A stretch of DNA of 64,000 bases from Coptis chinensis. Taxonomy: Eukaryota; Streptophyta; Magnoliopsida; Ranunculales; Ranunculaceae. The notes beneath the pieces are model-generated. The model did no database searches. It worked only from the letters and a program-made list of their open reading frames with translations, and was not told where the DNA came from. The position numbers and the translations under genes are program-made. The DNA lies in NCBI GenBank assembly GCA_015680905.1, contig CM027382.1:9583501-9647500 (forward strand). Direction: 5' to 3'. Below are positions 1-64,000 of this stretch, piece after piece. Within the stretch, counting starts at the first letter, position 1. Every line of letters starts with the position of its first letter.

Positions 1-190
1 ACTTATATAATTTAAGTAGATCCAATTTTGGTACTTATAGAATTAGAGCATCTTATAAGACATTTCTAGTAGAATGTCTCTTATAAGAGGCAAAAAACAA
101 ACTAAAAAAAATGTCTAAAATCACTGGGCCACATCTTATAAGAGGTTATAAGACCTCAAGGTCTTATAAGAGGCAAAAACAAATGGCCCC
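1..190. mobile_element. Terminal fragment of CTTATAAGAGG repeat family
   Basis: The stretch has at least four CTTATAAGA/TCTTATAAG motifs in both orientations and ends in AAAAACAAATGGCCCC. The same sequence recurs at 46,716-46,842, and its first 65 bases recur at 22,045-22,105. A block at 17,766-17,940 resembles the reverse complement of its end. The pattern fits a TIR-type DNA element whose terminus begins roughly GGnCYATTTGTTTTT. The left part is outside the window, so no target duplication can be checked. The superfamily is unknown; hAT or Mutator would be possible. Confidence 0.55.
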
Positions 191-879
191 TAACAGTTCC
201 AACTGTAATTCTTGGTAAAATAACATTGGTGTAGCATGCATGTGAAGGATCTATACATAGCATATATTACATATGTATCCTTCAACATTGCATACCTTGA
301 GCAATGGACTGCATAGCCATCTGCACATAGGTTGCCACACCTCCAAATAAATCGAGTAAAATGTTACCAATGCTCCATCCTACGGTGCTCTTTCAAGAAA
401 AATTCATGAAAGCCTAAATTTCAACACAAATTCAAGGTCAATCATAAAACTCGGTAAACTGCATACAACAACAAACACCAATAAAAAAGGCTAGAAGTAT
501 CTGAAACCTGGGGACTGTAGTTGATGACTGTCATGGCAACTTGAATTGTACTGCAATGATCATAGCAACAAATATGTTATAATGAAGCCACACAATGACA
601 CAATACTTCGACTTATAGATTCTAAATGGACTAGTAGACTGATGGCTGAAATTCCATTGGACCTATTAAAACCCTAGAAATTAACAGTTGGTCTTTTGAC
701 CTGTGTCTCTAACAAAACTTAGTCTTTGTGAATAGAGAACTAATATGGGATTATGTTAGAAACATAACTGTATGATAAAAAATTCTAGTCAACTCTTAAT
801 CAGTAAATTATTTAGTGTGGTGAGGGAAACAGAAGTGCTCGGAAACTTCATACAAGAAGAAAACAGTTATTTGGATGGG
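191..879. other. Intergenic, no gene seen
   Basis: AT-rich sequence with no long frame and no recognisable domain in either strand. Confidence 0.6.
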
Positions 880-1195
880 AGGTGACCCTAGTACAAGTAT
901 AATGTAGTTATGAAAACTGTTTTAAAATTTATGGTGTCTTCTTCATTAATTTGGTGACCCCCTTTCTTAGTTGCGACAAGTTATTAGTAAACTGCAAAGT
1001 TGTATAAGGAAATGGTCATAACATGGAAGTTCGACAACAAGATTGCCAGATTAGAGAGAGAGAGTTTGGTTTTTTGAATGTTTTTTTAGATGAGATGTTG
1101 TTATTTACCTAGTTATTCCAAATATCATTTTTTAAGTGAGAAATATGCTGTTATTTACCCAGTTGTTCCAAATATCATTTTTTAAGTAAGAAATA
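880..1195. repeat. Left arm of a ~0.3 kb inverted repeat, with internal tandem copy
   Basis: About 880-1,150 matches the reverse complement of about 5,115-5,590, for example around the shared TGGTCATAACATGGAAGTTC segment and the AAAATTTATGGTGTCTT segment. The arm also contains a local tandem duplication of about 55 bases (about 1,088-1,195, ATATCATTTTTTAAGT in both copies). The arms enclose about 4 kb that includes the carrier-like exon at 1.5 kb. This could be an old element with long inverted repeats or a simple inverted duplication. Confidence 0.7.
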
Positions 1196-1507
1196 TGAAA
1201 ATTGATAGTAGTGTGTGGATATAAAACGAGGAAATTACATTAGGATGAGAGGTTTTGTCAACATTTAAAGCTAGAGTCTGTTTCATTATTGTACAGAATG
1301 TCTCGTAAGTTTTAGCACCTCATTATTAACTCTTAACTAATTGAATGTGTGCATCAATTATAAGTTATCTGTAATGGTAAATGCTAAACTGAATGTTACT
1401 TGTTTATTATAGTTGGACTTGGTGTGGCTATCTTTTTTTACTTGCGTGTGTCGGCTATGCATGCCGGGGATGCCTGTATTTAAATTTGTTTTTGTCTCTT
1501 GTTACAG

Positions 1508-1723
1508 TCGCGCTGGTGGACTAAGTCTATTGCAGTTCCTGCTGCCACTGCTGTTTTTCGGGCCTTCCTTTTCCACCCTTTTCTGCTTCTGCAAGGGGAT
1601 ATGTAGATGCTGCGTTGCGACTCCGGGGTCTACAACAGCTTTTCAGCACGCTGGACGCAGGGTGGAGTGCAGTCTTTTTGGGAGGGCAGTGTCACCAGTA
1701 GCTTTCGTGTTTGCTTTACTGAG
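1508..1723 (+). pseudogene. Mitochondrial carrier-like exon, degenerate
   Basis: An acceptor (GTTACAG) precedes and a donor (GAG/GTAACT) follows 216 bases that read as 72 codons with one in-frame TAG at codon 33. The translation has features of a carrier repeat: an FLFHPF stretch where the family has a PX[DE] signature, then VYNSFSARWTQGGVQSFWEG, which resembles the 'F...W..EG...F.RG' half of the Mito_carr signature. The acidic residue of the signature is replaced and the stop breaks it. With the exon at 6,165 it may be one gene remnant of an inner mitochondrial membrane solute carrier. The family call is moderate; substrate cannot be told. Confidence 0.5.
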
Positions 1724-4431
1724 GTAACTTATAATATTTTACATACTAGCTTGTTAAATTTATTTGGTGTGATAGCTTTCATGTGTTGGATAAAATAAGT
1801 ACTAGTATTGCTTGGGTTAGAACAATCAAACTTTTATAGGTGGTAGATGTCTTGATGATGTGCACAATTATTAAATATAGTATTAATAGCATAGAAATAG
1901 TGTTGAAAGGAAAATTTTGGCTACTTGCAAGTGAACAACATAACATGATTAACACACTAGAGCACGCTGTGAAGAAGTACAATGCAAATGGAGTACAAAG
2001 CCAGCAAGAATATCCGATCAATTCCTCGGAATGAAAGCAAACTTTGTACTGTTAATTTGAAAAAGAAGAATCAAATTTCAGAAAACGTCTCAACAGTTTG
2101 TACACTTGGCAAGTCATGAGAGATGAATTAGGTTTTGTACTGGTTTGATGCATAAAAAAGAATCAATAACTTGTATACGTTCAATTAATTACTGATTTTG
2201 AACTCATTTAGTAGATAGCTTATTCTGCTAAAGAAATGGTGTCTTAATTTTCAATATACACCATGAGTTGATTAGCCAAGCGAAAAATAAAACAGGATTT
2301 AAGAGAGTAAATGTATGAAAACTAATTGAGCAAACCAAGTGGTTGAAATGCTTCGTAAAAACCTTAAGACATAATTTGTTAGTTAGGTAGTCCACACTTG
2401 TGGTTGGCATGGTGTCGCACACCCTATTGCTTACAATATGGTTAGGCACCAGATTTAGTAAGTCTAACCAAATTGGTCAACAAAACAAACACATTTTTCT
2501 CAACAGGAGTTCAGGGCAGAAACTTCTTTTTATCCTAGAGTTTTGAGAAAGGTGATGAATCCGTAAGATATTAATTTGGATTAGACGCATTTTAGGAAGT
2601 GATTGTAATGACAGTTTAAGTAAAAAACACAAAGCAAAATTCTAAAAATGCATAATGTCTATTCAGTTATGGAAGGCACGGACCCGTTCTACCTTAACAT
2701 TTTAAAGAGAAAGGGCCTAAGCACTTACAAACATCAGTGACAATTCAAATTGCTGGTACCTTTTGTGAATTAACTTCATATTAATTTTTTGTGGCTTCTC
2801 CTTACAATCTATTGCTCTTATATAACTGTGACACTTCATTGTTTTGTTTTCCTTTTGTCCAAACTTAATAAAAAGTTTATTTCATTATGGAAACCAATGC
2901 AATTTCCAAAATGCAAGTCACTAAAGACTTGGGGACTTTACAGTTGGGTTCTCAATAGGAATGTACTTCCCAACATCGCAATAGTAGCTAGGTCCTCAGT
3001 GTTACATGGCCTAACCACAGCCATGGTTGTCTTTCATACGCAGCTTATCGGTACCTGTATGAGCCCTTTAGTCAAATTTTCTGATTGACATGACTTTTTA
3101 AATAGTTAGTATGGCTCTCTAATATAATTTGGCTTTCCTTCTATGACCTAACGATAGTCACAGAGATGATAGATAATGTATATGTCTATGTTATAATTTT
3201 TTAGGCGATCTTTAGGATTGAAGTCATCTAGTCTCATTAGGCAGTAATGCATTGAAAGCTCCACTGAGTATATTCTTAATTGTTGAATTAATCACAACCA
3301 TTCCATAATAATAAGAAAATTAAGCAACCTTTCTTTAAACTAAACTAACATGGTTTGGAGCTTCAAATGATATTCCAAAGTGTTTTGTTCAAGAGGGCAG
3401 AGAGTGTCACAGGCTTCTCTGTATTCGAAGGAAGTAATTCTTTTGTTTCAGCCGCAACTCCTTGCAATGGTGGCTCAATCTAGCGGATTTCAGTTCTTCT
3501 TCATTGTTGGTGGAAGTTCTGCTTCCTTCTAGATTCGAATAAAAATAACACAAAATCCCTTCTAGACAAAGACTCGAGCTTTTGAAAATCCCAAAAGCCA
3601 TGCGTACATGCGTAATTCACTTTGTGACTGAAATGTAATGGTTAGTATTTAAACAGATTACCTTGCTAAACTTCAAACTTTTCTTTGGCGTGTCGCTTGG
3701 ACTATGTTATGGTTAAATTTTGCAAAATCAAGTATAACGTCCACTAGAAGGTTGTCTTCACTGTCATGTGTATTAGGCTCGAACAGTCTAACCTTGAGGC
3801 TTGAGATCCTCCAGTGCAAGGGAATCTCTCCAATGAAGGAGCAACCTTCTTTGCAGGTGTTGGATTTGTGATCCCATTGAGACTATAGATTTTGGTAACT
3901 ACAGAGCAAAATGGACTTCAACAAGGAGAAAATTAAACTTTTTGTATAGTTTTTCTTAGATAGTATAAGTAGGTAATAAGACTGACCTACGGTCTTATTA
4001 GAAGTGTTTGAGTTTCTCTTTCAAAAGGAGAGGAACCCCCGTTTAGTAGGAGCCGAATGATTCCAGTTTTAACTTGCTAGAGTTTCTTTTTCAATAGGAG
4101 CGGAATTCCCATTTTAATAATAAATGATGTGAAATTTTAATAGAGCTCGAAAAATACCTTTTTTGGTGGGAGTTTTAATATTAAGATATAGAATTGTGAC
4201 TGATCGAGTTTATGTTGAACTCTACATTGGTTGCGAGAAATACCTTGAATATTTGCAAAACAAAATAAAAGAAAATTTTTTTTAAAAAAAAAAAAAAGAG
4301 TCAAATACATGTACATACCAACCATCTCATAAAAAAATGTATTGGGCTTGTTCAAATTATCTTCTTAATTTCTGAAAGGAATATCAGTGTACCAAAAAGT
4401 GCAACTTTCTTCAAAAAGATAACGTAGATGC
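1724..4431. other. Intergenic or intronic, no gene seen
   Basis: No supported coding region. Around 4,011-4,110 there is a short imperfect tandem repeat built on AGAGTTTCTyTTTCAA followed by AGGAGnGGAA. The rest is AT-rich with short homopolymers. It may be intron between the two carrier-like exons. Confidence 0.5.
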
Positions 4432-5113
4432 AATTAGATGCACATTATTAAACGTAATTATAGTAAAAACAAAAAACAAAAACAAAAAAAAAAACTTGAA
4501 TATGTCGAGGAAAAAATTATATTTAAATTGAGGTGTACGTAAAGATTGTTTGTTAAGTATTCAATCACACCTAGATCGACCTGGTTGAGATTGTTGACCT
4601 TAAATATTTTGTTGTCAATAAAAAAAAAAAAAAAAAATTGTTTGATGTGCCAAGAAAAACAATACTAGATTTAAATTGGGGCGATAAGTAATCGATGTCT
4701 AGTAGGGAGCCTATTATAGTTTGTAGGTGAATAAAGAGAAAAATATATTTAAATTTGTGTCATACGTAAAAGTTAGTTGTTAAGTAATCAATTCAAACAT
4801 AAATGTGGTTGCGGTCTATTATATGCCATTAGTATTTAGTTTTCATCAAAATAATATCACTAAAAAAGTTTCGATGTGTCGAGGAAAAAAAAATTAATTG
4901 TGGGTGTAAAATGTTGGTTATTATGTAATCAATCATATATAGGTTTGACTAGGGCGTCTATTATAGAACACGAGTATTTAGTTTTCAAAAAAAAAAAAAA
5001 TATATAAAAAAAACCTCGTAGGCAACTCTAACTTGTAATACTATAGGTTTTTGAGTACTCCACTAGTTTTAACTTTCTAATGCGATGACTCCTGTCACTC
5101 TGTCAATCTACTT
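4432..5113. repeat. Satellite-like block, copy 1
   Basis: The block is repeated at 6,596-7,215 in the same orientation with high similarity, both copies ending at CTGTCAATCTACTTA. Inside each copy are about four diverged subunits of roughly 130-180 bases, marked by recurring GTATTTAGTTTT, GATGTGTCGAGGAAAA and TAAGTAATCAATCA elements. No frame of interest. It looks like a small satellite that was later duplicated as a block. Confidence 0.75.
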
Positions 5114-5114
5114 A

Positions 5115-5590
5115 AAAAATGATATTCGGAACAACTGGGTTAATAACAACATCTCATTAAAAAAATTCAAAAACTCTCTCTAATCTGGCAATCTTGTTGT
5201 CGAACTTCCATGTTATGACCATTTCCTTCTACAACTTTATAATAAGTTTTTTCCACTAAAAATATATAATATTGTACCACTCCAAATAATACCCCTCACA
5301 AGAGCCAACACTGTCAGTCTAGCTTGTTTGCTCAGAACTATTATCCTTGGCATCAAACTCCCCCCACGCTTTCACAACCTCATGATTTGAACATGAAGTG
5401 TTGGAGTTACATAATAGCAAAAAATCGTCATTCTTCCTCAAAGAAGCACTTAAATATGCTATTTTCTTAAGTTTACTAAAGACTTTTCGCAACTAAAGAA
5501 AGGAGGTCATCAAATTAATGAAAAAGACACCATAAATTTTAAAACGGTTTTCATAAACATTACTTGTAATGGGGTCATCTCCCTTCCAAA
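5115..5590. repeat. Right arm of inverted repeat (partner of 880-1,150)
   Basis: Reverse complement of the left arm, in the order ATGATATTCGGAACAACTGGG, AATCTGGCAATCTTGTTGTC, then AAATTTTAAAACGGTTTTCA. The right arm starts exactly where the satellite-like block ends, so the block border and the repeat border coincide. The arms differ by several insertions, so the structure is not recent. Confidence 0.7.
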
Positions 5591-6164
5591 ACTCAATTTA
5601 GCTGAGATACCTTCGGTCCTCTAAATCCCAAAAATTCCAAATAACTGCACACGTAACACGTTACCCTTGGCAATAACACAAAGGAATAATCCACCACAAA
5701 ACCCTAGATTGCGTATGTTTTTTCTCTTCGCATTTCTAGTTCATTTATTCATGAAATAAAAAACACACAGTTCACCCATCAAAGAAATGTAAAATACAAA
5801 TATCTCCTACAAAGCAAACATGCTTGGGGACACAACTGAAATGTATTTGCACAACTCTAAGGGGTTTAAATACTCCTTGACAGTAGAAATATATGGCAAT
5901 ACTATCTTAATCAAATAACAACATGCGACTGCTAATGAAAACAAAGGATGAACAAGAAGAAAATAATAAAAATCAAAGAAACCTTCAAATGAATAAAGAC
6001 TATGATATTTGATATGTAGTACAATATTCTTACCGAATATAGTTCTATTAAAATTTAGAGTTCGAAGATTTATACTTCTACAATTCTATGATGACTTTTT
6101 TGAATTCCGAATGAAATTTTACTCCACGGACTTTATCACTTTATTATGGTTGTTGACTTTTCAG
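5591..6164. other. Intergenic or intronic, no gene seen
   Basis: AT-rich, no long frame; it leads into the splice acceptor TTTTCAG at 6,158-6,164. Confidence 0.5.
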
Positions 6165-6417
6165 TGGTGCTACAGCTGGCCTAGCCACCCAATTGTTGTT
6201 TTACCACTTGGAGGTGGCAGCCCTTCTACGAGCACGTACACCTGTCAGCTCTTTGAGGGAGGTGTACGAGTCTCTCTGGCGCAAGGGAGGACTAGCGGGA
6301 CTTGCTGTCTTGTATCGTGGGTTTCCTAGTGCCACACTCAGGGGTGCTATCTTTCGGGAGGTCCAGCTTGGCTTGTTGAGCACTTCATCGGAGGAGTACG
6401 TGGACAGTTTCGAACAG
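6165..6417 (+). pseudogene. Mitochondrial carrier-like exon (second)
   Basis: The exon runs from acceptor TTTTCAG to donor CAG/GTATGA and holds 84 open codons after one phase base. The start GATAGLATQLLFYHLEV fits the first helix and PXD region of a carrier repeat, with His where the invariant Pro normally stands. SLREVYESLWRKGGLAGL and LYRGFPSATLRGAIF match the 'W+.EG..GLYRG....LR..P' half. It is the better preserved of the two carrier-like exons. No further exons were found between or after them, so a whole carrier (six helices, about 300 residues) is not present. Probably a dead fragment; a diverged active gene with unseen exons is less likely. Confidence 0.6.
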
Positions 6418-6595
6418 GTATGAGAAAAGATAAAAAGATGTTACATTCTTTATTATGTATGCAACATTAGACATTATGGGGTAGAAGACGAGCCAAGTAT
6501 TAACATGTTTTCCATACAAGTATAAAATATTCAATTCACAAAGAACCTAAAAAATATTCAATGAGAACTATTATATATCATAAGTATTTAGTTTT

Positions 6596-7215
6596 TAACG
6601 AAACAATATATAGTAAAAACAAAAAACAAAAAAACTTCAATATGTCGATGAAAAAATTATATTTAAATTGAGGTGTACGTAAAAGTTGTTTGTTAAGTAA
6701 TCAATCACACCTAGATCGACCTGGTTGGGATTGTTGACTATAAGTATTTTGGTTGTCGATAAAAAAAAACAAAAAAAATTTGTTTGATGTGCCGAGAAAA
6801 ACAATACTAGATTTAAATTTGGGCGATAAGTAATCGATGTCTAGTAAGGAGCCTATTATAGTTTGTAGGTGAATAAAGAGGAAAATATATTTAAAGTGTG
6901 GTTGCGGTCTATTATATGTCATTAGTATTTAGTTTTCATCAAAATAATATCACTAAAAAAGTTTCGATGTGTTGAGGAAAATAAAATAAATTTTAATTGT
7001 GGGTGTAAAATATTGGTTATTATGTAATCAATCATATCTAGGCTTGACTAAGGCATCTATTGTAGATCACGAGTATTTAGTTTTTATAAAAAAATAAATA
7101 GTAAAAACAAAAAACCTTGTAGGCAACTCTAACTCGTAATACTATAGGTTTTTGATTACTCCACTAGTTTTAACTTTCTAATGTGATGACTCCTGTCACT
7201 CTGTCAATCTACTTA
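6596..7215. repeat. Satellite-like block, copy 2
   Basis: Direct copy of 4,432-5,113 with a small internal deletion near 6,895. The copy lies on the other side of the second carrier-like exon, so the exon is bracketed by two direct copies about 2.1 kb apart. Confidence 0.75.
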
Positions 7216-7587
7216 CTATTGTGATTTTTTTTTTTTTTTTGGTAATTACTTGTTATTGTGGCCAATTGTTTCGACAATATTGGTTTCCATTTGATTTTAA
7301 GAATTAATATCTCTAACTAGATTGATTGGGCCTAGGTGTTGCAGCTCAATACCACTTGATCAGCTAAGAACCCTTGGTGTCCATTTAATATGTAACTTTA
7401 AAACATAGAAATTTCAAAAGTACAATGTTAATAAAGGAATTATCTAGTGGTTTTTACAGAAAAAGATTAAGGAATTATCAAGTAGTTTTTACATAAAAAG
7501 ATTATCTAGTGGTCTCAATATATCTATAACACTGCAGGTGACCTTTCGCAATGACTTGTGAATCCTCTGTATTGTTAAAACAATTAT

Positions 7588-7744
7588 GGGTTAACACTAG
7601 ATGAGCTAATTAGGATTTCTCTCCCACTAGATAGGAAATTAGGGTCTTCCCCCAATTTTTTTTTTTATTTTTTATTTTTTGTACTTGAGGAGAGACCCTT
7701 ATCCCATCTAGTTTGGCTCATGTGGGGTTAATACTAGTTAACCC
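7588..7744. mobile_element. Mutator-type MITE, 157 bp, with exact 9-bp TSD
   Basis: The element begins GGGTTAACACTAG and ends ACTAGTTAACCC, giving terminal inverted repeats. It is flanked on both sides by AACAATTAT (7,579-7,587 and 7,745-7,753), a perfect 9-base duplication, which is the length typical of Mutator-like elements. It has no coding capacity. A related but diverged sequence lies at about 50,260-50,405 on the other strand (AATTAGGATT, GAAATTAGnGTCTTCC and GTTAACCC shared). Confidence 0.85.
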
Positions 7745-7753
7745 AACAATTAT

Positions 7754-8706
7754 TATAAAAAATTGACCTAGTATAGTGGACTAAACCCCATCTCGTTATT
7801 TTTTTTAGTTTTTTTGAAATATTTAGAAATTAGGCCAATCTCAACCTGTATTAATATTATAATATATTTGTATACAACTCCATTTGCATATATGTCAAGT
7901 ATTACATCCACGAAAGGGCCCCTGCTGTAGTTTGTTCTATAATTTTTCATGCCATAAGACTTGGCCATAAAGTCAGCTGTTTTGTTTGTTTCCCTGAAAA
8001 TGTGTTCTCAATCTAACTAACAACCCATTATTTGGGTAATTGGCTGGGTTTTCATTAAAATACACATAGCGAACAAGACCCATTATTCGGATTAGTGAGT
8101 CTTTATATGAAAATCAATATATAGAATGCAATGTTAGCGTGATAGTTGGTAATTTATTTGGTATCAATACAAACCAATGAATGTTTTTCCACGTCGAGTC
8201 TTTAAAATTGAACATGGCCAAACATCATGAGTATGCCAGTACTCGTTCTCATAATCATAATTTTCATCCATCTCTCTCATAATTTATTCTGATTAAGTCG
8301 AACTAGTAAGTTGGGTACAAAGAAAACGCTGCACAACAAAGTTAAACGAATTTAAAGGTAAAACCTTAACTCCAAAACTCATAGGTAAACAGTGCGTTTA
8401 AACTCTAGTTTCGCTTTTTTGTTTTTTTATTTGAATTACCAGAATGTCATAAGTTTTCGTAAATTAACAGTACGTATATTATTGCTGGGTAATAAGTAAT
8501 ATTAATTATGAATTTTATTTGGTTCTCTTACATGAATGAATCAGTTGGTTGTAATCAATTGAAGTTAGATTATATTTTCATATTGTCATGATTATTATCG
8601 TAAAAGAACTATATTATGTGTTAGTTTGGATGAAGAATGAATTTCTAATGTGGTAAAAGATATGTACCGGACTGTGGTGTAACAACTATTTGTTTTTCCT
8701 TTGCAG
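7754..8706. promoter_or_regulatory. Upstream region of the ABC1-like gene, no coding seen
   Basis: AT-rich; no recognisable gene. It ends with a pyrimidine tract and TTTGCAG at 8,700-8,706, directly before the ATG. That is a good splice acceptor, so a 5' untranslated exon may lie in this stretch. I cannot locate a TATA box with confidence. Confidence 0.4.
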
Positions 8707-8707
8707 A

Positions 8708-11700
8708 ATGTCTTTTTTTAGGCATTTGGTGATGCTGCGTAATAACGCAGCAACAACCCGAAATTTTTCCTCTCATCTCCAACCCGTTAACACTGCATTG
8801 ACAATCACGAAAAATCTTTCTAAGTTTCCATGGAAGATGCAGACGCGCTCTCTTATGGAGGCAGCAGCAGGAGGTTTAGAAGGAGGAAAAGTTTTTGATG
8901 TTGTCTACTGGTATCCCTTCTTGAAGTCTCCAACTGCCATGTTGGGCTACACAGCTGTGGCTGGAGGAGGCCTAGCCTGGACATGGATGGGAGAAGGAGG
9001 TGTCCCGCAGCATTTCCATACTAATGGGGACTATAAGCTTGCAAAAATGTTTGGGAGGGATTTCTACTTAACCTCCTTGCTGTATTCAGTTTTAGATGGT
9101 CTTAAAATGCTTGCTAGAGCTATTTACCTCTCCATTTTGTTTACACCAGTGATAGCAATGCCGCTGTTTGCACATTATTTTGGTCCTCAATACAGGGAAA
9201 AGTGGCTTCACTTTGTCTATGTTGCTTTGGAGAAAGCAGGGCCTGCATTCATTAAATGGGGTCAGTGGGCAGCGACAAGACGAGATCTCTTCCCTACTGA
9301 TCTATGCAATGAGCTTTCAAAGCTTCAAACTATTAAAGCGCCGGAGCATAGTTTTGACTACACTAAAGAAACTGTTGAAAAGGCATTTGGGCGTAACCTT
9401 CTTGACATTTTCGTTGATTTTGAAGAGGCACCTGTAGGAACTGGACATCTAACCCAAGTGCATCGAGCTACTTTAAGATGTGATAATCCAGACAATGAAG
9501 AAAAGATCCATGTGGTCGCTGTAAAAATTAGGCATCCTGGTGTTAAAGAAACACTTGAGAGGGATTTATCGATTGTTCGCTTTTTCTCCAAACTTTTGAG
9601 TTTGATAATCCCTACTACTAAATTTAACTGGTCGAGGTTTGATGAAACTTTAGAAGAGTTTGCAGTTTTCATGGGTTCTCAAGTTGATCTTACCAGGAAA
9701 GCTGTGCTTTTGAGCTGTTTCAATCGTATTCTGACGTATAGTGTGAGCAAATGGTGGTATTTGGCTTGCCCTGAGCCTCTTTATCCTTTGGTTCATCTTG
9801 AGGTCTTCGTAGAGACTTTTGAGGAAGGGGAAAGTGTTGCACGCATTATACAGGGTGATGACAATCTGAAACCAAGTCGTAAAGTGAGGGATAAGATTGT
9901 TCGCGATGGGACACATGCAAGTTTGAACATGTTGCTGGTACACTATACTTATACTATACTCTGAATTAGTTGGACATACGCATCTTATTATTTTATTGTG
10001 TCAAATATATCAATTGGCATGATTTAATATGCTTCTTCACCTAACAATGAACAAGGAGTGGGGTTTAGCAAAACATCTAAGCTTCTAGATAGTTTCCTAT
10101 TTCTGACCTTAAAAAATTCGTATACTGTATATATTGAAATCACCCTGAAACTATAGGACTACAATGAAGGGGCAGATACACGAAAAGTGTGTTGAACTAG
10201 TTATCACATTTCTATGTTCCTAGATCACAACATTTATGCATAATTTGCAAGTAACAAATTTGGAGCTTCACGTTGATGATGCATTTAATTTAGGAGATGC
10301 AAATAGTTTTTATTTATGTGTGTTGCTCTCTTAAGGCTGTCTGTTGCTAAAAATATCTCTATATATTTATTTTTACAGAATGACAGGTTTGTCAATACAG
10401 ACATGAGTCCTAGAAACATCCTCGTTTCGTTAGATGGGGGGAAGCCTCATTTTGTCATCCTTGACATAGGCATGACAGCTAGGATTTCAAGCTCTGACGT
10501 GGATAATGTAACGCACATCCTCCAGGCTGTTGGCCGACGGGATGGCCGCACTGCTGCAGAAAATTGAGGTATGATTATTCATTATAGCTTGGGTTAAATT
10601 GTGGCAAGTAATAGACTGTGTAGCTATTTTACGCTGAAAGATTTCTGTGCCTCCACTTGTGGTGTTTGCTGTTATGTGGACCTTTAGCTAATCTGTTGTT
10701 TCTTAACTGATTTAAAGTTGAATTAATGGCGTATATTTAGAAATTATTTTACTGAACTTATTTAGCCATGATCCTTCGTTCAATAGAATGTTGAAATACA
10801 TTGATGAGAGTCAAAGGAATATAGGGAAGAGAGACTTCTTTGAATGATACTAAAGTGTAAAACATTATGTGATACAATTGTGAACATGAGAAGAAGATGC
10901 TTGACCACCTTTGTTTGCCGGAGCATCTCCCTTGTTCTTGTTATGATTGACGTCAGAGGAAATAGCAATTCCCTCTGCAGGTTAATAAATCTTATCAACC
11001 AAAGTATTGGTTATATTGCAATTTTTTTTTCCCGGTCATTTTTCCATTGTACTTTAATGTATACCTAATTTGTCTTGAATAACCGAGTAGGACTAACTTC
11101 GTAAACGGATCAAGGATTGGTGACTTTCCTTTATTGTCCTTAGTATCAACTGTTTTTTGTCTTTCCGTACTTAGGTGATTCAGTGGCTAGCAGTTTAATT
11201 GAGACTCAGTCAGCCTTCACACTTCGCCTCTTTCTTCAACGTTTCTATGTGTATCTCCTGGATCTTTATTATCAAGCTCTCTTGGAAACATAAAACTGTG
11301 TATGCTGGTGTACTTTTTGCTTCTTATTTTTTTGTTTTTCCCTAATTAGTGCCATATTCGAGATGCGTGTTGAAGTTATTCATTTCTGTAAGCTGTCATG
11401 TATCCTTAGATTCGTCTAATTATTTTGCTGTTTATTAGGATGTGAGCGAGTCATTTACTCTATGGGACACTACCGGAGCTCTTGCACGTCCCACAGAGTT
11501 CTTGCAGCGCCTGCTTGAGAAAGCTCGGGACTATGACGTGAATATCAATGACAGTGCTTGCTCTGCGATAAGACATTATCTGGATCTCGAGGTATCTTGC
11601 TCTTGTCCCAGTGGCCTTTATTCTGGTTGAAGCCTGAATAAAGGAGTTTGCCGTAGTGGTTGTGTAGATATATCTGCACTGATCTTATTCCACATGGGTA

Positions 11701-12204
11701 TTTGACCTTGTACTTCCAACTGGGTGTTTGACCTCCCAAGCTTTCACAAGCTTCTGTCAGGCTTTGCCAAAATTCTCTTTCTTCCATGCTGATTATTATA
11801 CTAGGGAAATTTCAACCAAATGTATCTGACATCAAGTAGCCTGCACTAGTTTATAGTGCCCACAGACTCATGCATTTCAGAAAATTAAATTTCTGCTACC
11901 CTTCTTCTCATTTGTCTTCAAAATATATTTAAACACAACAATACTGTTTCATTTCTTTTCAAATGTTTTATGACTTGGGCACTTCTGCACTTTTTATTTT
12001 AATTGTTTGCCTATAATAGCCAGAAGGGAATTCATTGTGATTCTTGTTTCTTTTTTGCAGGGTTGGCAGCAGATTGTTTGTCTTCAATCAGTGAATAGAG
12101 TAATTCCAACACTGCAATGCCTTTTCTCAGGAGAGACACCTATACGGGGTGCGACTATATTGCGAAATGATAGGGGGCTAAGGTCCTATAGGACCACCGA
12201 CTAG
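8708..12204 (+). pseudogene. ABC1/UbiB-family atypical kinase, four exons, degenerate
   Basis: Exons by GT-AG and homology: 8,708-9,937, 10,379-10,568, 11,439-11,591, 12,061-12,204. The N-terminus is rich in R, N, S and T, like a mitochondrial presequence. The ABC1 domain shows the KxGQ motif as IKWGQWAATRRDLFP (about residues 195-210), the conserved lysine in VAVKIRHPG, SQVDL, PLYPLVH and an LDIGM metal-binding Asp. Two diagnostic motifs are eroded: the Ala-rich loop reads GTGHLTQVHRA instead of an ASGSIAQVHRA type, and the H-A-D-x-H-P-G-N loop reads NTDMSPRN, losing both His and the Gly. An in-frame TGA at 10,565 ends exon 2, and the roughly 20 residues that normally follow are missing. Exons 3 and 4 still read ESFTLWDTTG and LEGWQQ. 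Relatives act on quinone and prenyl-lipid metabolism in mitochondria or plastids. Likely a pseudogene; a truncated transcript cannot be excluded. Confidence 0.75.
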
Positions 12205-14211
12205 GGCCTTTTCTAGTGAGGTAGCTTGACTATTAATGGATGCCAGCCAGCCGTTACATTATTTAGGAAGATTGGGTTGGACAGTGATGCTACTGCTATA
12301 ATTTTTATTTCGTTGCTATAACTTGTAAAAGTTAACATTAATTTTATATCTGTATGTATTCGTTACTGACAAAAGTTGCCTCAGTGATGTTATTTTTCTT
12401 ACTCCTGATATCAGAACGAGATATGTATTATGTAGTCCCATCTTTTATTGATGGCTCCAATATAGCTTCATCATTTGCAGATCTGTTTGAAAATCAATGT
12501 AATATTCTGTGTCACGCTATTCGGTTATTAAATTAGATTTCTTGTTTTGTTATTCTTGTAGATGGTTCTCGAAAAGGTAGTCTTTTTAGACTCGAGGGAG
12601 CATTTGAAAAATCTTTTGTAGAGCTTCTGTTAAACTTTTTTAGACATAGAGAGCATTTGAAATGCCCAAGAGTAATTCCAACACTGCAACTTTTGTAGAG
12701 GTTTTTATGGGGTTTATCTACTATATATCTAATGATCTGGATACAAAAATACTCACATATGGATAAATTAGAATAGCAACCAACTTAAATAATTTTGGAT
12801 GCTTATTAGGCATTTAAAATATTTTCAGAAGCATAAACAATAAGGTTATTTAGTCCCTTTTAGATTTTCTGGGCAAGCCGGCCCTGCATAGAGCTTCTGC
12901 TCCTATGCAAGATGCCTAGATTCTTCTGGGCAACCTAGATCCTTCTTTTGTAACTCTTATAGTGAATTTGTCAATATTGGAAACTCTGACTTTTCTCTGA
13001 GGACTGGATATGGTTTGGACAAGTGGACCTTTTGGATTGGAACAATTGGGTTCAGTTAATAGGCTCCGCATGTAAATACCATTTTCCTCGAAAACTATAG
13101 ACATGGGCTTCATGGAATTTCAGATGGATAATTTGACTGATGAATCGCTCCATTAGCAGAGTTTAAAACCATCTTGTTTCCATTCTTTGATCTGTCGAGC
13201 AACTGGTGATTATGGAAATTTTGAATCATGCTATGTGCATTCCAAGTAAGTTTGCTGTCACCATTGACATCATCTTATTTACAGGCTTGCAACCCACTGA
13301 ACGGCAACCAAATAGAAGGGAGGACAGCTCACAACCTCTGCGTCAATTTTCATCCCTTTCTCACTATCTACGTACAGAGTGTGTGGGAATGACATAGGAC
13401 AACAACCTGATGATCTGATTGGTAGGGAATGGCTGCACTTTTATTGGGATAAGAGTTGCCTACGTATCAAGTTTCTTGGGGTAAACCTGAATCAAGTCTT
13501 ACGTAGTTCATCTCTCTCTCTATATAAATGTTTGAGCTAACCTTCCATATTTGCTCCAGGCCGTTATGAAGTGTAGATCCACCTTGTGTGCTATCTTGGA
13601 GATTCACCATTACTCTGATGTTACAAAATAAATGTCTCTTTGATTGTTGCGTTGACTGAACTCCAAGATTGCGCTAGTTAGTTTGCTTCCATAACTAGCT
13701 GTAACTGATGCTGTTGGACGACCTGGGTATTGGGTCATGGGGTACGATCTGATAGTGTGGGACGAGCCGAAGGTGGACGACCTGGTATGTGGACACATGC
13801 ACTGTAGTGTGGAACGAAGGGTACTTACACAACCCCCTTTATTTTTTATCCGTTCTTTGGACAGATGTCGTATGGAAAAAGGACGGTTAAAAAGTAAAGT
13901 TTGGAAGCACGTGTCTGACAGCTATTTTGTTTTAAATTTAGGTTTTGGAGAATGTGTGGGAACAGTGGGCTGGATTTGTGGGCGAGTAATGATTTAGGTG
14001 TTTGGGAACACGAAACATTTTTGTATTCTCGAGGTTTTGGTAGCTGAGGGGTTTTGACTTGTAAAAGGTTTTCGTCTGTTCATTTTACAAGCAAAGGAAA
14101 AAAAAATAGAGCGAAAAAAAGAAAGAAAGAAAGAAAGCTTCTCTTCCTTTGCCATCAAGTTTGTGTTTGTCAACTTAAAATTTTGATATTTAGTCTTTAT
14201 TTGATTTTGCG
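12205..14211. other. Intergenic, no gene seen
   Basis: Contains the 3' region of the ABC1-like gene, including a small repeat of AGTAATTCCAACACTGCAA at about 12,100 (in exon 4) and 12,670. Small frames at 12,354 and 13,206-13,997 show no recognisable domain. A GAAA-rich microsatellite sits at about 14,116-14,138. Confidence 0.5.
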
Positions 14212-14590
14212 ATGTCTATGACTAGTGATAGTTTGAGTGGTGAGGTTGAAGTTGATGAATGGAGAGAGAGAATAGTAAGTGATGAAGAGGTTGATAATGG
14301 GGTTTGTAGTGGTGCTGAGGCTTCATCATCTCCTTCTTTGGAGACGAGGGCTGAGGATGCGAGGAGGCCTACGTCGGAAGATTGTTATACTTCTCTGAGG
14401 GAGGAGTTTGGTTGGGTCAGGGCCGACCTGGCCATGTACGACCTGAGGAGGGAGAGGAATTTGTTTCATAATGACTACGTTTCTTGAGGTGGAGGAGTAG
14501 TTATTTGCTATGGGCAGCTGGAGGCTGGGATGAGGTTGCCTCTATCCCGTCTTACTGTGGAGGTGCTGAATTGTTTGGGATTTCTCCAAG
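14212..14590 (+). mobile_element. Fossil fragment resembling the 'putative gypsy-type transposon' domain (Transposase_28)
   Basis: The segment encodes an acidic, Ser-rich head and then a stretch resembling the start of the Transposase_28 domain found in plant gypsy-like elements. It is broken and lacks any neighbouring gag, protease, reverse transcriptase or integrase region, and I see no LTR pair. Its right edge abuts the truncated PMD copy. Age cannot be estimated without LTRs. Confidence 0.4.
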
Positions 14591-15625
14591 CCCTTTGTGG
14601 AGGAGTCTTAATTTTTGTCTGTTCCTGGGTCAAATCAATGTCCCCAGTCATTGCTTTGCCCCTGATCAGAACTCCTAAGAGTTGGGAAACATCGTCCAAC
14701 GTGATTGTCATCTCGCCCCATGGCATATGAAACGTGTTGGTCTCTGGATGCCATCTCTCCACAAACGTAGAGACCAACATAGGATCCTGATGCCTGTATA
14801 CACCTAAGACCAGAGCACATAAGCCGGTCCTTTGAAGCTCCACGTGAAAATTAGAACAGTCTGAACACATTCCGACGATATCCTATTGTACCAACTTGTT
14901 TAGGTGCCCATGGCACTTCAACACCCTCGCTCCGCCTAAAACAACAAAAACTCAGTATTAATGTATGCACAAGGTTTCGTAATATAAAATTTAAATACTA
15001 ATAGACACTATATGATAATATTACCTGCCCCTCCCAAACATCGCGAGCCACGTGCACCGCATAGTCATACAACAGATGTGGCACACGAGGGCCACCTCTA
15101 TAAACACTTCTCTGGAACTCCAAGTCATTGTTAAACTTTCTCACAATATTCACTGGAGGTACAGGTACAGGGACTTCCTCGTCATCTTCCTCCTCCTCAT
15201 CATCATCTTCCTCCTCATCCTCCTCCTCGTCATTCTCCTCTTCTGCATAATCAACACCCTCTTCGTCATCTTTTTCACTATCATCTTTTTCACTATCAGC
15301 ATGACTTACAACTACACTCTTCCCACGATCCAAATTTACGACATCATCATCTACATCTACATCTAAATCTAAATCTATATCACTCGGAACTGTCTCCTTT
15401 CTTCTCTTTTGATTTCCTAACTCTACACTACTAACAACTACATTACTGGGATCGGGCGAGTCACCACGACCCTAACTGCTACTCCCCCCCACCTAACAAC
15501 TTCTTAGCACCCGTGAAAATACTTTTTGCTACATTCTTCACATTCTTTGTTCGAGGCATTGCTACAAAATACCCAAATAAATGAATAATAAGTAAATTGG
15601 CAATGCTGTAAACGTAAAATCCACA
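14591..15625 (-). pseudogene. Truncated plant mobile domain (PMD) gene copy
   Basis: Minus-strand copy of the first part of the PMD gene at 28,804. The start ATG (15,559) has the same context (TTTTGTAGCA before ATG) and the same first residues MPRTKNVK. Then follow a Lys-rich stretch, an Asp/Val repeat, a long run of Glu/Asp, PVPVPPVNIVRKFNNDLEF and, nearer 14,600-14,870, the PMD core RWHPETNTFHMPWGEMTITL with SQLLGV. Homology stops near 14,590, inside the PMD core, so the rest of the domain is absent. PMD is a plant domain of the MAIN/MAIL proteins, also found in transposons; its biochemical action is not established. Broken and truncated. Confidence 0.8.
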
Positions 15626-16196
15626 TTGGCACATGTACAATAGCTTCACAGCAAACCTAAACAGGAAAGTAGTCAGAACTAAGGAAACGATCAGTAAAAA
15701 AAAAAACAACAAAGAGAAGGCAATAAGAGCATAGAACTATAAGTATCAATTTTTCAAGTAGATAAAACACTTTACTAGTTCACTGTAATATAGTTAAAAG
15801 GGCTGTAAAAAGACATATGCATATTCACACTATGAGTTGTTCCTCAAAACGTAACTAGGTTCTAAGGTGTGACAAGGGGAGCGTCTGCATGAGCACCAAG
15901 TTGTACAGCAACATTGTTTTACTTGTGCAACAACGAAAGCAATGAGGTAACTCTTATTGTCAACTTGCAAGATGAGATGAACTACTGTCAATATTTTTTT
16001 AGATAAAGAAGACAACTGATACACTTTAAATCACCATAAAACAGGGATCATGAATGATAAGAAGCAAAGAAATAATAAAAATTAATATCATAAAACATTT
16101 GTAAAGTTCACAAACAATATATATACAAGGTTGGCCATCATAGTTCATTAAGTTTCAGACAAAAACCTTCATTGGGTTTTCAATTCATGCAAAAAC
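15626..16196. other. Intergenic, no gene seen
   Basis: AT-rich, no domain recognised. Confidence 0.5.
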
Positions 16197-17262
16197 ATGA
16201 ACGCCTCACCAACAGAGGAGTTATTGAAAAAGATCCATGACTTAGAAACTGGGCATGCAAGTCTCAAAGAAGAAATGTCACAGCTAAAACTTAGCAGTGA
16301 ACATGGACAACAAAAACAACATCATAGGTCTCATTCTGTATCACCACAAAGACCAAGGTTGGCTTCTTCTTTGAAAAAAATAGGTGGGGTGGTGGGATTT
16401 GATGGACCAACTGCTTCTTCCACGAATAGTTTCTTGCTTTCTAGGAAAACACTAGAAGCTCATTAGATATGTGGCTCAATCATATTAACCACAACTTTTT
16501 CGCATGTTTTAGGATGGAAAATTGGAAACAAACACGGTAGAAAATCATATTCATCTTGTAGTGAAACACTGAAACCCCGAAGGCCCAGACTCCAGAGGTC
16601 ACACATTTTCTATGTCCCACAATCCCACCCCGTGCAAGTCCTGCAACTCAGTCTCCTTGTTCTTTTTGTGATAGCTCTTTGGCCATTAAACCTTGGCAAG
16701 TGGTAAACAAGAAATATGAACAAGAAAGTCCAACAATTAAGAGTTTAAAACAATATCACTGACAAGATATTCCATTTATTTGTACTTTAGGAGTTGTGAC
16801 AAAGATGGCCAACTTATTTTTCCTTTTTCCTAGTGGCTCACTTCCTGCAATACACTGATGAAACTTCATTGTCTGCACATCTAAATGTAGCAAGTGACAA
16901 AGATAGTCTCAACACCTCTTGAACCTTGACAGATTAAAATGTGTAATTTGACTAATTTCTATGAAGATATGATCAACTCTACTATTTTAATCGTGGTCAT
17001 TCATTTTTCTTCTTTGTTGTACATCATCACTAGGAACAAACAAACCAGAGTGTCATAAAAACATATCTTAGCTCTTCTATAGTTCTATCACCCACCATTT
17101 CAAAAAATAGGGCCACCATTTCAAAAAATAGGTGGGGTGGTGGGATTTGATGGACCAACAGCTTCTTGGAAACAAGGTTCCGCTTCATTTAGAAATTCAT
17201 CTCCATTAAAAAGGGAGAGCAAAAATCATGCTCTCGAACCAGTATTCGTGGTAGGCAATTGT
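16197..17262 (+). pseudogene. N-terminal fragment of a PAS/Raf-like protein kinase
   Basis: The frame opens within PTEELLKKIHDLETGHASLKEEMSQLKLS, followed by HRSHSVSPQRPR. Both resemble the first exon of plant PAS-domain Raf-like kinases, which begin with a short coiled coil, then an SVSPQR segment and a WKxGSASFRHSSPL segment. The latter segment appears only further on, near 17,145-17,215 (SWKQGSASFRNSSPLKRESK). A shared stretch ending GGGATTTGATGGACCAAC occurs at both about 16,370 and 17,128, so the fragment was interrupted or duplicated internally. PAS and kinase domains are absent. Probably a captured gene fragment. Confidence 0.6.
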
Positions 17263-17586
17263 TAGAACAAATTGTGAAGAAGACAAGCGGTGATTAAAAT
17301 AGGTTGCATTAAAGAAGATGAAATACAAGAGCTTTGAAAGTATTTTTTAGGTTGCATTAAATTAGCAAGTGAAGAAGACGAGCGATTGATAATATGCTAG
17401 CAAAAATATAAAAAAAACACTAATTGTTTAGAGAAAATACCTTTGAATTCGACGATAAGAGAAGGTAATAAGCGAGAAGAAGTTGGAGTTCACCTAGAAA
17501 ATGGTTTTTTTGTGAATTCGACAAGCCAATTTTTTTATTTTGGTTTTGGTAGGTTTTTTTGCGATTTTTTGTGAATTTGACGAAGG
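17263..17586. other. Intergenic, no gene seen
   Basis: AT-rich spacer with repeated AAGTGAAGAAGACGAGCG-like pieces; no gene. Confidence 0.5.
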
Positions 17587-17705
17587 GTGGTAACTGGCTA
17601 TTGCCGGTTTCTCGGTTTGTTGCGTGTTTTGGTTGGGGGGTGTATGGTTGAAGTTAAGCCAACACAATGGGCAGACCCCGCCCAACTTCGCCTAACTTCG
17701 AGGTG
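17587..17705. repeat. GC-rich inverted partner of 26,035-26,150
   Basis: The segment around GGTTGGGGGGTGTATGGTT then AAnCACAATGGGCAGACCC is matched in reverse complement by 26,035-26,150 (CATACACCCCCCAACCAAA and GGGTCGCCCATGCCCATTGT). A shorter relative, GGGGTCTGCCCAACACAA, occurs twice at 36,205-36,300. The pair is a local GC island in AT-rich DNA. It may be an element terminus or a captured promoter; unresolved. Confidence 0.55.
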
Positions 17706-17765
17706 CCTTAACACAAATCGGTCTAAAGAAGAACAAGACTCAATATACCCATCAAACTATTCTTC

Positions 17766-18516
17766 TCTTAGGTCTATTTGTTTTTTTTTTGTTAAGTTAT
17801 AAGAGGGTCTTATAAAACCATGTGTTATAAGAGGGTATTATAAGATGGTCTTATAAAGTGGTTTGTTTTTCATTTTAAGTTCCTCTTATAAGCACTTGTA
17901 AAAATAGAAAAAACAAATACATGACATCTTATAGATGGTTATTTGACAAATATAACCCTATTTTACATCATATTTAACTTAAATAGATTAATTTGAAATA
18001 AGCGTATAATTTGATTTTCAGTTTCAAATTAATTTTGATAATTAGAATATCAATTTTAGGAAATTATCTTAATTGGCGGTGGTGGTGGTAGTGGTCTTAA
18101 TAGCACGGTGGTAGTGATAGTAGAGGTGATGATATTGGTCTTAATAACACGGTGGTGGTGGTAGTGGAAGTGGTGGATGTAACACGGTGGTGGCAGTGGT
18201 GATAGTCTTAATAGTACGGTGGTAGTGGTGGTGGTGGTAGTGAAGGTGATGACATTGGTCTTAATAGCACGGTGGTAGTGATGGTGGTGGTGGTGATAGT
18301 CTTAATAGTACGGTGATAGTGGTGGTGGAGGTGATGATGGTGGTGGTAATAGTGGTGGTGATGATGGTGGTAGTAGTGGCGGCAGTGGTGGTGGTGGTGG
18401 TGGCTAGGGCAATAGAGTTATTTGGAGAAGAAAATAATGAAAATGGAAGAAGAGAGAAATGAGGCTAGGGGTATATGGGAAGGGTGTTTGAGTCATTTTT
18501 CAAGTTTTAAGACTTA
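17766..18516. mobile_element. Left part of a CTTATAAGAGG-family element split by Harbinger
   Basis: The start resembles the reverse complement of the terminus at 150-190 (GGTCTATTTGTTTTT, then several TTATAAGAGG/TCTTATAA motifs). It continues into a GGT-rich minisatellite and ends at the TTA target site of the Harbinger element. The likely continuation is at 22,045. It is broken off on the right, where the family sequence is lost after about 22,105. Confidence 0.5.
18074..18413. repeat. GGTGGT-rich minisatellite
   Basis: Imperfect units of about 45-65 bases of the form GTCTTAATAGCACGGTGGT followed by GGTGGTGGTAGTG, decaying into simple GGT repeats. All on one strand (G-rich +), no frame of interest. 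Confidence 0.85.
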
Positions 18517-18627
18517 GAGAATCTTTAGCAGAGCAACCAAAAAAACACCAAAATTTTGAACCAAAAAAACACCAAACCAAAAAAACACCAAGCAACTTTA
18601 GGAGCAACATCAAAAAAACACCAAGCA

Positions 18628-18762
18628 ACTACGCGGTTTCGCCAAAACCGCGCCATATAGTCCACGCGGTTTTGCCAAAACCGCTCCATAAAAGCCCATC
18701 TTACAGGTCCAAGCCCATGCGGTTTTGCCAAAACGGCACGGTTTTTCCAGAAATCGCGTGCT
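18628..18762. repeat. Left subterminal palindromes of Harbinger element
   Basis: Three or four copies of ACGCGGTTTTGCCAAAACCG or close variants within 130 bases. The same motif recurs in the right subterminal region. Such motifs are candidates for binding sites of the transposase or the Myb-like protein; that role is inferred from position only. Confidence 0.8.
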
Positions 18763-18880
18763 ATAACCATTTAACTCTCGGTTTTGCGATGTTCTCTTCA
18801 TTTTTCATGTTCCCTCTCATTTAACTCATCTCCTTGAGCCAAAAAAAAAAACACTACCAAAACTCTTGAAGATTTTTTCA

Positions 18881-20229
18881 ATGGATCATTCATCTTCTTC
18901 TGATTCATCTTCTTCTGATTCTTCATCGAGCTCCAGTTCGAGCTCGAGCTCTTCAAATGATAACACTGCAGTTAAAACTCGTAAATTAGTGGCTATTGCT
19001 CTACTTTTGGTTCGATATCGTCTGAGTTTATTGCGTCAGCAAGAAGCGGAGTCTTCTTATAGACCACATGGTGGTTCGAAGAAAGGAAGAAAATATAAGC
19101 CTCGTCAGTACGAGGCAACACTAGCTCGTGTAAATGCTAACTACTTCGGCGCAAATCCTATATTTCGTGACCACGACTTTTGTCGCCGATTTCGTATGGG
19201 TTAGTCATTATTTACTCGTATTTTCAATCATTTTAATCATAATGTACCATATTTTCAACAAAAAGTTAATTGTGCGGGTAAGTTTGGAATTAACCCAAAA
19301 ATAAAAGTAATTGCTGCTATACGAATGCTTGCTTATGGGACTGCCGCTGATCTAGTAGATGATATGTTACATGTTGCTGAGCCAACTGTTCATGAATGTA
19401 TGCGCTATTTCTGTGATGGAATTATTATTAGAATTTTTGGAGATGAATACTTGCGCAAACCAAATGCTGCAGATATTCAACATTTGCTTAAAGAGTCTGA
19501 GGAACGCGGATGGCCTGGAATGCTAGGAAGCATTGATTGCATGCACTGGCAATTGAATAATTGCCCATCTGCGTGGCAAGGGTCTCACACTGGCCATAAG
19601 CATAAACCAAAAGTGATTTTGGAGGCAGTTGCCGATCGTGACGCATGGATTTGGCATGTTTTTTTTGGAATGGCGGGTTCTCACAATGATCTTAATGTGC
19701 TTGACCGCTCACCAATATTTGATGATATAGTCAATGATGAAGCTATTCCTTGTAACTACACTGTGAATGACCATCATTATGATATGGGCTATTACTTGGC
19801 TGACGGTATTTATCCTAATTATGTCACCTTGATTCAAACGATTGCTAAACCGACTATTGCACAAGACAAACATTTTGCAAAGAAGCAAGAAGTCGCTAGA
19901 AAAGACATAGAATGGCGTTTGGTATATTACAGCGTTGGGCTATTTTAGCAAATCCGTGCAGGTTATGGTATTTGGAGAACATGGCTACTGTTATGAGGGC
20001 TTGCATTATTTTATACAATATGATTGTGGAAGATGAACGCGAAATGGATATCCCGCAGTATATTCCTGATTTGGAAATACCAAGTAGAGAAGGTGCTTGT
20101 GAAGATGAACGCCATTTTGTTCTATCTCATTGGGCATCTGGCATCGAGAGGGTTCGTTCAAAAGTTGTTCATGATAGATTGAATAATGACTTGGTCGAGC
20201 ATTTGTGGAGTAGGCGTGGGCGGACTTGA
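18881..20229 (+). CDS. Harbinger transposase (HARBI1-like DDE nuclease), two lesions
   Basis: The ATG at 18,881 opens a Ser-rich tail (about 25 Ser in the first 30 residues), followed by RYEATLAR-type N-terminal residues and the nuclease. Catalytic acids can be placed: Asp in GSIDCMHW, Asp in AGSHNDLNVL and Glu in ARKDIE before the AFGILQRW motif. The last region, RACIILYNMIVEDER, is the usual C-terminal signature (LHNMIVEDE). A TAG at 19,202 interrupts the frame where the family has an Arg, and a one-base loss near 19,910 shifts the frame inside the DIERAF motif. Total length would be about 450 residues, normal for the family. Enzyme: cuts and joins element ends at TWA targets, with the Myb-like partner for import and DNA binding. 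Confidence 0.9.
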
Positions 20230-20577
20230 TTTCTATTTTTATTTGCACTTCATTTAGACTTTGTGTTTATTTATCGTTTCAATTTCTATGTATTTGTGTT
20301 CCAAGTTTATTTCTATGTATTTGTGGTTTTATGAAAGGATTTCTATATATGAGAATTTTGAAAATACAATTTTTTTTTAGAATGATAAAAAGTATCAACT
20401 TTAAATTAAAAGAAAATATTCAATTAAAGTACATTCTAATTAAAATTAAAATACAAACTTAAATTAAAGTACGTCATTAATTAAAAGACATAAATTAAAA
20501 GACAAATTAAAATACTCAAATTAAAAAACATACAAACTCAAATTAAAAGACATATAAACTCAAATTTAGACTATGCA

Positions 20578-21617
20578 CTACTTTGACTACTACCAGTGAT
20601 ATTGCCAAGTAGATTCTTCATTTTTTGTAAAATTTCTGCCCTTTTGAGTTGCCAAATTTCGCGCTCGTCTTCGGGTAATCCTTCTAATTTCATTCCTAAT
20701 ATTTTCGCATCATTTTCATCTTCTCGAACTCGGAGCGCATCTTTCTTCAATTGAAGTTTTTCTTTTTGGATTTGAAGCTTCCAATCCATCAAACTTTTCT
20801 TCAATTGAAGTTTTTCGAATTCCATCTCATCTTTCTTCAACTATCTTTGAGCTTCCAATTCATAGCCTCCTTTGGTGGTTTTAGAAAGTTCCATCAGAAA
20901 AGCATCAAGTTTCTTAGCGGATTCATCCCTCCACTTTAGAATCACCTTCTTCTTTCTCTTTTTGCCTTCTTTTTTTGTCTTCTTTCTTTCCAAGAGGTCT
21001 ATCCTCAAGCCCATGAACTTGCTGTGGATCATAATCCATTGATTGAGTTGTCGCAGTTGATATTGGAATTGATGAACCTCCTTCCCCACTGTTTGACTTT
21101 GACTTTTTGGTGGGATGCAAATCATTTCTCAACTGTAGCCTCTTCCATTTGGATGAGTCTTTCACCATATTATAGCATTGCATCCACTTCCAAACCCCAT
21201 TATGCATCGCATATGCACTTATTGCTTCCTCAACCTACCAATTAAGCAAAAACTAAATTAGAATTGAAAAATGTATTTGTTAATCAAAAAAACAAATAAA
21301 AAGTAAATACTTACCATCATATTGTCATTATAGCCACTTGGAGGAGGTGCTTGAATTTTAGAAAGAATAGCATGAAACTTATTGATATTAGCTTGAATAA
21401 TAGACCAACGGTGTTTCATACCCGTCAAGTTGTGTTCGGTCATTCTTCCTAAATTTGCATGAAATGCATTTAGAATTCTAGCCCAAAAATCGTTCGACTT
21501 TTGCTCATTTCTTACTACACCATCTTGACTAACTTGTAGCCAACTATTGGTGAGAGCAATATCTTCTTCTTGTATCCATGAAGCCCCTCTTGATTTTGAT
21601 TTTGGTTCTTGACTCAT
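20578..21617 (-). CDS. Harbinger Myb/SANT-like protein (NAM-associated C-terminus), two lesions
   Basis: Exon 1 (21,617-21,315) begins MSQEPKSKSRGASWIQEEDIAL, a Myb/SANT-like trihelix start, and continues TNSWLQVSQD, FWARI and RWSIIQ. The donor is ATG/GTAAGT. Exon 2 (from 21,234, after TTGGTAG) continues VEEAISAYAMHNG, KWMQCYNMVKDSSKW, a Ser/Thr-rich linker, a Lys-rich patch, then a coiled coil (EFEKLQLKKSLMDWKLQIQKEK and following) and ends SQSSA. It is the ORF1 partner typical of plant Harbinger elements, needed for DNA binding and nuclear entry. A frameshift near 20,995 (in the Lys-rich patch) and a TAG at 20,841 break it. The gene faces the transposase tail to tail. Confidence 0.88.
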
Positions 21618-21775
21618 TGTTGTTTTAAGAATAGAGAGTAAAGAGTAGAAAATAAAGAGTAGAGAGTAGAGAAAAGAAGTGAGTGTAAAAATATGGGGTG
21701 AGTGTTTCAATTTATAGGGTTAGAAAGATATAGCCGTTTTTTGGCCGGTTTTTTGCCGTTGTTGTAATTGAGAGC

Positions 21776-21888
21776 ACGCGGTTTTAGGAAAACCGCGCGG
21801 TTTTGGCAAAACCGCGTCATAGAAGCCCATTTAGCAGCCCAAGCCCACGCGGTTTTGCCAAAACCGCGCGGTGTTCCTACAACCGCGT
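21776..21888. repeat. Right subterminal palindromes of Harbinger element
   Basis: Mirror of the left set: CGCGGTTTTAGGAAAACCGC, GCGGTTTTGGCAAAACCGCG and ACGCGGTTTTGCCAAAACCG within 115 bases. The spacing from the TIR (about 150 bases) is like that of the left set. Confidence 0.8.
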
Positions 21889-22044
21889 AAGTGATTTGAT
21901 ACAGCATCAAACCTGGAACCAAATATTGGTTGATTTGGTGTTTGGTTTGGTGTTTTCATCAACATGTAGCTCCCCTGAAGTTGAAAAACACCAAATTCTT
22001 AAGAATTCGTTGATGCTAGGTTGATATCACTGCTAAAGATGCTC

Positions 22045-22110
22045 TTATAGAATTGAAGTAGATCCAATTTTGGTACTTATAGAATTGGAGCCTCTTATAA
22101 GACACTAGTT
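22045..22110. mobile_element. Right part of the split CTTATAAGAGG-family element
   Basis: TTATAGAATTGAAGTAGATC and the following 45 bases match window positions 1-65, stopping just after CCTCTTATAAGACAC. It is the presumed continuation of 17,766-18,516 across the Harbinger insertion; the terminus itself is missing. Confidence 0.6.
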
Positions 22111-22256
22111 TTCAAATTCGCCTTACGAACGGATGCCGTTATATTAAATTATTCTAAAAAATATTTGAACTATGTAGATAGATCCATTTATGAGATATGA
22201 ATATTACATTGGTCACTCATCCAAATTTCTTGCAACATGAAAATCACACTCCAGAA

Positions 22257-22298
<42 letters not shown>
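22257..22298. repeat. (AAT)n microsatellite
   Basis: About 14 AAT units without interruption. Confidence 0.95.
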
Positions 22299-22299
<1 letters not shown>

Positions 22300-22449
22300 C
22301 ACTTTTATAAAAACCCTTCGAGTTCTTTTTGTTGTTTAATAATAGAAGTTTGATAAAAAAATTTGTGTGAGAATGTCCAATGAGGCGAAATTCATATTGA
22401 ATATACTTGAATAGCAAGTCATTCCCAATCATATACTTGTTGAGACATT

Positions 22450-24655
22450 TCCACTACACATAAAACAACAATGTTTTGAGATTAGTTCAATGCATTAGCA
22501 TTTAATTTCTGATTTTCCGTTAAATATTGTTTGAGATTAGTTCATTGCATTTGTATCCAGTTTTTGATTTTCTGTTAATTCATCTTTGATGTTAGTTTAA
22601 TGCAATTACATCCAATTTTTGATTTCCCATTTTTCAATTTTTGTTAATTATTCTTTAAGGTTAGTTCCATGAATTTGCACTTAGTTTTGGATTACACGTT
22701 AATAACTCTATGTTATGAGGTTAGATCAATGCATTTGCATCCAGTTTCCTATTTCAAGTTAATTATCATTTGAGTTTAATTAGTTCAATGCATTTGTATC
22801 CAGTTTTCGATTTCCCGTTAATTATTTTTTAGGTTAGTTTAATGCATTTGCATCTAGTTTTCAATTTCCAGTTAATTATTCTTTGACGTTAGTTTGATGC
22901 ATTCACATCCAGTTTTCAATTATACCTGAATGATTCTTTGAGATTAGTTTCATGCATTGGTATCCTGATTCCGATTTGTCGTTAATTATTCCTTGAGGTT
23001 AGTTCCATTTAATTGCATCCAGTTTCTGTTTTCCTGTTAATTATTCTTTAAAGTTAGTTTCTTGCAGTTGCATCCAGTTTTCAATTTTATGTTAATTATT
23101 CTTTGAGATTAGTTTGATGCGGTTGCATCCACTTTCCGATTTTATGTTAATTTTTCTTTGGGGTTAGTTTGATGCAGTTTCATGTTGTTTCCGATTACCC
23201 GTTAATTATTCTTTGAGGTTAGTTTGATACATTTGTATCCAGTTTTCGAGTTCCCGTTAACTATTGTTTGAGATTTCTTGAATGCATTTGCATCCAGTTT
23301 CCGATTGTCTGTTAATTATTCTTTGAAGTTAATTAGTTCAATGCACTTGTATCCAGTTCCTGGTTTCATGTTAATTGTTCTTTGAGGTTAGTTCATTGCA
23401 GTGTTACATTCAGTTTCGATTTCCCGTTAATTATTCTATGAGGTTAGTTCATTGCAATGTTGTATCTAGTTTTCGATTTACCGTTAATTATTATTTGAGG
23501 TTAGTTCATTACATTTGCATCCAGTTTTCAATTTTCATCCCACTAATTATTTTTTGAGATTAGCTCAATACATTTGTATCAAGTTTTTATTTCTCATTAA
23601 TTATTCTTTGAGGTTAGTCGATGCATTTGCATCCGATTTCCGATTTCTCATTAATTATTCTTTGAGGTTAGTTAGCTGGATTTGTATCCAGTTTTCGATG
23701 TCATGTTAATTATTCTTTGGTTGAATGCAGTTGCATCCAGCTTCTAATTTTCCGTTAATTATTCTTTGAGGTTAGTTAAATTCATTTGGATCCAGTTTCC
23801 AATTTCACATCAATTATTCTTTGAGGATAGTTTGATACATTTGCATCCAATTTTTTTATTTCCCGTTAATTATTTCTTTGAGGTTAGTTTATGCAGTTGC
23901 ATCTAATTTTTGATTTCCCGTTAATTATTTTTTGATGTTAGTTCAATGCATTTTTATCCAGTTTTTTATTTCTTGTTAACTTTTCTTTAGCGTTAGTTCA
24001 ATACAGTTGCATCCAGTTTCCAATTTTCCACTAATTATTCTTTGAGGTTAGTTCAATGTATTTGCATCAAATTTTTTGATTTCGTTAACTATTTTTTGAG
24101 GTTAGTTCAATGCAATTTTGCATCAAGTTTCGATTTTCCATTAATATTCTTTGAGATTTCTTCAATGCATTTAATCAATTTCCAATTTTCCATTAATATT
24201 TTTGACTGGTTCAATTTTGCATCAATGATTTTGCATTAATAACTCTTTGAGATTAGTTCGATGCATTTACATCTAGTCTCCTATTTCCAGTTACCCTTTA
24301 ATTATTCTTTGACGTTAGTTCATTGCAGTGTTGCATCTAGTCTCCGATTTCCCGTTAATTATTCTTTGAGGTTAGTTTGATGCACTCACATCCATTTTCC
24401 GGTTACCCATTAATTTTTTTTTGAGGTTTGTTCAATGCAGTGTTGCATCCATTTTCCTATTTCCCATTAATTATTCTGAGTTAGTTCAATGCAGTGTTGC
24501 ATCCATTTTCCGATTTCTCTTTAATTATTCTTTGAGCTTAGTTTAATGTCGTTGCATCCAACTTGTGATTTCTCATTATTATCCTATTTCCCGTTAATTA
24601 TTCTTTGGGTTGATTCAATGCATTTATGTCTAGTTTCTGATTTTCTGATAATTAT
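22450..24655. repeat. Tandem array of a ~55-bp unit, about 40 copies
   Basis: The unit reads approximately GTTAATTATTCTTTGAGG, then TTAGTTCAATGCATTTGC, then ATCCAGTTTTCGATTTCC. Copies vary in length by a few bases and differ by perhaps 10-25 percent, with no higher-order grouping obvious by eye. The array ends near 24,655 in degraded units. No frame is conserved across units, so it is not a protein repeat. Confidence 0.92.
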
Positions 24656-25148
24656 CAAAGTTGGTGTGTAATACCAACTTCTATTTATCGTTATGTACAA
24701 TCCTCAAAGTAGATAATAAGAATGTTCATCGTTTGCTAATTCATGTTAGCACGTAAAGAACATGAGCACTGATATGTTTATTGATTCAATGACCCTTTAT
24801 CCAAAAAAACTCAGGTACTCCTCTTCATGGTTTAATATTTGAAAACCATCAGAGACAAATGTGGAATGTGGTTCGTGATAGAAGGCAAATAAATACTTAA
24901 TTTACTAATATTGCAATTACAAAAAAAAAAATCACTCTTAATAACATGAAAAATTCAAAACAAACCTATGATAAAAATTTCAATTTTGTTCTACAAAAGA
25001 AATCTATTAATTAGAACTCCATCACAAATTAAAGTGAAGTAAAGTATAAGAAATAGTCGAATTAACACTGAATCACAACATCACTCTATATTAGAAATGA
25101 ATTCAGACTGCAAGACTAACAAAAACAAAAAGTTGGATAAGTTGCCTT
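24656..25148. other. Intergenic, no gene seen
   Basis: AT-rich, no recognised feature. Confidence 0.5.
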
Positions 25149-25391
25149 TTAATATATATCAGTTGCTCTGTAGAGTCCATCATCAATAACTCGGGCATAG
25201 TCAAGCAAGATTTCAATGATATCAATGAATTTACATAGATCTAGATATGGATCAGGCGCAATTTCCGCTAGATAAGCATCAATGAGTCGTCCAACCTTCA
25301 GGACTGAGCCATGACTTGGAGAACCAAGACCTTCAAATTCATACCCAAATGTGATGCTTTTTTTAGATTCTTCATCTTCGATTTGTTGCAA
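25149..25391 (-). pseudogene. NPH3-domain protein fragment
   Basis: The minus-strand frame reads VGRLIDAYLAEIAPDPYLDL, then CKFIDIIEILLDYARVIDDGLYRATDIY. This matches the strongly conserved NPH3 stretch KVGKLIDSYLAEIA followed by 'PDPNLKLSKF...LPDHARVIDDGLYRAIDIYLKAHP'. The stop falls exactly where LKAHP should follow. The BTB domain and the rest are absent, so this is a fragment of about 80 residues out of 550-650. Intact relatives are adaptors for CUL3 ligases in phototropin and auxin-transport signalling. Captured or decayed fragment. Confidence 0.85.
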
Positions 25392-26034
25392 AAGAAACCA
25401 AGTGCTAAGAAATCATTCCTTTTGTAATTGTAAGTGGGACGAAAGTACCAATGAAGTAGCTTAAGGCTAACAAAAATATAGTAAAGCAACGCATATGAAA
25501 GAAAATCAGCATTATATTAGATTAATAGCACACCATAATTTAAGAACATACAAAACAATTAGGTTAGAAAATCAATCAAACGTATCCAACTGGGTCGAAA
25601 AACGCAGTACCGACCGACTTTAACTTTAAGATACATTAAACATTAACTTGTGAACCGAAAAATCGGGAAAACCGACTCCCACAAAATTTAAGAAATATCA
25701 AATATGAATTATGTTGTGTGCCTGAACTTCAATTTTAAGAAAATAAATCAATATGAGCATATTACTCAACTATTATGGTACGTGATCATGGAACCTTTTG
25801 GTTTCCCTCAAGTATCTATATTATCATGTAGGTTTACATCATTTTACTTTAAGTATGTAAGGTTTAAAGTTTTAGATCCACTTACTAATGTTCTTATGGA
25901 ACATACTAAAATATGTGGATAGTATATAGATAGTAGTGACGACTAAAATAAATAACTTAATCTTCTCCCTAGATGAGGAAGTAGACTGAGTTGATAAACA
26001 AGAGTCCATTATTCGCTGCACTTCTTGATTTTGT
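25392..26034. other. Intergenic, no gene seen
   Basis: No further NPH3 exons could be recognised upstream of the fragment on the minus strand. Confidence 0.45.
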
Positions 26035-26150
26035 GTTGTTGGCGGACCCAATTTGGGCGGGCGGGTCGCCCATGCCCATTGTGTCATTGCTTAACTCATA
26101 AACCATACACCCCCCAACCAAATACCAATAAACCGGCAAACCGGCAACCC
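26035..26150. repeat. GC-rich inverted partner of 17,587-17,705
   Basis: Contains CATACACCCCCCAACCAAA, GGCAAACCGGCAA and GGGCGGGTCGCCCATGCCC. The two partners are 8.4 kb apart in opposite orientation and enclose the Harbinger element, the 55-bp array and the NPH3 fragment. Confidence 0.55.
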
Positions 26151-27759
26151 CACAAACCCACACACACTCGATTTCCATTTCGTGATTTCTGCTTCAAACC
26201 CTCGATTTCGCGCTCAACCAAAAACTCACAAACACTCAGAATCATCCCTTCTCTTCAAACACTCGAATAGCATCTCTCACTCGATTTCTAAAGGCAAGAT
26301 CCTAAAAACGCGATTTTTTTTGTTTGTTTGTTTGAATCTTTCTCGAATGTGTATACATTATCTTGTACCTAATTGTTAGTTTCGTGGGATTTCATAATAA
26401 GATAATCCAGTTTGTCGATGGGAATAGTAGGGCCTTGATAAAGTTGTTCAATCACTTTGTGAATATATGTTCTCTGCAATGCTCTGTTCCTATGTTATTT
26501 TAACTTGAAATTATGAAATTATGGTGTAACTCATGAAATTATGAGCAGTAGTTGTAACTCATGAAATTATGGTGTCTAGCTAGAAATTGCTACGTCTGTT
26601 TTTCCACTTCATTCGTGATATGTAGTGGGGTTTGGGCTAGTCTTTATAGGTGGCTTTATGAAAGAGCAAAAGTGATTTCAAAACCGTTGTGGTTGTTGTA
26701 TTTTGCTATATATCGTAACATTTTTAATGCCGGAAGAAATGGCTAGCTTATATTTGTTTGTTAGTTTAATCTTTTGTATTTTTAGTTTCTTCCATCATGT
26801 TAATGGAAAAAGATTTTTGCATTTTTAATCTAATTGGCGTTGCTATGGGTTTGTTTGATATTTGTTTGCTTTATAAACATTTAAGTGGGATTGAATTATT
26901 AATTGAAGATATTTTGTTTGTTTACTTGATTGGATTTATAAGAGATGAATGATTCAAAATAAATAAATCATTAAATCAAGCAATGAAGTTATGAACTTAT
27001 TGTCTCTCCGTTGATATCACTAGATTTTTATTTGAGGCCATATCGATTGAGAATCGCTTTTTGCTTTCCTTAGCAAGGAGAAAGGAAAGAAACCGTTTCT
27101 AAGTTGTTGGCGTCTTTGAAAATATACTACTTATATAGCTCGTTTTGGTAAGCGTTCTATCTTTCTATTTTTTTTTTTTTTTTTTTTTATATATATATAA
27201 TGTTATGTTTGATTCAATTCTTTTGAATTCTAGACACCCATTTTGTACATGCAAATCATAGTAGGAGTGTGACGCTTAACTAAACTAATTAAGATCCCGA
27301 CTACCTACCGCCCCTACCACAGTACTCTCTCGTGCATGGTCGTAAGGCTTCTTTCCAACTAAGAATTTGCCATGAAGATCATGCAAGTACAAAAGATTAA
27401 AAGTTTTTGACATTTTAGTTTATGTTGGACGTCCTAAACTAGCAAGAGAGACACCAAAATTCATTAATGTGTATCGCCGACACTGTACTTACCTCAAACT
27501 CAAGACCACGTGGCTGCATTTAACTTGCATTTATGCCATATGCTCGAATCCAACTTAATAACTGATAGCAATTTTTCTATAATGCCTCTTGCTATATATG
27601 TGCAAAGTAAATGCATTCGACTCTACAGTTTTCTCTGGCTTCTTGATCTTGATGTGTTATGTATACAACTGTGACTTTAATAGCTTCTACACTCAGTTCA
27701 TATTCATTAGTTTTTGAGTTAGAGACTTAAGATCGAGTATCGACAGTTGTTCCCCTTTG
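26151..27759. other. Intergenic, no gene seen
   Basis: A C-rich stretch to about 26,290 resembles a plant 5' leader. A T tract with ATATAT follows at about 27,168-27,200. No coding region could be supported. Confidence 0.4.
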
Positions 27760-28428
27760 ATGTTGGTCTTTCTTCGTTCCTCCACTCGTGAGATTATGGC
27801 CCTTTCATTTTCCCCATCGAGCTTTAGCTCTTATATTGTCTTTCTCTTATGCCGCGTCGACTATTTTCGTTTTACAAATGTGCTTCTTTTTTCGATGTTC
27901 ATTATCTCCATGGCGACTTTAAAGTTTTATATGAGTCGTTCTCACAAAGTTTTCCTAGTTGATTTCGCATGCTACAAACCTAGAAATGCATTGAAATGTA
28001 GCTACGAGACCTTCATGAATCAACTAAAACTGTTGGGGGTATTTTCAGAAGAAAGTTTGCGGTTTAAGAAGAATATCTTGAATAAATCTGGGTTGGGAGA
28101 GTCAATATACTTACCTTAGGCATTCATGAGGTCACCACCAAATCCATATCCATGCATGGAGGATGCAAGAAAAGAAGCAAAAACTATTTTATTTGGAGTC
28201 ATAGATGAACTTTTGACAAAAACAAGAGTGAAGGCTAGCGAAATTGGGATTCTAGTAGTGAATAGCAGCCTATTTACTCCTACTCCTTCCCTGTGTTCTC
28301 TGATAATAAATCACTACAATTTCAAGATTAATATTTTGAGCTATAATCTTGGTGGGATGGGCTGTAGTGCTGCTCTTATATTTGTAGTAGACCTTGCCAA
28401 GAATCTCCTAAAAGTAGGTTCCCTTTGA
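27760..28428 (+). pseudogene. 3-ketoacyl-CoA synthase (KCS) fragment, in-frame stop
   Basis: After a hydrophobic N-terminal part (two membrane-like segments), the frame reads VFLVDFACYKP, the standard start of the KCS catalytic domain, then SYETFMNQLKLLGVFSEES, SGLGESIYLP, a TAG at 28,117, and directly, in the same frame, [20 protein letters not shown]. It continues [17 protein letters not shown] and [11 protein letters not shown], which contains the active-site Cys. Coding stops at 28,428, so the later catalytic His and Asn and the C-terminal half (about 250 residues) are missing. Intact enzymes make very-long-chain fatty acids in the ER. A single Glu-to-stop change plus loss of the 3' half make it non-functional. 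Confidence 0.9.
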
Positions 28429-28803
28429 ATTTTTCTTTTTGTTTAAGAATTCCTCTTAATCGTGAAGCCATCATCATGCATTCATGCATGAGAGGGATAT
28501 TGTTGTCACAATTGTGCTTCCATGCTTGGTGCCGGCTTACCGGCTATATGAAATTATGGAACAAATAAGTATAGTGAACGAACACTTATATTGGTTGAAT
28601 TAGATTGGGTTTTTTTTTTTTTTTTTCTTAATGTGTGGAGGGGGGATTTAATAGAGGAGTATAGTTTGCTTAGGTAGCATGCACACCTTAGATATAGATT
28701 GGCATGCACACCGCCTTATTTCATTCTTTGTTTTTTCACGTTGGTATTGCAACAATTTGAATTAGTTGAATGTCATATTTTTAACTCCTATTTATTTTGT
28801 AGC
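28429..28803. other. Spacer before the PMD gene
   Basis: A T tract at 28,608-28,627; the last 20 bases (…TATTTTGTAGCA) are shared with the PMD copy at 15.6 kb and end in AG near the ATG, so an upstream untranslated exon is possible. Confidence 0.4.
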
Positions 28804-31267
28804 AATGCCTCGAACAAAGAATGTGAATGTAAAGACTGTAGCAAAAAGTGTTGTCATGGATGCTAAGAAGTTGTTAGGTGGGGGGAGTAGTAGTTCGGGT
28901 CGTGAGGAGCCTGAGAAAAAGAGAGAAAGGGCAACAACCACCTCGGCATCAATCCGTAGAGAGGATCGGAAAGCGGATGATCTCAGTAATGTAGTAAGTG
29001 GTGTAGAGTTAGGAAATCAAAATAGAAGAAAAGCGGACAGTTCTGAGTGATGTAGATGTAGATGTAGATGTAGATGTAGATTTACATTTACATTTAGATG
29101 TAGATATAGATGATGTAAATATGGATCGTGGGAAGAGTGTAGCTGTAGGTGATGGTGAAGAAGATGATAGTGAAGAAGATGACGAAGAGGGTGTTGATGA
29201 TGCAGAAAAGGAGGACGCGGAGGAGGAGGAGGATGACGAGGAAGTCCCTGAAGTCCCTATACCTGTACCTCCTGTGAATATTGTGAGAAAGTCCAACAAT
29301 GACTTGGAGTTCCAGAGAGGTGTTTATGGAGGTGGCCCTCGTGTGTCACATCTGTTATATGACTATCACGGTTGCACGTGGGTTTGCGATATTTGGGGGG
29401 GGTAATATTATTATATATTGTCTATTAGTATTTAAATTTTGTATTCTGAAACCTTGTGCATACATTAATACTGAGTTTTTTTGTTGTTTTAGGTGAAGCG
29501 AGGGTGTTGAAGTGTCATGGGAACCTAAACAAGTTGGTACAATGGGATATCGTCGGAAAGTGTTCAGACTGTTCTAATTTTCATGTGGAGCTTCAAAGGA
29601 CCGCTTATGTGCTCTGGTCTTGGGTGTATATAGGCATTAGGATCCTGTGTTGGTCTCTGCGTTTGTGGAGAGGTGGCATCCAGAGACCAACACGTTTCAT
29701 ATGCCGTGGGGCAAGACGACAATCACGTTGGACAATGTTTCCCAACTCTTAGGAGTTCCGATCAGAGGCAAAGCAGTGACTGGGGACACTGATTTGACCC
29801 TGGAACAGACAAAAAAACTCCTCCACCAAGGTCTTGGCATACCCATGGACAAGATAGATGCGGAGATGAAATCCAATAAGTTCACTTCCAAAGTTAGGAT
29901 GGATTTCTTGATGAAGCAGTTTGCTGGGAAGGTAACGGATGAAAATTTACGGGATGAAAATGGGATTGTTGTGAAGAAGGCGTCAACCCAAAAAGAGTTG
30001 CGGTTTGCTGTGAGAGCTTATTTGTTGTTTTCCTTTGGATGTACCGCCTTCACCGACATGTCTGGAACTGCAGTTCCCATTTGTTATCTGAGACTGCTTA
30101 TGAAATTTGCCAAGATCAGAGACTACGTGGGGTGCAGCCTTACTGGCTTACTTGTACAGGGGTCTTGGGACTGCCACAAGTGCCAAGGTGAAGGGTGTTT
30201 CAGGCTATTTCACTCTCCTACATGTATTAGTTTTTTTGTTTTTCTTTTCAATGTCAATTTTATCTACCTATTACAATATTAACTGGGTGTCTATGTTAAT
30301 CTAGGCATGGATTTATGAGTACTTCCCGGTATTCAGGCCATTCCCAAACGAGGACTATCAGTTGAGTATGTCGCGTAGTCATAGGTACTCAGTTACTCAG
30401 TCTTTTTATGCTAGCACAACAGCTGCATTGAAGCATACCCGAGCGATGATTGATAATATGACTTGTACCGATGTAAGCATTTTTGTATGTAAATAGTTTT
30501 ATTTATTAATTGATATTATTAGTATGTGGTTAATGATTAATTTCCTCGATCATATGCTATTTGACAGGTTGAATGGTATCCCTATGCTAAAGTCCGAGCT
30601 ATACGGCCGGTGGATGAAATAGCATTTTTCGAGGGATTTATATGCTTTCTTGATAATGTCGAGCAATACAATGTTTCGAGGGTTGTGCGTCAGTTGGGTC
30701 ATATGCAGTTTGTACCTTCAGATCTCCCAAGACCAAAGACCTCGACGTGAACTACTTCGGATGCGGGTACGATGTGAAAATTAATATTGTGTCTTCCTAC
30801 TGGAGTAAATGGCAGAATCACTTGATACAACTTGAACATCGAGGACCCATTCCGTCTTATCCATGGGAGTGTGTTAGTAGATACATGAGTTGGTACGAAA
30901 ACAATAGTCATATTCGAATGATAAACCCTGATCATCTTAATCACTACTTCCTACAGAGTCTTCCATATCATAATCTAGTGAGTTAATACTTTACAACGTT
31001 AGTTTTTTTTTTTTTTTTTTTTTTTTTTTGGTATTTTATAAATGTAAATGTATATACTAATGTAGTTTTTCATTTTAATTTTGACAGCACCCCGTCGTCG
31101 ATGAAATTTCTCGTTTGCTCAATCAAGGCCTGCAATTGGGTGGGACTGCGATTCCAGACGATGCACGGAACGAGTTCATGGAGGCATACAATTTGACCCG
31201 AGTGCAAGTTCATTGGCGGATGATATCGTTAAGGAGCATTGGATTTAGCAATGTTGAGTTTGGTTAG
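28804..31267 (+). pseudogene. Plant mobile domain (PMD, MAIN-like) gene, five exons
   Basis: Exons by GT-AG: 28,804-~29,401, ~29,493-~30,221, ~30,305-30,473, ~30,569-30,977, ~31,088-31,267. The N-terminus (MPRTKNVNVKTVAKS) is basic; an Asp/Glu-rich region follows, then PVPPVNIVRKSNNDLEF. The PMD core starts FVERWHPETNTFHMPWGKTTITL, SQLLGVPIRGKAVTGDTDL, then RAYLLFSFGCTAF, LRLLMKFAKIRDY and, in exon 4, VEWYPYAKVRAIRP with GFICFLDNVEQYNVSRVVRQLG. Exon 5 ends EFMEAYNLTRVQVHWRM. All parts of a MAIN-like PMD are present. The reading frame is interrupted in the N-terminal Asp-repeat region and near the start of exon 2, so it is probably inactive, but the C-terminal exons look clean. Its truncated sister is at 14,591-15,625 (-). 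The next feature downstream is a Mutator-like element, in keeping with the frequent link between PMD genes and transposons. Confidence 0.82.
29044..29108. repeat. GATGTA hexamer repeat inside PMD gene
   Basis: Several GATGTA/GATTTA units encode an Asp-Val/Leu repeat in one frame. The sister copy (15,340-15,400) has a shorter tract, so this is a variable microsatellite within a coding region. Confidence 0.8.
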
Positions 31268-31739
31268 TTTAAGGTTTAGTGTGTTGAGCATTGGCAGTCT
31301 TGTTGGAAGTCTTGTTGGAAATGTGTTATAGAGCCAATCTTTTATATTCTGTAGCTTACCTCTTTTTATCTTGTGTTGGAAGAGAATGATGTAACTTACT
31401 CTTGATGGTTATGCTAAACTAAGTTCTAATTATTTACTGGTTATTTATGTGAATGGTTTGTTTGTCAGTTCTCAATCTTATGTGTGCATGCTAGTGTTTA
31501 GTTTCCTCATAGAGTTCTGAAAATTTCTTCAAGGATGGCAGTGATTTGTTCATCACTGAATTGAACTCTTGGGTTTACAGAGATTACCAGAGATGACATT
31601 TATTTTGTGTTGAGTCCTCCGTCTTTGTTCTTGTCAAACTTTTGGAATATCTTCTTCACTTTCTCCACTCTCATTTCTCTTATGCCATGTATAAAACATT
31701 GATAAATTGCCAAAACACGAAACATCTATTTTTTTGCCT
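31268..31739. other. 3' side of PMD gene, no gene seen
   Basis: AT-rich 3' sequence; no coding region or clear element end. Confidence 0.45.
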
Positions 31740-32115
31740 CTTGAACGGTATGGCCACACCATTTGGGACTAACAAAGAAGTCATTTTTTCCAAGTTTTAG
31801 TCTCAAACGACATGGCCACACCGTGTGGCACACCGTTCAAGTGGCAAAAACATCAAACGGTGTGGCCATGTCGTTTGAGACCTAGTCCAAACGGTGTGGC
31901 CACACACTTCAAGCGGTGTCAAGTTGGCAACAAAAACAGAGACAAGTCATTTTTTCAAGTTCAAATCTCAAATAACATGGCCACACCGTTTGGGACCTAG
32001 TCCAAACGGTGTGGCCATGTCGTTTCAGACTAACTCCAAACGGTGTGGCCACACTGTTTAAGTGGTCAAAAAACAGATAACTCATTTTTTCCAAGTTCAA
32101 ATCCCAAAAGTCATT
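31740..32115. repeat. Left palindromic array of Mutator-like element
   Basis: About seven degenerate copies of palindromic ACGGTGTGGCCACACCGT or its AAACGACATGGCCACACCG variant, with spacer CATTTTTTCCAAGTTCAAAT. The array is mirrored at 35,235-35,760, and the transposase lies between them. Confidence 0.85.
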
Positions 32116-32249
32116 TTTTCCAAAATCAAACAAACATACATACATCCATACAATTAATTCGACAAAAAAATACCATCAAATTTAAGAAAATTATATCAAA
32201 AACCAAATTACAATTCCAACCACATGAACATTAATTACATAGACTTATT

Positions 32250-35200
32250 CCTAGTCAACATCTATTATTGGTATTTTGGACTCATCATTAGTGTGCTCGT
32301 CTTCCAATACTAAATTGGGAATGTTCAATGCCGTAAATTGCGCTTGTCTTGGTTGTAATGCAGTATCCCAACTATCTGCAATTAAGTGTCGAGCTCTACG
32401 CCATCTTCGCATCGGTTTTAGAACCGGACAATCATCAACAAGTTCAACATGGACAAAATGACATCCCTGTACGTAAGCGGTACCCAACACTTTCTTTACT
32501 CTCTCGGATTTGCCGGTTCTCGATTGGCAAAATAAGATGATGATGTACATACTTCCTAAATGTACGAGGGCGACATTAAATCTCAAGCAAATAAATATCC
32601 GGCAAAAGGGCATGCTCATCCACTTACCGGGGGTGCCCAACCGCATTCATGGGAAATTGTAGGTTTCACGTACCTAATCTCTTTGTGAGTGTACAATGTA
32701 CGATTATAGGGGAGGTTGTCATTAAGTTCTTGTAACAACTCATTTTCATCCACGACCACTCTTCCCGACTTCTTCCTAGTGCAATGCACATTTTTCTATA
32801 TTGAATTGTCATCACCCACGAGGGTCATCCACTTTAACAATATATTTGTGCAGTTCTTTTGGAATGTTCAAACCGTAATGTCTCAGGCCCCTCAGGATGC
32901 CAATGTCTAACTTTTGAGGTGATTTTTTAGAAGAGTTATTCCGTGGTGTGGTTGTTTTAGGTGGTAAAGGTGATTTTTGAGAAGAGTTATTCCGTGGTGT
33001 GGTTTTTTTTTGTGGCAAAGGTGGTTTCGGAGAAGACTTCTCTGCAGGTGGGTTTGGAGTAGCGTAATTCGATGGTGTGGGTGTTTTATGAGAAGGCTTG
33101 GAATTTGGCGTACATTTTGATTGTTGCAACGAGACCCACTCTTCATGCTCACGTTGGGAATGTTCAAAACCAGATGAATCTCGCTTTGAAGAGTTCTCAT
33201 CCTCAGTTGGAAGCTTTTCTTGCAAAGCTATCCTTAGGGCCGACCTTTGGTTTTAAGCCTCCTCATGAGGTGGTTCTAGCCATGTACTTTCTAGCACGGC
33301 AATCTCCATAAGTTTTCTAACCATAACCTCTCTTTTCTTCTTGAAGCCATTTCATACCTTTTCATAAACATATCCATGAAGGTCTACAATCGGGACCAAC
33401 ACCCAAAAAACACACTTGGAAAAAAGCGGGCGAGTTTTCCAAAAGGGATCGATAACACTCAAAGATATAGAACGTTCTTACTTTTAAAGTTCAATGATTT
33501 CGTGAGCACATGACAATCCATGACTGGTGCGGAAATAACACCCACAAATGAACTCAGAGTCCTTAGCAGCACGGCTTACACGGGTATTTAGTTCTTCATA
33601 AAGCAAATCCAAACATTTTCTTGAGACCAGGTTTCTAAGTTCACGAAATAAAGGAATCCGGTGGTGGTGCTGGGTTACAATCAGACTCTTCTCGAACGTA
33701 CCTCTAATCTCAGACAGTTGGATCTCTAAAATCGGGTGGATCAAGTAAAACATACTTAGAAAATCATGTCTGTTTGTGTTTCCTAGAACACGCGTTTCAC
33801 CGGAAAGCATGAGACCTTTCGACTCTATTGGGGTCGTTGTACTCCCAAAGTGAATCGTTGATCGTCAACAACATACGAATCGATCCTTGTAAGGCAACCA
33901 GTCTCTCGTAGATAACTAACAAAATTGGAGTACTCAACCCTATAGTGTTTTTCCAAAGCAGCAATTCTACGGTTGAAGATATCCTCAGTCCTCGATTTTA
34001 TTACAGTGTTCCACGAGAACTAGCCTTTATCTACAAGTTCTGTGGTGGGAAAAAAATCATTGCATTTCTGAAGGACGCACATAGAGATATGCCATCTACA
34101 GAGATGTTTGTGTGCGTCAGGAAACACAATATCAGTGGCACTCATCAAGGCCAAGTCCCTGTCAGACACGATCACAGATGGCCTTTCTTCACCCAGCAAA
34201 CCGTTAAACTGACGCAAAACCCACTCATAGTCTATCGATGTTTCGGACTTGAGCAACACTTGACAGACCGTGAAAGACTTCCAGGTTGAAGTCACCCCCA
34301 CAAACTGTACAAAAGGCCACCGATACTTATTGGTTTTGTAGGTTGCGTCTATGATGAAAACTTTTGGAAAAGTCCGAGCCATTTTAACACCGTCCGGATG
34401 GGCCCATAACAATCCCGTTATCTCATCCGTATTCATATCTTCTCTCACCTCCTCAAAATAATAGTTTTCTGCTAACAACTCACGCAATCTCTGCATTTGT
34501 GAGCGATCGTTCATATCCAATGTCCTCACCTTGTGCCTGGCATTGTAGACTTGATATATGCTAGATAGGTTATTAGGAAACCTATGTCTGATGGACTTCA
34601 AAACTTCTTTAGGCTTAACTCTATTTTGAGTCATCTTTAACAAGAACTCGAATTGTGGAACAGTCAGTCGAGTAGCAAATGCATGTCCTTCAAGGGTCTT
34701 CGCCAATGGATGGTTGTGAACACCATTAAGAACGACAATTTTCCAACTATCGACGAAGATCTTCGCGTTGGAAAATACATCTTAACTTAAAATGGACATC
34801 CACGTTTCTTGGTTCCCGTATTTCTCTTATTAGCTTTCTCTGCTTTTTTGTGTGAGCGATACACGCCGAACTCCATAATCTAAATCTAGCCTTGGTACTT
34901 TCGGTTCCCGTTAGCATTCTGCGACTTCCCAATTACCACAACCACATTACATTGTTTTCCCCGAGCAGTTGCCCAACCAATTACGTCACTACGTGTATGA
35001 AATACCTAAAGATATGAAAGAAAATAACAATCAATAAACTAATATAATTTCATTTAGAAAATAAAAACAAGTGAAAACAATGCCTACTATGTACCTCTTC
35101 TGTAGTAAATATTTCTGTTGTATCCATTGAAAGCGGTTGAACATCATCCACGTCATTTGAGTTTCCAGAGTTTTCAAAACACACCGAAGGATCCTAAATA
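32250..35200 (-). CDS. Mutator-like (MULE) transposase, FAR1-type, with OTU-like tail; broken
   Basis: Read from right to left. The N-terminal part (about 34,750-34,930) holds a FAR1-like region ending in a GVHNHPLA-type motif near 34,715. The core (34,706-34,020) has KTLEGHAFATRLT, YNARHKVRT, then the MULE domain with FIIDATYKTNKYRWPF (first Asp), IVSDRDLALM (second Asp) and HLCRWHI. A SWIM-type metal-binding site follows (CGCYFRTSHGLSCAH at about 33,500). Next come a Pro/Ser/Lys-rich linker with repeated TTPRNNS, and a tail ending KWMSMP…FNVALVHLG and GCHFVHVELVDDCPVLKP (32,450-32,650). This tail resembles the OTU-type protease region of some plant MULE proteins, but its catalytic Cys region is not preserved. 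At least three frame breaks separate the parts. Usual role: excision and insertion with 9-bp duplications. Confidence 0.85.
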
Positions 35201-35234
35201 AAGAACAATTGTTAATTGATGTTTGGCTTAAGTA

Positions 35235-35760
35235 CCAAATGCCACAAACACACCGTTTACCACTGTTTGTGTTTTTCTATGTTCAAATCCTAAAACGACA
35301 TGGCCACACCGTTAGAGATTCCAAAAAATAGAACTTCATATTTTTTCCAAGTTCAAATCCCAAACGACATGGCCACACCATTCAAGTGGCAAAAAAATAG
35401 ACAAATCTTTTTTCCAAGTTCAAATCTCAAACGACATGGCCACACTGTTTGGACTAGGTCCCAAACGGTGTGGCCATGTCATTTGAGACTAAGTCCAAAC
35501 GTTGTGGCCACACCATTCAAATGGCAAAAAAACAGACAAATCATTTTTTCCAAGTTCAAATCCCAAACGACATGGTCACACCGTTTGGGACCTAGTCTAA
35601 ACGGTGTGGCCATGCCGTTTAGAACTAAGTTCAAACGGTGTGGACACACCGGCAAGTTTTTTTTAGTCCATATGCCAAACGACATGGCCACATCGTTTTG
35701 GACACAATCCAGACGGTGTGACCAGACCGTTTGGTGTGAAATACAAACAACCTAGCCGGG
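35235..35760. repeat. Right palindromic array of Mutator-like element
   Basis: About ten copies of the ACGGTGTGGCCACACCGT type with the spacer TTTTTCCAAGTTCAAAT, as in the left array. No outer terminal inverted repeat could be aligned beyond the arrays, so the exact element ends are unknown. Confidence 0.85.
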
Positions 35761-35765
35761 TCGTT

Positions 35766-35896
35766 TAATTACTACATGCATAATTATTACATGTATAATT
35801 ACTACATGTATAATCACTGTACACATCAATAATTACTACATGCATAATTATTACATGTATAATTACTACATGCATAATTACTACATGCATAATTAC
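35766..35896. repeat. 15-bp tandem repeat ATAATTACTACATGC
   Basis: About eight units of ATAATTACTACATGC alternating with ATAATTATTACATGT, lying just outside the palindromic array. Confidence 0.9.
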
Positions 35897-36937
35897 GTTT
35901 AATTTAGATTTACCTTATTCTTATTAAATGCATCATCATTCATTCCTCTATTTTCTTCACTTTGAACTTATTCTACATTTTCTTCTTGAATGAGGTCATT
36001 TGGAACTTATTCTATATTTTCTTCTTGAATGGGGTCATGATACATTACATTTTCTTCGTCATCTTCATGTTCTAAAATGGGGTTGGGCTCTTCCATTAGT
36101 GTTTAATGTTAGGGTTTAAGGGTTTAAAGGTTTATGGTTTTTATGGTGGAAGAGAAGAGAATAGAAGAGAAGGGCTAAAAAGATTGCAACAAGTCAAATT
36201 CACTTTGGTTTGGGGTCTGCCCAACACAAAACAACTTTTGGGACCAATGACACATTTGTAATAAATGTTTTAGTTTTTGGGGTCTGCCCAACACAATATG
36301 GGGTCCGGCAGTAACAAACACCATAAACAATTAGGGTTGATGTATATACATAAAGTGTATGGTTTGTCAATCTTGGAAATCACAGTCAAACGTTCTAATG
36401 TTAGACCTTCATTACCTTCTCTCTTAACACTCCAAACTTTATGGTAAATACAAATCAAAATAAAGAAGACTTTTGAAATCAACACATACTGGGGAGGTAG
36501 AGAAAGAAGACTTGTAGAAAGGCGACTTTTGAAATCATCACAATAGTTGTAAATTGAAGAACTCGAGAATATGGGATACTTAGAAGTTCAAGAATTGGGA
36601 CTTTTAGTTCCTATTTAGTTTTTTTTTCTTGATTTGAATAGAGTTTCTCCTGTAATCTTTATTATTCTTTGTTTGGATGTGTATAGATTAGGAACATGAA
36701 ACATAATTAATTAGGACTCTTGAAGAAGAGAGTCTCTCCTGTAATCCTTATTATTATTATTTATTTGGATGTGTATAGATTAGAAAACAGAAAACATAAT
36801 TAATTAGGACTCTTGAAAAGAGATTTAGTATATAAAGGAAACATAATTAATTGGGACTCTTATTTATTATTTTTTTTTCTCCTATTTTTTCTTAATCCCC
36901 TGCTTACGTGGGGAGCCCGGAATTGCTATTATATATA
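35897..36937. other. Repeat-rich spacer
   Basis: Holds two GGGGTCTGCCCAACACAA copies (36,210-36,295), related to the GC-rich pair at 17.6 and 26.1 kb. A ~90-bp tandem duplication follows at about 36,645-36,830 (GGATGTGTATAGATTAG and TAATTAGGACTCTTGAA in each unit). No gene. Confidence 0.6.
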
Positions 36938-36975
36938 CTAGTAAACGGGCACGTGCGTTGCACGTGCTAGGAAAG
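36937..36975 (-). repeat. Helitron-type 3' hairpin and CTAG end
   Basis: The palindrome GCACGTGCAACGCACGTGC is followed by CCGTTTACTAG and then T on the minus strand. Confidence 0.7.
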
Positions 36976-37640
36976 AAAATTGGGGCGGAGAAAATCAAAT
37001 GAATGAACGCACGTAAATTAGAATAGTAAATTAAAAACTTCAATAAGAAAAAAAAAAAAAAAACACTTTAATACGGTAGTTGTATTCTTTGTTTGATTCA
37101 ATTTTTGATGCTCGCCATGTTCTTAATAATAAATATATTGAAGAGGTATTTAACTGCTTGTAATTTAATCAATATATAATTATTAGTGTATATGCCACAA
37201 ACTAATTTAACAAAAAAAATAGGTACTGGGAAAAATGCTAGTGTTCTACATAAAAAAAAAAATTGTTGAACTGGTATTAAAAACTCTAATATTGCTTGCA
37301 ATAGATGGAACTTCTGTACGTCAAAGGTGTCATGTTGAATAAAAACCTCATCTATAAAATTGGGGTGGAGAAAATCAAAGGAATGAACGCATGTAAATTA
37401 GAATAGTACATATTACATTTGTTTGAATGGATTATGTGTAAAATGTTTTAGAATAATACAGGCTGAGGTCTAACAAAAAAACTTCAATACGCTAGTTGTA
37501 TTCTTTGTTCGATTCGATTTTTGCTGCTCTGCCATGTTGCGAATAAATATATTCTAAGAGGTATTTAACCGACTGTAATTTAGTCAATATACAATTATTA
37601 GTGCATATGCCACAAACTAATCTACCAAAAATATAGGTAT
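36968..37640. repeat. ~350-bp tandem duplication
   Basis: Segments from 36,968 and 37,358 share ATTGGGGnGGAGAAAATCAA, then TTGTATTCTTTGTTnGATTC and GCCACAAACTAAT. A GGGAAAAATGCTAGTGTTCT piece at 37,228 recurs at 38,639. Confidence 0.8.
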
Positions 37641-40310
37641 TATGTTAATGAAGGTAACATTTGTGCTGCTAGTTGTGTAATTATCTTGTCGAGCATTTAT
37701 ATGTGATTGAGGAACATTGTTGGATTCATATGAGTGTACTACCTGTAAGATATAAGAATATTATATCATTGTGTGCAACATAATTGTTATTCTACACTGG
37801 AGAATAAAATATCTAAAAAAAATGCAAGAAGAATAACTTTTTTTTTCATCATTGTCTTCAAAATGATCTAGCGAATCCATCATCTTTTTTTTTTGTCGGT
37901 ATAAGTAGGTAGCTTGGACAGAGAGAATTTGTAGCTAGCTAACAAAAGTAATTTTATTTATTTATTTATTTATTTATTTTTTAATTTAGAAACAATCACA
38001 TTGGGAAACAATTAGAAAAAATGCATTGGATACTGTTAATATTTGTTCTATAGATCTATTAAGTCGGATATAATATGTGAAATGAATTGAATGTGTAAAT
38101 AATAGCTTTCCGAAAGATGGCTATGTGGCAATATTACAATTTAAAATCTTTCAATATAATGTGGATCTTATTTCATATGTATGGAGATTGAATGATTAAA
38201 ATGATGGAGTGTTGATTTTTTCAAACTATCTGTATGGATGCGACAAAAGGAAGAAATTATGGATGCTAGCTAGTTGTATCGCTGAATATATGACATATGT
38301 TTCACCCTGTTGTTAGTCGCAAATTCCTTTGATTAATTATTACATTGGTTATTGGTCTCCATTTTAAAAATGTTATTAGCACCCAACTCCGCAGGTTTCG
38401 GGCTTCCACTTGATTAACATAATGCAATGGAATGTTGGTTCTTTGAGAGTCAAATAAAGTGTAATGATCGAGTAGTTAGCGGAAAAAAGTGCATGGTGAA
38501 GAAGTGCGAGATGTATTATAAAGCGTGATCCATTGTGCATACTTACTATGCTATGCCTAGATGATTATAGAAACATTTTGTCAGCGACAACAATTTTGAT
38601 TATATATAGAAACATCCATAATACATACTTGGTGTCTTGGGAAAAATGCTAGTGTTCTTCATAAAAAATAAAAAAAAAAAATTGTTGGATTTGGTATTAA
38701 AAACTCTAACACTATAAAATCCGTTTTTGCCTTGCACGTGATTGACAAAAAAAAAAGTGTAAGATCCTTATAGATTGTAATTTTGCAAAGGAACACTTTT
38801 AGTTGTTTAGTATGGGAGGAGTATGCAAGGCTTGCAAATGAAATTTTACATATAATTGTTGTAGTGAGCTGTGAGCCATTGTAGATGGGTAGCTACCAAT
38901 CCATTTATTTTAATTAGCTACCAATCCATTTATTTTAATTAGCTACCAATCCATTTACTTAGGGTAGTTCCAATGGGGGTGTAAACTGTATAGAGTGTAA
39001 AGTTTACACTCCAAGTGTCAAAAACTATTTCCAATGGGGTAGTATCACGTAGGTAATAGACTATTAGTTGATAGAGGAGATAGGGAATCTAAGCTATTAG
39101 TTGATAAATAGCTTTCGAGCGACACTTTAACCAACATCCGAAGGAGGTATGTATGTAACTCTTTGAAGTTTAATGCACAGGTAGGGGTCCTTAACCCCAT
39201 CACCTTATTAAAGAAAAAGGATACGCTGACCGAGTATGTGTGAGTTCTGGCTGCTTTGTGCACCATCATTAGGCTTTTGTTTGTGGATTAGATGTAATGT
39301 GTTTAGGCTGTGGTGGGGTTTTGTGGCAGGGGAAGGCGGTAGATGATACAGGTTCAGCCGTTTCATACAATATTTTTTAGGTTTTCCTTAGAAGGCTAAA
39401 TTTAAAGTCGATATACTGTTGAATTTTACCTTTTGGATAGGAGTTTTATTTGTGTTGGTTGGAGCAAAAATTGAAAGGAGACTTAGTTATTTCAGTCATG
39501 GGTACCAGTGTAGACTGTAGAGGATGTTATGCTATCCGGCTAACGGATATTCTGACATGGCCCAGCCCTGCTATCCCAAGGCAATCGGATTGAGTAGTGT
39601 GTTTCCACCTGGTCAGAATCTTTTTGCAACTTGTATTATCGGTTATATATAGGAATGTAGAACATTAAGTTGAGAAGAGTGACACAACAACTGTTTTCCT
39701 TTACATGGTTAATCAGATCAAATCCCTTTTTGTAATCCCGAAAGCACTCTAATTTGTGCCCACATTTAGAAAGAAATGTGATTTTACTGTGTTTTGACTT
39801 TTGAGTGTTGCAAAAAAAATTTATTCTTACTCTACACTCAATTATGAGTTCATAAATTCTATAATGACACGGTGGTTTTGTTTTAGCAATGTCAGAGTCT
39901 GCTTCGACTTCGATATTTTTTTTTAGACTACGACCTGTGCAGCCCTTTCCCAAGCTCCTTTGTTGTAGTAAGTATTTGTTAAGAATAAATTGTGCATAAA
40001 TTTCCATAAACATTAGAAATGGATATTGTTATATGCTGTTGAGCATTCGATCTGATGGGAAGCTCCCAATCAAATTTTTGATAGTTGGAGAACTGAGATG
40101 AAACTAAGCCTAAGCAATATTTACTTAGCATGCAAATGTTGGATTGATCAACTATAAGTCTCAAGAGCTAATAAATTGAAGGCTTTATATATGATGAGTT
40201 TCCATGCATCGAGAGTTTTATATATGTTAATTGCAGCTTGCAATCACGATTTGAATTACCCTTCTTGCAGTTATACAAATAGTCCTCCAACAAATTTAGT
40301 TAAATCCAGA

Positions 40311-40316
<6 letters not shown>
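37641..40316. other. Helitron interior, no gene seen
   Basis: AT-rich. A threefold 25-bp repeat (AGCTACCAATCCATTTA…TTTTAATT) lies at 38,888-38,962. A stretch with TCCAATGGGG at 38,965 and again at 39,031 could be a small MITE. No supported coding region. Confidence 0.5.

Positions 40317-40353
<37 letters not shown>
40317..40353. repeat. Poly(A) tract, about 37 bases
   Basis: Uninterrupted A run on the + strand. It is on the wrong strand to be the tail of the RNase H fragments, which read on the minus strand. Confidence 0.9.
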
Positions 40354-40356
<3 letters not shown>

Positions 40357-40376
40357 CCAAAGGTTTGCAATATTAT

Positions 40377-40785
40377 TTATACTAAACGTGGTGTGGAAAC
40401 ACCCATAGAGTCTAAGTACAGGTTTTTTACAAAGGAAATCTGGCAGTCTACTATGCGAACACGGCAACACATATTTGTGGCTATTACAATAACATAAGAG
40501 GCTAGAATGTCCGCTGTAGAGTTTCTCTCTCTGTAGATGTGTATGAGAGATACATCTTCAAAGAAAGAAAAGAGATAAGTCAATAATGTCTCCACCGCCT
40601 CCCAAGGTCGGTTTTGTCTTCTCCTCGATGCATTGTATCAATGCCTTTGGATCGCATTGAATGTGTATGTATATGATCTTGTAGTAGATGGCTAAGTGTA
40701 GAGTCTCAAACTTAGTGCTTATGCTAGAAATGAGTTTGCAGATTGGGACAAAATCTAATCCAGATAAATGGGCCTTATAGAACAT
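40377..40785 (-). pseudogene. RNase H-like (RVT_3 type) fragment
   Basis: Pieces read KLISSISTKFETLHLAIYYK, IHIQCDPKALIQCIEEKTKP and then, in another frame, SLIHIYRERNSTADILAS. This order (AE/A-alpha helix, CD-(S)-x-A, then H-xYRExN-x-xAD-x-LA) is that of the plant RNase H-like domain found in LINE-derived and stand-alone proteins. One frame change lies near 40,595. A fragment only. Confidence 0.65.
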
Positions 40786-40819
40786 GGAAACCGAAATCCG
40801 CTAGTCTAGGGTCATCTCA

Positions 40820-41233
40820 ATGGCGACTCTCCGCGAGGGCATGATCGTTTATTTTTTTATGCCCCAATCCATCTTTAACAAGATAGCGTGTTTCTTTCTC
40901 TCTTTCCTCGTTCATAGGCTCAAAATACCACGAGGGACCGTCCAAAACTGTAATATGTACTCTGTGTTTCAGGTTGGAAAATTTGTAGATGTTTCCTCGA
41001 AGCGAGGCTCTCTGCTGTTCATCCATAACTTCCCATGCGCCTTTTCCAAGTTTGACATACTAATAATAACATTCGACAAACTGAATCACTCAAAACAGAT
41101 CCTAGTAAATAAAATTTGCTTCAACTTCATTTTCTTCGATAACCACTCCTTGTGGTTTGCTTTCGAATCGTACCATGTCGAAACCACCACCACCCGGGAT
41201 GAAAAAAGAAAGAAAGAAACATTGGTTCTTTGA
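40820..41233 (+). other. 137-codon open frame, unassigned
   Basis: The ATG at 40,820 opens a frame rich in Phe and Ile that I do not recognise; a 69-codon minus-strand frame overlaps. Flanking RNase H-like pieces on the minus strand suggest this is chance coding or decayed element sequence. Confidence 0.2.
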
Positions 41234-41434
41234 AACTATGTATTGAAAACTCAATAAAGCGAGAATCTTAACAAAGTAATCAATATTTTGGGGAGGAAAC
41301 CCTTATTGTTACTCAAGAAGTGGACTAATGGCGTTCTATTAAGTAAGATTCAAGAAAGATTGAAAGTTTACAAAAATATCACGGAGGAGGCCCACTACTG
41401 CGGAAACATAAGAACCAGCTTGGCTAGGCTATGA

Positions 41435-42025
41435 GCAGCCCATTAAAAGTCCTACTTGGCTAGGCTTGCAGGTCATTACATCAAAATTTGCGAGAGAAAG
41501 CCAAAATAGAATTTAAAAGGGTTGACACTTTGACATCCCCAAATGCGAGTAGTTCCTCCAGTTAAGGCTTTAGTGACACATTGATTGTCTCCAAATAGGT
41601 GTACTTGTTGCAGTCCTAGCCATTGTATGCGGTGCAAGCCTTGTCGCTAGTTCCGCAAACATAAAATTCTGACGCAATGCAATGCATGTTTGCTATTAAC
41701 TTAGTATCGTAACTCTCAAAATCTGTCCATCTTCACTTGTGCACATAGAGCACCGGCAGCTCCTCTAGAATTTGACATGCTAAAGGCACCATCAAAGAGT
41801 ATTTTTCGGCCAATCATTACGAGACTGATTTACAGTTTGAGTTGCAACAACATTACCATTCTCTAGCCAATGGTCTTGTTCAACAAAAGCCTGTCCAATT
41901 GACTTCAAAGCGTAATCTGCATGTTTCCACAAAGTGTGCATAGAAGCTTGAGCTCCTTCCATCTTGACTTGGTTTATGTGATTCCAAAGTTCAAAAGAAA
42001 AAAAAAAAAAACAGGCCCCTAAGGT
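41435..42025 (-). pseudogene. Second RNase H-like (RVT_3 type) fragment
   Basis: Minus-strand pieces read TLFDGAFSMSNSRGAAGALC (the DGA…AGAGG entry of the domain) and QQVHLFGDNQCVTKALTGGT (the E/H-x-GDN/S segment). The upstream part NHINQVKMEGAQASMHTLWK and HADYALKSIGQAFVEQD may be linker. Broken by several stops. Confidence 0.6.
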
Positions 42026-45000
42026 GTGTGTCATCACATGCAAGAGTTCAAACTAAGATTCCCGGTTTGTTTTTAAAAGCAGGAGCAAACTAACCACTAA
42101 TAAAGTAATAAGCAATTACTTTGGAATGTATAGTGCTAAAATTTGAAGCAAAAACTTCACTATAGAACTAACATTTAGATCTACATGCATTCAAGATACC
42201 CCATAAAAATTTGAACAATGAAGAAGCAAAGGACAAAGACTAATAAATCTAGCTAGTGACAAAGTCTAATAAATCGAACAACAACAACTAAAAGGTGTGG
42301 CTCTCTATAACATCGATATGTTTAGGAAAGCACTTTGAAACCTGAATAAAACCGTTGATGTATGAGAACATCATATCACATAACAAACATAATACAAAAT
42401 TAAATTTACATGTCATGGGATCTTTGGAACACTACAACTTGACACATAAATTTTTGAGATTTGATAGGTCCAAAAATCACTTAAAGGAACATGACTCTAT
42501 CAGATTTTCTTGGCAAATTAAAATTTATCACCAAGGTGTGAAAAATAAACTATGGAAAAGAACCAACATAAGATGTTCACATGTTATATGAAAACCAACC
42601 AAGCACAAAAAACAAAATGTTCTCGGGGCATTCTAATTCGCGAGATGTCTTTGAATTTTCTTGATTTGCATAGGAAAAAATGCTTCAATATGCAAAGGAA
42701 AGCCATAAAGAGCGAGCAAAATTATTATATTAGTATATTACTTACAAAATGAATATTATGCATTGCAATGTTTGATTAAGAAGGTTAATCTAGCACTTAA
42801 AAAACCAAAAGAAACAAACTTTACCCTTTCTAGTTGCAATTTGCTAGGATACTCGGAAAGTTCTTTGAAACCGTGGAACAAATTTTGGACGATTTGGAAT
42901 GACACCCGCTTTCAAAACTATTCCGAAAGCACATGTGAAACGGGGTTAGCATAACCGTAATCAGGTTCAAACCTATATCGTCTTAGCCAAACAAACCTTT
43001 TGCGTTTTACTATTGAATGCATATTCAAACCTCAACTTTACGGGATCGCCAATCTCCACGTGGCTATACTTCAACCGTTTAAGCGTTTAATTCATTTGAA
43101 GTCAAGTATTCAAACCATCTAGTTGGTCTATCCCATTCCCTAATTCGAGGGAGGCAAGTTTTGTTGTCTTGATTTGCATACGATCTTTCAAACCTATACT
43201 ATAAAATTGGTCCAAATCAATAATCGTTATTAGAGAAACTATCAATATAAAAATTTCAATATGATGCTCATAAGCCGGTTCAATATTATATTTTCTACAA
43301 ATGAGCACAACTACCGAAGGAAAATTCAATGAGCAAAAGGATTACAATCTTACATGAAGCATTTACTTGAGAACAAAGGTTTTCCATTGGGCATAGATCG
43401 ACTACTTCGGACAAAGAACAACTCTTGAACCTCGCCAAAAGCTCCATTCATTGCTTATCACAGTTCTCATCATTGCCACTCTTCAAAAGCGAAAACTTTC
43501 CGCACCTCGAAGATTAGAAATGGATCTCTGTTCTTGCCAAAGAGTAAAATGGCATAGCCTTCCATGGTGACCAACTTAACTTACATATAGAAAAGTTTTA
43601 CTATAGGAACCATAAGGCCATACACCTTAAATGCTAACATGTTCACGATAACAACGTCATGACTCACGAACTACCATGCTCATGTAAAACTAAATCAAAT
43701 ACAAAGGAAGTGCCCAACAAAGTCTAGATTTTTCGATTACATGTGATTCTATAAATATTCTGAAACTAAAAATAAAAAATAAAGTAAATAAATAACATGG
43801 ACACCATTTATGAAAAAACAATTAGAAAAAAAAAAACGGATTATATGAACCAATGAGAATATTAGTAAATGAAATGAAGACCCAAGTATGTTTAGAATGG
43901 TAAGCGTGCATCGAGGGATGAAGGGCAGTAAAGCAAATTTAAAATTAGAAGAATAGAAGACATGGAAAAAGTAAAAAGTTTTTCAAACTAACCTCATCCA
44001 TTGCATCGGTGCAATTCCTACAAAATAGAAGGAGGGAGACAAAATATTGGAGGTTGGGGATATAGAGATACTAAAAGGAAGAGAAGAGAATATAAAAATC
44101 ATTCAAAGGAGAAGAGAAAAATTGGAGTTGGAATAGAAGGAAATCGAGATGGAGAAGTCGAGGAGATGGAGAAGACGAGAGATGGAAAATGGGGTGAAGC
44201 GGTGTCTTTTGGCTATATTATACATTAAAAGCAGAATTTCCCATAATTTTCCGTTTTTTTTCCCGTTTTTTTTTTCCGTTGTTTGTTGAATGACAAATTT
44301 ACCCTTGCACATAAGGGTTGTGAAAATTTTGTGGGTGAAACTTTTTGGGTACCCTTTTGATTTAAAAGTTTGTATTATTTCAACTTGTTCAAATTTGATT
44401 TAGTTCAAATTGTGGGTGAGTTAAACGATCCGTTAAAAGAGAACTTTATTTTTTATAAGCGTTATATGAAAGTCGCGCAATTACATTTTCTCAAATAACT
44501 AATCCGGTAAAAGCGCCTATATTACACAATGAAAATGAACAAAGCGAAGAAATTAATTGGTTTCAAAAAGCGTGCACGATACAAAAAATTGTTATGTTTT
44601 TGGAAAAAGGTCCCAAGATTTTAATCGGCTATAATTGCTACAAAGTAGAAATCCCCAACATACCAATGGAACCAAGATTCACCACTTAGAAATCTACAAA
44701 TCAGAAACCATTGATTAATAAAATGTTCAAAACTATAATTTCTATGAAAATCCTAAGAAAAGCTATGGAGAAGTGTCTCGATTTGTAACAAACTTGTCTT
44801 GTAACAAACTTGTCTTTGTACAATCCATTGAGGTTAAACCTTAACTTCTATTGTTTAAATATAGAAAGTATGGTATGGAGAAAGCATAACATGTGCTAGT
44901 GGTTAAACCAGAAGAAAAGTGTGACATTAACCAGCGTAGCACATAAGTTTACAAAATCCCAACTATAAGTGTCAAACCATTTGTGTATGGATTCTGTTGA

Positions 45001-46715
45001 TTATCAAATCAATAATATATATCACATTAAAAGAAAGCCATCAAATAAAAAAAAAACAAAAGGACATTTGTCTAAACTAAGAACCCTATTAGTTACATGT
45101 AAATCAAAGTTCAAGCGATGTTAATTGTCAATAAAAGTTCTCAATGAAAGCGATTATCAATCTACGTCATTGTATTTCTTGATCATTGATTGACTCGGTC
45201 GGATAAAGGATAGTAAGAATTGTTTAGCAAATGACAAAACCAAGAACTGAAACAGGAGAATAATGTGAGAGTTCTTGAAATTGCTCATTGGCAATGTATT
45301 GCACCTACTTAAAAGGAATATATAAGTTAAAAAGTATGAGTATCGAACATTATGTAGAAACAATCTACCATGAAAGAGCGAATAAAATATAAAATAGAAA
45401 ATAGAAAATAAAAGCATAAGCGGAAGGAAAAAAAATCATTTATGAATCACCAAAAGTCTTGGGTTCCTATTTTTTTTTTTTTCTTCACTTGAAAGCGGAT
45501 ACTCACTTGATTTTGTATTATTTCCATGACAATAACACAATGAAGCAAAAGGATAATACCCTTAAGTCTTCTTGATGTGAATGAAAAATTTTAAAAATTC
45601 AAACAAGAAGCAATGACCAACTTTGTTATTGAATCGGTGTGTTTCTCCCAATCCAAATAATCCACTTCCTTTCATTTCTAAGAGATGTAATACAAAGCAA
45701 TTTATTAAAAGCGAATAAACTTGAAACCGGACAATTCTTAGAGTGACAACTAAAGCGATGTCGAAAAATGAAGACAACGAAATTTAACTAAAATAAGTCA
45801 TCCTAAAATTTGAGAATCGGGTTAGGTAAAACTTTGGTAAAATTTTCAATGTTAGATAAAACACTGAGAAATTAGAAAAGAGGAAAATTGAAGACACATC
45901 TTTGATGGTGAACCAATGGTCATTGGCGGTTGGAAGCCTTAACTGGACAAAGTGAAAAGCCTTAAAAAAAGTCAAGTTTTATTGGGAAGAAAGTGAAAAG
46001 TATCTACCAAATCAAAGTGTTGTTTTGAGTCTGGGACTTTACGTTCGGTATTACTTTCATTACCAAAGGGTCGAACCCATCTATCACCAAGAAGCTGCAT
46101 TCATAGTCCCTGGCAGATCATCCGGTATCCATTGTTGGATAATCAAGATTTATAGATTGTTGCATTTAAGATCAATGTTGAGAATAACCAAAGAAACTAC
46201 CAATGTTGCGGTATGTGTATATATGTACAATACCAAAGAGTCCGCGTAAGTAGTAAATCCAGCGTAAAGACAATGTATTGAATCCATTTGGAAAGGGAAT
46301 TTCCTTCAACGTGGTCGTCGTAAAGGGAGGTGGAAGCCATTCTCAACAACCAAAGGGAAATAAAGCAAGAGCAACGCCATGGCGGCTTGTCCATAATGGA
46401 TGCATTGTGGGTGTTTAGAACACACATATGTAGCATGTTTGTTTATGTAAACAATGGATGAGAAGAGATCATGGAGAGAGTATCTGAGAGGGATTTGGGA
46501 ATGGGGATAGGAAGTTACAAACCGAACGGTTTCCCCTTTTTTTTCTTATAAGGCTAAAGCGGTGTCTTCTAAAACGAATATACCCTTCAACTTAAAACTG
46601 GTCTGAGCATTTCGTGGGTGAAACTTTCGGGTACCCTTTTGATTTAAAAGATTGGGTTAAAATCGAGAATACAGGGACTAATAAACGGCGGCAAGTTTTC
46701 CCATTATATATAAGA
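42026..46715. other. Helitron interior, no gene seen
   Basis: No domain recognised on either strand. GTGGGTGAAACTTT-like sequence at 44,330-44,375 repeats the end sequence at 46,613-46,650. Confidence 0.45.
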
Positions 46716-46842
46716 TATAAAGATTTCTAATAGAATACTTTTTATAAGAGGCAAAAAAACAAACCAAAAAAATATCCAAAATCACTAGGCCACATATTAT
46801 AATAGCTTATAAGAACTCAACGTCTTATAAGAAGCAAAAACA
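46716..46842. mobile_element. CTTATAAGAGG-family terminal fragment, copy 3
   Basis: Matches window positions about 60-190: TTTCTARTAGAATG, TTATAAGAGGCAAAAAACAA, CACTRGGCCACAT and AAGCAAAAACAAAT. It begins at the proposed Helitron edge, so the Helitron may have inserted into it, but the other half was not found beyond 36,938. Confidence 0.7.
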
Positions 46843-47644
46843 AATCCCAGCCACCACCTTAACAGCGGGTCTTCCAGGCTGCTACAGTAGACCAAATAAT
46901 TAGCATAACGGATGTCACCATGTACAAAATACAAAATGATTAATGCTCACACAAGTCTTGGAAATCAATGTTCGGTTCTGAAAACGAGTTGGAGACGAAG
47001 TGCCGAGCCCAAAAAAATGATTCCCCTGAATTTCAGTGTGGTCCAAAGTCCCTCCTGTCCCAATGTTCACATGAGAGACTTGAAGTGACTCTCATCAAAC
47101 TCAACAAGACAAAACCAAATAAATACACGCACGTGCATTGACTCAACAAAGTCCCAATTTCCCCAAAATAGCCAAAAAGAAAAAAAAAATTCCCCAAACT
47201 CATCTTTCTCTTCGTCGCTTATTCCTAAACGCAACTCATAACAACAAACCCAAATCAAAACATTGCCAAACAAAAATATTTAAACTAAACAAAACCAACT
47301 GTCAACTCGAGCTGTCCCATAGGTCAGTATTTTTTTTTTTTTTTTTTTTTTAATTTTGAGAAATTAGGGTTTTTTAATTTCGAAAGTGTTTTTTGTTACT
47401 GATTTACAATTTAGTATAATTCTATTGGTGTGAATATAATTGAGATTGAAAATTTGAATTTTGGAGTTTTTGAGAGTTGATTTTTTTTTTAAGGGTTTAA
47501 TTGATCAATTGAAGTTGTGAAATTTAGTTTTGAGCTAAATTGCGAAGTGGGGCTTTGTTAATTTGTGTTGAATTTTGAGAATTTAGGAAGAATTGGTTCA
47601 AAATTAGGGTTTTGAATTTTAAGGAATTAAGGAGGTGATTTTTG
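46843..47644 (+). promoter_or_regulatory. Promoter and 5' leader region of the ADA1 gene
   Basis: An AC-rich stretch to 47,320 is followed by a 22-base T tract (47,331-47,352) and a TAGGGTTTT-type motif (47,366-47,375 and again near 47,608), common in plant leaders of housekeeping genes. No TATA box assigned. Confidence 0.45.
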
Positions 47645-48724
47645 ATGATTTTGCGGGAAGCTGAAATGAAGCATTTGTTGAGAATTGATACTATGGAGCT
47701 TAAAGCTCAAATTGTTAAGAAAATAGGGCATCAGAGAGCAGATAAATATTTCTTACATTTAAGTAGATTCTTTAGTATGAAGATTACCAAGTCTGAGTTT
47801 GATAAAATTTGCGTGAGAACAATCGGGAAGGAGAATGTATCGCTTCATAATCGGCTTGTACAAGCGATTATCAAGAATGCTTGCCTTGCGAAGAGTGCCC
47901 CCACGAAAGGAAGTAAAGTGGAAGGTCCTTTGAATGTTAAAGTTGCAAATGGTTATCACAAAAGTAGTCCTCCATCACTTAGTGGAGATGCGTTTCCTCC
48001 ATCACCGCGGAAGGTTAGGTCTTCTTTTATTCGAGATCGGAAGTTTAGAGACCGGCCTAGTCCTCTTGGGCCGAATGGGAAGGTTAATAGTGTTGTCTGC
48101 GATGAATCAGCGGCAAAGGTACTCGAACAGCAGAGTGCTACTGAACTGTTATCTCTTGGTAGCAGACCTCCTATTGAGGTTTTTTCTGTGGAAGATGGAG
48201 AAGAAGTTGAACAAATGATGGGAAGTCCAAGCATTCAAAGCAGAAGTCCGCTCAGAGCTCCTTTAGGTGTGTCCACACATCTCGGTGGTGCACGTAAAGC
48301 TCTGCGTAGCAGCTTCTTAACCTCGTTCAATATGGATACCTGTCGTAACAGCTACGAGCTACCTGATACTAGGTCTTTAAGGAAGCGGTTAGAACAAAAG
48401 TTGGAGAAAGAGGGTCTTGGCATCACAATGGACTGTGTTAATTTGTTGAACAATGGATTAGATGCATATTTGAAGAGGTTGATAAAGCCATGCATGGAGC
48501 TAGCTGGCACTAGGTGCAGCCAGGAACACCAGACCCAAGGAAATGATCAGGTCATACATGTTCTGAATGGGATGTGGTCTGAGAGAGATGTGCAAAGAAC
48601 AACCAAGCCTGTTTCCGCATCATTGTTGGATTTTCGGGTAGCAATGGAGGTAAATCCTCAGCTTCTTGGAGAAGATTGGCGTGTACAGCGTGAGAGAATT
48701 TGTTTGCGAACATTAGAGGAGTGA
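47645..48724 (+). CDS. ADA1: SAGA complex ADA1/Hfi1-like transcriptional adaptor
   Basis: A single 359-residue frame without introns, from ATG at 47,645 (an alternative ATG is at 47,666). The N-terminal region IDTMELKAQIVKKIGHQRADKYFLHLSRFFSMKITKSEFDKIC, then GKENVSLHNRLVQAIIKNACLAK, is the SAGA-Tad1 signature of plant homologues of yeast Hfi1/Ada1. The middle is low-complexity and Ser/Pro/Arg-rich (SPRKVRSSFIRDRKFRDRPS), and a second conserved part, DTRSLRKRLEQKLEKEGLGI with VNLLNNGLDAYLKRLIKPC, is the histone-fold-like region that contacts TAF12-like partners. The end, DFRVAMEVNPQLLGEDWRVQRERI, is typical. Function, from the family: a core structural subunit of the SAGA histone acetyltransferase coactivator, in the nucleus. 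Open, no lesions; the best-supported functional gene here. Confidence 0.95.
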   Translation: MILREAEMKHLLRIDTMELKAQIVKKIGHQRADKYFLHLSRFFSMKITKSEFDKICVRTIGKENVSLHNRLVQAIIKNACLAKSAPTKGSKVEGPLNVKVANGYHKSSPPSLSGDAFPPSPRKVRSSFIRDRKFRDRPSPLGPNGKVNSVVCDESAAKVLEQQSATELLSLGSRPPIEVFSVEDGEEVEQMMGSPSIQSRSPLRAPLGVSTHLGGARKALRSSFLTSFNMDTCRNSYELPDTRSLRKRLEQKLEKEGLGITMDCVNLLNNGLDAYLKRLIKPCMELAGTRCSQEHQTQGNDQVIHVLNGMWSERDVQRTTKPVSASLLDFRVAMEVNPQLLGEDWRVQRERICLRTLEE

Positions 48725-50210
48725 ATGAAACCCAATCTCCAATGTATTGATATTGAATGGGACAACGAGTTCAAATTGATCATACAGCACCAGTGTAGTG
48801 ATACGAGTATACGATTTCCGTTGGCATTTTTCACCTTCATCTTGTCTGCAGTTTTTTCGGCACCGAAGAAGTTAACAGCTTCTGCAGGCTAAGGAAGATC
48901 TGACCCACCACACCTAATTTGCATATCATTGCTAAAGATTCGGGATGATATGGAGATTTTGTGACGGTGAAATTCGAACTCCCAACTCAAGTAACTATAA
49001 AGATATAGTGTTTTAAACTTCCATTGCTTTTTTGCATTTGATGTCCATTTTTTGTTGGTTGTATCAACTCTTCTGTTCGAAATAAAATTTAGTTCTGTTT
49101 TTGACGCAAGGGCATTTATTAGAAGTGAGTTCAACATTTTTAACGGCCTTAACTTGATGCAGTGACATTTTCTCAATTTATTTTCATGTCCGACTGATAT
49201 GTATTTTGCTCTATTGCGAATTTTTGGAATGGTTTTCTAGCAATTCCCTACATACATATATGCAAGTTATTGTGTCTAGATGTTTACTGCATGCCACTAG
49301 TACTGTGCAGCATGTGAGTGGTTCATGCTTGAGTGTGGCACTTCCCAAGGTAGAGCTTAGTAATGTTCTTTCAATTGTGTCCAGAATCGTGTAACATGTA
49401 AGCTCAGTGACACATTTAAAGATGTGCAGTAAACCGAAGGTCCTGATGATCAATTTTGCATTCCTTTAAAATTGGCAACGCAAACTGCTTTCTTCTGAGA
49501 AGAAATTTAAGTGTTGAAACCGCAATTTTAGGGTCTTAGCAAGTTAGCAGATATCATTTACATAGGGGTCAGCACCAAACATAGTTGTTTTGTGGCCACA
49601 AGTAACAGTAGCAGAAATGGTCCTCGGGTTCTCTTTTTGGGCTGCTAAACATTATTTTAAAGGCGTTTGATCACTGTTCAGCTAAAAGTCTAAAACTGAT
49701 TTTAGTAGCCGATATATGGTCTCACAAGTATGATTTCATGTAACCTTTTAACTTTTTCAACAGCACTGGCCGACCAGGTGGAGTGAAAGATTATAGCTAT
49801 TCTTTACCTAACTCAGGTAGATGCAACTATGCAAATTGCAGTGCAATATCACATATGCTATTTTTAGTTGTCCTCTTAGTTATGAATTCAGTTCTAGATG
49901 TTGAGACTGCTATCTCAATCTTGCCTTCAGTAGGCCTTTGATAGATTCAAAAGGTTGAGCGGTGGAAATTCTATAAAACTCCAGTCTTAGATGTAAGCAG
50001 GGCCGAAAGACACACTGTCACTGCAAGTTTATGAGCTGTTCCGGGTGACTGCTAACAGGATTTAACAGTTTCAAACTCTTACGATATTGTATAACTTCGT
50101 GTTACTAAAACTATTTAGATCTACCTAGCTCAGCTCCAATCTCAAGCACATGAAGTTCTACGTATGCATTTATCATGGATATGATATATCATTATGCTAG
50201 GTAAACCCTG
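48725..50210. other. 3' region of ADA1 and intergenic
   Basis: The first few hundred bases are presumably 3' untranslated. No other gene recognised. Confidence 0.5.
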
Positions 50211-50405
50211 GTCAACCCAATTTGACTTTTTTTTTATGTGTATTTAGAAGGAAGACTCTAATTTCCCATCCCCCAATACACAAAAAAAAACATGGTCAAC
50301 CCAATTTGACTTTTTTTATGTGTATTTAGAAGGAAGACTCTAATTTCCCTGGGGAATCCTAATTGGCTAATCTAGTGGGGGGGTAAATACTCGTTAACCC
50401 TTAAT
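50211..50405. repeat. Direct duplication with MITE-like sequence
   Basis: GGTCAACCCAATTTGACTTT with the next ~40 bases occurs twice (50,211-50,269 and 50,293-50,349). The second copy runs into GAATCCTAATTGGCTAATCT and ends GTTAACCC, related in reverse complement to the MITE at 7,588-7,744. It is probably an older, rearranged relative. Confidence 0.65.
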
Positions 50406-53400
50406 TATAAATTTGGAAGATGATTGTCTTCTTTCTTTTGGTTGTTAGTTACTGGTCCTCGAAGCTGCCCTCTCTCCTCATGCTTGCTAATGGTCGTGGT
50501 CCATCCAAGAGTTGTCCAGATGCACGAGAATCAGTTTGATGCTATGCATAAGTGCCAGAGGATTTAGTACTGCAAGTTTTCCAGAAATATCTTCGATGAA
50601 GTTAAGAGTTAGGACATAAGATAATGAAAGCACATTGAGAATGAACAAGCTTGTGAAGGCCACTGCATACCTAGTCTTCATGTAGTGGCCGAGAGTTATT
50701 GTGATTGAAGTATGGTATCAACAACTTTGATTCCTTGGAAAGAAGAGTACCGTGTGAAAGTGCACAAAAAGTTAACAGGAGCCCTGCATTCTGCATCCAC
50801 ACAAACTTCAACTAAGTCTTCAACCTCTGCATTTGATTCTCGATCCTCTATCAGACATGTAAGAATGATGTATTTATTCCCTGTGAGCCCCCTCAGCTGA
50901 GACTGTTGGTAGAGGATCTGCGTATGAAAAACAAAACTATCTCAAGCAGACCGTGAAGGAGAGGGGACTGTTGTGGGAGTTGCAGGATTGAAAGCCTGTG
51001 CCAGACTCCTGAAATGAAACATTTGCGTGATGCTAAAGTTACACAAATGCTAGTGTTGAACTGTTGATAATGTCTCAGCTATTGCAGAAGCTCAAGCCTT
51101 GACATCCTCAGCTGAGGCATCCAGAGCCCCTGACCCAGTTTTAAAGAGAAACTAATTTTAGAAACTCAACAGTGAATCATGATGACCCTTGTGGTTGATA
51201 CTCCTCCCAACGCCACATTGTGCCGAAAACAAAGGATGCTTCGATGTTCGGTTTCAGATTTTCACTATAGTGGTTCTGCACTTATCACTTGATAATCTTC
51301 ATCCTTCATATACAGGTTAATTATCTTTTTCATGTACTACGGAACAAAAAATGAAAAAAGAGAAAAGAGAGAAAGGATGATCATGTTGTCCAATGAAGTT
51401 CGACACTACAAGCCGACAAGCTAATATGAAGCTTCTGCTTTGGATTTCTGGGAAATATCAAGTGTTATAAGCACTAGTATAACTGCTAGCAGTGGGGAGT
51501 GAGCGAGAGTGAAGGAGGAAGAGAGAAAGTGAGTTTGGGGCGAAGAAAAAGAGAAAAGAGATGGAGGACAATCAAACAGAAACCAACGAAGCAACATTTT
51601 GGGCCCCCTCGCCCAAAACATAAGCAATTATATCTTTTAGTTCATGTGCTGGTACCTACATGTTGTAGCTGACATATTTCGTGTTTGCTTGACTGCAATG
51701 TCTTTGTTTCTTCTTAATGGTGACTTTCAGGTTAAAAGATCTGTTTTAATGATTGATTCAAACGAAAGTACATAAATAGCAGCCTTTTCTGGAGGATGAC
51801 ATTTTCCACAACAAGTGAACAAATCGCAACAACTGAAGGCCCCTCAACTGTGGAGGTTTCTTAGTTCTTACTATCATTTCTTTATTATAGAAAGTATTGA
51901 ATGTGAATAGGAATTTTTAGGGAGTGTACTGAAGCTGAATGCGGATGTCAGTGCACGGTTAAGATATTTCTTCATGTATTAGAAATGCTTGGAAGTATTA
52001 ATTTTGCGTGTGTTAAGTAGTGATATTACTTAAGGATTATATTGGGACTGACATTATATAATATCTTAATTTTATTTTAGTAACATTAGTTTAGAAACTA
52101 TACGTTAATGAAATAAGTGCAATCGAACTTCTTCACAAGTAACAAACTCAAGTTGTTATTTGGAGTTCATATAAACAAACTAAAGATCAAAACTGAAGAA
52201 ATCATAGATCACAGAATATAATTTACATTGAAGAAGCAGAGTATTAGAAGAACGAATAGACCGCATCTGGATTGACATACATAGATCAAACTCGCGATGT
52301 TTAGATATATTGATTATATTCAAAGCCTCTGCTACCACTTCTTCATTTTTGTAGTAGGCTTTCAGGATATAAAGTTTCAATCACCGTGTGTCTCACTAAG
52401 TTCAGACACGTCTAACCCAGAGGAGGCCATGAATCACGATTGATCAATGATATCAGAGACTACGACATAGATGAGGAACACGACTTGCCCATGAGTTTGT
52501 CATGTGCCGTTTTGGTGCCTTGATATGCCGACATATATCAGGCTCGGTCTTCCTTAGCATCTCCCACATCACGTGCACGTCCTCATATTCACACATCCTC
52601 ACATCGTTACTCAGTTTCAACAGCCCTGAATATCATGGATTTTCTTATGTCAGTAAATATCTCGACTCAGAAACGAGATATTTGTGCATACACATAACGT
52701 TTGGACAAATTCAATAAAGCATTGGATAAAGTATTTATTTTGTTCAATGATTCGATCAGTGTTGGAGTCTTGGTTTCTTCAAGTAGGTGTAATGGTGTAT
52801 GTATCTGTAGCTCTGTCTCGTACGTGTTAATACTCAAACCTAAGGGGGTGGGATAGCTAGCCATTAGAGCTGTCCATCGGTTCTAACAAGTGCTAATTTT
52901 CTCATGTTAGCTGAGTAGAGTTGTCCATCGGTTCTAACAAGCCATTTGAGCCACAAAACACTCAAAACAAAAGTCAATAAATTGGCAATATTTGTGTAAA
53001 CACGTTGAGAGCAATTCCAAATTTTGTTACACGGTGTATCGGTTCTAATAAAAGAGTAATACTAAACTTATTTTTTAGACTTACTATTGGAACTCACTAT
53101 TTGAATAATGTTGGTTTGAATTGCATTCTAAATTAATAATTAGGATTTTTGACGCGTCATTCAATTCAAATAATAAGTCAAACAAATGAGTTGGTGTGGC
53201 ATTACTGCTAACAAACCATTTGAGAGATATCCGTTCTATCACCTCCTGCTTTCGCCACACGTGTATCTCTTCTAAATTTACTACTAAAACCATCAACAAA
53301 AAATACAGATGGATATTCACGTGCGCAATTGCTAGTACAACTTGATGTGCTTGAGTGCTTCTTTACTTACATTATTGATATATATATATATGAGAGATAT

Positions 53401-54877
53401 ATACTGGAAGTCATCACTAGATTGTGAAACTTATCATTAATTAAAAGTTAGGACAAGAAATTTAAGTTTTAATATAAACAGGTCAATTATGTAACTAATA
53501 ACTGAGTAGCTGTTAGAAGAGAAAACTTATGTGTACTGACTATTGAGCAAAGCTTCACACTTCCAAGTTCTAAGACACAAGACACCTTTTCATGTTGTGG
53601 GGGATCACTATTGTATCGCGATACAGATGCTCCACTTTATCCTCTCAACGTTGAATAACAAAGGAAGTTGGATTATGGATAGAAGGGAAATCTGTAAGGC
53701 AGGGGAAGTTTCGAGTGTCACGTATCCTCTTACAGGAAAAAAAGTTAACATTAAATTTTCATTTTTAGGTACTTCATAGTAACTACCTACAAATATTTCC
53801 TTCACACTCTTACACTCTTGTTCTGATAGCACTAAGTTAGAATTTAGGAAGATATCATGACAACACCGAAAATATGAAGATATCCATATGCTTCTACAAA
53901 ACCTTAAAAAATTATGTTCTACTAATTTAGGAATATGAAGATGCTCCAATGCGTATTCGGCGACAGAATACATGTCAGGGCACATTTGCATATAACTAAA
54001 TCTAATATCTTTCAGATTAAATCATACTCAACTTGAAAATCGTATACATGTGCAGTTGTGCACCATGATCTGTATTCAGTCACGTACGTTGGCCAAAAAC
54101 AAATTAGTGACCATCTATAGCATCAAATTCTAGCTTTGTACTTACCATTTTTTCGAATCCTAAGGCGCGTCATAAAGCTGCTCCAAACTCTCCTTATCAG
54201 AAAGACCATTGTTTCTCTACGCAAAAGTAATCAAGCAAAGTGCAGATCCCGGCCAGAGAAGTGAGCTAAATGCAGGAGAGAGTGAGTGATATTTTACTTT
54301 CTTATAATCGCAATTCACAAAACCTTTCAGCTGAAAACCTCCAAATGCCAGTTTCTAAATCTAGGAAACTTTGTCCGATGTTATGTGGTCCATTCGAGTG
54401 AGACATCCTAAATATTGCCCACTATAAACGTGGCGCATTGCTATTGGTGGTTTGTGTGATGTTCTGAGCATGTGGAGATATTGAGTTTGTGGCTGTTGTT
54501 TTGTTTTGTGCATAGCGTGGTCTACCACGTAAGAAATAGTTGGTATCTGTCGGCAGTGGTGATGTGTCCAATTGTATTTAACTGAGGTCAGGTATTGTGA
54601 GGTAGGAATTGCTTCATCAGCTTTCCATTGTGACGAGTGGAAGGAGCCATATGAATGCACTAAGAAAATTACGTAAATTGCATTTTGGCACGTAACCTAT
54701 CTAATTACTCTGAGAAGAGTTTAAATTTTTTATTTTTTTAAAAAAATAGTTAGTAGAACCTATTTTATTTATTCATTGATTCTTTTTTGGCGTGCCTATT
54801 TTAAATTAGATCATTAACTAATTGATGTTTGATTGTTTGACGGAATTTAAGTCCTAGACTTTTGATATCAATATGGA
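50406..54877. other. Long region without supported gene
   Basis: Small frames exist on both strands but none forms a recognisable domain. Weak hints of F-box/FBD protein remains (a possible FBD tail at 52,180-52,380 on the minus strand, and an F-box-like LPMSLSC stretch near 52,490 on the plus strand) point in opposite directions and were not accepted. A (TA)n-like patch lies near 53,380. Confidence 0.4.
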
Positions 54878-55954
54878 GTGACTCTCCATGATAGATTGGG
54901 GAAAAAGTAACTCTTAAACCATTTTTTTTTTCTTAATCACTCGCAAGGACCGGGTAAATGAAAGGTCAAATATACTCTTAACGCGAAATTAAAAACGGTT
55001 CGGATAGATGAAAAGTCAAGTATACTCCGAATGTAAAATAATAAACCGCTCGGCCCAACTATTGTGTATATATTATGAGCAATCATTGTTCACACCTCAA
55101 CATATAATGTGTGGTCAGTAATTAAAAAATATAAACAATCATTGTTCACACCTATTGGAGTATGAATAATACCTCAAACAATCACTGTTCATATATTAAC
55201 ATGAGTATACGAATAGTGATTGTTCATAACTATTTGGGGGGAGGGTATGAATAATCATTATTTACACCTCAATTTGAGCTATGAACCATCATTGTTCATA
55301 TGAATACTCATTGTTCATACCTATTTGGGGTATGAACCTCAATATGAGTATGAACAACACTATTCATATGAACACTCATTGTTCATATATCCAAACATAA
55401 TATATAGTTAGTAGGAACACCTATTGGAGTATGAACGACAATCATTGTTTATATTTATATTGAGGTATAAACACTCATTGTTCATATTGTTCATACATCA
55501 ATATAATATATGATCAGTAAGAACACATATTGGAGTATGAACAATCACTGTTCATATATATTTTGGGTATAAACAATTATTGTTTATACCTCAACACGAG
55601 CTATGAACAATCATTGTTCATACATCAACACAGTGTATAGAGTATATTCACCTATTGGAGTATGAACAATTACTGATCATATATATTTTGGGTATGAACA
55701 ATCATTGTTTATACTTCAACACGAGCTATGAACAATCATTGTTCATACATCAACACAGTGTATATAGTATATTCACTTATTTGGGTATAAACAATTACAA
55801 CAATATAAAGTATGAACAATCATGGTTTATACCAAAACGACAGAAAAGGTAAAATCGTGAAATATTTATTTTAAATCCGGATTATTTGTCTTTACTCTTA
55901 CGGGTTATTTTCACTCGAAAATTAATTGTATATAGATTGGTTTTGAGATTCACT
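54878..55954. mobile_element. Palindromic TGAACA-repeat element, copy A
   Basis: Begins AGTGACTCTCC and ends GAGATTCACTT (reverse complement AAGTGAATCTC), a possible terminal inverted repeat. An entry block has TTAATCACTC and GGACCGGGTAnATGAAAnG. The body is about 15-20 copies of palindromes such as TGAACAATCATTGTTCATAC and variants (55,075-55,840). No coding capacity. Confidence 0.6.
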
Positions 55955-58087
55955 TTCACCGGAAATTGGTCCTATTTTTTGTTGATATCAATCCCCAAAG
56001 ATTTAATCAACTTGCTAGTTGGCACCAGCAGTAGAAAGTAAAATCACATCATATATGTTAAAATTGCATGATGTGTTGGGAATTTCATGCTGAATACTTA
56101 TCAAACTGAATTTTCTTTGGTTGATGTCTATGGCTGGACGTGGATGTGTGTTTAAAGAGAATAGACCTTATAAAATTGAACGGACGAAAAACCAGCTAAT
56201 CAAAGTGTTTTTACTATATTTGGTGCGGTACAACTGTCCCTAAGTGGCATAGACTTAAGAGACGAGAAAAGCCAAAAATACGAGATTAGCCAACCAAGAT
56301 TGACCCAAAAAAAAATAATAATAATAATAAAAAAAAAATGACACACAAAATTAAAGCGTGAGCATAACAACAAATTATTCACTATCACACAATTTCAGTC
56401 CTACTGGACCTTATATATACATGATTTTTTTAGGAAAGACATCGTAAAAGATCAAAGAAGATCTAGGGTAGGAACATATGGGTGCTTGTGGGGCGGTCGC
56501 ACACCTAAACGATTGTAAAAGTCAGATAATGTAATAGTAACAAGTATGTGAACCGTGCTTACGCATAGATATTTTTTCGTGTTTTTAAACCTGTTGATAT
56601 TGTCATCGGTGTTTTTTCAAGTCTTTAAATTTGTCGCTCTAACATCTCTCGGATAGTATGATTTTTTGAATTTTAGTTCTAATTTGAAAAATAATATAAA
56701 AATATTAAGAGGGATTAAATATAATTTCGTGAATGAGATTTTCTAAATTATTTTAAATAATATGAAACTAATTCTAATTTCAATAAAGTGGGGGAGTTTT
56801 TTGTAAATTGTTTTAAAATGAGGGAGCTGATAAAAGCATTAGGAAGGGTTGAATATAATTTCAGTGACGTGAATGAAGTTTTCTAAATTATTTTAAATAA
56901 TATGAAACTAATTCTAATTTCAGTAAAGTGAGAGAGTTTTTTGTAAATTGTTTAAAAAAAAAGAAACTGATTAGAATAATTAAGAGATGTAGTTCTAAAA
57001 TCTTTAAATAGAGATATTAGAAATACACTATTCAGTTGAGAAGTGTACCTCCTAAAGACCCCACTATCATATAGTGTAGAGATTTGCTAGAAAAATAGCT
57101 AGACTATAAGAATTAGCACTCCTAATTTTTTTTTACAAAAAATCCACTATTACAATTCTAGTTCAATTATTGTGTTGCATATATTCTTGCACCCCCAGTT
57201 ACGGAAAAAAAATATATACTCGTGAACCCCTTAGACATTGAATCATGGTTCCGTTCGTGTATAGGAAAATCAAAAATATTTTAAGTAAAGAACAAAACCA
57301 TGGCACGACGCCACCACCTCAACACCATATCATTCATGACTACAGTACGACATCATTCGACAAACAATACACACATAGTACCAAACAAGAAAAAAAAAAA
57401 GATTTTGGTCGAGTGATATATTAAAATGGCTAAATCTATGGTGCGCAGGTCTTATGGTATGTTATCAAATCTGGGCCACTCATACCAAGGGGTGCGTGTG
57501 TATTGCATGGCAAAAGTACTATATCGTGCATCAGTGGGCAATATATATATAATCACAATCAGGAGGGAACCCAACCAGCCAGGAATGTATCATGCCTTCT
57601 GAAACAGTGAAGAATTGTCAGGAATAGAGTTTCATTATCGCAAGTCATGTTTTACGAAGGCTACTCGGTTATATTTTAAAAAAGTAGGACGCAAACGTGG
57701 CAAAGGACGCATAAATTAATTAATATTTATAATTTTTTTTATATAAATTGAACATTAAAAACTAAATTAAATGTATCAACATTCATAAATTTAAAACTAT
57801 TCAAGATAAATAGCCACAAAATTAAGTTTAATATTTCCTAATCAAACTTTAAAAACACGTCATAAGTCTTAACAAAACAAAAACAAAAAAAATTGAGTTT
57901 TTTAATATTATTTTGATTTTTTTAGTCAAAATCCGCATCCTGACCATGTTGACCACGTCTAGACTGCATCTTGACCCGTGTCTAGCTTAGTTGACCACGT
58001 CGGACGTGCGTCCATGCCACATTCATGTCCACGTCCAATACATGTCCAACACAGACACAACCCTTTGGTAGGTGCATTCGTGCTTTA
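55955..58087. other. Intergenic with a tandem duplication
   Basis: A ~150-bp unit is duplicated at about 56,700-56,830 and 56,850-56,965 (TTTTCTAAATTATTTTAAAT and TATGAAACTAATTCTAATTT in each). No gene recognised. Confidence 0.55.
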
Positions 58088-58531
58088 GTGCAAGTTCAAT
58101 GGAGAGTTGCTAAAGAGCGCCATGCCAAAAAAAAAAATTTTGCCCTTTTTTAGCAGGAGAGTCAAATTTGACAGGTGCAAAACACACAAACCGTTCCAAT
58201 AGTTGTTTCATACTTTGAAGTGCTAAAGGGATACGAACGGCACAGTTTCTGTCGTCCGTCCATTAGTTGCAAGTATTAAGTTGAATTTTTTTTTTGACAG
58301 ACAACACACTTTCTGTCATCTATCAAAATTTAACGCACAGATGGCAGAAATTGTGTCATCTGTCTCCCAAAACTTATTATGGCAGCTGCTAGACAATACA
58401 ACAAATTTAGCGAGGTTTATCACACCAGCCAAATTTAATAGTCTTCTAGCATCCCCATTGGAATGACTTTTTGGTGTTTGGGGTGTTATATGGCTTTTAG
58501 CAGCCCATATAGCACCCCATTGGACTTGCTC
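58088..58531. mobile_element. 444-bp MITE related to the PMD-carrying element
   Basis: The left end GTGCAAGTTCAATGG and the right end, in reverse complement, GAGCAAGTCCAATGG are inverted repeats. The flanking bases are TTA and TCA, one mismatch from a Harbinger-type duplication. Inside, CGAACGGCACAGTTTCTG and GACAGACAACACACTTTCTG mimic the subterminal motif of the larger element, and CTGCTAAAAG/TAGCAGCCCATATAGCACC is shared with its left end. No coding. Confidence 0.75.
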
Positions 58532-59547
58532 TCAGAGATAACAAGAAAATGAAAACAACAAGATAGAAACGGGCTTTTGTTTAGTGTCCATCAATATGAG
58601 CCTAAATGAAATTGCTTGTGGAAAGTGGACTTTGTGATAAAAATATGCTAGTTAGAGCCCATTTTTTAAGTTTTGAACGTACTTTGTGTGTAACTGTAGA
58701 GGATTGCTAGTGTCCTGCCCCTTTAAAGTAGGACCATGTTACCACTTTAGGGCATCATCAATGCAGAGCTTTAAAACCCAGGGCCATGTCATCTTTTTTA
58801 GAGGGTCACGTCAGTTTTTGGAGGGCAATAAAGAGTAGCGAAAACTCTATCTTAATGGCTATTCCAACGGAGAAGATAACCCCTCTTTATAACCCGTGAA
58901 ATTAGCGCAAGTGAAGTCACGTGCACAATTTCTATTAAAGGCTTGGGCTTCGAGTCCTTTAAAACATCTGTAAGAATGAGGACAATTATCAAGGGTGATC
59001 GATAAATATGGAGGCCCATTTAATTAGAGGATGCTCTGGAAGCTGTTTTTTTTAGGTCCGTTAAATTTGAAGAAAACTGCCCGTATCCAAGTTTAACTTC
59101 AAGTAATGGGTTGACTCACTTCATTCTTTTTCTAACAGCCATAGCTATGGCTGTCATAATTTGTTCAAGCAAGTCGTTATTTTTTATATCAAAAGAAAAG
59201 AAGACCCCACACTTACAATAATCTTTACTTGAGATTACAATATTTATTAGTATTGCATCAAACTAGGATTTCAAGTTTGAGATGTAAATCATCTAGAAAA
59301 AGAGCCGATAATTCAAAATTGCTAATAATAAAAAAAAGTTTCAATTTTTTTGGAATAAGCAAATGATGGAAAGTAACTAAGAGAGAGAGATGGAAGAATT
59401 AAACTTCTGAGTTTTTAAGTTTTCTCATAAAATTGTGAAAAAGATATGGAAAGTGGAAGATGGGAAGATAAGCCGGAGATCTAGTTTGGTTTTATATATT
59501 GTTATTTGATTTACCAAATTGTTCCTGGTAGTCTCTCTAATTACTAA
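58532..59547. other. Intergenic, no gene seen
   Basis: Contains GGGCATCATCAATGCAGAG (about 58,744) and AATGGCTATTCCAACGGAG (about 58,855), which look like ends of another small MITE, unpaired by eye. Confidence 0.4.
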
Positions 59548-60059
59548 GAGCAAGTCCAATGAGGGGGTTATATGGGCTGCTAAAGGCAAATATAGCACCC
59601 CAGACACAAAAATGTCATTCCATTGGGGCTGCTAAAAGGGTCTTAAATTTGGAAGGAGTAAAAAACCCAACCAAAGTTAAGACCTTCGCTTAATTTGCCA
59701 TAATAAGTTCGAGGAGACGGACGACATAGTTTTACGCCATCCGTTGGTTATTTATGTATGCGGGGCGGTAGAAATTATCTTTGTCCGTATCCCGTTTTAA
59801 TTAAATGGACGGACGCGAGGGGGAGAAACTGCGCCTACGTACTGTTTTTTTAAAACTGACAAATCTCATTCTTCTTTTCATATACAAACTCACTCCACTT
59901 CATTCCATTCTAATCCATTTCGTTCATGCAATAGAGATAACAATCCACACATCCATTCAACTAAACAAAATTCATTCATTAAACAAATATGATTCAATTC
60001 ATTCAACTAAACAAAATCCACAGAAGTAAATCAAAACACACATAAAAACAAATTCTAAA

Positions 60060-62285
60060 CTAATTTCCGCTTGAACCCTCGCCAACTTGCCTCTTCTTTG
60101 ATTTACTTGCTCGCTGTGATTCTCGTAATGTCAGTTCTAACACCTGCGCTTCTAACTCCGTGACTCTATCATGTGTCTTTTTCTTCTCTTCTCGCTCGGC
60201 CACCAAATAATGATAATATTCGTTGGTTGTAGTCATAAACAAATCGCGTATCCCATGCATCATTAGCTGCGACTCGGCATATCACGCTCTAAGTGTAGCC
60301 TACAAAAAAATAAATAACTTTTAAAAAAAATCACTATAAACCAAATATAATTCAAGTTTCAAAATATAAACCAAATACTAACCTCATGTAGAGTGTCAAA
60401 ATCCGGGACAAAGTTCGGAAAATAACTTTAATCAACATGAGGTATAGGTATGGCGACATGCATTCCCTGAGATGTAATTATACCATAGCTCCATGGGTTA
60501 TCCGGATCGGAAGGAGCTGAAACAAAAGACTCGTAAGGACCTTGAGATGAATAGTAAGGCTCAGTAGGGTGTGGGATACGCAAATCACTTCTAATAGTCT
60601 TATGTCCCACAAAGTCCATATTAGCAGACAATATAAGACCCCTTGAGACGAGATCCCAGTAACTATCGTAGTCACCATTCACATCTAAATATAGAGAAGC
60701 TTGTGGCCATAAGTCTTCAAGCATTCTAAGATAAGACCTCCACTGATTGGCTCTTCCCAATGGGCACATATTCTCTGGAGGAAGGTGTGGGATAAAAGGT
60801 GTCCCAACGATTTGGTGCCAACACCTATCACCCAAGTGCCACACGATGATACCTCCAAACTCAAAGACAATTCGGAGCATTGTAAGATTATACGAATGAT
60901 GTACACGTTAAATCGCCTCACGTAACCAAACATCATCATCCATGGTATCTCCCTCCACATCATCAACATTTAATTCCATATATCGAGTATGAAACCATGG
61001 TATCCACTGTATCGCCAATGCCGACCTAGTCTTGAGTTGGTTATGATCTAAGTGAATGTTGCGACCAGTTCGGCAATCTTTAAAGTCATTCATCCATGCT
61101 CTAATCCGTGGGACGATATCACGGTCCATGTTCGGTCTCAGAAGAGGAGCCATGGTAGGTACTCATGCAACCAATACTATCATAAAAACAATATTAAAAT
61201 CAAACTTGTACGTAATTTAAAAATTATAATACTATCATAAAGTTATAATACTAAAAATTTAAAATTTACTTGTGAAAGAGGGGTGAAGCCACCACATTGA
61301 CCATCCGCAACATTAGATGTGACTCGACACGCTTGATCCAACGCATAAATCAAAGCTCCAAACATAGCACCACCCCAATCATATTGATTCATATAATCTA
61401 ACCAAACCAAAGACTCTATCTAACCTAATCTCAGTGAACTATCACCCGTGAGGAAGAAACATTGCGTGATTAAGTAAAAATAAAATGCTTTTAAATATCT
61501 CTCCCGATCTGTACCCGTCGGGCACTAACCTTCATCACTCTCTTTCGTCTTCTCCATGAACTCATTCACAAAAAAGGAAGGTTTGATACCCCCTTTAGCC
61601 TAATGCTCCAGCCTTATATTCGGCCAACTTTGTTGCGCATAATCAAAAGTCGCGAACCGACCTTCTCCAAACGTAACAGACTTTCTCCTTCCTACGCTCA
61701 TTCTCATGAGCATAGTAACATCTATTGGAGTGATGCCTATCTCGCCTTATGGAAAGTGGAAAGTGTGAGTTGTGTCCCACCACCACTCGATCAAAGCGTA
61801 TATCAAACCATGGTCGGCATTTTGATAACCACATTGAAACAATGATCCAAACAGAGATTGTAAAATTTTATTTCTTATGCCTTCAAAACAATCTCCTTTG
61901 GCAACCATTATCTTCCACCAATTGTTCACGGATGCCCAACAACACCGCAATTTTATCTCCCCCACTTCCCCTCCCTAAATATTTATTCAAAATATTTATT
62001 CATTAAAATTAAAGAAAATATAAATTATGATGTTAAATAAATCAAATTTAACGATCAAATGCTTACCATATTTACACGATGAGAGATGTGAGTTTTCGGG
62101 TTTCTAGCCAATGTAGCACGTGTTAGTAGATCGACTGCGTCTGAAAATTGAATTACTGGAAGGTTTTGCAAATTATAGACTTCATCGATGTTTTCATCCT
62201 TATCGACATTTAGCGCTGATATCGACTCTTGTGTCAATCTACTAACTGATTTTCGACCAAAAAATTGTTTACCCTTGTTACTCAT
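60060..62285 (-). CDS. Plant mobile domain (MAIN-like) gene inside TIR element, broken
   Basis: Exon 1 (62,285-62,067) starts MSNKGKQFFGRKSVSRLTQE and ends at ATG/GTAAGC. Exon 2 (from 61,974) reads WASVNNWWKIMVAKGDCFEG, then YQNADHGLIYALIEWWWDTT and HTFHFP, the PMD hallmark (compare RWHPETNTFHMPWG at the other loci). It goes on with GEIGITPIDVTMLM, then AFYFYLITQCFFL, YDWGGAMFGALIYALDQACR and GGFTPLSQ (to about 61,270). Exon 3 (about 61,153-60,429) has IVWHLGDRCWHQIVGTPFIP and LPPENMCPLG, the PMD C-terminal end, then a Pro-rich tail. The last exon (60,263-60,060) is a short coiled coil ending in a Lys-rich patch. Breaks: a stop after HTFHFP, others in exon 2, and a frame change at about 60,890. 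This is a different PMD subgroup from the 15- and 29-kb loci. Confidence 0.8.
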
Positions 62286-62384
62286 TTTGCGTGGCACCTG
62301 CAATTCAATCAACAATATTCTCTTTATAACTTCAATTTAAACAAAACGCACAATTTCAAACTAACATTCATCAATTCCAACATT

Positions 62385-62620
62385 CTAATTCAATCATAAT
62401 TCAATTTAATTCAATTTAATTCAATCACAATTCAATTCTAAAATCAACATTCAATTCAATTCTAAAATCAAATTTGCAATTCTAATTCAATTCAATTCAA
62501 TTCTAAAATCAATTCAATCACAATTCAATTCAATTCTAAAATCAACATTCAATTCAATTCTAAAATCGATTCAATCACAATTCAATCACAATTCAATTCA
62601 ATTCAATCATAATTAACATT
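62385..62620. repeat. AATTC-rich tandem repeat near the PMD gene start
   Basis: Runs of AATTCAATTC alternating with TAAAATCAAC; length-variable simple repeat in the 5' flank of the PMD gene. Confidence 0.9.
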
Positions 62621-62931
62621 TCTAAAATCGAATTTCGATAGGAGAGAGTGAAACTTACGAGTATTGAGCACAAAAAAGAGTGAATTGAGGAATGAAGGAG
62701 TGAATTGTTTTTGTTTTTGGTTTTTGGGAGTGAAGAGAGAAGAGAAGTGAGGAATTGAAAGAGTGAATTGATGAGAAGAGATTTGTGCACTATAGTATCT
62801 AGAGTGCATAAACGGCAAAATTTATGCCGTTTGTTGCAATTTAATGTACAGACGGCAAAAACTCTGCCGTCCGTATCCCAAACTTAACAGATGCTAAAAG
62901 TCCCCATTGGACTGGTTTTTCGAATTCAGAA

Positions 62932-63880
62932 AGTGACTCTCTAGGACAAATCAAGTGAAATAATCACTGCCAAACCCCAAGTTTTTTTTCATAATCACTC
63001 TTAAAGACCGGGTAGATGAAATGTCAAGTATACCCTAACCAGTGTATATAGTATGAACAATCATTGTTCATATACAAAACATGCGAGCTCATTGTTCATA
63101 CCCATTGGAGTATGAACACTCATTGTTCATACATATTGTAAAGTATGAGCAATGATTGTTCATACCTACTAGAGTATAAACAAAGCGTGTTCATCCTTAT
63201 TGGAGCTATAAACAATGGATGTTCCTAGCTCATGACTATGAACAATTGTTCATAGTCCAATTGTGGTATGAACAAAGAATATTCATAGCTCATGACTATG
63301 AACATTGATTGTTCATAGTACAGTATGGACTATGAACACTCATTGTTCATAGCTCATATCTATGAACAATGAATGTTAATAGCTACCGAACTATGAACAA
63401 TCATTGTTCATAGTCCAATTGTGATATGAACAAAGAATATTCATAACTCATGACTATGAACATTGATTGTTCATAGTACGTATAGTATGGACTATGAACA
63501 CTCATTGTTCATAGCGTGGATTAGCTATGAACAATGAGTGTTCATAGTCCATCTTTGCACGCATTTATGAACAATCAATGTTCATAGTCATGAGTTATGA
63601 ATATTCTTTGTTCATACCACAATTGGACTATGAACAATGATTATTTATAGTCATGAGCTATGAACATTCTTCGTTCATATCACAATTGGACTATGAATTC
63701 ATAGCTGCCAAACTATGAACAATTGTGATATGAACAATTGTGTTCATAGCTGCCAAACTATGAGCTATGAACAATTGTGTTCATAGCTGCCAAACTAGTC
63801 CAATTATGATATGAACAAAGAATGTTCATAGCTCATGACTATGAACAATCATTGTTCTAGAGTTTGGTCGATCAACAACT
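62932..63880. mobile_element. Palindromic TGAACA-repeat element, copy B
   Basis: Begins AAGTGACTCTCTAGG, followed by the same block as copy A (ATAATCACTCTTAAAGACCG then GGTAGATGAAAT). Then come about 20 palindromes of the types TATGAACAATGATTGTTCAT and ATGAACACTCATTGTTCATA, separated by TCCAATTGTGATATGAACAA and AGCTCATGACTATGAACA spacers. It starts about 15 bases after the PMD element end. The right end is not clear. Confidence 0.6.
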
Positions 63881-64000
63881 TTTGTTTCTTTTAATGACAA
63901 ACGGTTCGTGGGCAACTTTATTTCCTGTAATATAAGCAAGAAACGAGATCATTGCATTGTTTCAACTTCTACAATGGACCAATCTTAATCTCACACTTCT
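63881..64000. other. Window edge, nothing seen
   Basis: AT-rich, too short to judge. Confidence 0.4.

Follow-up and report, generated by a model that had tools for sequence, protein, structure and literature searches.

Plant mobile domain (PMD) genes have been described in Gypsy elements (PMD-A) and fused to the transposases of MULEs (PMC5418596), and MULE families with a PMD have been tabulated (PMC6446971). The PMD proteins MAIN and MAIL1 act in transposon silencing in Arabidopsis, and PMDs borne by transposable elements have been proposed to be counter-silencers (PMC5418596, PMC8616336). PIF/Harbinger elements and Tourist-like MITEs, such as Ping, Pong and mPing of rice, have a 3-bp target duplication of the TTA/TAA type and a short terminal inverted repeat (TIR), and their MITE derivatives owe their mobility to a related full element (PMC2836001, PMC2213677). 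Pack-PIF elements have also been described, and Pack-TYPE elements of this kind are non-autonomous TIR elements with captured coding DNA (PMC8903248).

The locus reported here lies in a window of 64,000 nucleotides of Coptis chinensis (contig C6, positions 9583501-9647500), which is the whole stretch of DNA that was analysed. The genome searched comprises 935.6 Mb in 116 contigs. The original prediction described the interval from 59548 to 62917 as a non-autonomous, Harbinger-like TIR element that spreads a PMD gene. This description holds at the level of a PMD-carrying family. We are confident that the copy in the window represents a non-autonomous PIF/Harbinger-type transposon, now truncated on the right and inactive, with a captured PMD gene that decayed without clear selection. 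The following features were assigned in the window.

59545..59547, no strand: left target-site triplet TAA (from the sequence), the right-hand counterpart of which is missing
59548..59562, plus strand: left TIR GAGCAAGTCCAATGA, with one mismatch relative to GAGCAAGTCCAATGG (genome matches, flank alignment)
59548..59815, plus strand: left terminal region common to the transposase element T7 (L007 and L054), 86% over 270 columns
60060..60299, minus strand: predicted PMD exon 5, a charged, probably coiled tail (acceptor context, translation), with the terminal stop at 60062-60060
60383..61161, minus strand: predicted PMD exon 4, with two premature stops in the window copy and 4 nt missing near the acceptor relative to the sister copies
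61270..61974, minus strand: predicted PMD exon 3, the part that matches PF10536, with four premature stops in the window copy
62067..62285, minus strand: predicted PMD exon 2, whose putative start codon is at 62285-62283 (from sister-copy translations and their splice contexts)
62658..62800, minus strand: putative 5' untranslated exon with approximate limits, placed from the sequence by a donor-like ACTC/GTAAGT at 62657
62850..62926, minus strand: right subterminal region common to T7, 95% over 77 bp, where the window copy stops
62905..62917, minus strand: internal echo of the TIR, CATTGGACT, first taken for the right TIR; the same place is occupied in relatives

The left end called at 59548 (GAGCAAGTCCAATG) is a genuine transposon terminus, which recurs in the genome and is flanked by a TNA triplet. 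The first 153 bases of the interval are found at at least 40 places at 93-100% identity (best 40 scored of 1045 candidates). Among the loci examined, TTA, TAA or TGA adjoins the start in 14 of 16 left-end rows; the remaining two are L039, with a 5-nt insertion in the TIR, and the second copy in L006. The right terminus claimed at 62917 had to be abandoned. Relatives run through CATTGGACTGGTT, the string at 62905-62917, into TTTCGAATTTGGGCTGCC and beyond, and then end with CCCCATTGGACTTGCTC. All but one (L016) of the 30 distinct relatives that span this site extend as far as a TIR-like terminus, in most cases 97 bp farther on. Since the relatives run past 62905-62917 to a farther end, CATTGGACT is an internal echo at this place and the right terminus has been lost from the window copy. 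The right end is followed by TNA in 27 of 29 relatives, the exceptions being L044 (ATA) and L037 (TTG); this number was recounted with a stricter pattern, which overlooks L027 and picks up a decoy in L012, L013 and L017. Homology between the window copy and its relatives stops after 62926, and the right TIR and the right target duplication are therefore absent from it. The truncated element is followed on its right, at 63050-63849, by an array of units like TATGAACAATNATTGTTCATA, which are largely palindromic. Rfam gave no match at gathering level on 58000-64000.

The right 286 bases (62640-62925) are likewise found at at least 40 places (best 40 scored of 252 candidates). The left and right ends recur at a similar distance elsewhere, with about 3.3 kb between them in L043 and L040, and relatives with both ends and the whole interior measure about 3.2-3.4 kb. 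Their TIRs, GAGCAAGTCCAATGGGG...CCCCATTGGACTTGCTC, are short, as in PIF/Harbinger elements. Paired subterminal GACGGCA/TGCCGTC motifs had also been proposed. They stand as a feature of the family, being clear in T7, where 18 sites with at most one mismatch compare with a mean of 5.07 and a maximum of 13 in mononucleotide shuffles. In the window copy they stay within the shuffle range (8 sites; mean 3.74, maximum 9), and the PMD copy L043 has 9 sites (mean 4.15, maximum 10).

The 3-bp duplication of the TTA/TAA type that is typical of PIF/Harbinger elements is present at the family level, and the window copy itself keeps only the left TAA. Identical triplets were found on both sides of all eight elements tested: TTA in L043, L069, L012, L031, L040 and L002, and TGA in T7 and L003. 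TTA also stands on both sides of L006 and of L039, the element with the 5-nt insertion in its left TIR. In 8 of the 29 relatives the right-end triplet resembles TAA, TGA or TCA and not TTA, which calls for decay or a loose target. An empty site was obtained for L012: the locus L074 is without the element, and 30 identical bases run across the join with one TTA. This empty site sits in a repeat array, and the other two of the three sites fetched (L073 and L075) give poorer alignments at the join. For L069, a search with the joined flanks gave no clean empty site among the matches listed; a single one of these extends over the join, for 6 bases at 79% identity.

The absence of a transposase from the interval, as first proposed, is borne out by the transposase element of the family, which matches the interval at its two ends only. 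This element, T7, was located via the left-end search and encodes a Harbinger-type transposase, in a broken frame, between the same ends. T7 (L007 and L054, left end at C5:76586911) is 2970 bp long with TGA on both sides, and Pfam assigns two pieces of it, in several frames, to PF04827 (Plant_tran; E=7.3e-28 and 1.5e-07). We take PF04827 to be the transposase domain of the PIF/Harbinger superfamily. Because the PMD elements have the same ends as T7, they are non-autonomous partners of a Harbinger family. A second copy of the transposase element (L005 and L053) is decayed, and among the T7-type elements read, no transposase frame is intact end to end. Minus-strand frames in L053 and L054, on the right-hand side of T7, look ORF1-like by eye and are without a match in Pfam. 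When eight PF13359 loci were searched for the family TIR with at most 3 edits, two stray weak matches appeared in L045 and none in the other seven.

Between T7 and the full-length PMD element L043, the first 266 bp are 91% and the last 206 bp 88% identical, and blastn finds no match between these shared ends. Within 3.5 kb of 40 left ends, at least 8 are followed by a PMD and at least 8 by a T7-type transposase. No left end of the 40 is followed by both within this distance among the matches used, a search that was not exhaustive. These counts, which are lower bounds, drew on all 40 left ends, on 150 of the 155 PMD matches and on 94 of the 150 transposase matches. The unmatched interior, together with the lack of a left end with both genes, suggests that the PMD element did not arise by internal deletion from the transposase element. 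Judged by alignment, its interior is unrelated cargo between ends that it has in common with the transposase element. PMD and transposase matches lie less than 6 kb apart at at least three places (C1:60.23, C5:84.75 (84.747) and C2:74.08 Mb). In L040 (positions 1-463, C1:60.228 Mb), a reversed transposase-type left end without its first 23 bp adjoins the PMD element at TTA. Small elements also belong here, as the 425-bp MITEs L002 and L003 have the left end and TIRs in common with the family. The window also contains a further, separate MITE of this family, 444 bp long, at 58088..58531 on the minus strand, 1 kb upstream of the element and in opposite orientation, with flanks TTA and TCA.

The multi-exon PMD gene, which lies on the minus strand, had been recognised correctly, as judged by a profile match of exon 3 in a sister copy and by splice-like borders. 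Exon 3 of the sister copy L040 scores 43.8 bits against PF10536, above the cut-off of 34.9; the exon-3 piece of the window (19.6 bits) and a piece of L041 (32.7 bits) stay below it. The predicted product has about 630-640 codons, in four minus-strand coding exons preceded by a putative 5' exon. The exon borders were read from the window sequence and from the splice contexts and translations of sister copies. The terminal stop at the end of exon 5 is kept in all six copies scored. In the putative first intron, an AATTC-rich tandem array with 98-bp and 5-bp periods is seen at 62382-62607, seemingly in sister copies too.

The PMD frame is present in other family members as well. The exon-4 piece (159 aa) has at least 155 matches in the genome (150 scored of 1304 candidates), some of them without a stop. 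Premature stops are found in all seven copies with more than 500 codons scored, namely 7 in the 636 codons of the window copy, 8 in L044, 4 in L043, 7 in L040, 1 in L039, 5 in L041 and 3 in L042. No non-terminal stop occurs in the majority of copies, the highest counts being 6 of 30 and 2 of 8. L010 and L014, which are duplicates of L043 and L044, were left out of these counts and of the codon-position diversity below. In the majority-state frame, the terminal stop is the only one in 633 codons, compared with 36 in 630 and 48 in 628 for the other two frames. The founder of the main subfamily therefore had an open frame, which was later disrupted in one copy after another. As a truncated pseudogene, the window copy spreads nothing now.

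A search with PF10536 revealed a very large PMD repeat family in the genome, with at least 139 matches (117 scored of 3773 candidates). Two more PMD frames lie in the window, at 14574-14798 on the minus strand and 29629-30282 on the plus strand, with an acidic frame upstream of each. Both are like L061 and L065 by eye and are thus placed in a different PMD family. A host donor gene was not found among 12 PF10536 loci compared with the PMD exon; ten of them match it at 21-42% identity, and L055 and L064 do not.

The PMD cargo is not restricted to the main subfamily. L069 is a complete element of 3184 bp flanked by TTA at each end, and its interior is about 81% identical to that of L043 (2421 columns). 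L067, L068 and L072 each have a TIR-like right end with TTA next to it. It follows that the cargo has been carried through at least two subfamilies. This raises the alternative that the PMD protein has a function in the element (a counter-silencer or a transposition helper, perhaps a substitute for ORF1) and was selected during the spread, which we consider unlikely. Such a role would suit the retention of the gene in at least two subfamilies that are about 81% identical, the founder frame of the main subfamily that was open over 633 codons, the position of this minus-strand gene beside the right end common to the transposase element, and a crude ratio of 0.53 between subfamilies.

That ratio comes from 43 synonymous and 85 non-synonymous differences, with L067, L068, L069 and L072 as the only divergent set and the badly aligned L070 and L071 left out. 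Among the selection tests run, it alone leans to constraint. Transversions alone between the subfamilies amount to 15 synonymous and 48 non-synonymous changes, which speaks against selection on the protein. The same is true of the third codon position, where an excess is absent among copies, between subfamilies and on internal branches. Diversity at codon positions 1, 2 and 3 is 0.091, 0.083 and 0.092 in exon 3, and 0.121, 0.104 and 0.079 in exon 2. In a copy tree that left out L070, L071, L067, L012, L028 and L030, the changes at positions 1, 2 and 3 are 245, 193 and 190 on internal branches and 482, 443 and 479 on terminal branches. Comparison of the main subfamily with the divergent copies gives 54 differences of 560, 42 of 555 and 50 of 556 at positions 1, 2 and 3; two badly aligned copies are included here, and L010, L014, L031, L036 and L037 (the last three short) are not. 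Because the codon positions are about equally variable, internal branches included, no clear coding constraint is seen, and constraint on the PMD is weak at best. The median divergence from the majority is 5.6% in 32 copies, mostly by transitions. Each of the four divergent copies read by codon contains numerous stops (13-24), some of them in common. L072 and L068 have stops in common at five codons, which suggests that dead copies also moved, unless there were repeated deaminations. The data lean towards a PMD gene that looks more like a passenger than a necessity of the element. It is unlikely that PIF/Harbinger would be a third transposon class with PMD genes in the strong sense, in which the protein serves the element, by acting against silencing of the MAIN/MAIL1 type or by helping in trans, and in this way accounts for a high-copy family without transposase.

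The reading of the PMD as captured, decaying cargo builds on several direct observations, which are the element ends, the 3-bp TNA duplications, the empty site, the copy number, the transposase element with the same ends and the founder frame. The PMD would have been captured into the element. The transposase of a related full element, probably together with an ORF1 partner, may bind the common ends in trans. It would then cut and paste the PMD element, by analogy with mPing (PMC2836001). The PMD gene would have been carried along and copied while it was intact, and would later have decayed without clear selection.

It is extremely improbable that a single old host PMD gene lies between unrelated MITE ends of the family and that the interval is not one element. 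The MITE of the same family at 58088-58531 would fit such an arrangement, but L043 is alignable from the first base of the interval to 62926 with different flanks and matching target duplications, and full-length copies with target duplications refute it. That the element is a MULE (a Pack-MULE) or a Gypsy fragment is equally improbable. These elements are known PMD carriers (PMC5418596, PMC6446971), but the duplications here are of 3 bp, compared with 9 bp given for MULEs in PMC6446971 and 9-11 bp as their usual criterion, and PF04827 (Plant_tran) is encoded by the partner that has these ends.

Several known systems can be compared with the captured-PMD transposon of Coptis. We take GGCCAGTCACAATGG to be the end of mPing, and to our knowledge TIRs of the Pong type are without the motif G(N)5GTT. 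The Coptis TIR, GAGCAAGTC-CAATGG, is similar to GGCCAGTCACAATGG, a string given in PMC2836001. The G(N)5GTT motif of PIF-like TIRs (PMC2213677) does not occur in GAGCAAGTC. As PMC2213677 applies this motif to Master/PIF-like families and Pong-type TIRs are not known to have it, it is read as the mark of a sub-group. With PIF/Harbinger elements and Tourist-like MITEs such as Ping, Pong and mPing, the Coptis family has in common the 3-bp duplication, the short TIR and derivatives that have a related full element. It differs from them in the interior of the PMD element, which has no blastn match to the transposase element, and in duplications that may also be TGA.

MULEs with a PMD are also DNA transposons with PMD genes, often antisense to the transposase (PMC5418596, PMC6446971). 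They belong to a different superfamily, whereas the PMD element here has 3-bp duplications and no transposase. PMD-A Gypsy retrotransposons likewise encode a PMD (PMC5418596), and the Coptis element is unlike them in being a TIR element with 3-bp duplications. Among the open-licence papers searched, no PIF/Harbinger element with a PMD was found; two of them, PMC8616336 and PMC4583175, mention both PMDs and Harbinger, and the passages concerned do not link the two. A PMD in PIF/Harbinger would add one more independent link between this domain and mobile elements, and the common ends of PMD-bearing and transposase-bearing elements make a direct comparison possible.

Like the Pack-TYPE elements (PMC8903248), the Coptis element has TIRs, is non-autonomous, lacks a transposase and contains captured coding DNA. 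It differs from Pack-PIF elements in that the founder had a long open multi-exon frame, which many copies and at least two subfamilies contain, and in that its cargo is itself a domain associated with transposable elements. What is new, relative to the open-licence literature, in which the PMD vehicles found are Gypsy and MULE elements, is the Pack-PIF-like carriage of a PMD.
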